From: a virus | Reading direction: 5' to 3' (one strand) | Virus record (IMG/VR): IMGVR_UViG_3300009436_000042 | Location: 1-43,179 of that record | Length of the DNA: 43,179 nucleotides | Part shown: positions 1 through 43,179 of the stretch, piece by piece | Layout: each line of letters begins with the position of its first letter | How positions within the stretch are numbered: position 1 is the first letter of the stretch | The notes under the pieces: model-generated | What the model saw: only the letters and a program-made list of their open reading frames with translations | Databases searched by the model: none | What the model was told of the DNA's origin: nothing | Made by a program: the position numbers and the translations under genes

Positions 1-393
1 AAATCATTCCCATTCGCAATCGGGTTCGACAGAACTCTTCAACTATTAGAACGTGCCAATCAGTCACCGACTAATACAAACTATCCACCTTACAATATTG
101 TAAAACACGATGCAGAGAACTTCAGTATCGAACTTGCATTAGCTGGATTTGATAAGAAAGACATCACAATCTCAAAAGAGAAAGAGGTTCTTAATATCGA
201 AGGTAAACAGAAGGAAGGGGAAAACCTTGAGTATGTCCATAGAGGACTTGCATCTCGTTCATTCAAAAGAACATTCACACTTGCAGACGATATAATTGTT
301 AAAGGTGCAGATATGAAGAATGGTATTTTGAGTGTATCTTTGGAAAGGATTGTACCCGAAGAAGATAAACCCCAAGAAATCAAAATTTCTTAA
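1..393 (+). CDS. hsp20: Small heat shock protein Hsp20 (5' end outside the window)
   Basis: The open frame runs in from base 1 with no start, so only the last 130 residues are visible. They form an alpha-crystallin domain: a beta-rich core from about residue 30, the conserved NGIL turn near residue 110 and a C-terminal IKI (I-x-I) motif that in this family docks neighbouring subunits. Hsp20 proteins are ATP-independent holdases that keep unfolding proteins soluble. They are common in T4-like marine phages, where they are assumed to help folding during virion assembly. The stop lies 11 nt before a 14-bp inverted repeat carrying the next promoter. The family call is firm; the role in the phage is inference. 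Confidence 0.9.
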   Translation, partial: KSFPFAIGFDRTLQLLERANQSPTNTNYPPYNIVKHDAENFSIELALAGFDKKDITISKEKEVLNIEGKQKEGENLEYVHRGLASRSFKRTFTLADDIIVKGADMKNGILSVSLERIVPEEDKPQEIKIS

Positions 394-403
394 AAAACCC
401 CTA

Positions 404-445
404 TTCAGACATGCTTCATTGTTGTATAATAGAAGCATGTCTGAA
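404..445. repeat. Perfect 14-bp inverted repeat enclosing a promoter and a start codon
   Basis: The left arm at 404-417 is an exact reverse complement of the right arm at 432-445, with a 14-nt spacer at 418-431. The spacer holds the -10 box TATAAT and the right arm holds the ATG of the methyltransferase gene. In a transcript reading through from hsp20 the arms would form a stem burying that AUG. A transcript starting at the internal promoter would lack the left arm. Confidence 0.85.
425..430 (+). promoter_or_regulatory. -10 box TATAAT for the methyltransferase gene
   Basis: TATAAT ends 7 nt before the A of the ATG at 437, so the predicted +1 is the start codon itself. No convincing -35 is seen; TATTCA at 402-407 is the best at 17-bp spacing. 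There is no Shine-Dalgarno. The box sits in the loop of the inverted repeat 404-445. Confidence 0.6.
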
Positions 446-1858
446 CTCTATGAAATAATTAAACAAAGTGCAAATCACGATGGCTTACCTATTATTACAG
501 GTAAACAGTTTGAAGACCTTACTGAAAAATATGGTCGGGAAGAATTCCGTGAACAAGTTGCAAAATACATTGAACAGGAAAGACCACCTTTCCCATTAAA
601 ACCCATTTCCTATGGTAAGATGAAAGATACTTTCATTAGACTTCTAGAGGACGATGTGTGGAGATTCGTAAAACCTAACGAACAGTTAGAACAGGAAGTC
701 GTAGAAAAATACGATAATTACAAATACCCATACTCAGAATTTGGATTAGGAATGGTCAATGCACCCCCTTCATTTAATGATGCAAGTGATTACTTCATGC
801 AAGACTTAAGATTGTCTTGTGATTCATATGGTCATAAAGCACCATTGAATGCATTCCGAGATTCAAATGCAAAACAATTGAAATCGGCTCTTGGTGCAAT
901 ATGGAGAGGTGTTAATGACATTACTAAAGAAATATCTACAGACGTAGATGGTAATGAAGTTATAAAACTTGTCGGTGGTAAACTAGATGAAGATGCATAT
1001 AGAACTGCATTCAGACTTGGTGCCTATATTGCAACACAGTTCAAACCAGTAGTTGCAAAATGTTTCTATGAAATGACTGATGCAAAAACCGTATTAGATA
1101 CTTCATGTGGATGGGGAGATAGACTTTGTGGTTTCTATGCAAGTAAAAGAACAACTCATTACATAGGTACAGACCCAAATCCGAACACATTTGTAAACTA
1201 TAAGAAACAATGTATATCTTATGAAACAATTCTTACAGGTAATGCACCAGTAATTACTGAATCAGAAAACTACTTTAAATCTGTTGGTTCAAAGATTGTT
1301 GAAATACATAGATGTGGTGCAGAAGATTTAGACTATGATTCACTACCACCAATTGACTGTGCATTCACTTCACCACCTTACTTCTCGACAGAGATATATA
1401 ACAAGGGTGGAGAACACGAGGAAGACCAATCATGGTTCAAGTTCAATGAGTATGAGAAGTGGAGAGATGATTTCTTCCTTCCAGTAAGTCAGAAGACTTT
1501 TGATTCATTATCTGATACGGGTCATATGTTATTAAACATTATGAACCCAACAATTAAAGGTAAAACATACCCTTCATGTGATGAAGTGTGTGACTTACTA
1601 AGACCCCATTTTAAAGGTCAACTGGGAATGAGAATTATGCAAAGACCACAATCATCTACTAAGTTCCTAGACAAGTGGACAGACGTAAAAGGTGATAGTG
1701 ACGACAATCAAGTGTCAGACAAGCAAGGTATTGATAGAACAGCTATGCAGGATTTCATGAAGAAGTATTACATGGAAAATGTTTGGTACTTTGCAAAAGA
1801 AGACAAAGACCTATTCTTAAAAGTAAGACAAGGACAACTAGATGAGTTTTTCGTATGA
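437..1858 (+). CDS. Amino-type DNA methyltransferase (N6-adenine or N4-cytosine)
   Basis: This is a 473-residue protein that should transfer a methyl group from S-adenosylmethionine to an exocyclic amino group of DNA. The SAM-binding motif I is DTSCGWGDR near residue 221 and an acidic motif follows (GTDPNP). The catalytic motif IV is TSPPY near residue 311, which is the S/D/N-PPY signature of amino methyltransferases. About 200 N-terminal residues before motif I are not recognised and may hold target recognition. The frame is open to 332, but the ATG at 437 is chosen because a TATAAT box lies exactly upstream and the earlier frame overlaps hsp20. No restriction partner is visible. It could guard against host restriction or mark phage DNA; the target sequence is unknown. 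Confidence 0.75.
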   Translation: MSELYEIIKQSANHDGLPIITGKQFEDLTEKYGREEFREQVAKYIEQERPPFPLKPISYGKMKDTFIRLLEDDVWRFVKPNEQLEQEVVEKYDNYKYPYSEFGLGMVNAPPSFNDASDYFMQDLRLSCDSYGHKAPLNAFRDSNAKQLKSALGAIWRGVNDITKEISTDVDGNEVIKLVGGKLDEDAYRTAFRLGAYIATQFKPVVAKCFYEMTDAKTVLDTSCGWGDRLCGFYASKRTTHYIGTDPNPNTFVNYKKQCISYETILTGNAPVITESENYFKSVGSKIVEIHRCGAEDLDYDSLPPIDCAFTSPPYFSTEIYNKGGEHEEDQSWFKFNEYEKWRDDFFLPVSQKTFDSLSDTGHMLLNIMNPTIKGKTYPSCDEVCDLLRPHFKGQLGMRIMQRPQSSTKFLDKWTDVKGDSDDNQVSDKQGIDRTAMQDFMKKYYMENVWYFAKEDKDLFLKVRQGQLDEFFV

Positions 1859-2166
1859 CAGAATTATTTGAGAACAAAGTGTACAGAGTAGTTGAGAATC
1901 CTCATGATGAAAATGCAGGGATTGAATTAACTGGTGGAGAATGGGACGGACTGGTTTATCAATATGGAAAGGTTCAATTCAAAGATGGTACCCCCGAAAT
2001 TAATTTCAAAAGAACCATAAGAAGATTCCCAAAAGGGATGGAGAACAGTGAAATCAACTTTGAGGAATTACTAAATAACAGTGAGTTAAATACATTAATG
2101 GGTGACATTCTAGTAGAAGTCATGCAAGAACAAATAAGGAAAGAGAATGAACAAAGAGATACTTAA
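1855..2166 (+). CDS. Conserved hypothetical protein, 103 aa
   Basis: The ATGA overlap with the methyltransferase stop indicates translational coupling. The sequence begins with a mixed beta segment (GIELTGGEWDGLVYQYGKVQF) in two short strands and ends in an acidic helix (about residues 63-103). It has no signal peptide or membrane segment. Its size and neighbourhood resemble small accessory proteins of T4-like marine phages, but I do not recognise a function. Its tail overlaps the lysozyme start by 20 nt. Confidence 0.75.
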   Translation: MTELFENKVYRVVENPHDENAGIELTGGEWDGLVYQYGKVQFKDGTPEINFKRTIRRFPKGMENSEINFEELLNNSELNTLMGDILVEVMQEQIRKENEQRDT

Positions 2167-2605
2167 AGAACAAATCAAACGTCACGAAGGTGAAGTACTA
2201 GAGGTCTATGCAGATTCACTAGGATATCTAACACTAGGTGTTGGACATTTAATCAAAGAAGGTGATGCAGAACACGGACAACCTGCTGGAACTCCAGTAA
2301 GTCAAGAAACTGTAGATGCATACTATGAAGATGACTTCGACAAACATGTCGATGAAGCAATTCATGTATTTGAATCAAAAGGTGGAGAGAATTTCTATGA
2401 CCTTCCCGAAGACATTCAACATGTACTAGTCAACATGACATTCAACTTAGGTGGAAGTCGTTTTGGTAAGTTCAACAACATGTGGAAAGGTGTTGTATCT
2501 GCAGACTGGGAAAAGGTTGCAGTAGAAATGGAAGACTCTAAGTGGTTCGGACAAGTTGGTAGACGTTCAGTAGAACTACAAGAACAGGTACGAAACTGTG
2601 CCTAG
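2147..2605 (+). CDS. e: T4-type lysozyme (endolysin), glycoside hydrolase family 24
   Basis: This enzyme cleaves the glycan backbone of peptidoglycan to lyse the host. The catalytic triad of T4 lysozyme (E11, D20, T26) is matched by E14, D23 and T29 with identical spacing, followed by the LGVGH segment. The C-terminal half keeps the family pattern (FNLG, then W-x-K and SKWF). At 152 residues it is close to T4 lysozyme (164). There is no signal peptide, so a holin is presumably needed; none is identified here. Its putative spanin partners are far away at 34187-35015. The start overlaps the previous gene by 20 nt, with GGAAAGAGA upstream. Confidence 0.93.
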   Translation: MNKEILKEQIKRHEGEVLEVYADSLGYLTLGVGHLIKEGDAEHGQPAGTPVSQETVDAYYEDDFDKHVDEAIHVFESKGGENFYDLPEDIQHVLVNMTFNLGGSRFGKFNNMWKGVVSADWEKVAVEMEDSKWFGQVGRRSVELQEQVRNCA

Positions 2606-2870
2606 TGAAATCAAAGCTGTAAAGTTACTTGGTGGGGAAGTTATCTTAGGAAAGGTTACTTCTTCTACTTTATCAAACTCTATTAGTATTGAAGAAGCTC
2701 AACTTTGTGTTGTCATGGTTGATGACGGAAAAATGGAAGTTAACCTTGCACCATGGTTACCATATGCAAGAGAATATAATTTTGTGATACCTAAATCTCA
2801 GATAATTACAACCTTTAAGGTTAGACCCAATCTAGAGACAAATTACAAGATTGCAACAGGAAATAAATAA
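2598..2870 (+). CDS. Hypothetical protein, possible Sm-like beta-barrel, 90 aa
   Basis: A GTG start overlaps the lysozyme stop by 8 nt; the first in-frame ATG lies well inside the conserved region. The product opens with KLLGGEVILGKV, then LAPWLPYA and a final strand followed by an E-x-x-Y segment. This layout resembles small Sm-like proteins found widely in T4-like marine phages. The similarity is by pattern only. The gene is in a tight run (e, this gene, the 73-aa gene) leading to gp43. Confidence 0.7.
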   Translation: MPSEIKAVKLLGGEVILGKVTSSTLSNSISIEEAQLCVVMVDDGKMEVNLAPWLPYAREYNFVIPKSQIITTFKVRPNLETNYKIATGNK

Positions 2871-3091
2871 TGGCAGATATATTAGGTGCATTAGTAAAGA
2901 AATACGAAGGTGACATTGCAGTACACACTGCAAACATCTCAGTTTATCAATCAAACCCAGCAGGTATAGGAGAACATCCCGATGTTGTCTCTGCAGTAGA
3001 TGAACTAGTTGGTCAACTTGCAGATGCACAAGACAAACTCAAATCAGTAAAAGAATTACAACATCCCTCAAGAAAAACACTTGTAGAATAA
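2870..3091 (+). CDS. Hypothetical protein, 73 aa, helical
   Basis: The ATG overlaps the stop of the previous gene by one base (TAATG). The product is soluble and mostly helical, with a C-terminal LADAQDKLKSVKEL stretch that could form a short coiled coil. No catalytic motif is seen and no function is recognised. The last codons (TTGTAG at 3081-3086) double as a weak -35 for the DNA polymerase promoter. Confidence 0.72.
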   Translation: MADILGALVKKYEGDIAVHTANISVYQSNPAGIGEHPDVVSAVDELVGQLADAQDKLKSVKELQHPSRKTLVE

Positions 3092-3109
3092 GACCAACTG
3101 TAGTATAAT
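3081..3109 (+). promoter_or_regulatory. Sigma70-like promoter of the DNA polymerase gene
   Basis: TTGTAG (3081-3086), a 17-bp spacer and TATAAT (3104-3109). The A of the gp43 start codon at 3116 is 7 nt after the -10, so the transcript should be leaderless. A 6-bp inverted repeat (TGTAGT 3099-3104, ACTACA 3111-3116) brackets the -10 and ends on the A of the ATG. Confidence 0.6.
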
Positions 3110-3115
3110 AACTAC

Positions 3116-5629
3116 ATGGATTTCTATACAAACGTATGTCGAACTAGAGACAAAATTCTAGTAAAAGGTTACCAAGGTAAGAAACAGGTGAAGTTATCTG
3201 TTGCTTATCGTCCTAACCACTTCGTAACCTCTAAGAAAAAGGATTCTCCTTATCGTTCTTTAGATGGTAAACCACTTGATGTTGTTAATCTTGACACCAT
3301 GGGTGGTGCAAGAAAGTTCCGAGAACAATACAGTCAAGTAGATAACTTTGAGATTCACGGTTATGATAAGTATGTTTATACTTACATAGCTGATAAGTTT
3401 CAGGGTGAAATCAAATACGACCCAATGAAAATCAAGGTTGCAACACTTGACATCGAGTGTGAGTCGGAGAGCGGATTCCCCGAACCTACACTTGCAGAAG
3501 AGAAAGTAAATGCAATCACCATCAAACCATTCAGACATATGGCACATACCTTTGGTATCGGCCCTTGGGATGCACCTGCAAATGTTCATTATTATGAATG
3601 TGTTGATGAAGCACAACTACTAACTGAGTTCATTAAGTACTGGAGAAAGGAATCTTTTGACATTGTTACAGGATGGAATGTTGATGCATTTGACATGACG
3701 TATCTTTGTAATCGTGTAGATAAACTATTCGGTGAAGGACACCATAAGAAGTTCTCACCTTGGAATATGTCTGATGTAAGAGACTACACAAATAACTATG
3801 GTCAAAAGGTCATGGTGTTTAATCTCTATGGTATCAATATTCTTGACTATATGGAACTGTACAAGAAACATACATTCGTAAACCAAGAATCATACTCACT
3901 TAATCACATTGCACATGTTGAATTAGATAAAGCAAAGATTGATTATTCACAATATGGTTCATTACATACCCTTTACAAAGAGAACTATCCACTATTCTTA
4001 GAATACAATGTCAAAGATGTGACACTTGTAGAAGACTTAGAAGATAAGATGGGGTTACTAGAACTCACATACTCAATGGCTTACAATGCAAAGTGTAACT
4101 TTGCAGATACCTTTGGTATGGTTAAGTACTGGGAAACAATCATCTACAACTTCCTCAAAGAACAGAACATACAAACACCACCTCAGAAGTTGGATAGAAG
4201 TAAACAACATTCTATTGTTGGTGCATATGTCAAAGAACCATTGGTAGGTAGACACAACTGGGTTATGTCATTTGACTTGAACTCACTCTATCCCCATATC
4301 ATTATGCAACACAATATCTCACCCGAGAAAATGATTAAGGGTGGTCAGAGAATGGATGTCAATGTTCAGAAGATGTTGGATGGTGACGTAGACCTTTCAT
4401 CACTCAAACAATCAAACAGAACTGTAACACCTAACGGAGTAATGTTCACAAGAGACAAACAAGGATTCCTTCCCGAACTCATGGAGACTTTCTATGAGGA
4501 AAGAAAACTGTGGAAGAAGAAGATGATTGAGTATCAGATTGAGAAAGAATCATGTGATGACCCAAAACGTAATAGGGAACTTGATACACTTATCAAACGT
4601 GCATATAACAATCAACAGGTTCGTAAGATTGCACTTAACTCTGCATATGGAGCTCTTGCAAATCAATACTTTGCATTCTTTGACCCTAACCTTGCAGAAG
4701 CAATTACTATGTCGGGTCAGTTGATTATTAAGACTGCAGAGAAATCTATCAACACATGGATGAATAAAGTCCTTTCAACAGAAGACAAAGACTATGTGAT
4801 TGCAATGGATACCGATTCAGTCTACATCACTTTTGATGACCTAGTGTCACAAGTGTTTCCCGAAGATACACCACGAGGAAAAATTTGTGACTTCTTAAAT
4901 ACTATTGCAATTGATAAAGTCGAAGGTGTTCTTGCAAAGGGATATGATGAACTTGCAGATTACACTAATGCCTTCCAACAGAAGATGGAGATGGGTAGAG
5001 AGATTATTGCAGACCGTGGAATATGGACTGCAAAGAAAAGATACATCCTAAATGTCTTGGACAACGAGGGAGTTCGATATGCAAAACCTAAGTTGAAGAT
5101 GATGGGTATTGAGACTGCAAAGTCCAGTACACCTCAGTGGGTCAGAAAGAAGCTTACAGAAGTGTTCGATGTAGTTATGAATGGAACAGAACAAGAACTT
5201 TGGGATTTCGTGGAATACACAAGAAAGGACTTCCGTAGACTTGCAGTTGAAGATATGTCGTCTCCAAGGGGTTGTAACAACCTCCACAATTACAGGGATG
5301 CATCTAGTATCTATGGAAAGGGTACACCAATCCATGTCAGAGGTGCATTACTTTACAACCATGAACTTAAAAAGAAGAATCTTGATAAGAGATATGAGGT
5401 CATTAAAAACAGTGATAAGATTCACTTCACATACTTGACTGTTCCAAATCCTATCAATGAGAATGTTATATCATTTGCAAATGTATTACCAAGAGAGTTC
5501 GACCTTCATAGATTTGTGGACTATGATATGCAATTCGACAAGTCATTCATCGAACCTCTTAGAAAAGTCATCGATTTAATAGGGTGGAATACTGAACAAG
5601 TTGCATCCTTAGACTCCTTTTTTGGATAA
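3116..5629 (+). CDS. 43: DNA polymerase, family B, T4 gp43 type
   Basis: This is the replicative polymerase with 3'-5' proofreading, 837 aa against 898 in T4. The exonuclease motifs are D112-I-E114, WNVDAFD at 187-193 and YNVKD ending at D301. The polymerase motifs are A (FDLNSLYP, with D387), B (KIALNSAYG, near 510) and C (DTDS, near 562). The C-terminus ASLDSFFG resembles the sliding-clamp-binding tail of T4 and RB69 gp43, so clamp recruitment is likely. There is no intein or split, as happens in some relatives. It is transcribed from its own promoter, apparently leaderless, and its stop codon forms part of the late-type promoter of the next gene. Confidence 0.97.
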   Translation: MDFYTNVCRTRDKILVKGYQGKKQVKLSVAYRPNHFVTSKKKDSPYRSLDGKPLDVVNLDTMGGARKFREQYSQVDNFEIHGYDKYVYTYIADKFQGEIKYDPMKIKVATLDIECESESGFPEPTLAEEKVNAITIKPFRHMAHTFGIGPWDAPANVHYYECVDEAQLLTEFIKYWRKESFDIVTGWNVDAFDMTYLCNRVDKLFGEGHHKKFSPWNMSDVRDYTNNYGQKVMVFNLYGINILDYMELYKKHTFVNQESYSLNHIAHVELDKAKIDYSQYGSLHTLYKENYPLFLEYNVKDVTLVEDLEDKMGLLELTYSMAYNAKCNFADTFGMVKYWETIIYNFLKEQNIQTPPQKLDRSKQHSIVGAYVKEPLVGRHNWVMSFDLNSLYPHIIMQHNISPEKMIKGGQRMDVNVQKMLDGDVDLSSLKQSNRTVTPNGVMFTRDKQGFLPELMETFYEERKLWKKKMIEYQIEKESCDDPKRNRELDTLIKRAYNNQQVRKIALNSAYGALANQYFAFFDPNLAEAITMSGQLIIKTAEKSINTWMNKVLSTEDKDYVIAMDTDSVYITFDDLVSQVFPEDTPRGKICDFLNTIAIDKVEGVLAKGYDELADYTNAFQQKMEMGREIIADRGIWTAKKRYILNVLDNEGVRYAKPKLKMMGIETAKSSTPQWVRKKLTEVFDVVMNGTEQELWDFVEYTRKDFRRLAVEDMSSPRGCNNLHNYRDASSIYGKGTPIHVRGALLYNHELKKKNLDKRYEVIKNSDKIHFTYLTVPNPINENVISFANVLPREFDLHRFVDYDMQFDKSFIEPLRKVIDLIGWNTEQVASLDSFFG

Positions 5630-5632
5630 ATA
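5625..5632 (+). promoter_or_regulatory. Late-type promoter GATAAATA
   Basis: One mismatch to the T4 late consensus TATAAATA. It is followed by exactly 5 nt and the ATG of the nuclease gene. Its TAA (5627-5629) is also the stop of gp43. Confidence 0.6.
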
Positions 5633-5637
5633 ACATT

Positions 5638-6126
5638 ATGGGTAAATTATTTAAACATAGTGAATTTCATGTAACTGTGACCAAAGTAGTAGACGGTGAT
5701 ACTATTGATGTTGATATTGACCTAGGATTTTCAACAGTCCTTAAAAAACAAAGAGTTAGACTAATGGGTATAGATACCCCCGAGTCTAGAACAAGAGACC
5801 TAGTGGAGAAAATCTTTGGAAAAGCCGCTAAAGCAAATCTTAAGAAGTTACTTTCAGAAGGTGATGTTACACTCGTTAGCCATGACAAAGGAAAGTTCGG
5901 ACGCATACTTGGAGAACTTTTTGTCACAAAACACGACAACGAAGGACACCCAGTGTTCGAAACAGAAACAAGAGTCTCAGTAAATCAACAAATGATTGAC
6001 CAACACCATGCAGTACTGTACACTGGTGAGAACAAAGACACTACAGACGCAAGACACTTAGAACATCGTAAACTCTTATTAGAAAACGGGACTGTCACCC
6101 AAGAACAGATAGACGAGGTTCTCTAA
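5638..6126 (+). CDS. Staphylococcal-nuclease-like (SNase/thermonuclease) protein
   Basis: This 162-residue protein has the SNase OB-fold: VVDGDTIDVDIDLGF near residues 17-31, RLMGIDTPE near 41-49 and GKFGRILGEL near 85-94. The catalytic R35, E43 and R87 of the staphylococcal enzyme have plausible equivalents, so Ca-dependent cleavage of DNA or RNA is likely. It has no signal peptide, so it acts in the host cell or the virion. Such proteins are frequent in T4-like marine phages, often with a late promoter. No Shine-Dalgarno precedes the ATG; the late promoter ends 5 nt upstream. It may help degrade host DNA, but that is inference. Confidence 0.85.
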   Translation: MGKLFKHSEFHVTVTKVVDGDTIDVDIDLGFSTVLKKQRVRLMGIDTPESRTRDLVEKIFGKAAKANLKKLLSEGDVTLVSHDKGKFGRILGELFVTKHDNEGHPVFETETRVSVNQQMIDQHHAVLYTGENKDTTDARHLEHRKLLLENGTVTQEQIDEVL

Positions 6127-6308
6127 TGATAATTTCCCTAATAGACATATTCTATATTGGGATGATAATTATGATATTTTCCATGATGGCATATATGGAA
6201 GTTCAAATACATACCCTCAAGACCATGATGGAAGAACATGTCAAAGTTGACGAGAAAATGTGTCAGATTGCTGAAAGATTAATCAAAGAAAAAACCAAAA
6301 CTCTCTAG
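6126..6308 (+). CDS. Small membrane protein, 60 aa
   Basis: The ATG shares one base with the nuclease stop (TAATG). Residues 2-24 are a strongly hydrophobic transmembrane segment, followed by a charged helix. The topology is that of a single-pass protein with a soluble coiled tail. Holin- or spanin-like roles are conceivable, but there is no specific signature. Its TAG stop is the first half of the -35 box TAGACA of the following promoter. Confidence 0.65.
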   Translation: MIISLIDIFYIGMIIMIFSMMAYMEVQIHTLKTMMEEHVKVDEKMCQIAERLIKEKTKTL

Positions 6309-6335
6309 ACAACGACCCCCTTTTTATTGTATAAT
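6306..6335 (+). promoter_or_regulatory. Sigma70-like promoter of the lipoprotein gene
   Basis: TAGACA (6306-6311), an 18-bp spacer and TATAAT (6330-6335), ending 7 nt before the ATG at 6342. The TAG of the -35 is the stop of the upstream gene. An 8-bp inverted repeat (6324-6331 with 6335-6342, 3-nt centre) is centred on the -10. Confidence 0.7.
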
Positions 6336-6341
6336 ACAATA

Positions 6342-7616
6342 ATGAGAAAACTAAACAAAGCTTGTACCTTACTACTAACTGCACTATTCCTTGCCTCTTG
6401 TGGAGGAGGGAGTTCCAATAACTGGACACCTGTAGAGACTGCCTCTACACCACCTCCACCACCTAGTGGTTGCACATCCAATTGTGGTAATGATACTACT
6501 TATTATGGGGACTACAGTGATGCAGTCGAGTACATCATGCAAGATGGATTCTATACACAGGCATTAGTAATATATAAGGATGGTGAACTCTTAAGAGAGG
6601 ACTACCGAGATATAACAGGGAACGAAGCAACTGCAGTAATTACAAAACAAACAGCACTTACTGAACAACAAATACAGGACTATTATGCCTATAATGACGA
6701 GTATGACAAAACAGGTACTTGGTCAGTAACTAAGTCCTTTATGAGTATTTTAGTAGGTATTGCAATAGACAACGGATTCATACAATCATTAGAACAGAGG
6801 TCAGATGATTTTATAACCGAATGGTATGGTAGAAGTCAAGGTCAGATGGTTACTATTGGACACTTGCTAGACCATAGAAGTGGTCTACAGGTTATGTGTT
6901 CTAATAATTATTCTTCTTATGAATTCTTTGAATGCCAAGAAAATCCCGATGGTGGGACAATAACCTATCTTCATGACCAATTGTCCCCATGTATAAACCG
7001 AAGTTTGTATCCATCTACAACCCCCCCACCATTTTGGAATTACGATAGAGATGGTTCATGGAGACAACAAGTTCATATCTATAGTAATTGTGACAGCCAG
7101 ATATTGGGTGAAATTCTTACTCGTGCAACAGGAATGGATGTATCTGAATTTGCAGATAGATATCTATTTTCCCAATTGGGAATACAGGATGTCTTTTGGT
7201 GGAAAGATATGGCCGGCAACACATTATCGTATTGTTGTGTAGAGATTTCCGCAAAAGACCAAGCAAAAATAGGTCAGATGATATTAGATAACGATGGAAG
7301 TATCGTGAGTAGGGAATTCATTGATGGTATAGATACTTCAACAAGATATTCAAGAAGTTTTAGAAATACTGAGGGGTGGATAACGATGAATGGGTTTGAC
7401 CTCAACTTCATTCTGATGCATAAGGAAAAGAATATGGTCATTGTGAGGAGTTCATTATATGCAAGTGTTACAGAATATGATGGAACTCGTACAATAAATT
7501 ATCAACTTGGTACACCCGAATGGGATTCAAATTTTCCAGCATCACTACCAATGGGTATAGCAATGGAAGGAGTTGATGTAGACATGATGGGTGAATTAAT
7601 ATCAAAAATCGACTAG
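6342..7616 (+). CDS. Lipoprotein serine hydrolase with beta-lactamase/DD-peptidase fold
   Basis: The 424-residue product begins with a lipoprotein signal peptide: a basic MRKLNK, a hydrophobic core and the lipobox LASC with the lipidated Cys at residue 20. A glycine- and proline-rich linker follows. The hydrolase domain has S-V-T-K (S128, K131), the catalytic SxxK of class C beta-lactamases, DD-peptidases and related esterases (PF00144 family), and Y-S-N (Y247-N249), the second motif. A clear third H/K-T-G box is not seen. It should sit in the periplasm, anchored to a membrane. An earlier TTG at 6327 is in frame, but the ATG at 6342 gives the standard signal peptide and matches the promoter. 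The family usually belongs to bacteria, so a phage copy is odd. The substrate is unknown. Confidence 0.8.
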   Translation: MRKLNKACTLLLTALFLASCGGGSSNNWTPVETASTPPPPPSGCTSNCGNDTTYYGDYSDAVEYIMQDGFYTQALVIYKDGELLREDYRDITGNEATAVITKQTALTEQQIQDYYAYNDEYDKTGTWSVTKSFMSILVGIAIDNGFIQSLEQRSDDFITEWYGRSQGQMVTIGHLLDHRSGLQVMCSNNYSSYEFFECQENPDGGTITYLHDQLSPCINRSLYPSTTPPPFWNYDRDGSWRQQVHIYSNCDSQILGEILTRATGMDVSEFADRYLFSQLGIQDVFWWKDMAGNTLSYCCVEISAKDQAKIGQMILDNDGSIVSREFIDGIDTSTRYSRSFRNTEGWITMNGFDLNFILMHKEKNMVIVRSSLYASVTEYDGTRTINYQLGTPEWDSNFPASLPMGIAMEGVDVDMMGELISKID

Positions 7617-7642
7617 ACAGAGTGACAATATAGTAGTATAAT
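7614..7642 (+). promoter_or_regulatory. Sigma70-like promoter of uvsX
   Basis: TAGACA (7614-7619), a 17-bp spacer and TATAAT (7637-7642). The TAG is the stop codon of the lipoprotein gene. Unlike its neighbours this transcript has a leader with a Shine-Dalgarno (AGAGG, 7656-7660) before the ATG at 7668. Confidence 0.75.
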
Positions 7643-7667
7643 AGAACTTACAAACAGAGGATTAATT

Positions 7668-8729
7668 ATGAGTTTTTTAAAAGACCTAGTAAAGGCAAGT
7701 GGTAATGAGTATGCAAGTATCGTCAATGATGGTGTTGCAGCTGGAGACGTTGATTCGTTTATAGATACTGGTTCACATATTTTCAATGCACTATTGAGTG
7801 GTTCATTATATGGAGGATTACCATCAAACAAGATTACTGCAATTGCAGGTGAGTCTGCAACAGGTAAGACCTTCTTTGCACTAGGAATGGTAAAACAGTT
7901 TCTAGATGACAACAAAGATGCAGCCGTAATCTACTTCGAATCTGAATCTGCAATATCAAGAGATATGATTGAATCTAGGGGAATTGACTCTAAGAGAGTT
8001 GTTATAGTTCCTGTAGTTACAGTGCAAGAGTTCAGAAATCAAGCAATTAGTATACTGGATAAGTATGCAGAAACCCCCCAAGCCAAACGTCCACCTATGA
8101 TGTTCTGTTTAGATTCACTTGGTATGTTATCAACAACCAAAGAAATCGAAGACACTGCAGAAGGTAAAGAGACTAAAGATATGACTCGTGCTCAAATCAC
8201 CAAAGGTGCATTCAGAGTATTGACATTGAAATTAGGTAGAGTCGGTGTTCCCATGATAGTCACGAACCACACATATGATGTGATTGGTTCTATGTTCCCT
8301 CAGAAAGAAATGGGTGGTGGTAGTGGACTCAAGTACGCTGCATCATCAATCATATTCTTATCTAAGAAGAAAGAAAAGGAAGGAACAGAAGTAGTTGGTA
8401 ATATCATTCATTGTAAGAATGCAAAGTCAAGATTGACTGTGGAAAACAGAATGGTTGATGTAAGGTTATCATATGAAAAAGGACTGGATAGGTACTATGG
8501 TCTATTAGACATGGCACTTGCATTTGGAGTATTTCAGAAATCAAGTACAAGAGTTCTATTACCAAACGGTAAATCTGAATTTGGTAAGACGATTAACAAC
8601 AATCCCGAAAAATACTTCACGCCAGATGTGATGGAAAAATTAGAACTAGTAGCAAATGAATATTTCCGATATGGTAGTAATATTGATGAAGGAATTTCAG
8701 AAGTAGATGATACCGATAACGATAGTTGA
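7668..8729 (+). CDS. uvsX: RecA-like recombinase UvsX
   Basis: UvsX coats single-stranded DNA and drives strand exchange, which T4-like phages use for recombination-dependent replication and repair. The 353-residue protein has a Walker A box GESATGKT at residues 61-68, a Walker B-like segment ending LDSLGML near 146, and a loop [12 protein letters not shown] typical of the RecA core. T4 UvsX has 391 residues. The start has a good Shine-Dalgarno 8 nt upstream. The gene overlaps the next by 23 nt and lies just ahead of the gp41 helicase gene, as expected for the T4 replication cluster. Confidence 0.93.
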
Positions 8730-9360
8730 TAACTTTTTAGATGAACCCCATCAAATGGTGGAGTTCTCTAAACAATTAATTTTCACCCCCGAACCCGATG
8801 GTAGATGGGCTGGTATTAGGTCACCCGAACTGCGTGACATAGACCCTTTCCTATATGACAACATAAACAAAAAGGTGATTGCACTATTCCATGACATGGA
8901 AAGTATCGACCACACAGATGTAGATGTATCAATGACATTTCAAAAGATACCATCAACCCTCCATCATGGATGGGTGCATAACGATAATTGTTTCATGACT
9001 GGTATTTTATATTTAAATGAAAACCCACTAGTAAATAGTGGAACTTCATTGTATACTAGTAAAGAAGGAACACTAATCAACCTAGACCATACAGAACAAA
9101 AGAGAGCGTCTAACCTTAGAGGTTCCATATCAGAAATTGAAATGGAAGTTCAAGAGGAACATAATAACCAGTTTGAGAAGACTGTTGATGTTAAAGGTAA
9201 ATACAATAGGTTAACTCTATTTCACGGTAATGTCCACCATAGTGCAAACAACCTTGGACTGGACAATGGTGAAGATAGATTAACTTTGGTAATGTTTTTT
9301 CATAGGGTGATTGGTAGAGAAATGCCAATTGATAGAATGAGAACAGTGAGAAAATTATGA
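8707..9360 (+). CDS. 2OG-Fe(II) oxygenase-like protein (DUF6445 type)
   Basis: The 217-residue product starts with [12 protein letters not shown], a pattern common in this group. An iron-binding H91-x-D93 (VHNDN) is followed by [10 protein letters not shown] and SGTSLY, and a distal histidine lies in [12 protein letters not shown] near 173-178 with an Arg ([10 protein letters not shown]) to bind 2-oxoglutarate. This is the usual double-stranded beta-helix layout of Fe(II)/2-oxoglutarate oxygenases. The substrate is unknown. It overlaps both uvsX and the helicase gene, so it is translated within the replication operon. It is one of six such genes in this window. Confidence 0.75.
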
Positions 9361-10751
9361 CAGAACAGAGACGAATAGAGACAACCATATTAAAGAATTT
9401 AGTGCAGAGTGAAGAGTTTGCACGAAAGACTATTCCATTTGTAAAGGACGAATACTTTACTGAACCCGATGAAAGAATCATCTTTCAAGAAGTTAAAGCA
9501 TACTTTGAAAAGTATACTAACATCCCAACTGCAGAAGCCTTACTGATTAATTTAGATAACAATTCGAAGATACCCGAAACGGTTCTGAAAAATGCAAAGA
9601 CAGTTTGTTCAAACATTCAAAAAGACAAAGAAGAGACACCTCAGAAATGGTTGATGGACGAAACAGAACAATGGTGCAAAGATAGAGCAATCTATATTGC
9701 AGTCATGGAGAGTATCGAAGTTATTGATAAGACCTCAAAAAGGTCTACAGGGGAAATACCCGAATTACTTAAAGATGCACTTGCAATATCATTTGACACA
9801 CACATTGGTCATGATGTATTAGAAGATGCAGATGCTCGATGGGAGTTCTATAATACTGAAGAAGAGAAGATTCCATTCGACTTGGAATACTTCAACAAAG
9901 TTACTAAGGGTGGTTTACCGAATAAAACCTTGAATATCTGCCTTGCAGGAACAGGTGTCGGTAAATCCCTTTTCATGTGTCACATGGCATCTAGTCACTT
10001 GATGATGAACAAGAATGTGTTATACATTACACTTGAAATGTCAGAAGAGAAGATTGCAGAGAGAATTGATGCAAATATTCTTAATGTTCCTATCCAAGAT
10101 TTAGCAGGATTGAACAAGTCAATGTATGGTAAGAAGGTAGAGAAACTTAAAGGTAAGACTACTGGTAAACTTATCATCAAAGAATATCCAACTGCAGCTG
10201 CTCATGTTGGACACTTCAGACATCTATTACAAGAGTTGGAAATTAAGAAAGACTTTAAACCCGACATGATATTCATCGATTACCTTAACATATGTGCATC
10301 TCACAGGATTAAGCCTGGTGCTGGTGCAAACAGTTATACACTAGTTAAGAGTATTGCAGAGGAGTTGAGAGGACTTGCAGTGGAGTTTGATGTACCAATC
10401 ATGAGTGCAACACAGACAACTCGTAGTGGTTTTGGTTCAACAGATGTAGAACTTACAGATACCTCAGAGTCATTCGGATTACCTGCAACTGCAGACTTTA
10501 TGTTTGCACTGATTACATCTGAAGAGTTAGACGAGTTAGACCAGTTAGTGGTTAAACAGTTGAAGAACAGATACAATGACCCCACCGTATTCAAAAGGTT
10601 CGTCATAGGTGTCGATAGAAGTCGTATGAAGTTGTACGATTGTGAACAAGAAGCTCAAGAAGAGTTAATTGAAAATACTAATTCATACGATGACTCCATC
10701 CCTGTTGCAGACAGAGGAAGAAGTTCAAAGTTTGGTGATTTTAAAATATAG
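9357..10751 (+). CDS. 41: Replicative DNA helicase, DnaB/gp41 type
   Basis: This hexameric 5'-3' helicase unwinds DNA at the fork and partners with the gp61 primase. The 464-residue protein (T4 gp41 is 475) has an N-terminal helical domain, a Walker A box GTGVGKS at 198-204, a Walker B segment FIDYLNI near 306 and the RecA-type core, including the SATQTTRSG sensor region. The ATGA overlap with the previous gene indicates coupling. The C-terminal tail is polar. Confidence 0.95.
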   Translation: MTEQRRIETTILKNLVQSEEFARKTIPFVKDEYFTEPDERIIFQEVKAYFEKYTNIPTAEALLINLDNNSKIPETVLKNAKTVCSNIQKDKEETPQKWLMDETEQWCKDRAIYIAVMESIEVIDKTSKRSTGEIPELLKDALAISFDTHIGHDVLEDADARWEFYNTEEEKIPFDLEYFNKVTKGGLPNKTLNICLAGTGVGKSLFMCHMASSHLMMNKNVLYITLEMSEEKIAERIDANILNVPIQDLAGLNKSMYGKKVEKLKGKTTGKLIIKEYPTAAAHVGHFRHLLQELEIKKDFKPDMIFIDYLNICASHRIKPGAGANSYTLVKSIAEELRGLAVEFDVPIMSATQTTRSGFGSTDVELTDTSESFGLPATADFMFALITSEELDELDQLVVKQLKNRYNDPTVFKRFVIGVDRSRMKLYDCEQEAQEELIENTNSYDDSIPVADRGRSSKFGDFKI

Positions 10752-10760
10752 GAGAAGGAA

Positions 10761-11333
10761 ATGACAAATAGAGAAATATTATTAGCAGATGGATGGACTC
10801 CATTATCCCAAAAGGGATTTGGTGACCATGCAGAAGTTGAATCAAGATTAGAGAAAGGTGTATCATGGGATGATGCAGGACAGAATGTAGGAAAACTAGA
10901 CCAAGAGATGGAACCTGCATTTTATGTATGGACAAATCTAAATTGGCAGTTTCCCGATGATGTAGGATTTTCGGGTTGGAAAGTTATTGACAAACATCTT
11001 TCATGGGCGAATGAAATAAGTTGGTGGCATTCTACACAATTACAAGCACCTTACACTCATTGTGGAGGCCCTTTCAGAGCTGCATGTGCAGATTATGCTA
11101 TGGGTGGATGTGCATTATTTCAACAACAAAAATTCTGTCCCACAACAAAGTTAGAAATAACTTATGAGGGTGCAATTAAAGTTGGAGAAGTTCTTGAAAC
11201 ACTACAGACAAGTGTAAAGGTAATAGACGAAGGTCGTACATTGGTGCAAGAAGGTATCCAAAGAATCTATGGAACAGACACTATTATTGGACATTTTACA
11301 AGTACCCATTATATACCTAAACCTAAAAGTTAA
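10761..11333 (+). CDS. Hypothetical protein, 190 aa
   Basis: The start is set by a strong Shine-Dalgarno (AGGAGAAGG) right after the helicase gene. The product is rich in Trp and has several Cys in the middle (CGGPFRAACADYAMGGCALF), which could bind metal but show no standard zinc-finger spacing. There is no signal peptide. I do not recognise the family. An early or middle role is suggested only by its place behind the helicase gene. Confidence 0.75.
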   Translation: MTNREILLADGWTPLSQKGFGDHAEVESRLEKGVSWDDAGQNVGKLDQEMEPAFYVWTNLNWQFPDDVGFSGWKVIDKHLSWANEISWWHSTQLQAPYTHCGGPFRAACADYAMGGCALFQQQKFCPTTKLEITYEGAIKVGEVLETLQTSVKVIDEGRTLVQEGIQRIYGTDTIIGHFTSTHYIPKPKS

Positions 11334-11345
11334 TAAGATAAATGA

Positions 11346-11353
11346 CCTAAATA
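11346..11353 (+). promoter_or_regulatory. Late-type promoter CCTAAATA in an inverted repeat
   Basis: This is a TAAATA core 17 nt before the ATG at 11371. The arms ACCTAA (11345-11350) and TTAGGT (11357-11362) form a perfect 6-bp inverted repeat around the element. Confidence 0.5.
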
Positions 11354-11370
11354 GTATTAGGTTAAACATT

Positions 11371-11547
11371 ATGAGTAAATTTTTGAATCAAACAGACGTT
11401 ATTGACATTCTATCAAGGAAGATAGAAGTCAAAACTATGTTACGCGATGCAAAAAAAACTAAGGATGTATGCAAAATCACAAGTCTAACTACAGAATTGC
11501 ATGATATCGAGTTAAAACTCAAGTCCACGCCCTTATCAAAAACATAA
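11371..11547 (+). CDS. Hypothetical protein, 58 aa, helical
   Basis: The frame is open to 11269, but the ATG at 11371 follows the late-type promoter and avoids overlap with the 190-aa gene. The product is charged and likely all helical (SRKIEVKTMLRDAKKTKD, then a second helix). No function is recognised. Its TAA stop is inside the next late-type promoter (CATAAATA). Confidence 0.6.
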   Translation: MSKFLNQTDVIDILSRKIEVKTMLRDAKKTKDVCKITSLTTELHDIELKLKSTPLSKT

Positions 11548-11550
11548 ATA
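11543..11550 (+). promoter_or_regulatory. Late-type promoter CATAAATA
   Basis: The TAA at 11545-11547 is the stop of the 58-aa gene. It is followed by a perfect 7-bp inverted repeat (11550-11556 with 11569-11575, 12-nt loop) that ends 3 nt before the next ATG. Confidence 0.6.
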
Positions 11551-11578
11551 GTAGGTAACTTAACAGGAACCTACTTTA

Positions 11579-12778
11579 ATGGCAGTCACAAACGTACATT
11601 TAGAACACCTAGAAGACGAAATCATCAACAATGGTATTGCAGGTGGTCGTGCATCTATCAACTTCCTGAGAGAACTTAGGGACATGTTAAAAGGACATGC
11701 AACAGGTAGAGTCAAGATGACTGTTAAATGGGATGGTGCTCCTGCTATATTCTGCGGGCCACATCCCGAGACTAAAGAATTCTTTGTTGCAAAGAAATCC
11801 CTATTCAATAAAGAACCATTATTCTACACATCCGAACAACAAATCAAAGATGCACCCGAACTTAAGGGTAGTTTAGAAGAGAAGTTTTTAACATCATTTA
11901 AATACCTATCCAAGATGGGAATGAAAGAAATCCTACAGGGTGATTTGATGTACACTAACGACAAATCTAGTGAGACGATAGATGATAAGAAGTATCTCAC
12001 ATTTCACCCCAATACAATCTTATATGCAGTTCTTGAAGGTTCGAAACTTTATAATGAAATCAACTCAACGAAAATGGGTATCGTCTTCCACACAACTTAT
12101 TCAGGGTCTACTATAGAATCACTAAGTGCATCGTTTGGTGCAAATGCACCCAAGTCTACATCAGATGTTTGGACTGATGATGCAACATACAAGGATGTGA
12201 CTGGTTACGGAAACATGACTGCAAAGGAAACACTTCAGTTAACCAATGCACTTACTTCGACTGGTAAAAATTTCCATGGTATAACAAACAAAGACCTTAA
12301 GAAGTTTAATGATGTTCAAAATGTTCTCAACAGTAAAGGAGCTGCAGGTGCATCATACAAGACATACACTAATACACTTGTCCGTGCAGGTAAGTGGAAC
12401 CCTAACGGAAAGGACTACCTCACCCATGTAGAGAAATACTGGAAAGATAAGATAGTTGCAAAAGTTAAGATGCAGAAGACTAAAGACATCAAGATACAGA
12501 TTGGTAAGGATGTTATGAGAGACTTAAACTCCATCAAAGTGATGATTGATAACCTTGCAAAATTCCAAGGTGGGTTGATAGAGTCAAAATCCCTTATTGT
12601 TACAGCACTAAATAGAGTAAAGAGTATTGGAACCTTCGTGAAGGTAGATAACGGATTTAAAGTAGTTAATCCTGAAGGATATGTTGCAATCGACTCAGAC
12701 GGAAGTGCAGTTAAATTAGTTGACAGGATGGAATTCTCTATGAATAACTTCAACGCTGCAAAAGCATGGGACAAGTAA
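11579..12778 (+). CDS. DUF6267-like conserved phage protein, possible nucleotidyltransferase relative
   Basis: This 399-residue protein resembles a large conserved family of T4-like cyanophages and pelagiphages that I believe is DUF6267. Near residue 50 it carries K-W-D-G-A-P, then an AKKSLFN segment, ILQGDL near 118-123 and GIVFHT near 167-172. The K-x-D-G is reminiscent of motif I of DNA and RNA ligases, where the Lys is adenylated; later acidic and hydrophobic segments sit at roughly ligase-like distances. This is only suggestive. It opens the late block behind a late-type promoter, and its stop overlaps the next ATG (TAATG). A head-assembly role is inferred from position. Confidence 0.7.
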   Translation: MAVTNVHLEHLEDEIINNGIAGGRASINFLRELRDMLKGHATGRVKMTVKWDGAPAIFCGPHPETKEFFVAKKSLFNKEPLFYTSEQQIKDAPELKGSLEEKFLTSFKYLSKMGMKEILQGDLMYTNDKSSETIDDKKYLTFHPNTILYAVLEGSKLYNEINSTKMGIVFHTTYSGSTIESLSASFGANAPKSTSDVWTDDATYKDVTGYGNMTAKETLQLTNALTSTGKNFHGITNKDLKKFNDVQNVLNSKGAAGASYKTYTNTLVRAGKWNPNGKDYLTHVEKYWKDKIVAKVKMQKTKDIKIQIGKDVMRDLNSIKVMIDNLAKFQGGLIESKSLIVTALNRVKSIGTFVKVDNGFKVVNPEGYVAIDSDGSAVKLVDRMEFSMNNFNAAKAWDK

Positions 12779-14061
12779 TGAAAAGTTTTAAATCCATATT
12801 CGAAGCAAAAGAAAAGAGTGCAGTGTTTACTTTTGGTAGATTCAATCCACCTACAGTTGGACATGCAAAATTAATAGAAAAGTTAAAAAACTCTACCAGT
12901 GGTGGTTTTGAACCTCTAGTGTTCATGTCACACTCACAAGACTCCAAGAAGAATCCATTAGATTATAAAACTAAATGGAACTTTATGAATAAATTCTTCG
13001 GTAAGAAGGTAGGTATTGTGAACACTAAAGCACGACAAGTGTTCGAAATTGCAACTGCACTACAAGACCAAGGTTACAGTAAGGTTAGAATGGTGGTTGG
13101 TTCAGATAGAATTAAAGAATTTGAGATGTTACTCAACAAATACAATGGTGTGAAAGGAAAACATGGTTACTATAAGTTTGATTCAATTGATATTATATCT
13201 GCAGGGGAAAGAGACCCCGACTCCGATGATGTAAGTGGAATGTCTGCATCTAAAATGAGACAAGCTGCATCAGATGGGGATTATGATTCCTTTGAATCGG
13301 GTGTCCCCGATAAAAAACATGCAAAGACACTTTGGAAGGCAGTAAAAAAGGGAATGAACATCTCAGAGAGTACACTACCATCTTACATGCAAGAGGACTT
13401 ACTTAATGAAGGAGTCTATGACCAAGGAATCTTTAAAGCAGTCTTTCTAATGGGAGGCCCAGGCAGTGGTAAATCAGAAGTGGTTGATGGTCTTTCCCTT
13501 AAATCATTGGGACTTAAATTAGTTAATACAGATAATGCATTTGAGAAAGGTCTTAAGAAAGCAGGATTATCATTAGACCTATCTAAGAACGACCCTAAAG
13601 ACTATGACCCTATCCGTGCAAGAGCAAAGGTGACCACTAAAATAGGTATGGACTTGTATATCGGTAACAGACTAGGACTTATCTTTGACACTACTAGTGC
13701 AAACGACAGTAAGATTAAAGCATATAAGAAACATTTAGATGCACTTGGATATGAATCTAAGATGATTTATGTTCAAACATCACTAGAGAATGCACAAAAA
13801 CGAAATCAAATGAGACCTCGTAAAGTTCCACCCGAAATTGTTACTGGAGATTGGAACAAATCAAATGCAAATGCAATCAAATTGCAAAAGTTGTTTGGTA
13901 GAGACTTCATTAAGATAGAGAATGATGATACACTTGCATCACTTAAACAGAAGACAAATGGTCTTTATGGTAAACTCATGTCATGGACTACCATATTCCC
14001 TTCAAACAAACCTGCTCTCTCTTGGAAACAACGAGAGTTACATCTCAAAAAGACTAAATAG
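12778..14061 (+). CDS. Two-domain nucleotidyltransferase plus P-loop kinase (NadR-like layout)
   Basis: The N-terminal domain has GRFNPPTVGH (about residues 19-28), the nucleotide-binding GxFxPxHxGH-type motif of cytidylyl/adenylyltransferases, and SGMSASKMRQA (about 157-167), matching the ISSTxxR-type second motif. The C-terminal domain has a Walker A GGPGSGKS (about 223-230) and looks like a small-molecule kinase. The order resembles bacterial NadR, which makes NAD from nicotinamide riboside, but the substrate is not proven. The ATG at 12778 (TAATG overlap) is preferred over 12766. The first residues MKSFKSIFEAKE resemble the T4 capsid-targeting peptide, so the enzyme may be packaged in the head. 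Confidence 0.82.
   Translation: MKSFKSIFEAKEKSAVFTFGRFNPPTVGHAKLIEKLKNSTSGGFEPLVFMSHSQDSKKNPLDYKTKWNFMNKFFGKKVGIVNTKARQVFEIATALQDQGYSKVRMVVGSDRIKEFEMLLNKYNGVKGKHGYYKFDSIDIISAGERDPDSDDVSGMSASKMRQAASDGDYDSFESGVPDKKHAKTLWKAVKKGMNISESTLPSYMQEDLLNEGVYDQGIFKAVFLMGGPGSGKSEVVDGLSLKSLGLKLVNTDNAFEKGLKKAGLSLDLSKNDPKDYDPIRARAKVTTKIGMDLYIGNRLGLIFDTTSANDSKIKAYKKHLDALGYESKMIYVQTSLENAQKRNQMRPRKVPPEIVTGDWNKSNANAIKLQKLFGRDFIKIENDDTLASLKQKTNGLYGKLMSWTTIFPSNKPALSWKQRELHLKKTK
14053..14060 (+). promoter_or_regulatory. Late-type promoter ACTAAATA
   Basis: It ends 5 nt before the ATG at 14066, with no Shine-Dalgarno. The last bases overlap the TAG stop (14059-14061) of the upstream gene. Confidence 0.6.
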
Positions 14062-14065
14062 TATT

Positions 14066-15208
14066 ATGGATTTATTAAACGATATATTAAAAGTACAGAA
14101 ACTTGCACGAGAGGATAAAATTCAGTCTTTTCAATCAATGTTTACGGAAGAACCCGTTGCAGTCAAAGCTGCTCATGCAAAAGCACAACAGGTTCAAGAG
14201 TTGGAAGACCTTAAAGTTAAACAAGAAAAGGAACTTGAATCGTTAAAAGATAGACATGAGAGAGAGAATTCTAAACTTGGATTAGAGAAAGAGAAAGAGA
14301 CCGAGAATGTTGCAATTCAAAAGAAAAGAGATGCAACAAGAAAGGCAAACGAGTCAGTTGAATTAGAAGAATCAAAGGTGACTTGTCCCGAATGTGGTGG
14401 AAAAGGTTGTGACCATTGTGACGATACTGGTTATCACATAAAGGAAGGTAAGTTAGTAACTTCAGCTGTAGATATCATTAAATTGATTACTAAAAAAGTT
14501 GCAGCCAGATTAGAAAAAGAGTATAGTAGTAATCCCGAGAAAGGTCTTGGTATGATTAACACTATCGGTGCAATGGTTGGACATAAAGTTACAGATAAAG
14601 AACAATCAAAGGGTAAGTTATTCCTTAAGTTCGGTGAAGAGTTAGAAGAAGGTAGGATGCAGGATGCAATCAAAAAAATGAAAGGTCTATCTAAGAAACA
14701 GATGGAATTTCTGATGACAATACCTCAACAACAACTTACAGTAATTGCACAACAATTAGCTGGTTTGACAATGGGTGAAGAGGGTGAATCTGTAGAAGAA
14801 AGACATTCAGATGTAATGAAAAAGAGAACACAGTCTCAACAAAAGGCACATCAAAAGGCAATGATGAAGTCTGCAAAAAAGTCTATCAAAGACTATGATG
14901 CAAAGAATAAGAACAAAAACGAGGAGTCTGAAGTAGAAGAAGACAGAGACTACAAAAAGGAATATGAGTCATATCATAAAGACCCCGAACAAATTAAAAG
15001 ACGTGCAAAGAGAAACGAAGCACGAAGAAGTTTAAAAAATCAGAAGAAACTTACTGCTGATAAAGACGTACATCATAAGGATAACAATCCTATGAACAAC
15101 GACAAATCTAATCTGAGTATCGTTACTCAAAATTATAACAGAAAAGAACCTCGTATGAGGGACAAACTAAAGGAAAAGGGGTGCTTACCAAATGCCAAAC
15201 GGAAATAA
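14066..15208 (+). CDS. Probable head-associated modular protein with zinc-finger and HNH-like segments
   Basis: The 380-residue product starts at the ATG just after the late-type promoter; the earlier open frame to 13922 overlaps the previous gene. Residues about 20-95 form a charged coiled coil. A CPECGGKGCDHC segment near 108-119 looks like half of a DnaJ-type zinc finger. The C-terminal DVHHKDNNPMNN followed by NLSIV and NYNR is an HNH-nuclease-like box. Acidic linkers containing VEE or LEE separate the parts and could be prohead-protease sites. It may be an internal virion protein with nuclease activity; homing is less likely because it lies in a continuous late operon. Confidence 0.65.
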   Translation: MDLLNDILKVQKLAREDKIQSFQSMFTEEPVAVKAAHAKAQQVQELEDLKVKQEKELESLKDRHERENSKLGLEKEKETENVAIQKKRDATRKANESVELEESKVTCPECGGKGCDHCDDTGYHIKEGKLVTSAVDIIKLITKKVAARLEKEYSSNPEKGLGMINTIGAMVGHKVTDKEQSKGKLFLKFGEELEEGRMQDAIKKMKGLSKKQMEFLMTIPQQQLTVIAQQLAGLTMGEEGESVEERHSDVMKKRTQSQQKAHQKAMMKSAKKSIKDYDAKNKNKNEESEVEEDRDYKKEYESYHKDPEQIKRRAKRNEARRSLKNQKKLTADKDVHHKDNNPMNNDKSNLSIVTQNYNRKEPRMRDKLKEKGCLPNAKRK

Positions 15209-17018
15209 AACAGATAACGGAGTTCTAGAAATAGGAACAGATGAGATAGTATCATCGTTCAAACAGGACACGCCAGGTGAGAATGTGAAAGAATATCTTG
15301 CACAAGCTAGACTCGCCAATGAAGAGAAAAAGTCTGAAAGAAAGAAGAATTTTTCTCAAGTATTTGACAACCCTTTAAAAGGTTTTCCATACAACGAAGA
15401 GATTGAGGTTACCCCTATAAAAGAAGGTAATATGCAGGTCGAAGGAGACCCATATGTACCTCAAAAGAAGGGTGTGAACAAGAACATTGCAAACTACTGG
15501 AATAAAGAGATTAAAGGATTAACACCAAAAGAATTGGAAGCAATCCAATCCATGTATATGATAACAGACCATAGTGGTGTTGTTCAAATGTACAAGGCAG
15601 GTAAAAGAGACTTTATTAAATCTATAAAAGAAGAAGTAGTATTAGAAAGTGCAGAAATGGTAATCCATACTGATGATGCAGTTCAATCAAATCTTGTTGT
15701 CAAGATGGCAAGTAAACACGGACTGAAATCAAATAAAACTAAAATTTCTTGGTCAGGTAAAGACGGAGTTGTTGTTTCAGGTGATTCAAATAAACTTAAG
15801 AAGTTTATGTCTGCAGTTGAAAAAATGTCAGAAGAAACTGTATCAGAAGGAACATTAGAAGAAGATTACAAAAAAGTAATCAAAATGTATCCAAGTGATA
15901 AAGACTGGAAAAAACTTATAACAAAACACAAACGTGCAATTGACGATTTCAGAAAAAACAACAAGGATTTACCTTCTAAAGTAGAAGATGAATTACTAGG
16001 TTGGGCATCACAAACTGGTGAAGTCAGTGGTAAACACGATGCAGAAGATTTCATAATGTCAATCCTTGATGAATCAACAATTTCAGAGAACTATAGAGTT
16101 CTTGCAAAACATGGTATGGGTGCAGAGACTAAGAACTCAATTAAAGTTGGTACAGAAGTAGATTACTACCAAAAAGATGGTGCCAAGTACATGGGTAAAA
16201 TCACCAAGATGACTCCAAAAGGTTACATCGTAAGAGACGACAAGACTAAGAAAGAACATGAGTTCACATACCACGACAGAAATGCAGCCAAGAAACTTCT
16301 AAAACAAGGTGATAACCTTGGAGAAGGTTCAATGGATGGTCAGAAATTAACTGGACAAGAGGTTTCTACATACTTCAGAAAGAATCCAATCAGAGATAAA
16401 GACCTTAAGAAAGCTATCGAGATTGCACTTGACCATGGTGGTGCAATGACTTATGCAATCAAACAGATTGAAAAGTTCAAAAAAGGATTCTCTAAGAAGA
16501 AAGAAGTACAGAAAGCACTCCAGTACGCAAACGAAGAAGTTAAGTACAAACTAAATGTAGGTGTTGTATTCACTGAAGACACACACCCATGTAAAGGTCT
16601 ATCAGAAGATGACCCATGTTGGAAAGACTACAAACAAGTAGGAATGAAGAAGATGAATGGAAAAGACGTTCCGAATTGTGTTCCTAAAGAAGGTGTTATG
16701 GACGATGAACCACTAAAAGACAAGTATCCTTTCCAAAAGAAATTCTCAGTAGAGAGTACTTTCAGAGAAATGTTCGAAGAAGAACTGAAGGAAGAAACGA
16801 TTGTTTATAAAGTTAAGGGTATACAGAAACCTGAAACAGATAAGTTTAACCAGTCTGCAAAGTTGATGAAGTTAAAGGTATCATTCAAGAAAGAAGGTAG
16901 TGATACTCATGTAACTATGACTGGTAATAAGAAACAGTTAAGAGACTTTGACTCAGTTGCAAGAGGTAAATCTTCATACGGTGACCCATCAACAATAACA
17001 CATTTTGACGAGAAATAA
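15192..17018 (+). CDS. Large modular protein, probable virion or internal head protein, 608 aa
   Basis: The ATG overlaps the previous gene by 17 nt. The protein is built of charged, low-hydrophobicity modules joined by acidic linkers (SEGTLEED, DESTISEN, FEEELKEET). A segment near 465-495 (CKGLSEDDPCW, then VGMKKMNGKDVPNCVPKE) matches a module often seen in marine T4-like phage proteins. Two segments, near 155-215 and at the C-terminus, share a strand-turn-helix pattern (VVVSGDSNKLKKF and VTMTGNKKQLRDF) and may be copies of one small domain. No catalytic site is recognised. The late context and linkers suggest processing by the phage head protease. Confidence 0.65.
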   Translation: MPNGNKTDNGVLEIGTDEIVSSFKQDTPGENVKEYLAQARLANEEKKSERKKNFSQVFDNPLKGFPYNEEIEVTPIKEGNMQVEGDPYVPQKKGVNKNIANYWNKEIKGLTPKELEAIQSMYMITDHSGVVQMYKAGKRDFIKSIKEEVVLESAEMVIHTDDAVQSNLVVKMASKHGLKSNKTKISWSGKDGVVVSGDSNKLKKFMSAVEKMSEETVSEGTLEEDYKKVIKMYPSDKDWKKLITKHKRAIDDFRKNNKDLPSKVEDELLGWASQTGEVSGKHDAEDFIMSILDESTISENYRVLAKHGMGAETKNSIKVGTEVDYYQKDGAKYMGKITKMTPKGYIVRDDKTKKEHEFTYHDRNAAKKLLKQGDNLGEGSMDGQKLTGQEVSTYFRKNPIRDKDLKKAIEIALDHGGAMTYAIKQIEKFKKGFSKKKEVQKALQYANEEVKYKLNVGVVFTEDTHPCKGLSEDDPCWKDYKQVGMKKMNGKDVPNCVPKEGVMDDEPLKDKYPFQKKFSVESTFREMFEEELKEETIVYKVKGIQKPETDKFNQSAKLMKLKVSFKKEGSDTHVTMTGNKKQLRDFDSVARGKSSYGDPSTITHFDEK

Positions 17019-17019
17019 C

Positions 17020-17295
17020 ATGAAATCATTAGTGCAAATAATTAAAGAACGTAATGCAGAAAAACTATTAGAAGCCGCACCAAAGATGAAAGGACTTTCT
17101 ATCTATGGTTCAGAAGTATCAGGACTAAAACGAACTGATAACGGTAAAGGAAGGTCTACCTTACAATATTCGTCAATGTCTACTTACACTGCTAAACCAG
17201 TAGTGTTGAAAGGAAAATTAGCATTTAGAGTAGAAGATACACAAGGTGGATTTGAAACCCTTGACCTTCTAAGCTTTGCAAAGATGTACGGATAA
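17020..17295 (+). CDS. Small probable internal head protein, 91 aa
   Basis: The start at 17020 lies 1 nt after the upstream stop; the frame extends to 17005, but that adds only overlap. The N-terminus MKSLVQIIKE ends in I-x-E at residue 10, the same shape as the T4 capsid-targeting peptide cut by the gp21 protease. The rest is a basic, beta-rich 80 residues with no known motif. It sits in a series of similar genes. Confidence 0.62.
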   Translation: MKSLVQIIKERNAEKLLEAAPKMKGLSIYGSEVSGLKRTDNGKGRSTLQYSSMSTYTAKPVVLKGKLAFRVEDTQGGFETLDLLSFAKMYG

Positions 17296-17297
17296 AC

Positions 17298-17831
17298 ATG
17301 AAAACTTTCAAGGATATGGCTATCCATGAGACAGTCGATAGTCTACAAGAGACTAACACTAATATAACCGACAATCCCTTTAGATTGGGTTCTATGATGT
17401 ATTTTGAGGTCATTAAAGAAGCAAGGAAGAGACTTGCAGAAGGAAGATTTAGACTTACTGAAGTAGATAGACAAATCATTGAGACGGATTTAGGTGAATT
17501 TGAAATCTATGAGGGTAATATGGTACCATTAGATTGTCCTATGATACTGGAAGAAGATGAAAAGGAACCTAAATTGAACTCACCTAAAGTCGGTGGTTCA
17601 AAGAAGTATTATGTTTACGTCAAAGACGGAGACAAGATTAAAAAGATAACATGGGGAGACACTACAGGACTTAAGGTCAAGTTAAACAACCCCGAAGCAC
17701 GAAAGAGTTTTGTTGCAAGACATAAATGTGACACTAAGAATGACAAAACCACTGCAGGATATTGGGCATGTAGATTGCCGTATTATGCAAAACAGTTAGG
17801 TTTAAGTGGTGGTGGAAGCTTCTTTTGGTAA
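17298..17831 (+). CDS. Probable head-associated protein with C-terminal DUF5872-like module, 177 aa
   Basis: The N-terminus MKTFKDMAIHE has an I-x-E site at residues 9-11, as in capsid-targeting peptides. A middle segment (RFRLTEVDRQIIETDLGEF, then VPLDCPMI) is a conserved phage block. The C-terminal 50 residues (ARKSFVARHKCD, DKTTAGYWACRLPYYA) match a cysteine-containing module I recognise as DUF5872, of unknown function. The late-cluster position supports a virion role. Confidence 0.68.
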   Translation: MKTFKDMAIHETVDSLQETNTNITDNPFRLGSMMYFEVIKEARKRLAEGRFRLTEVDRQIIETDLGEFEIYEGNMVPLDCPMILEEDEKEPKLNSPKVGGSKKYYVYVKDGDKIKKITWGDTTGLKVKLNNPEARKSFVARHKCDTKNDKTTAGYWACRLPYYAKQLGLSGGGSFFW

Positions 17832-17846
17832 ACCATATATACTAGT

Positions 17847-18110
17847 ATGGAAAAAGAATTATATCACACCTTTAGTCAAGGTGAAAGAAAAGCAGAAGTC
17901 TTTAAGACAGTAAAGGGTTTTGAAGTAGAGTTATACGAAAAGGATGATTGGAGTGCAACTAGAAAGGTGCATGGTCATTCAGAAACATATGCAGAGAATA
18001 CTGCAGAGAATTGGGTTCAAGGTATATTTGACCTAGAACCACCTGTAAAAGAGGGTAGTTTTTATGGTTACAGAGAGAAATCGGACAACTACTATGAAGG
18101 TGACGACTAA
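17847..18110 (+). CDS. Conserved hypothetical protein, 87 aa
   Basis: The motif GHSETYAENTAENWVQGIF resembles a short conserved phage protein seen in several marine T4-like genomes. It is soluble and acidic with no catalytic motif. The ATG is 5 nt after CATATATA (17834-17841), a possible degenerate promoter, and a CCATA/TATGG inverted repeat (17833-17837, 17846-17850) encloses it. Function is unknown. Confidence 0.68.
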   Translation: MEKELYHTFSQGERKAEVFKTVKGFEVELYEKDDWSATRKVHGHSETYAENTAENWVQGIFDLEPPVKEGSFYGYREKSDNYYEGDD

Positions 18111-18387
18111 ACCTTACAGTGAAGAGGTTACAGAACAACACGGAACAGGAGTTAAGTTCATAATTAGAACTTTCACTGATTCGGTTGAAGAAGACGAACT
18201 GGTCTGGCATAGAGACAGAGAGTCACGACTTGTACATGTATTATCAGGAACTAACTGGAAGCTCCAGTTAGATGATAAACTTCCTGAAGTGTTAAAGGTG
18301 GGTATGACATACAGAATACCTAAAATGGGGTACCATAGACTGTTAAAAGGACAGAATAACTTGGTACTTAGAATTCAAATTACATAA
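18094..18387 (+). CDS. Small cupin-like protein, 97 aa
   Basis: The ATG at 18094 overlaps the previous gene by 17 nt; the earlier ATG at 18064 would extend the overlap. The core reads VWHRDRESRLVHVLSG, then LQLDDKLPEVL, YRIPKMGYHRLLKG and LVLRIQ. This is the strand pattern of a single cupin barrel with candidate metal-binding His in the first and last motifs. Comparable small cupins occur in marine T4-like phages. The substrate is unknown. Confidence 0.68.
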   Translation: MKVTTKPYSEEVTEQHGTGVKFIIRTFTDSVEEDELVWHRDRESRLVHVLSGTNWKLQLDDKLPEVLKVGMTYRIPKMGYHRLLKGQNNLVLRIQIT

Positions 18388-18390
18388 ATA
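18383..18390 (+). promoter_or_regulatory. Late-type promoter CATAAATA
   Basis: The TAA at 18385-18387 is the stop of the cupin-like gene. The element ends 5 nt before the ATG at 18396, and no Shine-Dalgarno is present. Confidence 0.6.
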
Positions 18391-18395
18391 AACAT

Positions 18396-18935
18396 ATGAG
18401 TTTTAAATCAGAAAATTGGAAAGAAATACTGCAACAGGTTCGTACTGGAATTCAGGAGAACACAGTTGTTAAAACCGAAGATGACATCATCTCAGAGGAG
18501 ATTGATGCGCTATTGGAAAACTTTGATGTACCTGTACTACAAGAGGTCACTGATAAAGAGGTTGATGCATTAAAGAAATTGTCTAAGGACATGCAGTCAG
18601 TTCTAAAAGGATATCAGTCTATTGTAAAGATGGGTGACAAAGAACTTAAGGACAGTAAGTATAATAAAGATTACGAAGCAGTCCTAAAAGCAAGAGACAC
18701 CATTTTCACTTTGATTGGTAAAGTAAACACTCAAAAGATTCTGAACAAGGAAGAAGTCGAAGTAGAAAAAGAGTCTACAGCAGAAGAAGTGATTGCAGCT
18801 TTAGAAAAAGACATATCTGTTGGTAAACTTACTGAAAAAAACATGTTAGGACGACTTGCAAAATCAATGGAACTTAACGAAGAAAACAAAACTAAACTAT
18901 TCGATTATTTCGATAAGGGAGAACTAGAACAATGA
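18396..18935 (+). CDS. Hypothetical late protein, 179 aa, helical
   Basis: The product is acidic and almost wholly helical, with charged repeats (KEEVEVEKESTAEEV) in the last third. There is no membrane segment or catalytic motif. The late-type promoter lies directly upstream and there is an ATGA overlap with the next gene. It is probably a scaffold or internal head component, judged only from context and composition. Confidence 0.65.
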   Translation: MSFKSENWKEILQQVRTGIQENTVVKTEDDIISEEIDALLENFDVPVLQEVTDKEVDALKKLSKDMQSVLKGYQSIVKMGDKELKDSKYNKDYEAVLKARDTIFTLIGKVNTQKILNKEEVEVEKESTAEEVIAALEKDISVGKLTEKNMLGRLAKSMELNEENKTKLFDYFDKGELEQ

Positions 18936-19240
18936 GTTTCACAGGATATAAATTAGGATTAACGGATTCGTTAATCGAAGCATCAAAAAAAATTGCAGAA
19001 GGTTCTGCAGAATATAAAAAGTTCTTTGACGGTGTGTTAAAGAAGTTTGGAGTTACATCACCCGATGAATTAGAAGGTGATAAGAAGAAAGAATTCTTTG
19101 ATTACATCGATAACAACTGGAATAGTGATTCAGAAGCTGGTAAAGACGGTAAGAAAGAATCAGTTAAAGAGGGTGAATTACCACCTGCATTGCAAAAAGC
19201 AATAGATAAGAAAAAAGAAAAAGAATCGGACTCAGAGTAG
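18932..19240 (+). CDS. Hypothetical protein, 102 aa
   Basis: It is translationally coupled to the previous gene (ATGA). The N-terminus MSFTGYKLGLTDSLIEASKKI is followed by a helical domain with a SPDELEGDKKKEFFDYIDNNW helix pair and a disordered lysine- and glutamate-rich tail. An LIE site near residue 16 could be cut by the head protease. The FDYIDNNW-type helix resembles small conserved structural proteins of marine phages. No function is recognised. Confidence 0.65.
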   Translation: MSFTGYKLGLTDSLIEASKKIAEGSAEYKKFFDGVLKKFGVTSPDELEGDKKKEFFDYIDNNWNSDSEAGKDGKKESVKEGELPPALQKAIDKKKEKESDSE

Positions 19241-19248
19241 ATAATACT

Positions 19249-19794
19249 ATGGATAGAGTTGACGCTAGATACAAGACCTTTAAAGAGAAAATTAAAAAAC
19301 TCGGTTATATGAAAGGTGAGGCCAAAAAGGTCAATGCCGTCATGGAAAAGGTTGCAGACTTCGGAATGATGTCTGATGCAGGGAACCAAAAGGTTGCTCG
19401 TGCAGTTGCAAAGGCAAAAAACGAAAAAGAATTGAAAGTTCTTCTTAATAAAATCAGTTCAATGGCTGGTGGGAAGTATAAAGAAGCTGAAGAAGAAGAT
19501 GTTATCCAAAGAGCAGTTTGGGCATTATCATCAACAGCAGTAGGTATGCAGTTAAGACCTGATGCAAATATGTTAACTCAGTTAGCATCTATTCAGGATA
19601 CTGGAAAAGATACAGAAATCAGAACAGACGACATGAAAAAAATGAAGTTGAAAGCTGATGATGCATCTAAAGTATATGATATATTAATGAAAATTAAGAG
19701 TACGGAAAGGTCTAAATACCTACGACTTTTACAGAAAGATATAAAATCTTTCAAAACAACTTATAACGCAATCCTAAAGGTTGCTAATAGATAA
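19249..19794 (+). CDS. Hypothetical late protein, 181 aa
   Basis: It is preceded by TAGATA-ATACT-ATG, a one-base variant of the late-type layout with the same 5-nt gap. The product is lysine-rich and helical, with no signal peptide. The middle contains a short hydrophobic helix (RAVWALSSTAVGMQL) that is not long enough to be a clear membrane span. Function is unknown; the position is within the virion block. Confidence 0.65.
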   Translation: MDRVDARYKTFKEKIKKLGYMKGEAKKVNAVMEKVADFGMMSDAGNQKVARAVAKAKNEKELKVLLNKISSMAGGKYKEAEEEDVIQRAVWALSSTAVGMQLRPDANMLTQLASIQDTGKDTEIRTDDMKKMKLKADDASKVYDILMKIKSTERSKYLRLLQKDIKSFKTTYNAILKVANR

Positions 19795-19808
19795 ACGGAG
19801 AAAATAAA

Positions 19809-20375
19809 ATGGCATTATGGGGACACACTTCAGGAACAGAATCTAAACCAAATTGGTTATCTGATGCTGAGAAAACAAAAACACAAGCAAAACCACACGG
19901 ATGGGAATTAGCAACAACAGTAGGTTCTAGAGTTAGAACTGAAACACTTGTTGCAATGAAAAACTTTACCGTTGCACTTGGTGCTGCTGACATTACTGAT
20001 ATTGATTGGATTTCAACTGCACATGACGTGTCTGTTGGTTCAACACTATCTGCAAAAGTTATATTCAACGAAGCAGTTGACGTAACAGGAAGTCCTACAC
20101 TTTCAGTACTTAACGGTAATGAAGGAACAGGAACAGGAAGAGGCCCACACTCATTAGTATATGCTAGTGGAACTGGTACTAACGAACTTACATTCAGTCT
20201 AGTAGTTGCAGCTGCATCTGCAGATATCGCTGCTGACGATGTACTTTCAATCGGTGTAAACCCTGTTGCACTTGCTGGTGGAACGATTAAGGACAAAGGA
20301 ACTGCTACTGTAAGTACAATTACTTCTGTTGTTGGAATCGGAACTGCTGCTGGTAACATAACTGCAGTTGCATAA
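19809..20375 (+). CDS. Probable virion surface protein with Ig/SwmB-like beta domain, 188 aa
   Basis: It has a strong Shine-Dalgarno (GGAG) upstream. Residues 1-60 are a short polar head (MALWGHTSGTES). From about residue 70 the sequence is a beta-sandwich pattern rich in Gly, Thr and Ala: LSAKVIFNEAVDVTGSPTL, then an YASGTGTNELTFSLVV strand and LAGGTIKDKGTA. That matches Ig-like, SwmB-type repeats of large bacterial surface proteins. Phages use such domains to decorate capsids or tails. The amino acid composition differs from its charged neighbours. Decoration is inference. Confidence 0.7.
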   Translation: MALWGHTSGTESKPNWLSDAEKTKTQAKPHGWELATTVGSRVRTETLVAMKNFTVALGAADITDIDWISTAHDVSVGSTLSAKVIFNEAVDVTGSPTLSVLNGNEGTGTGRGPHSLVYASGTGTNELTFSLVVAAASADIAADDVLSIGVNPVALAGGTIKDKGTATVSTITSVVGIGTAAGNITAVA

Positions 20376-20404
20376 TTTAATAATTAGTTTATAAAGGATA
20401 GGAA

Positions 20405-21118
20405 ATGGCATACACTTCAGAGTTTAGTACTTCGGCATTATCAGATGCAGAAAAGAATTTAATTTGGACTGCAGAGAATATAGAAAGACTAGAAGCTCAG
20501 GGGATTCTTTTTGGTGCAGATGATGCCGCAAAGAAGACTAATTATTTTGCACATCACGATACATTACTTGCATTACCAAATAGTTTTATTTGGAAGTACT
20601 TAAATGATGGTGCATTCGTTGGATATAGACTCTTAGTAGAACCCAAAGCACCAGCATTAGGTTGGACTCCTCCTGAAGGATGGGTTCCATCCCTCGGTTG
20701 GTCAGACGACCCTCAAAGACAACACGAAACATTGGTAACTGCAGTTTGTTATAACCCAAAACTAATTGCACTAGATGCTAATTATGCAGACACATCAATG
20801 GTTACATTGCTTGGTCTTATGATTGAAGCTGAGACTTTAAAAGTTTGGGAAGAAGATAGTGATGTCCATGGACTTTCGAATGTTGACCCAATGATGGAGT
20901 ATATGAAGACTATTGGTAAAGATAAATCGTTTATCTTCTTAACTGGTAATACACAAAAAGCATTCCATAAAAATCAATTGGTTTCAGAAGGTAATGGTGC
21001 TCATGTATTTCAGTATAATCAAATAGCAGGATGTCCTATGATTGTATTGGGTGTTACAAACCAAACTTCTTTCTACAGTTCATTGACAACTCCCAACAAA
21101 GGATGGGATTTAACTTAA
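20405..21118 (+). CDS. Hypothetical probable structural protein, 237 aa
   Basis: AGGATAGGAA precedes the ATG. The N-terminus MAYTSEFSTSALSDAEKN resembles in style the head of the previous protein (SDAEK in both), which hints at shared virion targeting or common origin. A proline- and tryptophan-rich segment (LGWTPPEGWVPSLGWSDDP) lies near 84-102. No enzyme motif is seen. A virion role is inferred from the operon. Confidence 0.66.
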   Translation: MAYTSEFSTSALSDAEKNLIWTAENIERLEAQGILFGADDAAKKTNYFAHHDTLLALPNSFIWKYLNDGAFVGYRLLVEPKAPALGWTPPEGWVPSLGWSDDPQRQHETLVTAVCYNPKLIALDANYADTSMVTLLGLMIEAETLKVWEEDSDVHGLSNVDPMMEYMKTIGKDKSFIFLTGNTQKAFHKNQLVSEGNGAHVFQYNQIAGCPMIVLGVTNQTSFYSSLTTPNKGWDLT

Positions 21119-21134
21119 CAAACAGGATAATAAT

Positions 21135-21548
21135 ATGAAAAAGTTTAGAGATTTTATAATAGAAGACCATGATGGTAGTGGTGCCGCAGGTTTATCATCA
21201 ACACCAAAACCTTATGATTTGGATAGTGCAGAAGTAAAAGCAAAGATTAATGCAATTCTTGGACACACTGCAGTGTCAGAATATCTTAATCCTAAAGCTG
21301 CATTGAAACAAATTGAAGCAAAACTTCATCAATTAGGTCTTTCAACTACTGAAACTGGTGCAATTGACCACGGTGAATTTACAGAATCAGGAACACATAC
21401 TATTGGGTTCACTAGATATGGTGACCAGTTTGGTAAGTCAGTGGATACACCATTCGATGAGTTCGAAACTAAAACTGAAACCCTAAATTTAACTGTTAAA
21501 CTTGAGAAGTTGCAGACAGGTTCATTTAAGGTATACGGTTCAATCTAA
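21135..21548 (+). CDS. Probable internal head protein with capsid-targeting peptide, 137 aa
   Basis: AGGATAA lies upstream of the ATG. The N-terminus MKKFRDFIIE is nearly position-for-position the T4 capsid-targeting sequence (M-K-T-Y-Q-E-F-I-A-E), ending in an I-x-E cleavage site. Cleavage would leave a soluble alpha/beta protein with a Thr-rich C-terminus. Packaging inside the prohead is therefore likely; the function of the mature part is unknown. Confidence 0.68.
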   Translation: MKKFRDFIIEDHDGSGAAGLSSTPKPYDLDSAEVKAKINAILGHTAVSEYLNPKAALKQIEAKLHQLGLSTTETGAIDHGEFTESGTHTIGFTRYGDQFGKSVDTPFDEFETKTETLNLTVKLEKLQTGSFKVYGSI

Positions 21549-21574
21549 CCCAACCCCTACATTATTGAAGAAAT

Positions 21575-22666
21575 ATGAAGATAACTAAAGTTACCTCTCC
21601 GCCTAAAACCCTCCTCTCTTTTGAGGATACATCCTACCCAGTAGAAAAAGAACTCCAACCTGATGATGTCGTAGAGATTTTCAACACTCCTTTAACAGGT
21701 GCATATAACTGGGACTATACAGTCCAAGACGATAGAATCAAGAAACTATATGAACTTGGTAAGGAAAAGAACTGGAATGCAGAAAAGGATATCAATTGGG
21801 ATGAACCTAATGGTGATGAAAATCCTATGGTACATCAGTTCTTCCATAGTGCATGGAAACACCACGAAGGTTATTCAAACCTATCAGATGAAAAACAAAA
21901 AAGTTTTGTTAAAGACTTACAACACTGGACACTCTCACAATTACTACATGGTGAACAAGGTGCATTATTAGTTGCATCTCAACTTGCATCATGCGCTCCC
22001 ACTTTCAATGCAAAACTATATGCAGCTTCACAAACATTCGATGAAGCAAGACATGTAGAAGTGTTCAACAAATACTTACAGACAAGAGTAGGTAAGATAT
22101 TTTCTGTAGGTGCTCCTCTAAAATCCCTATTGGACAAAGTATTGACCGATGAAAGGTGGGATTTAAAATTCATAGGAATGCAGATTATTATTGAAGGTCT
22201 TGCACTTGCAATTTTCAATACTATAAGGTCTACAACTCAAGACCCAGTGTTAAGGAATATTCTTACACTAGTAATTAGAGATGAAGCTAGACATGTTACC
22301 TTTGGAGTCAATTACTTAGAAAAGTTTGTTAAAACACTTACCCCTGAAGAACTCGTAGAGAGAGAAGACTTCTGTTTAGAAGCATGTAGTGTGTTGAGAC
22401 ATAGATTTAAACAATTTGAATGTTGGGAACACTATGGTTTCGATGTAGAAGAGACTGCAATATGGTACGAGGGTACTGCATTGAATAATCAATTCCAAGA
22501 ACTCCTTTTTACTAGAATCGTCCCTAACCTAAAAAAGGTTGGACTCTTACCCGACAGACTTATAGAAGAGTACGAAAAATTAGGTGTAATGAAGTTTGCA
22601 GACGGTGAGTCTGATTATGAAACTTCATGGGATGAGTTGAATGCACCCCTAGAAATTGTTGTATAA
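21575..22666 (+). CDS. Ferritin-like di-iron oxygenase-like protein, 363 aa
   Basis: The central domain has a four-helix di-iron signature: E in LLHGEQGALL near residue 131, FDEARH near 155-160, E in IIIEGLAL near 209 and RDEARH near 234-239, giving two E-x-x-H pairs. This matches a bacterial family of ferritin-like proteins that includes non-haem di-iron oxygenases. It is distinct from the NrdB at 29235, since it lacks the Tyr motif HSRSY. Substrates of relatives vary (N-oxygenation, desaturation, fatty-acid chemistry). It has no signal peptide and is translated in the late region after virion genes. Its stop lies in a consensus late promoter. Confidence 0.8.
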   Translation: MKITKVTSPPKTLLSFEDTSYPVEKELQPDDVVEIFNTPLTGAYNWDYTVQDDRIKKLYELGKEKNWNAEKDINWDEPNGDENPMVHQFFHSAWKHHEGYSNLSDEKQKSFVKDLQHWTLSQLLHGEQGALLVASQLASCAPTFNAKLYAASQTFDEARHVEVFNKYLQTRVGKIFSVGAPLKSLLDKVLTDERWDLKFIGMQIIIEGLALAIFNTIRSTTQDPVLRNILTLVIRDEARHVTFGVNYLEKFVKTLTPEELVEREDFCLEACSVLRHRFKQFECWEHYGFDVEETAIWYEGTALNNQFQELLFTRIVPNLKKVGLLPDRLIEEYEKLGVMKFADGESDYETSWDELNAPLEIVV

Positions 22667-22669
22667 ATA
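22662..22669 (+). promoter_or_regulatory. Late promoter, exact TATAAATA
   Basis: Perfect match to the T4 late -10 consensus. The TAA at 22664-22666 is the stop of the di-iron gene. It is 29 nt before the next ATG, and the leader lacks a Shine-Dalgarno. Confidence 0.65.
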
Positions 22670-22698
22670 CTTTTACAAACAAACTAAATTATAATATT

Positions 22699-23070
22699 AT
22701 GGGTCTTTTTGATAAAATAAATGCAAAGAATTTTACAGCCTTTGCAATGAAACACTACGATGACCCTCAATGTTCAGACATTGAGGAATTCCAAGAAGAC
22801 TTGAGAAGGTTTAGATATCTTAAACGACTTCTCCATAGATACCATGAAAATGGTGAACTGAGAGAACGTCTCATGTTAAATCATCTTATATGCATATTCA
22901 ATGTATTTGGTTATGATGCATGTATGAGGATGTTGGAGTTTAAGATTAAAGATGGGAATTACTGGTCTTCAATCAAAACAATGTTACTCTATCTTGGGTA
23001 TGTCGATGAGTCATTTAAACTAGACTCAGTTGTAGACCTTACCCTTGCATCGAGACTTAGAGAATTATAA
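22699..23070 (+). CDS. Conserved phage protein, 123 aa
   Basis: This is a helical, soluble protein with a basic middle (EDLRRFRYLKRLLHRY) and a C-terminal helix ending ASRLREL. The overall pattern matches a short protein conserved in cyanophage and pelagiphage myoviruses. No catalytic residues stand out. It ends just before tRNA-Thr. Confidence 0.7.
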   Translation: MGLFDKINAKNFTAFAMKHYDDPQCSDIEEFQEDLRRFRYLKRLLHRYHENGELRERLMLNHLICIFNVFGYDACMRMLEFKIKDGNYWSSIKTMLLYLGYVDESFKLDSVVDLTLASRLREL

Positions 23071-23075
23071 AACAC

Positions 23076-23151
23076 GCCCGTATAGCTCAGTTGGTAGAGC
23101 ACTTCACTTGTAATGAAGATGTCACGAGTTCGACTCTTGTTGCGGGCTCCA
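23076..23151 (+). tRNA. tRNA-Thr (anticodon TGT)
   Basis: A 76-nt cloverleaf: acceptor GCCCGTA pairs with TGCGGGC, the D-arm is AGCTCAGTTGGTAGAGC, and the anticodon stem CTTCA/TGAAG holds the loop CTTGTAA. The T-arm contains GTTCGA and the CCA end is encoded. It reads ACA codons, which are frequent in this genome. Confidence 0.95.
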
Positions 23152-23177
23152 TTTTTTAAGGTAGAGGTTTAAAACAA

Positions 23178-23185
23178 CCTAAATA
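23178..23185 (+). promoter_or_regulatory. Late-type promoter CCTAAATA
   Basis: Ends exactly 5 nt before the ATG at 23191, with no Shine-Dalgarno. Confidence 0.6.
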
Positions 23186-23190
23186 GTTAT

Positions 23191-23751
23191 ATGGCAATTA
23201 TAGACACAATCATAGTATTCAAAATCCTTAAAATGTTGGTAACACCATTTAATAAATTTGATGCGTTCAAATTTGGACTTATTGATAAGAATGGACTAAG
23301 ACTCAAGGACAAGACCCCGTCAAATTCTGCAGAAGAGTCTTCTATTAATGCACTACATCGTTTAGTGTTCAATCTTAAACGTATTATTCAAAAGGTGCCC
23401 TTTGGTAAGACTGCGTTTGCTTCATATGCAATTGCAATTGCATTGTTGAAGGAAGAGTGTAAACTAAGTCCTGAAGAAACAGAACAACTATGTGAGAAGT
23501 TTTACACTCACATAAAAGAAGACGGTGCATTCTATCCCACAATGTTGGATGAAGTTATAGAACTGGATGAATTGCATAAGGGAAATGTATACAATCTGAA
23601 GAGAGATTTAGAACAAGGTACCATATTATTTCAAAATAAAACTCCAGTACATATAGTTGAAGAACTAAGTACAATATTTGGAGTTAAAGTATATGTGGGT
23701 TATGTAAATAACGAACACAGGGTATTGGTGACATCAGATGACTTACGATAA
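23191..23751 (+). CDS. Conserved phage protein, 186 aa, probable late function
   Basis: An N-terminal hydrophobic helix (IIDTIIVFKILKMLV) is followed by GLIDKNGLRLKDKTP, a helical core with NLKRIIQKVPFGK and AIAIALLKEE, and a C-terminal beta segment ending VLVTSDDLR. The pattern recalls a conserved protein of marine T4-like phages of unknown function. The late-type promoter with zero leader supports late expression. It overlaps the next small gene by 14 nt. Confidence 0.7.
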   Translation: MAIIDTIIVFKILKMLVTPFNKFDAFKFGLIDKNGLRLKDKTPSNSAEESSINALHRLVFNLKRIIQKVPFGKTAFASYAIAIALLKEECKLSPEETEQLCEKFYTHIKEDGAFYPTMLDEVIELDELHKGNVYNLKRDLEQGTILFQNKTPVHIVEELSTIFGVKVYVGYVNNEHRVLVTSDDLR

Positions 23752-23899
23752 GAAAAAAAGAGACGAAGAAAACAAGAAACAATGGGAAGATGCAGCGATG
23801 AATGCGACTGGAAGTGCAGTATCGACAGATGTACCTATTGTCAAAAAGAAGAAGAAACAAGTACCATCAAAGATATTTGATTTGATTTCTAGAAGATAA
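23738..23899 (+). CDS. Small basic protein, 53 aa
   Basis: The ATG at 23738 lies inside the end of the previous gene and the frame runs to a TAA at 23897. The product starts MTYDKKKRDEENKKQWEDAA, has a small-residue centre (NATGSAVSTDVP) and a lysine run, then SKIFDLISRR. The tight spacing, with the next ATG 4 nt after its stop, supports a real gene. Similar small proteins occur in marine T4-like phages. Function is unknown. Confidence 0.65.
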   Translation: MTYDKKKRDEENKKQWEDAAMNATGSAVSTDVPIVKKKKKQVPSKIFDLISRR

Positions 23900-23902
23900 A
23901 TT

Positions 23903-24718
23903 ATGAAATGGTTGAATTACCTAGCCCTAGGTACCTCTATTGGAATTGCAGTAATAGCTGCATACTTTTCCGTGTTAGGACTTGCAACAATATTTGCAGG
24001 TGCATACCTGAGTGTTGTCGTGATGGCAAGTGTACTAGAGTTTGGTAAGTTAGTTACTGCAGCCTACATCCATTTACTATGGGATAAGTTAAACTACCAA
24101 AAATGGTATCTAGTGACCAGTGTCATAGTGTTAATGTTAATCACATCACTAGGTATCTTTGGATTCCTATCTAAAGCAAACATCGACCAAACACTACAAG
24201 GTGACTCCTTCTCATTAGAGATGTCCATCATAGAGAAACGTATCAGTGGTGAGGAAGGTAAACTAAAACGTCTAGAGACTCGTCTAGAGGGACTAGACAC
24301 CATCATTGCAACTGCACAACCCAAAGACCGTAACTACATTGACCGTAGACAAAAAGAAGAAAGGGGGTTGATTGCTGAGGACATGGATGGTATAATAGAC
24401 CAAGTGGTTGCATATAATGAAGAGTTGATGCCACTAAAAAGAGAACAATTGAAACAAGAAGGGGAGATTGGCCCTATCAAGTACATTGCAGAGGTAATTT
24501 ATGGTCAAGAAGAGTCTGTCAAGTACCTTGACAATGCAGTAAGATGGGTCATTTTTGCACTTATCTTTGTGTTTGACCCACTTGCAGTGTTACTATTGAT
24601 TAGTAGTGTAGGGTTAATTGCAAGAAAAACGGAAGAAGAAAAACCCGTTATAAATGAAACAAGATATGTGATTCAAGTCCCAAAAAAGGGTGGATTGGAA
24701 TCATTAAAGAATAAATAA
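23903..24718 (+). CDS. Multi-pass membrane protein with long internal coiled coil, 271 aa
   Basis: Three hydrophobic helices lie in the first 90 residues (about 4-27, 31-55 and 69-91). A charged coiled-coil region follows at about 100-190 (EKRISGEEGKLKRLETRLEG), and a last membrane span lies near 213-238 before a polar tail. There is no enzyme motif. Marine T4-like phages carry a similar protein of unknown role. The layout suggests a membrane anchor holding a rod-like domain, for example a host-membrane remodelling or exclusion protein; that is inference. Confidence 0.72.
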   Translation: MKWLNYLALGTSIGIAVIAAYFSVLGLATIFAGAYLSVVVMASVLEFGKLVTAAYIHLLWDKLNYQKWYLVTSVIVLMLITSLGIFGFLSKANIDQTLQGDSFSLEMSIIEKRISGEEGKLKRLETRLEGLDTIIATAQPKDRNYIDRRQKEERGLIAEDMDGIIDQVVAYNEELMPLKREQLKQEGEIGPIKYIAEVIYGQEESVKYLDNAVRWVIFALIFVFDPLAVLLLISSVGLIARKTEEEKPVINETRYVIQVPKKGGLESLKNK

Positions 24719-24744
24719 TAAGTTAAACAAACTAGGAGATTAAC

Positions 24745-24960
24745 ATGTCACAAACAGATTTAGAGTATAAACTGGAAAAACTCAAAGCTATCGAACCCGA
24801 ACTGGTAACAGAAGAGACCTTTTTACCTGAACAGATGAAATCAGCAAAAGATTCACACGCAACTGCACACAAAATGTGGTCAGAAAACGTGTCTAAACTT
24901 GAAGCTTCAATTGCAGATGAAAAGGCCGAACCTGCACCACACGTGCCAGACGAAAGTTAA
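24745..24960 (+). CDS. Hypothetical protein, 71 aa
   Basis: ACTAGGAG gives a good Shine-Dalgarno. The product is a soluble helical hairpin with an acidic, proline-containing tail (KAEPAPHVPDES). No function is recognised. Confidence 0.66.
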   Translation: MSQTDLEYKLEKLKAIEPELVTEETFLPEQMKSAKDSHATAHKMWSENVSKLEASIADEKAEPAPHVPDES

Positions 24961-24970
24961 GAAATACCTC

Positions 24971-24999
24971 TAGACAATATCATGGGTATCATGTATAAT
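24971..24999 (+). promoter_or_regulatory. Sigma70-like promoter of the primase gene
   Basis: TAGACA (24971-24976), a 17-bp spacer and TATAAT (24994-24999), 7 nt before the ATG at 25007. The extended -35 CTCTAGACA is shared with other promoters here. Arms TATCAT (24987-24992) and ATGATA (25007-25012) form an inverted repeat around the -10, with the start codon in the right arm. Confidence 0.72.
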
Positions 25000-25006
25000 G
25001 GTACTT

Positions 25007-26056
25007 ATGATATGGTTAGAAAAAAAATACTTAAGTATGGTGATGTCCTCATTGGACAATGCCAAATGGAAGGGTGATACCACCCTTAACCACTCGTGTC
25101 TCTATTGTGGAGACTCTCAAAAGAATGCATATAAAGCTCGTGGATACCACTTTGTGGTAGACCAAAGTTTTGTCTATAAATGTCATAATTGTGGTAAATC
25201 TACATCATCAATTAACTTCTTAAAAGACAACTTCTCTATGATTCATAAGGAGTATATGAAGGAGTGGATGAAGGAAAAGGGAGTCAAACCAAAGAAACAT
25301 GCAAGTGGACATAAAATGCCATCTGCCAACAGTTTTAAGTTTGTACCACGAACAGATATCCTAAATAAGAATGATATTATGAGTGAAGAAAATCTTAAGA
25401 TTTTGATGAAACCGTGTAGTGAAGTTGCAGTTGCAAGGAAGTATCTAGAAGATAGAAAGATACCATCCGAGCATTACAGTAGTCTATATTACACACCAAC
25501 ACCTCAGAACTTAAGTTTCTTATCACCTAAGTATAAAGACCGAGTTCTTGGAACAGACCCAAGAATCGTATTACCTTTCTATAGTGAGGAAGGGGAACTC
25601 ATAGGTCTAAGTGGAAGAGCCATTAACGACTCACCACTAAGATATTTAACTATGAGATTCCGAGATGATTTGCCACTCATCTTTAATTTACATAACGTGG
25701 ACAAAACTAAAACTATCTTCGTGACTGAAGGGCCTCTAGATAGTTTATTCCTACCCAACTCTATTGCAGTTGCAGGTAGTGACTTCAAAAAGATTGACGA
25801 TGTCATTAAAGACAATGCAGTTTTGATATTTGATAATGAACCAAGAAACAAGGAAATACTTGAGAAACTAGAAGAAGTAATTGACCTTGGTTATAGTGTG
25901 GTGATTTGGAATGATAAAAGACTGGATGGATTAAAAGATATCAACGATATGATAAAAAACGGGTTGACCGTAACTGAAGTAATTGATATAATAGACAAAT
26001 GCACTTTCCACGGCCTTAGTGCAAAAGCAAAATTTATGGAGTATAAGAGGATATGA
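25007..26056 (+). CDS. 61: DNA primase, T4 gp61 type
   Basis: The primase makes RNA primers for lagging-strand synthesis together with the gp41 helicase. The N-terminal zinc ribbon has C31-x-x-C34 and C59-x-x-C62. A TOPRIM-like core follows, with the TEGPLDSL glutamate motif and the VLIFDNEPRN acidic motif. At 349 residues it is close to T4 gp61 (342). The ATG at 24998 is in frame but lies inside the -10 box, so 25007 is chosen; the mRNA is then leaderless. The stop overlaps nrdA. Confidence 0.92.
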   Translation: MIWLEKKYLSMVMSSLDNAKWKGDTTLNHSCLYCGDSQKNAYKARGYHFVVDQSFVYKCHNCGKSTSSINFLKDNFSMIHKEYMKEWMKEKGVKPKKHASGHKMPSANSFKFVPRTDILNKNDIMSEENLKILMKPCSEVAVARKYLEDRKIPSEHYSSLYYTPTPQNLSFLSPKYKDRVLGTDPRIVLPFYSEEGELIGLSGRAINDSPLRYLTMRFRDDLPLIFNLHNVDKTKTIFVTEGPLDSLFLPNSIAVAGSDFKKIDDVIKDNAVLIFDNEPRNKEILEKLEEVIDLGYSVVIWNDKRLDGLKDINDMIKNGLTVTEVIDIIDKCTFHGLSAKAKFMEYKRI

Positions 26057-28341
26057 TGTCGGTTATTAAAGTTTTAAAGTCAGATGGGTCAAAGGTCGAT
26101 ATAGAACTCCACAAAATTCACAAGATGGTAGAGAAAGCCTGCAAAGATATTACAGGTGTTTCTGAATCTATGGTAGAGATGAATAGTGGACTACAGTTTT
26201 ATGATGGGATTACAACAAAAGATGTACAAAGTATACTAGTAAAATCTGCAAGTGATTTGATATCACTTGAAAATCCAAACTACCAATTTGTTGCAGCCAG
26301 ACTGTTACTCTTTGGAGTACAGAAAGTAGTGTTCAATACCAAATGGAAGGACAATGAAATCTATCCATCACTTGGTGATATTATTGATAGGAATATCAAA
26401 CAGGGTGTGTACGATAAAGACATTCTTAATCACTACTCAAAAGAACAGATTGCAGAGTGCAACAAATACATCAGACATAACCGTGACTTAACTTTTACCT
26501 ATGCAGGTCTACAACAGATTGTGGACAAATACCTAGTACAAGATAGAAGTAACGGAGAGATATTTGAAACACCTCAGTTCATGTATATGTTAATTGCAAT
26601 GACACTGTTTAAGTCATATGGAGAGAATAGAGTTGAATACATCAGAAAGTATTACGATGCAATATCCCAGTACAAGATTAACATTCCAACACCCATTATG
26701 GCAGGAGTGCGTACACCCTTACGACAGTTCGCATCATGTGTACTCGTTGATTCAGCAGATTCCCTCGATTCAATCTTTTCGAGTGACATGGCAATCGGAA
26801 GATATGTTGCACAAAGAGCTGGTATTGGAATTAATGCAGGAAGAATACGAGGACTTGGTTCAAAGATTCGTGGTGGAGAAGTACAACACACTGGTGTGAT
26901 ACCTTTCCTTAAGAAGTTTGAAGCAACAGTAAGAAGTTGTACTCAGAACGGAGTTAGAGGTGGAAGTGCAACAGTACATTTCCCAATATGGCACCAAGAG
27001 ATAAGAGACATCCTTGTACTCAAAAACAACAAGGGAACTGAAGATAATAGAGTAAGAAAACTGGATTACAGTATTCAGATATCAAAACTATTCTATGAAA
27101 GATTTATGAAGAATGAGGACATTACATTGTTCTCACCACATGATGCACCAAAGTTATATGATGCATTTGGAACCGATGAGTTTGACGAATTATACGAAAG
27201 GTATGAACGTAAAAGTAGTGTTCCAAAGACGAAGATATCTGCTAGAGAATTGTTTACGGACTTATTAAAAGAACGTGCAGAGACAGGACGAATCTATATT
27301 ATGAATATAGACCATTGCAATTCTCACAGTAGTTTTACAGACAAGATTAACATGAGTAATCTATGTCAAGAGATAACATTACCAACAGACCCAATCAGTC
27401 ACATTGATGGAGAAGGAGAGATTGCATTGTGTATTTTAAGTGCAATCAATGTGGGTATAGTCAAGATGGAAGAACTTAGTGAAATGTGCGACCTTGCAGT
27501 AAGAGGACTAGAAGAGTTAATTGATTACCAAGAGTATCCAGTTGTAGCTGCAGAAAGGTCAACACTTGCAAGAAGGTCATTAGGAATTGGATATATTGGT
27601 CTTGCACATTTCCTTGCAAAGAACAAGGTTAAGTATGATGACCCCGAAGCACATAGACTAGTGCATGAGTTATCAGAGAAGTTCCAGTACCATTTACTAT
27701 GTGCATCTAATCAGATTGCATCAGAGAAGGGTGCATGTGAATATTATGACAGAACTAAGTATGCACAAGGACTATTACCTATCGACCACTATAAGAAAGA
27801 GGTTGATGAAATCACACCTAATAAATTGTTGATGGATTGGGAAGTATTGAGAACTAGAATTAAGGTTCATGGACTAAGACACTCCACCCTTACTGCACAG
27901 ATGCCCTCTGAGAGTTCCTCAGTGGTCTCTAATGCAACGAATGGGATTGAACCACCAAGAGACTACCTTAGTGTTAAGAAGTCTAAGAAGGGTACATTGA
28001 AACAAGTAGTACCCCAGTATTCCATGTTAAAGAGTCATTACACTCTATTATGGGATATGCCAGATAATGATGGATATATCAAAGTAGCTGCAGTGATGCA
28101 GAAGTTCTTTGACCAAGCAATCAGTGGTAACTGGTCGTATAATCCTGAGAACTATGAAAACGGAGAAGTACCAGTATCAGTAATGGCGAAAGATATGTTG
28201 AACACTTACAAATATGGTTGGAAGACATCATATTACCAAAATACTATGGATGGGAAGACAGAGGATGTCGTTAAAGATGAACCCTTACCACAAGGTGAGA
28301 TTATAGATGATGGTGAAGACTGCGATGCCTGTGCGATATAA
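26053..28341 (+). CDS. nrdA: Ribonucleoside-diphosphate reductase large subunit, class Ia
   Basis: NrdA reduces ribonucleoside diphosphates to deoxyribonucleotides for phage DNA synthesis. The 762-residue protein has an N-terminal ATP-cone-like segment (residues 4-30). The active-site set is C229 (FASCVLVDS), N436, C438 and E440 (NMSNLCQE), matching E. coli C225, N437, C439 and E441. PSESSSVVSNATNGIEPP forms the phosphate-binding loop. The tail CDACAI carries the redox-relay cysteine pair, which glutaredoxin can reduce. ATG at 26053 or 26056 would both work; the first overlaps the primase stop. Confidence 0.96.
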   Translation: MMSVIKVLKSDGSKVDIELHKIHKMVEKACKDITGVSESMVEMNSGLQFYDGITTKDVQSILVKSASDLISLENPNYQFVAARLLLFGVQKVVFNTKWKDNEIYPSLGDIIDRNIKQGVYDKDILNHYSKEQIAECNKYIRHNRDLTFTYAGLQQIVDKYLVQDRSNGEIFETPQFMYMLIAMTLFKSYGENRVEYIRKYYDAISQYKINIPTPIMAGVRTPLRQFASCVLVDSADSLDSIFSSDMAIGRYVAQRAGIGINAGRIRGLGSKIRGGEVQHTGVIPFLKKFEATVRSCTQNGVRGGSATVHFPIWHQEIRDILVLKNNKGTEDNRVRKLDYSIQISKLFYERFMKNEDITLFSPHDAPKLYDAFGTDEFDELYERYERKSSVPKTKISARELFTDLLKERAETGRIYIMNIDHCNSHSSFTDKINMSNLCQEITLPTDPISHIDGEGEIALCILSAINVGIVKMEELSEMCDLAVRGLEELIDYQEYPVVAAERSTLARRSLGIGYIGLAHFLAKNKVKYDDPEAHRLVHELSEKFQYHLLCASNQIASEKGACEYYDRTKYAQGLLPIDHYKKEVDEITPNKLLMDWEVLRTRIKVHGLRHSTLTAQMPSESSSVVSNATNGIEPPRDYLSVKKSKKGTLKQVVPQYSMLKSHYTLLWDMPDNDGYIKVAAVMQKFFDQAISGNWSYNPENYENGEVPVSVMAKDMLNTYKYGWKTSYYQNTMDGKTEDVVKDEPLPQGEIIDDGEDCDACAI

Positions 28342-29248
28342 AATACAAACTATTAAACCTGCAGGTGACGATAACACCTTTTGTGTAAAGACCCCTAAGA
28401 ATGTAAAATTCAAAGGTGATATTAGTAAGACCACTTACGATTATATCAATAATGGATTTGCAGTTATAAGAAATGCAATCCCAAAAGAAATTATACAGTT
28501 TGCATTGGATACTTGGAAAACAATGGAACACCAACCCGAGTATAATAAATTCTTTGAACGTGAAGAGATAATTACCACAGAACATGTGCCTGATGAAAGT
28601 AAAAATAAATCCAATGGTAATCACAATCTACCTATGGGTGTTGCTATGCAAGAACTTATGTGGGGGATACTTAAAAAGAATTTTGATTTCGATTTAATCC
28701 CAACATACTCTTACACTAGGAAGTATGACAGAGGTGCATACCTAGGTGTACATTCAGATAGACCCGAATGTGAAGTATCAACTACTATATGTCTAGATTA
28801 TAAAACAGATGACAATAAACCATGGAAGATATGGGTAGACAATACTAAGAATTGGACAATGACCAACTGGAATGAGGATGCAAAAGCCGAGACACAAGGT
28901 ATTCCAATTAGAAAAAGAAAGAGTATTGCAATTGAATTAGAGCCAGGAGATATATTATTATATCAAGGCCCAAATGTTGCACACTGGAGAGATACACTTA
29001 TGGGTGAGTACTCTTATCACATGTTTATTCATTTCTATATGACTAATGGAAAAGTTGGACAAAATGCAGGAACGGATATGGCATACGACTGGATTGGTTC
29101 TAAATACCTTTCCACAGAACAAAGACCTGCTGAAAAATCAAAAAGACAAATAGATTGGCATAAAGCATATAGTATAACAAAAAACGAATCATCCGAAAAT
29201 AATTTTGATGAGTATACCACAGAGAAGATAGAAGATGACAGTATTTAA
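28307..29248 (+). CDS. 2OG-Fe(II) oxygenase-like protein inside the nrd operon
   Basis: The 313-residue product carries H149-x-D151 (VHSDRPE) followed by STTICLDY, a GDILLYQGP strand, a distal His (VAHWRD) and YHMFIHF. This is the 2-histidine-1-carboxylate iron site of Fe(II)/2-oxoglutarate oxygenases. The start at 28307 has AAGGTGAG eight nt upstream; ATG 28325 is an alternative that reduces overlap with nrdA. It lies between nrdA and nrdB and overlaps both, so it is co-translated with the reductase. T4 has other inserts here, but the reason is unknown. Substrate not known. Confidence 0.78.
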   Translation: MMVKTAMPVRYKIQTIKPAGDDNTFCVKTPKNVKFKGDISKTTYDYINNGFAVIRNAIPKEIIQFALDTWKTMEHQPEYNKFFEREEIITTEHVPDESKNKSNGNHNLPMGVAMQELMWGILKKNFDFDLIPTYSYTRKYDRGAYLGVHSDRPECEVSTTICLDYKTDDNKPWKIWVDNTKNWTMTNWNEDAKAETQGIPIRKRKSIAIELEPGDILLYQGPNVAHWRDTLMGEYSYHMFIHFYMTNGKVGQNAGTDMAYDWIGSKYLSTEQRPAEKSKRQIDWHKAYSITKNESSENNFDEYTTEKIEDDSI

Positions 29249-30332
29249 CAAAAAGAAAGTAAATTTTACCAAAGAGAAACTATTCTTTGGTGAACAATTG
29301 AACACACAACGATTTGATGAGTTTAAGTACCCAATCTTTGACAAACTAACACAAACACAATTAGGTTTCTTTTGGAGACCTGAAGAAGTATCATTACAGA
29401 AAGATAGAGGTGATTATCAGAAGTTATCTGAATCACAGAAACACATCTTTACATCCAATCTAAGATACCAAACACTACTCGATAGTGTTCAAGGAAGAGC
29501 TCCTGCAATTGCATTCCTACCCTTTATATCATTACCCGAATTAGAGTCATGTGTCATCACATGGGATTTCATGGAGACCATTCATTCACGAAGTTACACT
29601 CACATTATAAAGAACATCTATAGTGACCCAAGTGATGTGTTTGATACCATCCTTGACGAACCAGCAATCATTGCTCGTGCAGAGACAGTAACGAAGAGAT
29701 ACGATGACTTCATTCTCTTAGGTAGAAAACACTTGATAGGTCAGAAGGTCGATGAATACGAATTGTATAAAGCATTATACCTTGCATTGATATCAGTGAA
29801 CATCTTAGAAGGAATCAGATTCTTTGTATCCTTTGCATGTTCATTTGCATTCGGTGAGTTGAAACTTATGGAAGGTAGTGCAAAGATTATATCTCTTATT
29901 GCAAGGGATGAGTCACAACATCTTGCAATCACTCAACACATACTGAAGTGTTACAAGAATCAAGAGAAAGATGCATTGATGACTAAGGTCATGAAGGACT
30001 GTGAATCAGAAGTTTATGAGATGTATAAAGATGCAGTAGAACAAGAGAAGGATTGGGCTGAGTTCCTATTCCAACATGGTTCTATGATTGGTCTATCTAC
30101 TCAGTTACTAGGTAACTATGTGGAATACACTGCAAACAAGAGATTGCGTGCAATTGGTTTGAAACCTATATATGATATATCAAGTACAAATAACCCTTTA
30201 CCATGGACTGAACATTGGTTCAACAGTAGAGGATTGCAAAATGCACCACAAGAAACAGAGATAGAATCTTATGTAATTGGTGGTATTAAACAAGATGTAG
30301 ACGATGATACCTTCAGTGGTTTCTCGTTATAA
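29235..30332 (+). CDS. nrdB: Ribonucleoside-diphosphate reductase small subunit, class Ia
   Basis: NrdB houses the di-iron tyrosyl-radical cofactor. In 365 residues the ligands are D83, E114 and H117 (METIHSRSY), E192 (EGIRFFVSF), E226 and H229 (RDESQH), and the radical tyrosine is Y121. All match E. coli NrdB. The gene overlaps the oxygenase gene by 14 nt. Its stop is inside an exact TATAAATA late promoter. Confidence 0.96.
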   Translation: MTVFNKKKVNFTKEKLFFGEQLNTQRFDEFKYPIFDKLTQTQLGFFWRPEEVSLQKDRGDYQKLSESQKHIFTSNLRYQTLLDSVQGRAPAIAFLPFISLPELESCVITWDFMETIHSRSYTHIIKNIYSDPSDVFDTILDEPAIIARAETVTKRYDDFILLGRKHLIGQKVDEYELYKALYLALISVNILEGIRFFVSFACSFAFGELKLMEGSAKIISLIARDESQHLAITQHILKCYKNQEKDALMTKVMKDCESEVYEMYKDAVEQEKDWAEFLFQHGSMIGLSTQLLGNYVEYTANKRLRAIGLKPIYDISSTNNPLPWTEHWFNSRGLQNAPQETEIESYVIGGIKQDVDDDTFSGFSL

Positions 30333-30335
30333 ATA
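30328..30335 (+). promoter_or_regulatory. Late promoter, exact TATAAATA
   Basis: The TAA (30330-30332) is the nrdB stop. A 31-nt leader with AGAGGAGA leads to the ATG at 30367. Confidence 0.65.
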
Positions 30336-30366
30336 ACAATACAATTCTTAGAGGAGAACAGTAGAA

Positions 30367-30552
30367 ATGCCAAATATATTGAAAAATGAAACAACACGAA
30401 AAGTCTATAAACTAATAGATGATGTGATAAATGAGTGCGCACTCATCAATGCGACAAAAAACGAATGGGATTCAGAAAATTACACTCCGTGTGATTTAAC
30501 AGATGGTCTAGTTGATTATGACGTTGTCCGATTTAACCTAGAAAATATGTAA
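30367..30552 (+). CDS. Hypothetical protein, 61 aa
   Basis: A strong Shine-Dalgarno (AGAGGAGA) precedes the ATG. The product is a soluble acidic alpha/beta peptide (KLIDDVINECALINATKNEW, then LVDYDVVRF). No function is recognised; it sits between nrdB and the glutaredoxin gene. Confidence 0.66.
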   Translation: MPNILKNETTRKVYKLIDDVINECALINATKNEWDSENYTPCDLTDGLVDYDVVRFNLENM

Positions 30553-30568
30553 TAATAAGGAATATATT

Positions 30569-31120
30569 ATGAAAAGAGTAATTGAAATTTTCGGTAAAAC
30601 CGATTGTCCAAACTGTACAAAAGCTAAAGCATTCTGTGAAAAGAATTCTCTAGAATTTGACTATGGTATTTTGGACGAACACTTCACTAAAGAAGAACTC
30701 CTGCAGGAGTTTCCAACTGCAAAAAGTATGCCACAAATCAGAGTTATCACAGACGATGTGATTGAAAATCTTGAAGGATATGATGGACTAGTCTCATGGT
30801 TTGCTGATAACTTGACTATCTTAGCCCAAAAACAAAAAGTTCTACAAGATGAACAAAGTAGTGGTGTGGAAGGACTGAATTTTCCTCCCAGTGCCGATAA
30901 CCCACCTGCTCAAGGGGGAAAACATACTGGTGTTGAACTTAAACACATGTCAGATGGTACCCAAATTGGTTACAAAGTTAAACATGGTATTCTCCTTCAA
31001 AACAGTTGGCAAGAAGATGAAGATGGTAGACCCTTTTGGGATGCAGAGACATGGGTTAAAGTTGACCTAGAAGACGGTGTCTATAACTATGAGATGTTAT
31101 TAGAAAACTGGGAAGACTAG
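30569..31120 (+). CDS. nrdC: Glutaredoxin with an extra C-terminal domain (NrdC-like)
   Basis: Residues 1-85 are a glutaredoxin: redox pair C13-P-N-C16, cis-proline P55 (SMPQI) and the EGYDGL glutathione-binding turn. It should reduce NrdA, encoded just upstream. Unlike the T4 protein (87 aa), about 95 further residues follow. They include a helical linker, a disordered proline-rich stretch (FPPSADNPPAQGG) and a beta-rich tail (HGILLQNSWQEDEDGRP, WVKVDLEDG). The tail is not recognised and may bind a partner or tether the enzyme. Confidence 0.85.
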   Translation: MKRVIEIFGKTDCPNCTKAKAFCEKNSLEFDYGILDEHFTKEELLQEFPTAKSMPQIRVITDDVIENLEGYDGLVSWFADNLTILAQKQKVLQDEQSSGVEGLNFPPSADNPPAQGGKHTGVELKHMSDGTQIGYKVKHGILLQNSWQEDEDGRPFWDAETWVKVDLEDGVYNYEMLLENWED

Positions 31121-31121
31121 T

Positions 31122-31370
31122 GTGGAGTACCACCTTTATCTAAACAACCCCAATTTGGAGACTATTGAAGACATACGGTACACTCATGTCTTTAAGAAGA
31201 TACCAATGGAGTTTAATTTAGTAAGGAAGTACTACGCAGGGTTAGATGTCCCCTATAAAGACATCAAAGACCCACTACCTTATGTCACTAAAAATGGTAA
31301 GGTAGTGGAGTTTAGTGATTTTTATGAAGAAATAATAGGAGTACCACTTGAAAGTACACATAGTATGTGA
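31122..31370 (+). CDS. Hypothetical protein, 82 aa, GTG start
   Basis: The GTG start lies 1 nt after the glutaredoxin stop. The product (MEYHLYLNNPNLETI) has an alpha/beta pattern and a DPLPYVTKNGKVVEFSDF segment that looks like a glutaredoxin- or thioredoxin-like turn, but no Cys pair. Function unknown. Its end overlaps the zinc-ribbon gene by 23 nt. Confidence 0.6.
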   Translation: MEYHLYLNNPNLETIEDIRYTHVFKKIPMEFNLVRKYYAGLDVPYKDIKDPLPYVTKNGKVVEFSDFYEEIIGVPLESTHSM

Positions 31371-31500
31371 ATCATGTTATTCACAAGCCGTAGTTCAATA
31401 CAGTATGGATGATGACATCTATGAGGTCAATCACTGTCCATTTTGTGGAGAAGATATTGACACCGAACATGTAGAAGAACTAGTAGAAGACGATGACTAA
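31348..31500 (+). CDS. Zinc-ribbon miniprotein, 50 aa, TTG start
   Basis: Two C-x-x-C knuckles, C7-x-x-C10 and C30-P-F-C33, make a zinc ribbon, followed by an acidic tail (EELVEDDD). The TTG at 31348 has AGGAG 6 nt upstream; the first in-frame ATG would delete the first knuckle. Overlaps of 23 and 8 nt with its neighbours fit the genome style. Small zinc ribbons in phages often bind RNA polymerase or nucleic acid; here that is a guess. Confidence 0.66.
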   Translation: MKVHIVCESCYSQAVVQYSMDDDIYEVNHCPFCGEDIDTEHVEELVEDDD

Positions 31501-31645
31501 CCAATGGCACGGTGGAAAGGGGTCAAAGAGACGTAACGCTGATGATAAGAAATATGCATCAAATTGGGACTTAATCTTTGGTAATAAGGGTCAAAAGCCC
31601 GATAATAAGGACAAAAAAGAGGTGAAAGGGGTCGAAAAGAGTTGA
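31493..31645 (+). CDS. Conserved small protein with HGGKGSKRR start, 50 aa
   Basis: The ATG overlaps the zinc-ribbon gene by 8 nt. The product begins MTNQWHGGKGSKRR, then KYASNWDLIFG and a lysine-rich tail. This HGGKGxKxR...NWDxIF pattern is one I recognise as a common short conserved phage protein of unknown function. Its TGA stop is part of the -35 TTGACA of the next promoter. Confidence 0.68.
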   Translation: MTNQWHGGKGSKRRNADDKKYASNWDLIFGNKGQKPDNKDKKEVKGVEKS

Positions 31646-31671
31646 CAATGACCCCCATAAAGTGAGATAAT
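31642..31671 (+). promoter_or_regulatory. Sigma70-like promoter of the metallopeptidase gene
   Basis: Consensus TTGACA (31642-31647), an 18-bp spacer and GATAAT (31666-31671). The TGA stop of the upstream gene is inside the -35. The first 14 bases are identical to the promoter at 32121. Confidence 0.7.
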
Positions 31672-31705
31672 GACTGTATCGAGAATAGAGAGAGAATCAA
31701 TACCG

Positions 31706-32116
31706 ATGATTAATATCTACCTTACAGGTCAAATTGCTCAAAAAAGACGTATTAACACATACGTCCGTTCCATCCTAACCTACCTAATGCCACGACTTCG
31801 AAGAGACATTGATATATACATCAATGTCACTAAGGAATGTGATGATGGTGCATACGGACTCTGTTGGGGAGACCGTAACGAGGTTGAGATACACCTCTCA
31901 AGAGAGACACAAGGTGTCAAAATACCCCTTGAAGAGATGATGCAAACACTTGCTCATGAACTAGTCCATGCAAAACAATTCATCAAGGGAGACCTATCTC
32001 CAATGATGCGAAACTACAAAACTGTCTACCATGCAAAGACCCCCTATAGTCGTCAACCATGGGAACTAGAAGCCTATCGTAAAGAAGAGAGATTATTGCA
32101 GACTTTTTGGTTGTAA
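31706..32116 (+). CDS. HExxH zinc metallopeptidase-like protein (SprT-like), 136 aa
   Basis: The motif H84-E85-L-V-H88 (LAHELVHAKQF) is a metallopeptidase zinc site, with a candidate third ligand in PWELEAYRKE about 30 residues on. This spacing resembles SprT/minigluzincin-like proteins. The ATG at 31670 is in frame but lies within the -10 box and upstream of the expected +1, so 31706 is used. There is no signal peptide, so it acts in the cytoplasm, perhaps on DNA-bound or host proteins. The substrate is unknown. Confidence 0.72.
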   Translation: MINIYLTGQIAQKRRINTYVRSILTYLMPRLRRDIDIYINVTKECDDGAYGLCWGDRNEVEIHLSRETQGVKIPLEEMMQTLAHELVHAKQFIKGDLSPMMRNYKTVYHAKTPYSRQPWELEAYRKEERLLQTFWL

Positions 32117-32120
32117 AAAC

Positions 32121-32150
32121 TTGACAATGACCCCTATTTTCTGTTATACT
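32121..32150 (+). promoter_or_regulatory. Sigma70-like promoter TTGACA/TATACT
   Basis: TTGACA (32121-32126), an 18-bp spacer and TATACT (32145-32150). A 35-nt leader with AGAGGA (32172-32177) leads to the ATG at 32186. Confidence 0.75.
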
Positions 32151-32185
32151 ATGTATATAATGAGAAATCAAAGAGGAAAATCAAT

Positions 32186-32704
32186 ATGTTAAACCTAATA
32201 ATTCAAACCCAATACAAAGAAAACTATGCAGCTCATAATGAAGATTATGAACATGGTGTTTCAGAACCATATTGGAAGTTTAAAGGTGGTTCATCATATC
32301 TGATTACAGATATAGATTTCGTTAACACTGAGTACCTTGAAGGTCTTGTCGAAGAGACTGCATTCATCCACTCGTATGAGAATCCTGCATCTATGGAATA
32401 TGTCCTAGATTGGGAACTGATTGACGAAGAGAATTTGTCAGACCACATTGAAGAGTGGGAGACTCCTTACCTTCTTGAGAAGAATGAGAAGGGTCAGTGG
32501 ACTTCTAAGAAAGTCACTGAGAATGGTGACATGGGTTACATGAGAGACGGAATTCTTTCTAGGGTTCAAGTTTGGACTTATGAGTCTAGTGGAACAAGAG
32601 ATGTTGAGAGTTACCATGTTGAGTACATCATGGTGGATGGAAGTAAATGTCTATCCGATGAAGCTCTCGGACAATGGTTCAAAACAAGAGAATTGGTTGC
32701 ATAA
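32186..32704 (+). CDS. Hypothetical protein, 172 aa
   Basis: It has a good promoter and Shine-Dalgarno. The product starts MLNLIIQTQYKENYAAHNED, is acidic and soluble, and has a C-terminal beta segment (SYHVEYIMVDGSKCLSDEAL). It resembles small early proteins of marine phages in composition; I do not recognise a family. Confidence 0.72.
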   Translation: MLNLIIQTQYKENYAAHNEDYEHGVSEPYWKFKGGSSYLITDIDFVNTEYLEGLVEETAFIHSYENPASMEYVLDWELIDEENLSDHIEEWETPYLLEKNEKGQWTSKKVTENGDMGYMRDGILSRVQVWTYESSGTRDVESYHVEYIMVDGSKCLSDEALGQWFKTRELVA

Positions 32705-32709
32705 AACAC

Positions 32710-32739
32710 TTGACAGTGCGTGTCATTTAATGGTATACT
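32710..32739 (+). promoter_or_regulatory. Sigma70-like promoter of the deoxyribonucleotidase gene
   Basis: TTGACA (32710-32715), an 18-bp spacer and TATACT (32734-32739), ending 7 nt before the ATG at 32746: a leaderless arrangement. Confidence 0.72.
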
Positions 32740-32745
32740 TACAGT

Positions 32746-33243
32746 ATGGAAAATAAACAAATAAAGAGAATATTCTTAGACATGGACGGAGTCCTTGCCG
32801 ACTTCAATACAGGAGTCGAAACACTTACAGGAACACCTTTCCCAAATACTCTTCAAGGTCACAATGACTATGATGAGAGAAAGGAAGAGTTAACTAACAA
32901 GAGATTGTTCAGACACTTACCACCTATGGAAGATATGCACGACTTGGTTGGGTATGTCAGACATACAGGACTTCCTTGGGAAATCCTAACTGCAGCTGGT
33001 ACAGTGAACAGAGAGTTAGTGGTTTGGGACAAACAAGAATGGATTAAGGAACATGTGAGTCCTACTGTTGTTGTTACTTGCACCATGACAGGAAGTCAGA
33101 AAGGTATGTTCGCAATAGAGGGAAGTGTCCTCGTTGATGACAGACAGAAAAACCTTGATGCATGGGTTGAACATGGTGGAATAGGAATACTACACACGAG
33201 TGCAGAAGATACCATCAACCAGTTAAAGGAGTTAAGAAGTTAG
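32746..33243 (+). CDS. HAD-family 5'(3')-deoxyribonucleotidase-like phosphatase
   Basis: The N-terminal D12-x-D14-G-x-x-x-D motif (LDMDGVLADF) supplies the nucleophile and acid. LTAAG near 84-88 (motif II Thr) and VLVDDRQKN near 128-136 (motif IV acids) complete a HAD phosphatase. The overall size (165 aa) and order fit 5'(3')-deoxyribonucleotidases, which dephosphorylate dNMPs or clean the pool. A terminator follows, so this ends a transcription unit. It could also be another small HAD phosphatase. Confidence 0.82.
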   Translation: MENKQIKRIFLDMDGVLADFNTGVETLTGTPFPNTLQGHNDYDERKEELTNKRLFRHLPPMEDMHDLVGYVRHTGLPWEILTAAGTVNRELVVWDKQEWIKEHVSPTVVVTCTMTGSQKGMFAIEGSVLVDDRQKNLDAWVEHGGIGILHTSAEDTINQLKELRS

Positions 33244-33269
33244 GGAATTTCATTTTTTATACCTAACGA

Positions 33270-33295
33270 CCCCAATTACGATTGGGGTTTTTTTT
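33270..33295 (+). terminator. Rho-independent terminator
   Basis: A 7-bp stem CCCCAAT/ATTGGGG with a TACG tetraloop is followed directly by eight T. It lies 27 nt after the HAD gene stop and is the clearest terminator in the window. Confidence 0.92.
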
Positions 33296-33321
33296 ACCTG
33301 TTTTTGTATTCAAAAATAAAC

Positions 33322-33329
33322 ACTAAATA
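33322..33329 (+). promoter_or_regulatory. Late-type promoter ACTAAATA
   Basis: Ends 5 nt before the ATG at 33335 and starts a new unit after the terminator. No Shine-Dalgarno. Confidence 0.62.
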
Positions 33330-33334
33330 ATACT

Positions 33335-33934
33335 ATGGAACAAACTGAATTTAAAACTGAATATCTAGGAGACCACATATGGTTGTATCCTGCAAAGATA
33401 CCTGCAGAAATATGTGACGCCACCATAAGACAGTTCGATAACTATGAACAACTCGGTTTTACTGCCTCAAGAGGAGAACATAGGCGTCACTCGGTCGAAG
33501 ACCGTTCATTGAATCTTGAAAGCTTCACAAAAAATATGGAAGAATATCCATTTCAAGGTGAAGAAATAGTTCCTTTCTTAACTGATACACTTAAATATGA
33601 ATGCATACCTCACTATACAGACCTACAAGGACTAAAAGACGATGAGTTAGGAGTGTTTGAAGGAAAGATACAGAAGACTCAACCCACTGAAGGTTTTCAT
33701 ACATGGCACTGGGAACGTGCTAAGACTAAAAATTATAGAGTATTGGTATGGACTATATTTTTAAATGATGTAGAAGATGGGGGTGAGATGGAATTCAAAC
33801 ACCAATCACTTAGGATATCCCCAAAACGGGGAGATGTTCTTATCTGGCCTGCAGGGTTCACACATACACACAGAGGTAACCCACCTCTAAAAAGTAACAA
33901 ATATATCGTTACAGGATGGATTAATTATGTCTAA
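33335..33934 (+). CDS. 2OG-Fe(II) oxygenase-like protein (prolyl-hydroxylase-like)
   Basis: The 199-residue protein has a likely iron site H125-x-E127 (WHWE), YRVLVWTIFLN, GGEMEF, then GDVLIWPAGFTHTHRG with the distal His, and K189 in place of Arg for 2-oxoglutarate. The strand order is that of small prolyl-4-hydroxylase-type oxygenases common in marine phages. The Glu instead of Asp in the first motif is unusual and could lower or change activity. It starts a late-type unit. Confidence 0.78.
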   Translation: MEQTEFKTEYLGDHIWLYPAKIPAEICDATIRQFDNYEQLGFTASRGEHRRHSVEDRSLNLESFTKNMEEYPFQGEEIVPFLTDTLKYECIPHYTDLQGLKDDELGVFEGKIQKTQPTEGFHTWHWERAKTKNYRVLVWTIFLNDVEDGGEMEFKHQSLRISPKRGDVLIWPAGFTHTHRGNPPLKSNKYIVTGWINYV

Positions 33935-34187
33935 ATTATCAAGAGTCAAAGGATTCTTCGGTAGGGTATGGACAGGTTTTAAGAACCTATTCAAGACCAA
34001 ATACCAAATCACAATATATCGTCAATCGGACTCGGGTTCGGGTGCGATGTACAAATCGGAATATATTTCTAGGAATATATCTATTAATAGACCCAAACAC
34101 TTAAAGTTCAGAGACTATGAGACCAAGAATATGGTTGAGATTCGTAGCGTCAAAGGACTTGAAGTTAAAATCGTGGAGGTAGACTAA
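33927..34187 (+). CDS. Hypothetical basic protein, 86 aa
   Basis: Overlaps the previous gene by 8 nt and ends on the first base of the next ATG. A basic N-terminal helix (LSRVKGFFGRVWTGFKNLF, amphipathic) is followed by a beta-rich domain. It may associate with membranes through the helix. Location just before the spanin-like pair makes a lysis or envelope role possible, but that is inference. Confidence 0.66.
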   Translation: MSKLSRVKGFFGRVWTGFKNLFKTKYQITIYRQSDSGSGAMYKSEYISRNISINRPKHLKFRDYETKNMVEIRSVKGLEVKIVEVD

Positions 34188-34567
34188 TGAATCAATTATT
34201 CATCGGTATCATCGTTGTCTTGGGATTGGGAGGATACTTCCTTTATCAAGAGAACATAACTCTTACTGCAAATAATCTTAAGTTAGAATATGCAGTAGAG
34301 GAACAGAAAGAGACTCTAAGAGTTGTACAGGAAAATTTTGAGAAGCAATCAAAGTCCTTACAAAACATGAGTCGTAGAAATAACGAGATAGAACAAGAGA
34401 AGTCAAGGTACTTAGAGATTCTATCTAAACATAACTTTGAGAGACTTGCAACAGTAAAGCCAGGTCTTATGGAAAACCGATTCAACAAGGGAACTGTTGA
34501 TGTACTGGAGGGAATAGAGAATGACACTAAGAACATTAGCAATCTTGACACTAGCACTAACGATTAG
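34187..34567 (+). CDS. Putative inner-membrane spanin (Rz-like)
   Basis: The 126-residue protein has one N-terminal membrane span (about residues 4-20, IGIIVVLGLGGYFLY) followed by a long periplasmic coiled coil (about 28-95). This is the i-spanin layout. The next gene overlaps its end out of frame and encodes a lipoprotein, the classic Rz/Rz1 arrangement. Spanins fuse inner and outer membranes in the last step of lysis. The call rests on topology and gene order, since spanin sequences are not conserved. Confidence 0.7.
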   Translation: MNQLFIGIIVVLGLGGYFLYQENITLTANNLKLEYAVEEQKETLRVVQENFEKQSKSLQNMSRRNNEIEQEKSRYLEILSKHNFERLATVKPGLMENRFNKGTVDVLEGIENDTKNISNLDTSTND

Positions 34568-35015
34568 TGGGTGTTCATTATTTGGAACAAAAAACATAGA
34601 GGTTGTATCAAAACCTATAGAGATAGAAATCATCCAACCAGTCTTACCAAGACCTTTAGACCTTACTGCACCAAATTGGTTTGTAGTATCAGAAGCAAAA
34701 CTTGCAAACAACTGTAAGAAGATAATGGTAGATGGTAAAGAGAAGAGACCAAAGACTTGTGCATTAGAGGACAGAGAGAATCCCGAGTGGCCAGTTGGTT
34801 ACACTTACCTTGACAGATTCATCGATGAGATGAAGAAACAGAACAGTGGTGACGTAGTATTTGTTGCAACAACTGTTGGTGACTATAAGGTAATGATTCA
34901 GAACAATCAAGAACTCAGACGATACATTCAACAGATGGGTGAAGTCGTGGTTTACTATAGAAATGTAACCATTAAAGATAAACCAGCAATTGGTGCCAAG
35001 GTAGAGGTCAAATAA
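34521..35015 (+). CDS. Putative outer-membrane lipoprotein, o-spanin candidate (Rz1-like)
   Basis: A lipoprotein signal peptide (MTLRTLAILTLALTISGC) ends at the lipidated Cys 18. The mature part (about 146 aa) has a proline-containing strand (QPVLPRPLDL), a conserved PNWFVV segment and an alpha/beta C-terminal domain (VVFVATTVGDYKVM, then ELRRYIQQMGEVVVYYR). It overlaps the spanin gene by 47 nt in another frame. It is larger than typical Rz1. The C-terminal domain is also known as a conserved standalone protein in marine T4-like phages, so a dual role is possible. Confidence 0.65.
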   Translation: MTLRTLAILTLALTISGCSLFGTKNIEVVSKPIEIEIIQPVLPRPLDLTAPNWFVVSEAKLANNCKKIMVDGKEKRPKTCALEDRENPEWPVGYTYLDRFIDEMKKQNSGDVVFVATTVGDYKVMIQNNQELRRYIQQMGEVVVYYRNVTIKDKPAIGAKVEVK

Positions 35016-35020
35016 ACGAC

Positions 35021-35028
35021 CCTAAATA
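35021..35028 (+). promoter_or_regulatory. Late-type promoter CCTAAATA
   Basis: Ends 5 nt before the ATG at 35034; no Shine-Dalgarno. Confidence 0.62.
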
Positions 35029-35033
35029 ATATT

Positions 35034-35846
35034 ATGAAAAGAGTGAAAAGTACTGTAGGTATTGACAACATCCCATCAATGAGGATGAGATACCAACCCA
35101 TAGAGATGAACACACTTTCGTTGTTTCCGATAAACATACATCGTGCTCAACTAAAATTACCTTTTGAAAATATCATTACAGATATTCGTAATGAAGTTGA
35201 AAGAATGTCAGAACTCCAAGGGGATGAAACCCGAAAGAACTACACTAATTACTTTGATGAGAATGTCCGACAGACATTTGCAGAGAAAGATTGGATGTCA
35301 TCTATTGTGACCCAACTTAAGGATACTTATGTTGAACTTATGGGTTCGGGATATGGTAACAAACAGGTGTATGATTGTACTAGAGATGAGATAGACTGTT
35401 TTATATGGGTCAATCGATATCAATCAGAACATAGTCATTCACGACACAATCATAAAGGGACAACAATGAGTGGAACTCTCTACATTAAAGTAGATGAAGA
35501 CACTTCTCCTATTATGTTTCAGAACCCCAATGAACCTAGAAATTTTATCTTTGATAACAGAGATGAAATGCATCGAAGACACCCTGAAGATATTGACCAT
35601 CAATGTCAACAAATTGAATACTTGGGTACTAGATTTTCAACTAATCAGATAATATATCATCCAGTTGCAGGTGAAGTGTTGATGTGGCCTTCGTGGTTGG
35701 AACATGAAGTACCAAAAGGTGAACATGACGATGACTATGAAAGGATATCCATATCATTTAATTTGACACATACAAAAAGGTTTAAAGACAACTCACCCCC
35801 TTTTAACTATAAACAAATACAACCATTAGGGGACAGTAATGGGTAA
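35034..35846 (+). CDS. 2OG-Fe(II) oxygenase-like protein, 270 aa
   Basis: The core reads VNRYQSEHSHSRHNHKG near 127-142, SGTLYIKV near 146, PIMFQNP near 160, then PVAGEVLMWPSWLEHEVPK and ERISISFNL. This fits a family of putative 2OG-Fe(II) oxygenases with paired His (H138, H140), a distal His in LEHEV and an Arg for the co-substrate. The substrate is not known. It overlaps the next oxygenase-like gene by 8 nt, so the two are made together. Confidence 0.76.
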   Translation: MKRVKSTVGIDNIPSMRMRYQPIEMNTLSLFPINIHRAQLKLPFENIITDIRNEVERMSELQGDETRKNYTNYFDENVRQTFAEKDWMSSIVTQLKDTYVELMGSGYGNKQVYDCTRDEIDCFIWVNRYQSEHSHSRHNHKGTTMSGTLYIKVDEDTSPIMFQNPNEPRNFIFDNRDEMHRRHPEDIDHQCQQIEYLGTRFSTNQIIYHPVAGEVLMWPSWLEHEVPKGEHDDDYERISISFNLTHTKRFKDNSPPFNYKQIQPLGDSNG

Positions 35847-36525
35847 ATCTTTTGATAACGACTCTTTATTTGAACTTAGTGATGTATTGACCCCAGTCTA
35901 TGATGATGGTGTTATTACAATCAAAGACTACTATAAGAATCCCGATGCAATCTATGAATGGTTGCAAGAACAAGACTATCCATTATGGAAGTACAATTCC
36001 GAACTTGAAACAGGTAAGAATTCGGTCGATTATAACGACTGCAGACTTATCCATAACATAGGACACCCAACGAGAAAATACTATAATAATCATAACAGAT
36101 TGTTAAATATTTGTCGTAGGTACTGGTGGAAGGGGCAGTACAATTGGGACACAGTGTATGAGTTTAATTGTTTTCAATCAAAGACAATTAATGACACTAC
36201 ACTACAACACTACCCCCACATAGACTCTAAACTAGAGTGTCATGACTCCGAATCGGTCTTGAACAAGTTAGTATACTTGGACAAGGAAGGTGATGGTGGA
36301 ACGGCTGTCTATGCAGGAGACTGGATTACAAATAATGAACAGATGAATCTGATGTATCCAGTAGAAGAGAGGTTTAAAAAGGTTAAGGTAATCCCTAATC
36401 AATTCAATACATGTGTTATCTTTGCAGGTAACAAACTACATGGTGCGTGGATTGATGATTACGATAACTATAAGGATGACAAGTGGAGATTCACTCAAGT
36501 CACCTTTTATAAACCACAATTATAA
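35839..36525 (+). CDS. 2OG-Fe(II) oxygenase-like protein (DUF6445 type), 228 aa
   Basis: Features include HYPHIDSKL with H-x-D, NKLVYLDKEGDGGTAVY, VIPNQFNTCVIFAGNKLHGAW with the distal His, and RFTQVTFY with the Arg. These match the iron and co-substrate sites of the double-stranded beta helix. It resembles the gene at 8707-9360 in motif order, although the sequences differ. It is coupled to the previous oxygenase gene. Confidence 0.76.
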   Translation: MGKSFDNDSLFELSDVLTPVYDDGVITIKDYYKNPDAIYEWLQEQDYPLWKYNSELETGKNSVDYNDCRLIHNIGHPTRKYYNNHNRLLNICRRYWWKGQYNWDTVYEFNCFQSKTINDTTLQHYPHIDSKLECHDSESVLNKLVYLDKEGDGGTAVYAGDWITNNEQMNLMYPVEERFKKVKVIPNQFNTCVIFAGNKLHGAWIDDYDNYKDDKWRFTQVTFYKPQL

Positions 36526-36530
36526 TAACA

Positions 36531-36728
36531 ATGAACTGTAGTGTTTGCAACACATTTACACAACAAACAGATATAAAGTACTGGATAGAGAATACTGAAG
36601 GTACATTCATATTTTGTGGTGCAGAATGCAGTTTACAATTTCACAGGAAAAGAAATGAGAAAACAGATAACAATATTGAAGATTTTAACAACACTAACAG
36701 CCATAATACTACTAGTTCAAGTAGTTGA
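36531..36728 (+). CDS. Small zinc-finger protein (TRASH/MYM-like), 65 aa
   Basis: C3-x-x-C6 and a second FCGAECSLQFH segment near residues 28-38 give a C-x2-C...C-x3-C knuckle, the pattern of TRASH/MYM zinc fingers. The tail is rich in Asn, Thr and Ser and probably disordered. It may bind DNA, RNA or a host protein. No Shine-Dalgarno is apparent. Moderate confidence in the family. Confidence 0.66.
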   Translation: MNCSVCNTFTQQTDIKYWIENTEGTFIFCGAECSLQFHRKRNEKTDNNIEDFNNTNSHNTTSSSS

Positions 36729-36750
36729 ACTGTTCGTATAGGAGACTCAC

Positions 36751-36975
36751 ATGCCAATCAAATTTAAACCAACAGCTGTTACTGTTGCAAGAGGGTCAAC
36801 TAAGAAAACAACTGTACACTACTACATGAAATGTACACCATTGAAGGAACTTATTGAGGAATTTAACAAAACTCACCTTGTAAAAGGAAAGGGTAAGTTG
36901 AATCAAAAGATTCGTAATGAACTGGTCAGAAGAGGTGGTGTAGACTTTGTACCAAAAGTTGCAGAAACCCTCTAG
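36751..36975 (+). CDS. Conserved basic hypothetical protein, 74 aa
   Basis: A good Shine-Dalgarno (AGGAG) precedes the ATG. The N-terminal half (MPIKFKPTAVTVARGS, KTTVHYYMKCTPLKEL) and the C-terminal KIRNELVRRGGVDF match a short basic protein I have seen in T4-like marine phages. It may bind nucleic acid. Its TAG stop lies within the next promoter's -35. Confidence 0.68.
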   Translation: MPIKFKPTAVTVARGSTKKTTVHYYMKCTPLKELIEEFNKTHLVKGKGKLNQKIRNELVRRGGVDFVPKVAETL

Positions 36976-37001
36976 ACAAAGAGACCATTTTATAGTATAA
37001 T
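36973..37001 (+). promoter_or_regulatory. Sigma70-like promoter of the outer-membrane protein gene
   Basis: TAGACA (36973-36978), a 17-bp spacer and TATAAT (36996-37001). The TAG is the stop of the upstream gene. The leader holds a perfect AGGAGG (37009-37014). Confidence 0.8.
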
Positions 37002-37022
37002 TAACTTTAGGAGGATATTATT

Positions 37023-37619
37023 ATGAATAAGAATATCTTAATGGCATTAATGTTAATGTCAACATCTGTATTTGCAGATGGAAGTGGAAGTATTGGTTAC
37101 GGAAGTGACTATATTTTCAGAGGTGCATCACAAGCTGGAACTCCAGTAGTACATGCATCTTATACAGTTGAATCAGAAGGATTCTACCTTGGTGCATGGG
37201 CATCACAAGTAGACTTCGGAGATACAACTTCAAGAGAGATTGACTACTTCGGTGGTTACAATCTTGCAGTAACGGATAAGGTCTCACTCGATGTGGGTTA
37301 TATACGTTACACTTACGATGCACTAGTAGAATCTATTGAGGAACTCTACATCGTTGCATCATTCGGTGGGTTATCACTAGGTGCATTTCAAGACCTAGAC
37401 ACAGATGATACCTATGCAGAAGTTGGTTACGACCTTTGGTTCGTACCAGTTGTTGATGTCAAAGTCATTTATGGACTTTATGACAAAGACAACACATTTG
37501 CCATGCTCAATGTGACTAAGGATGTAGGTAACTACACATTTGGTCTGTTGATTGGTGACGATGTATTGGATGGAACTGCTTCAGATTCATTGACTGCATC
37601 AATTACACTTAACTTTTAG
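37023..37619 (+). CDS. Exported outer-membrane beta-barrel protein (Gcw_chp/TIGR02001-like)
   Basis: A Sec signal peptide (MNKNILMALMLMSTSVFA) with a cleavage site near residue 18 is followed by alternating amphipathic strands and a terminal aromatic (TLNF), the signal for outer-membrane insertion. The start of the mature part, GSGSIGYGSDYIFRGASQAG, matches the SGNVGxxSDYxFRGxSQ signature of a proteobacterial family (PF09694). It should sit in the host outer membrane. It has its own strong promoter, Shine-Dalgarno and terminator, so it is an independent unit. It may block superinfection or alter permeability; that is inference. Confidence 0.84.
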   Translation: MNKNILMALMLMSTSVFADGSGSIGYGSDYIFRGASQAGTPVVHASYTVESEGFYLGAWASQVDFGDTTSREIDYFGGYNLAVTDKVSLDVGYIRYTYDALVESIEELYIVASFGGLSLGAFQDLDTDDTYAEVGYDLWFVPVVDVKVIYGLYDKDNTFAMLNVTKDVGNYTFGLLIGDDVLDGTASDSLTASITLNF

Positions 37620-37628
37620 TTAGTGTTC

Positions 37629-37657
37629 AAGGGGGTCAATGGTGACCCCTTATTTTT
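37629..37657 (+). terminator. Rho-independent terminator after the outer-membrane gene
   Basis: A stem GGGGTCA/TGACCCC with an ATGG loop is followed by TTATTTTT. It sits 10 nt after the stop codon. Confidence 0.85.
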
Positions 37658-37668
37658 AGGAGAACGAT

Positions 37669-37872
37669 ATGTCATTTTGGAAATCATTAAAGGCATTTTT
37701 AACACCCATTCCATCGGGTGAAAGAGCGAAGGACAAGAAAGGTAGATTTATTGCAGACGATAAGTCAACACCTAATGTCAACGAAGCTTATGCAGATGGA
37801 AAGAAACCAGTCAGAAAGAGAAAACCTCGTACTGGTTATGTAAAGGGTAAGAAAGTTAAAACTAAAGAATAG
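37669..37872 (+). CDS. Small very basic protein, 67 aa
   Basis: AGGAG lies upstream of the ATG. The N-terminus MSFWKSLKAFLTPIPSGERA is followed by a lysine- and arginine-rich tail (KKPVRKRKPRTGYVKGKK). Such composition suggests nucleic acid binding. No family recognised. tRNA-Ala begins 7 nt after the stop. Confidence 0.66.
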   Translation: MSFWKSLKAFLTPIPSGERAKDKKGRFIADDKSTPNVNEAYADGKKPVRKRKPRTGYVKGKKVKTKE

Positions 37873-37879
37873 TTTACTT

Positions 37880-37955
37880 GGGGTATTAGCTCAGTTGGGA
37901 GAGCACCTGCTTTGCAAGCAGGGGGTCACTGGTTCGAACCCAGTATACTCCACCA
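37880..37955 (+). tRNA. tRNA-Ala (anticodon TGC)
   Basis: A 76-nt cloverleaf: acceptor GGGGTAT with ATACTCC (one G-T pair), D-arm AGCTCAGTTGGGAGAGC, anticodon stem CCTGC/GCAGG with the loop TTTGCAA, T-loop TTCGAAC, CCA encoded. It reads GCA, by far the favoured alanine codon here. Confidence 0.96.
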
Positions 37956-37959
37956 CATG

Positions 37960-38049
37960 GGAAGATTGGCAGAGTGGTTGAATGCACCAGTCTTGAAAAC
38001 TGGCATACCTTTACGGGTATCATAGGTTCGAATCCTATATCTTCCGCCA
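37960..38049 (+). tRNA. tRNA-Ser (anticodon TGA)
   Basis: A 90-nt class II tRNA: acceptor GGAAGAT with ATCTTCC, anticodon stem CCAGT/ACTGG with the loop CTTGAAA, a long variable arm (ACCTTTACGGGT region) and encoded CCA. It reads TCA. Confidence 0.95.
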
Positions 38050-38075
38050 TTACCACCAACATAAGGAAACTTACA

Positions 38076-38264
38076 GTGGAAAAATCAAAAGACTATAACG
38101 ACATGACTTTTGTCGAATATAAACTTTTCAAAAACAATGACATCATCTCACTTGATGTCGAACTTCCCTTAGAACATTTGGGTTGGAAAATCGGAGATAC
38201 ACTAGAAGTGTTCCGTGACCACCAAGGACGAGTATCCTTAAAAATACCTAAATGTAATCTATAG
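38076..38264 (+). CDS. Small protein with possible AbrB-like fold, 62 aa, GTG start
   Basis: The open frame runs back into tRNA-Ser, so the start is placed at the GTG of 38076, with AAGGAA 7 nt upstream. The C-terminal half (LEHLGWKIGDTLEV, then GRVSLKIPK) has the strand-turn-strand of AbrB/MazE-type swapped-hairpin DNA-binding domains. It could be a small regulator. The pattern is short and the call tentative. Confidence 0.58.
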   Translation: MEKSKDYNDMTFVEYKLFKNNDIISLDVELPLEHLGWKIGDTLEVFRDHQGRVSLKIPKCNL

Positions 38265-38280
38265 AATAACCTCAGAATAT

Positions 38281-38357
38281 GGGGTTATAGCTCAATTGGA
38301 TAGAGCAACGGCCTTCTAAGCCGTAGGTTACAGGTTCAAGTCCTGTTAGCCCCACCA
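38281..38357 (+). tRNA. tRNA-Arg (anticodon TCT)
   Basis: A 77-nt cloverleaf: acceptor GGGGTTA with TAGCCCC, D-arm AGCTCAATTGGATAGAGC, anticodon stem ACGGC/GCCGT with the loop CTTCTAA, T-loop TTCAAGT, CCA encoded. It reads AGA, the main arginine codon of this phage. Confidence 0.95.
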
Positions 38358-38376
38358 ACATAAAGGATGTAGTACC

Positions 38377-38781
38377 ATGACTGATTACAGTATGATACGC
38401 AACGCACTTCGTACCCCCGATGGTACGATTATTCAATCCCGACACCGACATGACTATGTTACCCACAAGGATGAGAACGGTAAAGAGTACATGGTTGATG
38501 GTGGACTAGACTATGTTCGTTCTAGTTGTAATGGTGACGAAGAATGGATGATTGTCACCCTTGCAGAACCACATGAAGAGGTTAGAGAAGCCTGTGAATG
38601 GGGAACATACGGTATTAACGGTGACCAACCATTATCGTATATTAAGTTATGTGATATGGATACAGACCACATTGGTGCAGTTCTAAAGAATGTACCGTCA
38701 ATCAATGCAGGAATTAAAATTGCAATGGAAACTGAACTGAAGATGAGGGAAGTCTTTCCACTTGGATGGAGAGTTAAATGA
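38377..38781 (+). CDS. Conserved phage protein, 134 aa
   Basis: The segment SRHRHDYVTHKDENGKEY, then VDGGLDYVR, and WGTYGINGDQPLSYIKL match a conserved phage protein family (I believe DUF7695). The histidines and acidic residues could coordinate metal, but no activity is known. It is coupled to the next gene by an ATGA overlap. Confidence 0.7.
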   Translation: MTDYSMIRNALRTPDGTIIQSRHRHDYVTHKDENGKEYMVDGGLDYVRSSCNGDEEWMIVTLAEPHEEVREACEWGTYGINGDQPLSYIKLCDMDTDHIGAVLKNVPSINAGIKIAMETELKMREVFPLGWRVK

Positions 38782-39107
38782 GTGAATACACGCCAGACAG
38801 TTGGGTAGTGTTAAAGGTTAAAGAAGGTAAAGGCACATTCCCGTTCTATAAAGTTCTAGCAGGTTGGAGTGGTGGTTATTTGTATGGCTCCTCATGGAGA
38901 ATGAACAGTGGTATTACTCTTGTGTTTAATCGTGAAGATGAAATTCATTTCCATGGTGAAAGTGGGTCACTCTACAGATGCCCTAAAGGAGCCTACGGAC
39001 TTAAAATGAGTACTGCTGGTGTATATAAGAATTTGTGTTTACAGCAGGAGTTTGGAGGTCAAATTCAACTGATGTCTGAAGATACAGACTGGAGTAAACT
39101 AGTATGA
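38778..39107 (+). CDS. Conserved phage protein, 109 aa
   Basis: A short beta-rich protein with YKVLAGWSGGYLYGSSWRMN, then SGITLVF and FHGESGSLYRCPKGAYGL. This resembles a widespread phage hypothetical family of unknown function. Overlaps both neighbours by 4 nt, so the three genes 38377-39313 are one translational block. Confidence 0.7.
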   Translation: MSEYTPDSWVVLKVKEGKGTFPFYKVLAGWSGGYLYGSSWRMNSGITLVFNREDEIHFHGESGSLYRCPKGAYGLKMSTAGVYKNLCLQQEFGGQIQLMSEDTDWSKLV

Positions 39108-39313
39108 CAATGGCAGATGAAAGATACATCGCACTAACACGCACTGCAGAGTTTCTAAAAGAGTTACAGAACCCTAGAGGTAGATATAAGAGAGATGATA
39201 TAAAAGAGATACGAAGAATGGCATCCTCTTGTCTACGACACTACCCTTGGGATATGTACTTAGAAGATTTGGCAAAGATAGCACCCCATATATTAGAGAA
39301 TAGAAATGTCTAA
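39104..39313 (+). CDS. Small conserved protein (BPSL0761-like), 69 aa
   Basis: A two-helix protein: ERYIALTRTAEFLKEL, then IRRMASSCLRHYPWDMYLEDLAKIAPHIL. The LRHYP centre matches a small bacterial and phage family (BPSL0761). No function is known. An internal ATG at 39110 is an alternative start. Its TAA is part of the next late-type element. Confidence 0.68.
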   Translation: MTMADERYIALTRTAEFLKELQNPRGRYKRDDIKEIRRMASSCLRHYPWDMYLEDLAKIAPHILENRNV

Positions 39314-39316
39314 ATA
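39309..39316 (+). promoter_or_regulatory. Late-type element TCTAAATA
   Basis: The TAA at 39311-39313 is a gene stop. The element leads into a 116-nt region without a long gene, opening with the palindrome ATTGTG-TCA-CACAAT (39319-39333). Confidence 0.5.
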
Positions 39317-39318
39317 GT

Positions 39319-39340
39319 ATTGTGTCACACAATTGACACA
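39319..39340. repeat. Overlapping palindromes in the intergenic region 39314-39429
   Basis: ATTGTG-TCA-CACAAT (39319-39333) and TGTGTCA-N6-TGACACA (39321-39340) share bases and are mutually exclusive as RNA hairpins. The position just after a late-type promoter suggests a regulatory RNA leader or an operator. Confidence 0.5.
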
Positions 39341-39429
39341 CAAACGTAACGACTAGGTCACAAAGAGTAAGTAGGGAAACCGAACATACCATTCTTGACT
39401 GAAAGATACAACATAAAAAGGAGATATAA

Positions 39430-39540
39430 ATGCAATATTACGCATACATGTCTGCCTCGGTTCATTCCCTTGCAGACAAATTCGATACCATGATGAAATC
39501 AGGCTCACTTAACAAAGTGTGTCGTACTTTTCTTGTATAA
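39430..39540 (+). CDS. Hypothetical miniprotein, 36 aa
   Basis: A strong Shine-Dalgarno (AAAGGAG, 39418-39424) lies before the ATG. The product (MQYYAYMSASVHSLADKF) has no recognised motif. Its TAA is inside an exact TATAAATA late promoter, the same design seen at real genes, which supports it. Short length keeps confidence low. Confidence 0.5.
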   Translation: MQYYAYMSASVHSLADKFDTMMKSGSLNKVCRTFLV

Positions 39541-39543
39541 ATA
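39536..39543 (+). promoter_or_regulatory. Late promoter, exact TATAAATA
   Basis: Matches the T4 late consensus. The TAA (39538-39540) is the miniprotein stop. It lies 79 nt before the peroxiredoxin ATG. Confidence 0.6.
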
Positions 39544-39567
39544 ACTATACAATTATACAAAAACCTC

Positions 39568-39596
39568 TAGTCAGAACTGGTTAGAGGTAGTATAAT
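39568..39596 (+). promoter_or_regulatory. Sigma70-like promoter of the peroxiredoxin gene
   Basis: TAGTCA (39568-39573) in the extended CCTCTAG context, a 17-bp spacer and TATAAT (39591-39596). A 7-bp inverted repeat (39563-39569 with 39582-39588) spans the -35. The leader contains AGAGGAA before the ATG at 39623. Confidence 0.65.
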
Positions 39597-39622
39597 GGGT
39601 ATATAATTTAGAGGAATATATT

Positions 39623-40168
39623 ATGATATATGAAGGACAAACCATCCCATCCGTATCACTCGTTCAGAGAGATGGAATCACGGGGACATTCACAGAAGTA
39701 ACAACAGATGAACTCTTTAAAGATAAGAGAGTTATTCTATTTGCATTGCCTGGTGCATTCACCCCAACATGTTCAACAAAACAATTACCTGCATACGATA
39801 AGAAGTATCGTTCACTTACTGCAAAGAAGAATAACATAGACGAGGTCTACTGTTTATCAGTCAACGATGGATTCGTAATGAATGCATGGTTCGAATCTTT
39901 GGGTATTAAGAATGTCAAACCTCTTGCAGATGGCTCATTAGAGTTCACTGCATCGGTTGGTGCAAAAGTTCAGAAGGACAATGTAGGATTTGGTTCAAGG
40001 TCGTGGAGATACTCATGTGTCATCAACGATGGTGTTGTGGAGAAAGTCTTCAGTGAAGAAGGATTCGGTAACAATGCAGGAACAGACCCATTTGAAGTAT
40101 CTGATGCACAAACTATGTTAGATTACATTAGTGAAGCTATCTCACTCAGATTAAAGGAACAAGTGTAA
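39623..40168 (+). CDS. Peroxiredoxin (Prx5-type thiol peroxidase), 181 aa
   Basis: Peroxiredoxins reduce peroxides with a peroxidatic cysteine, here C50 in PGAFTPTC (P-x-x-x-T-x-x-C). The thioredoxin-fold core, YCLSVNDGFVMNAWF and the C-terminal FGSRSWRYS region match the Prx5/AhpE-like group. The glutaredoxin at 30569 could supply electrons, as in glutathione-dependent Prx5. Two promoters, late and sigma70-like, precede it, so it may be made throughout infection. It probably protects against oxidative stress. Confidence 0.9.
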   Translation: MIYEGQTIPSVSLVQRDGITGTFTEVTTDELFKDKRVILFALPGAFTPTCSTKQLPAYDKKYRSLTAKKNNIDEVYCLSVNDGFVMNAWFESLGIKNVKPLADGSLEFTASVGAKVQKDNVGFGSRSWRYSCVINDGVVEKVFSEEGFGNNAGTDPFEVSDAQTMLDYISEAISLRLKEQV

Positions 40169-40371
40169 TGGATTTCCTTATCGGACTATTCTTCATACCA
40201 TTCAATATGACTGTATTTGTACTTAAGTATACGTTTGCACTAGTACTATGGTACGGAATTTATAAATTTGTCGTAGAACTATGGGGTGCTTACGGAAGAC
40301 CAATCCTCGACATGAAAAGGACAAAGACAAAGGGTAGTCAACTAAACATCGATGACTATGACAACTACTAG
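40168..40371 (+). CDS. Membrane protein, 67 aa
   Basis: The ATG overlaps the peroxiredoxin stop by one base. Two hydrophobic stretches (about 3-17 and 19-40) suggest one long or two short spans, followed by a basic and then acidic tail (DMKRTKTKGSQLNIDDYDNY). The topology allows a holin role, but no signature supports it. Confidence 0.64.
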   Translation: MDFLIGLFFIPFNMTVFVLKYTFALVLWYGIYKFVVELWGAYGRPILDMKRTKTKGSQLNIDDYDNY

Positions 40372-40381
40372 GATATCAACG

Positions 40382-40389
40382 ACTAAATA
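40382..40389 (+). promoter_or_regulatory. Late-type promoter ACTAAATA
   Basis: Ends 5 nt before the ATG at 40395; no Shine-Dalgarno. Confidence 0.6.
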
Positions 40390-40394
40390 CAATC

Positions 40395-40562
40395 ATGAGT
40401 GATATCTTAATAGGAATACATATAGTCTTCATCATCGCATTAGTGGTGTCGAGTTGGTACTCGGGTTTTAAAATTGGTCGTAAGAATATGATTGAACAGA
40501 TGATTGATGATGAAGTAGTCACTGTATCCGACCTTATTAAATTATACAAGCCAAAAGACTGA
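40395..40562 (+). CDS. Single-pass membrane protein, 55 aa
   Basis: The frame ATG 40395 to TGA 40560 encodes an N-terminal membrane span (about residues 4-24, ILIGIHIVFIIALVVSSWY) and a charged helical tail (KNMIEQMIDDEVVTVSDL). The late-type promoter at the standard 5-nt distance strongly supports it. Function is unknown. Confidence 0.66.
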   Translation: MSDILIGIHIVFIIALVVSSWYSGFKIGRKNMIEQMIDDEVVTVSDLIKLYKPKD

Positions 40563-40575
40563 GTGTAGAATCCCC

Positions 40576-41505
40576 ATGTCAGAATCAATACCTATTGTTG
40601 AAGTTGACCAGTATCAATTCTTAGAGCATCGCAGACAACAAGAAACCAATCACTGGAACAAACTAGACAATCAAGACCTAACACCCCTCGACTCCATCCT
40701 CACGATAGAGATTAACACTACAGAGTTGTGTAACAGGACATGTGTCTTTTGTCCACGACATGACCCAAAGGTCTACGACAATAGAAATCTACACCTTACA
40801 GTCAAGGGTGCGACAATTATTGCAGAAGAGTTAAAACGGTCAGACTATAGAGGTAAGATATCCTTCAGTGGATTCGGTGAGAACCTACTCAACCCATGGT
40901 TCGTTAAGATTGTTCATGCAGTAAGAAAAGAACTACCTACCAATGTCATCGAGTGCAACACTAATGGTGACAAACTAACACCCCAATACGCAAAAGACCT
41001 ATTCAATGCAGGTATGACCAATATCTACATCAACCTCTATGATGGGCCTGAACAGGTAGAACCCTTTGATGCAATCATGCAAGAAGCAGGGATAGCACCC
41101 GAAACACAATATAAATATAGAGTACACTATGGAAGTGCAGAACAACATGGATTGTTACTGAACAACAGAAGTGGTGTAGTAGACTGGATTGGTATAGAAG
41201 ACTCATCCATAGAGAAACTTAAGGGTAAACCCTGTTATTATCCGTTCTATAAGATGTTTGTAGATTGGAATGGTGATTGTATCCTATGTTGTAATGACTG
41301 GGACAGGACACAAATCGTAGGTAACCTCATGACACAGACATTACATGATGTATGGTTCGGTAAACCTATGACCAAGATACGAAACAGATTGAGAAAGGGA
41401 AATAGGAACGGAATTCCATGTAACAAGTGTAGTGTAGATGGTACACTATTCGGTAAACCCTCATACGACTTAATCAACGAATACGAAGAAAAGAAAGGAC
41501 TATGA
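40576..41505 (+). CDS. Radical SAM/SPASM-domain protein, 309 aa
   Basis: C52-x3-C56-x2-C59 (CNRTCVFC) binds the 4Fe-4S cluster that cleaves S-adenosylmethionine; GFGENLL and ECNTNGD are the usual barrel motifs. The C-terminal cysteines (GKPC near 219, DCILCCND near 234, PCNKC near 285) form a SPASM/twitch auxiliary cluster region, with GNLMTQTLHDVWFG typical of SPASM enzymes. Such enzymes modify peptides, proteins or small molecules. It starts a run with an unknown, a possible 2OG oxygenase and another unknown, possibly one pathway. Confidence 0.86.
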   Translation: MSESIPIVEVDQYQFLEHRRQQETNHWNKLDNQDLTPLDSILTIEINTTELCNRTCVFCPRHDPKVYDNRNLHLTVKGATIIAEELKRSDYRGKISFSGFGENLLNPWFVKIVHAVRKELPTNVIECNTNGDKLTPQYAKDLFNAGMTNIYINLYDGPEQVEPFDAIMQEAGIAPETQYKYRVHYGSAEQHGLLLNNRSGVVDWIGIEDSSIEKLKGKPCYYPFYKMFVDWNGDCILCCNDWDRTQIVGNLMTQTLHDVWFGKPMTKIRNRLRKGNRNGIPCNKCSVDGTLFGKPSYDLINEYEEKKGL

Positions 41506-41906
41506 CTAAAGTGAAAATGCTGGACGACATGCTGATTCAATTGGCAAAAAACCTGACTGCCCATGAAATGACAGTCGAAGAATATAAACGACATGTGGAG
41601 TTAAATAACATGAAACTTAAGACATCCATCAAGTATCCCGATAGGTTTGAGACCATCGATGTAAGAATAGAACTACCTGTTACACTAGACAAGACTGATA
41701 ATGGTATACACTCCTTTGAGGACATTCGAAGTATCGTATTAGAATACGTTAAGAGTAAAGACTTCAATTACACCTCAACCATCGACCCCAATCCCGATTA
41801 CTGGAAAGAGTTTGAAGCATTCAAAGAAGACGGAACTAAAATTGGTGTTCTTAAACACGATGACGGCCATATGATACACAGACCCGAAGACTATGAAGAG
41901 AATTAA
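41502..41906 (+). CDS. Hypothetical protein, 134 aa
   Basis: ATGA overlap with the radical SAM gene. A helical N-terminus (MLDDMLIQLAKNLTAHEMTVEEYKRH in two helices) is followed by a beta-rich domain and an acidic tail. No cysteine-rich leader or cleavage motif of a modified peptide is evident, yet tight coupling means it could be a partner or substrate of the radical SAM enzyme. Confidence 0.66.
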   Translation: MTKVKMLDDMLIQLAKNLTAHEMTVEEYKRHVELNNMKLKTSIKYPDRFETIDVRIELPVTLDKTDNGIHSFEDIRSIVLEYVKSKDFNYTSTIDPNPDYWKEFEAFKEDGTKIGVLKHDDGHMIHRPEDYEEN

Positions 41907-42612
41907 CCTTCCACAACATAAGAGTTTGGTAAGGATACATCCCCCCGAGAAATACTGTATGGGACTGAAAGAGAAGATGTTCTCAGCTCATGACCAATAT
42001 AACCTAGATAACATGGTACCTTACCATCAAGTGGTTGAACACTTCCTATCCAAAGACGAGTGTGAGACGATATGTGCAGTCATAGACGACAACACAGAAG
42101 ACCTCATGAAGGAAGACTATCTCCCCGAATCTGATGAATCAGACCACGAAGGGTTAACAGGTAAGTTCATGTATTACAACCTACTCAATTTATTACCCGA
42201 CACACTTAGTATAGACCTACAACAACGAGTGTTTAATCTAGAACTGTTTAAAGACATGGACGAGGTATGGATTCAGTGTTGGGCTAACAAATCCCCACAA
42301 GGTACAGGTATTACAAAACATTTCCATGGTATGGTTGGTCAGGGTAAAACAACAGGTCAAGCCTTCGCATGTTCATCCTTCCTACAAGGTCACACAGAGT
42401 CTTACACACACTTTGAATCCGACCAAGGGTACATACAGGTACGCAACGAGGTAGGACACCTACACATAGTAGACGAGTATCTCATGCATGAAGTCAAACA
42501 GAATATACACACGACACCGAGGTATTCCTTAGCCATGGATGTTCATATAAATAAACCCAAGGACTTAATAAACTACGACAAGAGGATACTCCATGCCAAT
42601 CGAATTCACTAA
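41893..42612 (+). CDS. Possible 2OG-Fe(II) oxygenase-like protein, 239 aa
   Basis: Candidate iron ligands lie in GITKHFHGM near 139-147; HTESYTHF follows, then GHLHIVDEYLMHEVKQNIHTTPRYSLAMDVHI near 196-227, with a distal His and an Arg in the expected order. The motif match is weaker than for the other five oxygenase-like genes. It overlaps the previous gene by 14 nt and the next by 20 nt. Confidence 0.62.
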   Translation: MKRINLPQHKSLVRIHPPEKYCMGLKEKMFSAHDQYNLDNMVPYHQVVEHFLSKDECETICAVIDDNTEDLMKEDYLPESDESDHEGLTGKFMYYNLLNLLPDTLSIDLQQRVFNLELFKDMDEVWIQCWANKSPQGTGITKHFHGMVGQGKTTGQAFACSSFLQGHTESYTHFESDQGYIQVRNEVGHLHIVDEYLMHEVKQNIHTTPRYSLAMDVHINKPKDLINYDKRILHANRIH

Positions 42613-43141
42613 CACAACACCAAAGATACTTATCTACACGGACTCAGACATGGGAGACCAATTAGTAGACCATTTGATGATGCGTGTCGCAATCCTTGAC
42701 CACCTATTAGACGGCCTCGACCAACAATGGGAAGACGACCAAATAGAATGGGTCACAGGTACTATAAAAGAAGAGAAGGACAAATACGATGTCTTCTTCT
42801 GTCTAGGAGAGAAGTCACTCTATCCATACCTAGGTGTATCAGACCAAATTGCAAAACGTACATTCTACATTGACGTAGAAGGAACCATGGACTTGACAGA
42901 ACTAGGTATCATGAATGCAGAACCTATTCAAGACAATACTGTAGAAGAACTATGGGATAGGTGTTGTATTGGTGCAGTAGAACTTCGTGAGATACCTACA
43001 ACGGAGGTGGATACCAGTGAAGAGGTCATAGAGAAAGAACTTGATGACCTTTTAAAGACCAATCCTCTCGGTGAACTACACTTAGATGCATCCGACATGT
43101 ACGATGACCTAGTGAAAGAAGACGACAAACCTAATTCCTAA
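42593..43141 (+). CDS. Hypothetical protein, 182 aa
   Basis: Opens with a Rossmann-like strand-turn (KILIYTDSDMGDQLVDH) and later YDVFFCLGEKSLYPYLG; the C-terminal third is a highly acidic helical tail (EEVIEKELDDLLK). The motifs loosely resemble phosphatase or glycosyltransferase-type Rossmann folds, but none is clear. It is coupled to the oxygenase-like gene. Only 38 nt remain to the window edge. Confidence 0.66.
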   Translation: MPIEFTNTTPKILIYTDSDMGDQLVDHLMMRVAILDHLLDGLDQQWEDDQIEWVTGTIKEEKDKYDVFFCLGEKSLYPYLGVSDQIAKRTFYIDVEGTMDLTELGIMNAEPIQDNTVEELWDRCCIGAVELREIPTTEVDTSEEVIEKELDDLLKTNPLGELHLDASDMYDDLVKEDDKPNS

Positions 43142-43179
43142 GAAGAAACCAAAGATACCCCTCAAAGGGGGTGACGAGT

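Follow-up and report, generated by a model that had tools for sequence, protein, structure and literature searches.

What do the four overlapping genes at the end of this phage contig make or modify, and do they act together at all? The window (the whole stretch of DNA that was analyzed) is the 43,179-base virus record IMGVR_UViG_3300009436_000042, positions 1 to 43,179. It encodes a T4-type DNA polymerase, helicase, primase and ribonucleotide reductase, and its polymerase is at most about 46% identical to those of cultured phages, the best matches being cyanophages. A sequence-only reading of this DNA had singled out its last four genes as a coupled cluster, in which a radical SAM (rSAM) enzyme with a SPASM-type tail and a possible oxygenase would carry out an undescribed modification of a peptide or protein.

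Layout of the cluster

The head-to-tail arrangement is as that reading described it. The four ORFs, all on the plus strand, are located at 40576-41505 (309 aa), 41502-41906 (134 aa), 41893-42612 (239 aa) and 42593-43141 (182 aa), and successive ORFs overlap by 4, 14 and 20 nt. The overlap alone says little, because 29 of the 63 adjacent plus-strand ORF pairs of the window overlap (46%) and there are five further runs of overlapping ORFs, with 3-6 ORFs each. Between the last stop codon and the contig end 38 nt are left, and no start of an SDR-like ORF was found in the last 100 nt of the window. Directly 3' of the last gene there is an ACCCC/GGGGT hairpin (43156-43173, plus strand; predicted fold -9.6 kcal/mol) that could weakly hint at a terminator and at the end of the unit; the hint is weak because its z value by shuffling is only -0.79 and the contig stops before any T-run could show. 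The only near-identical contig (L002) breaks off within the 134-aa gene.

A BtrN-like radical SAM enzyme

The first gene (40576-41505, plus strand) was recognized as a rSAM gene with a SPASM-type tail by the sequence-only reading, and this was borne out: the 309-aa protein matches Radical_SAM (PF04055, 1.5e-11) and SPASM (PF13186, 2.4e-11), both above the curated cut-offs. Its CX3CX2C signature, C52xxxC56xxC59 (CNRTCVFC, 40729-40752, plus strand), is invariant in the phage and bacterial homologs and in BtrN, and its predicted structure matches the barrel fold of the superfamily. When these homologs were aligned together with a Campylobacter phage protein and BtrN, only seven cysteines were invariant, the three of the RS motif and C220, C238, C282 and C285 (41233-41430, plus strand). 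The latter align with the cysteines of BtrN in the pattern of a twitch domain, which holds a single auxiliary cluster. Despite the PF13186 match, the classical seven-cysteine C-terminal SPASM motif, with its two auxiliary clusters, is absent from the protein.

The nearest solved relative by sequence is BtrN (PDB 4M7T), matched near full length (phmmer E 1.7e-18; family profile 1.6e-29). This 2-deoxy-scyllo-inosamine dehydrogenase of butirosin biosynthesis is a two-electron oxidase with a four-Cys auxiliary cluster (PMC9012708). Both proteins have the CX3CX2C motif, the four auxiliary cysteines and an Asn-Arg pair, but their identity is about 26% and the window gene is phage-borne, with no deoxystreptamine pathway genes around it. 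Foldseek searches with the AF2 model, which is of moderate quality (pLDDT 71) and of low confidence around the auxiliary-cluster region, also placed BtrN first (E 3.4e-10), ahead of SpeY (1.5e-6) and then MoaA, viperins and others. SpeY (PDB 7WZV), an alcohol dehydrogenase with a twitch domain, is thus the second-best fold family, although only about half of the chain could be aligned (138-151 columns, TM 0.33-0.35). The BtrN order of the four cysteines and the overall predicted fold point to a radical alcohol dehydrogenase of the BtrN/SpeY twitch type.

The substrate is another matter. We take Tyr90, Arg152 and Glu189 to be the substrate contacts of BtrN. In the alignment, the conserved Asn-Arg of the window protein occupies the position of BtrN Asn151-Arg152, and Arg152 corresponds to the invariant R198, while Tyr90 and Glu189 are replaced by Asn128 and Asn240, a set of contacts different from that of BtrN proper (the 2-DOIA dehydrogenase). 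Arg152 being kept and the other two positions changed, the chemistry has probably been retained and the substrate altered; as two of the contact positions differ, 2-deoxy-scyllo-inosamine is probably not what the enzyme acts on.

The scan of viral contigs gave relatives of this rSAM in 308 IMG/VR stretches, with identities of 65-74% among the best 80 of the 308 when the near-identical contig is set aside. In cultured phages no relative exceeds about 31% identity. The family is widespread and highly conserved in uncultured marine phages. In the tree the phage proteins form one group (95/82), in which the window protein clusters with those of L003, L004 and L005 (100/99); the deeper joins are unsure because some branches are long. 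Homologs are rare in bacteria: among the genomes sampled they occur in 4 of 162 for the order and in 4 of 385 for the class, with the seed genomes included in both counts.

Among cultured phages, Campylobacter phages vB_CjeM_WX1 and CP20 carry a BtrN-like rSAM gene in an overlapping cluster with an amidinotransferase gene, and with an aminotransferase gene nearby; it is about 31% identical to the window protein and has other neighbours. In vB_CjeM_WX1 (L083, 1237-8243) the genes round it include several annotated as rSAM or GTP-cyclase, together with the amidinotransferase and the aminotransferase, a set that resembles an aminocyclitol pathway.

Partner genes in phages and bacteria

We analyzed the neighbours of 66 distinct phage rSAM proteins whose genes are followed by 700 bases or more. 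A short SDR of one family (F2) is found at most four genes downstream of the rSAM in 60 of them and directly adjacent in 46, and in the adjacent cases its start falls inside the rSAM frame. The F2 proteins conserve S87, Y100 and K104 and match an NCBIfam SDR model (7.9e-6) and the PDB oxidoreductase 3nyw (2.2e-6); no match to them was found in the cultured-phage collection. The six rSAMs without F2 are those of the window, L003, L004, L007, L005 and L173, the last of these a short contig with only 845 bases downstream of the rSAM. In the window, which ends at 43179, F2 is missing from the four genes downstream of the rSAM and no ORF anywhere matches it. The 182-aa protein was considered as a degenerate SDR in the F2 position and rejected, as it matches no SDR profile.

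The space between rSAM and F2 can hold additional genes, for an oxygenase-like protein with the label phrog_274, for the oxygenase family of the window, for FkbM methyltransferases, or for a kinase with a cytidylyltransferase. The first of these (F54; L037, L042, L045 and L057), often found in this position, bears the PHROG label DNA endonuclease V, for which no Pfam support was found; its HTD...H pattern, like that of 2OG oxygenases, suggests an oxygenase rather than a T4-type endonuclease V. Away from the cluster, a window protein encoded at 12766-14061 fuses cytidylyltransferase-like and AAA_33/zeta-type kinase domains that are similar to the kinase and the nucleotidyltransferase found together as an insertion in some rSAM-SDR units.

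The possible oxygenase that had been proposed as coupled to the rSAM is encoded by the third gene (41893-42612, plus strand). Its 239-aa product matches phrog_81 (2e-10) and, below threshold, 2OG-FeII_Oxy_5 (PF13759, 1.3e-5, 26.0 bits against a cut-off of 27). The metal-binding histidines and the distal arginine, H143xH145, H199 and R210, align with those of its homologs, with HxH replacing HxD, and we consider it a probable 2OG-Fe(II) oxygenase. Close relatives of it occur near a rSAM in L057, in the order rSAM, F54, oxygenase, F2, and in L072. In L036 a more distant relative precedes the rSAM by about 7 kb, and another is found in cyanophage S-SCSM1 with no rSAM nearby. A second 2OG oxygenase gene of the window (phrog_81), at 35034-36525, overlaps a DUF6445/phrog_1644 gene.

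The other two genes are orphans. The 134-aa protein (41502-41906, plus strand) has no Pfam, PHROG or NCBIfam match and no match among phage records, and its only copy is a partial one in L002. The acidic 182-aa protein (42593-43141, plus strand) has no match in the same three family collections or among the viral contigs, a marginal one in INPHARED (E 0.3) and an uninformative AF2 model (pLDDT 37). For these two proteins and the oxygenase together, the viral contigs and phage records gave no useful relatives beyond L002, L057 and L072. Neither orphan is present in the other rSAM loci examined. The four-gene cluster is private to this phage and its order does not recur among relatives. What is conserved, of the gene order that the earlier reading had asked to be sought in other phages, is the rSAM-oxygenase neighbourhood of L057 and L072 and the very widely kept order of rSAM and reductase. 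Members of the cluster are also found apart: the rSAM usually occurs without the oxygenase and there are oxygenase relatives without a rSAM. Against the refuting condition set by the earlier reading, a gene order not conserved in any relative or members found independently, the outcome is therefore mixed.

The wider surroundings differ among phages. In the main lineage the rSAM-SDR pair adjoins an RNase H/exonuclease-like gene (phrog_107), with no glycan cluster. In the closest phage relatives (L003, L004 and L007) the genes surrounding the rSAM encode GT8- and GT25-like glycosyltransferases, methyltransferases and a cytidylyltransferase. In the marine phage contig L005 (13-2144) genes for a TET-associated glycosyltransferase, a heme oxygenase and a bilin reductase directly precede it.

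The seven bacterial homologs with readable context all belong to surface-glycan or nonulosonate gene clusters. The accompanying genes include NeuB and a CMP-sugar synthetase (L105), KdsB-like and epimerase genes (L098), DAHP-synthase/NeuB-like and cytidylyltransferase genes (L099), and a GmhA-type SIS with a HldE-type kinase/nucleotidyltransferase (L089); for L106, a contig of only 4 kb, the glycan assignment rests on likeness to L105. In six of the seven an oxidoreductase is beside the rSAM, either Gfo/Idh/MocA (L089, L090, L105, L106 and L099) or an SDR whose gene overlaps it (L098), and in the seventh (L100) the neighbours are methyltransferases. No orthology could be detected between the phage F2 and the SDR partner in bacteria, so that a function common to both sets of partners is something we infer. 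The cluster of L099 (156-8194) combines AroE-like, enolase-like and DAHP-synthase genes with the rSAM, two Gfo/Idh/MocA-like genes and a CMP-sugar synthetase, which suggests an unusual carbocyclic or nonulosonate route.

A proposed sugar-oxidising module and its alternatives

We give somewhat better than even chances to a module that oxidises sugars or cyclitols, centred on a phage-adapted twitch rSAM of the BtrN/SpeY type and probably serving glycan editing. The 5'-deoxyadenosyl radical would remove a hydrogen from a hydroxyl-bearing carbon of the substrate (a sugar, a nonulosonate or a cyclitol); the second electron would pass to the auxiliary cluster and a ketone would result, that is, a two-electron alcohol oxidation. 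In most relatives the adjacent NAD(P)-dependent SDR (phages) or Gfo/Idh/MocA or SDR (bacteria) would then reduce this ketone, either with a change of stereochemistry or as the last step of a deoxygenation. In the window the 2OG-Fe(II) oxygenase would fill this position, the SDR being missing from the cluster; with an oxygenase in place of the SDR, the product would probably be further oxidised or hydroxylated. The 134-aa and 182-aa products may be accessory proteins. The purpose would most likely be the editing of glycans during infection, either of the host surface or of the virion. Motifs, homology, predicted fold and gene order speak for such a module, and from them we infer its reaction, its class of substrate, the role of the oxygenase and the glycan-editing purpose. 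Its main weakness is that in the main phage lineage the pair adjoins the RNase H/exonuclease-like gene instead of a glycan locus, together with the lack of a reductase in the window cluster.

The expectation of a peptide or protein substrate did not hold. For the rSAM to modify one of the two orphans, with a second step by the oxygenase, in a RiPP-like or protein-maturation pathway, we see very little chance. The SPASM Pfam match, the coupled small ORFs with no assigned role and the weak NCBIfam matches to several peptide-maturase models would agree with it, but the latter reach at best 45-52 bits against cut-offs of 250-400, the cysteine pattern is that of a single auxiliary cluster, and the nearest solved relatives are BtrN and SpeY rather than RiPP maturases. 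Moreover, no precursor or peptide-recognition domain could be recognized, there is no sign that the 134-aa or the 182-aa protein is a substrate or a carrier, and the other rSAM loci examined do without them. What stands of the proposed undescribed pathway is a likely modification or biosynthetic step that is absent from the literature searched. Slightly less remote is an action on phage DNA, dNTPs or tRNA, which we regard as quite unlikely. It would account for the RNase H/exonuclease-like gene of the main lineage, the TET-associated glycosyltransferase upstream of the rSAM in L005 and the kinase and nucleotidyltransferase genes of some copies; yet such a pair could equally serve NAD salvage, the bacterial homologs with context are found in surface glycan loci and the nearest structures act on cyclitols or sugars.

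Closer to the preferred module, the rSAM could be an epimerase or a dehydratase acting on the same kind of substrates, with a net inversion (as in HygY and NeoN) or an elimination of water, after which the partner would carry out a reduction (as in AprD4/AprD3). This is unlikely in our judgement, but less so than the previous two readings. Such activities are indeed known among radical SAM enzymes, the epimerases HygY and NeoN and the dehydratase AprD4, which with the NADPH-dependent reductase AprD3 carries out the C3' deoxygenation of apramycin (PMC5461906), and a NAD(P) reductase recurs beside the phage and bacterial genes. By description, the phage rSAM-SDR pair may be likened to AprD4/AprD3, with the differences that AprD4 is a dehydratase and that the rSAM of the window has no reductase beside it. 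Against an epimerase or a dehydratase, no donor cysteine could be assigned and the closest protein by sequence and fold is the dehydrogenase BtrN. The alternative that we take most seriously, while holding it to be rather improbable, is that four unrelated accessory genes stand side by side in a compact phage genome, in which case the rSAM may still be a sugar oxidase. The frequent ORF overlap throughout the window, the unique four-gene order and the separate occurrence of its members are in keeping with it, whereas the rSAM-oxygenase pairs of L057 and L072 and the strongly kept rSAM-SDR order suggest a functionally structured position.

Radical SAM genes are a variable cargo of marine T4-like phages, as in the rSAM cassettes of pelagimyophage host-recognition clusters (PMC7029224) and the rSAM-rich genomes of marine T4-like phages (PMC5332604), to go by the accessible portions of both papers, which give no enzyme class, partner gene or reaction for these genes. 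The literature searched held no paper joining phage, radical SAM and BtrN, and none on rSAM in nonulosonate pathways. If the oxidising module is correct, a very common and apparently uncharacterised family of ocean phages would be a BtrN-type sugar oxidase with a dedicated reductase, and the pelagimyophage cassettes would gain a testable reaction. This would also connect phage genomes with the radical-based epimerisation or deoxygenation of sugars at the surface, by which superinfection could plausibly be excluded, or phage receptors altered, in abundant marine bacteria. A small group of enzymes, familiar chiefly from the aminoglycoside antibiotics, would gain a virus-borne branch. The more specific proposal that this module of marine T4-like phages (a rSAM alcohol oxidase with a reductase or an oxygenase) rewrites a host or virion glycan, and that the oxygenase-for-reductase variant of this phage leads to a different sugar product, is offered as a tentative and rather doubtful extension.

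Two further genes of the window deserve mention. A peroxiredoxin gene (39623-40168; PF08534, phrog_2281) is located just upstream of the cluster, and a 50% identical copy is found about 1.9 kb downstream of the rSAM in L019. A ferrochelatase-like gene (28307-29248; phrog_2954, 7.7e-32) overlaps the genes of both ribonucleotide reductase subunits.
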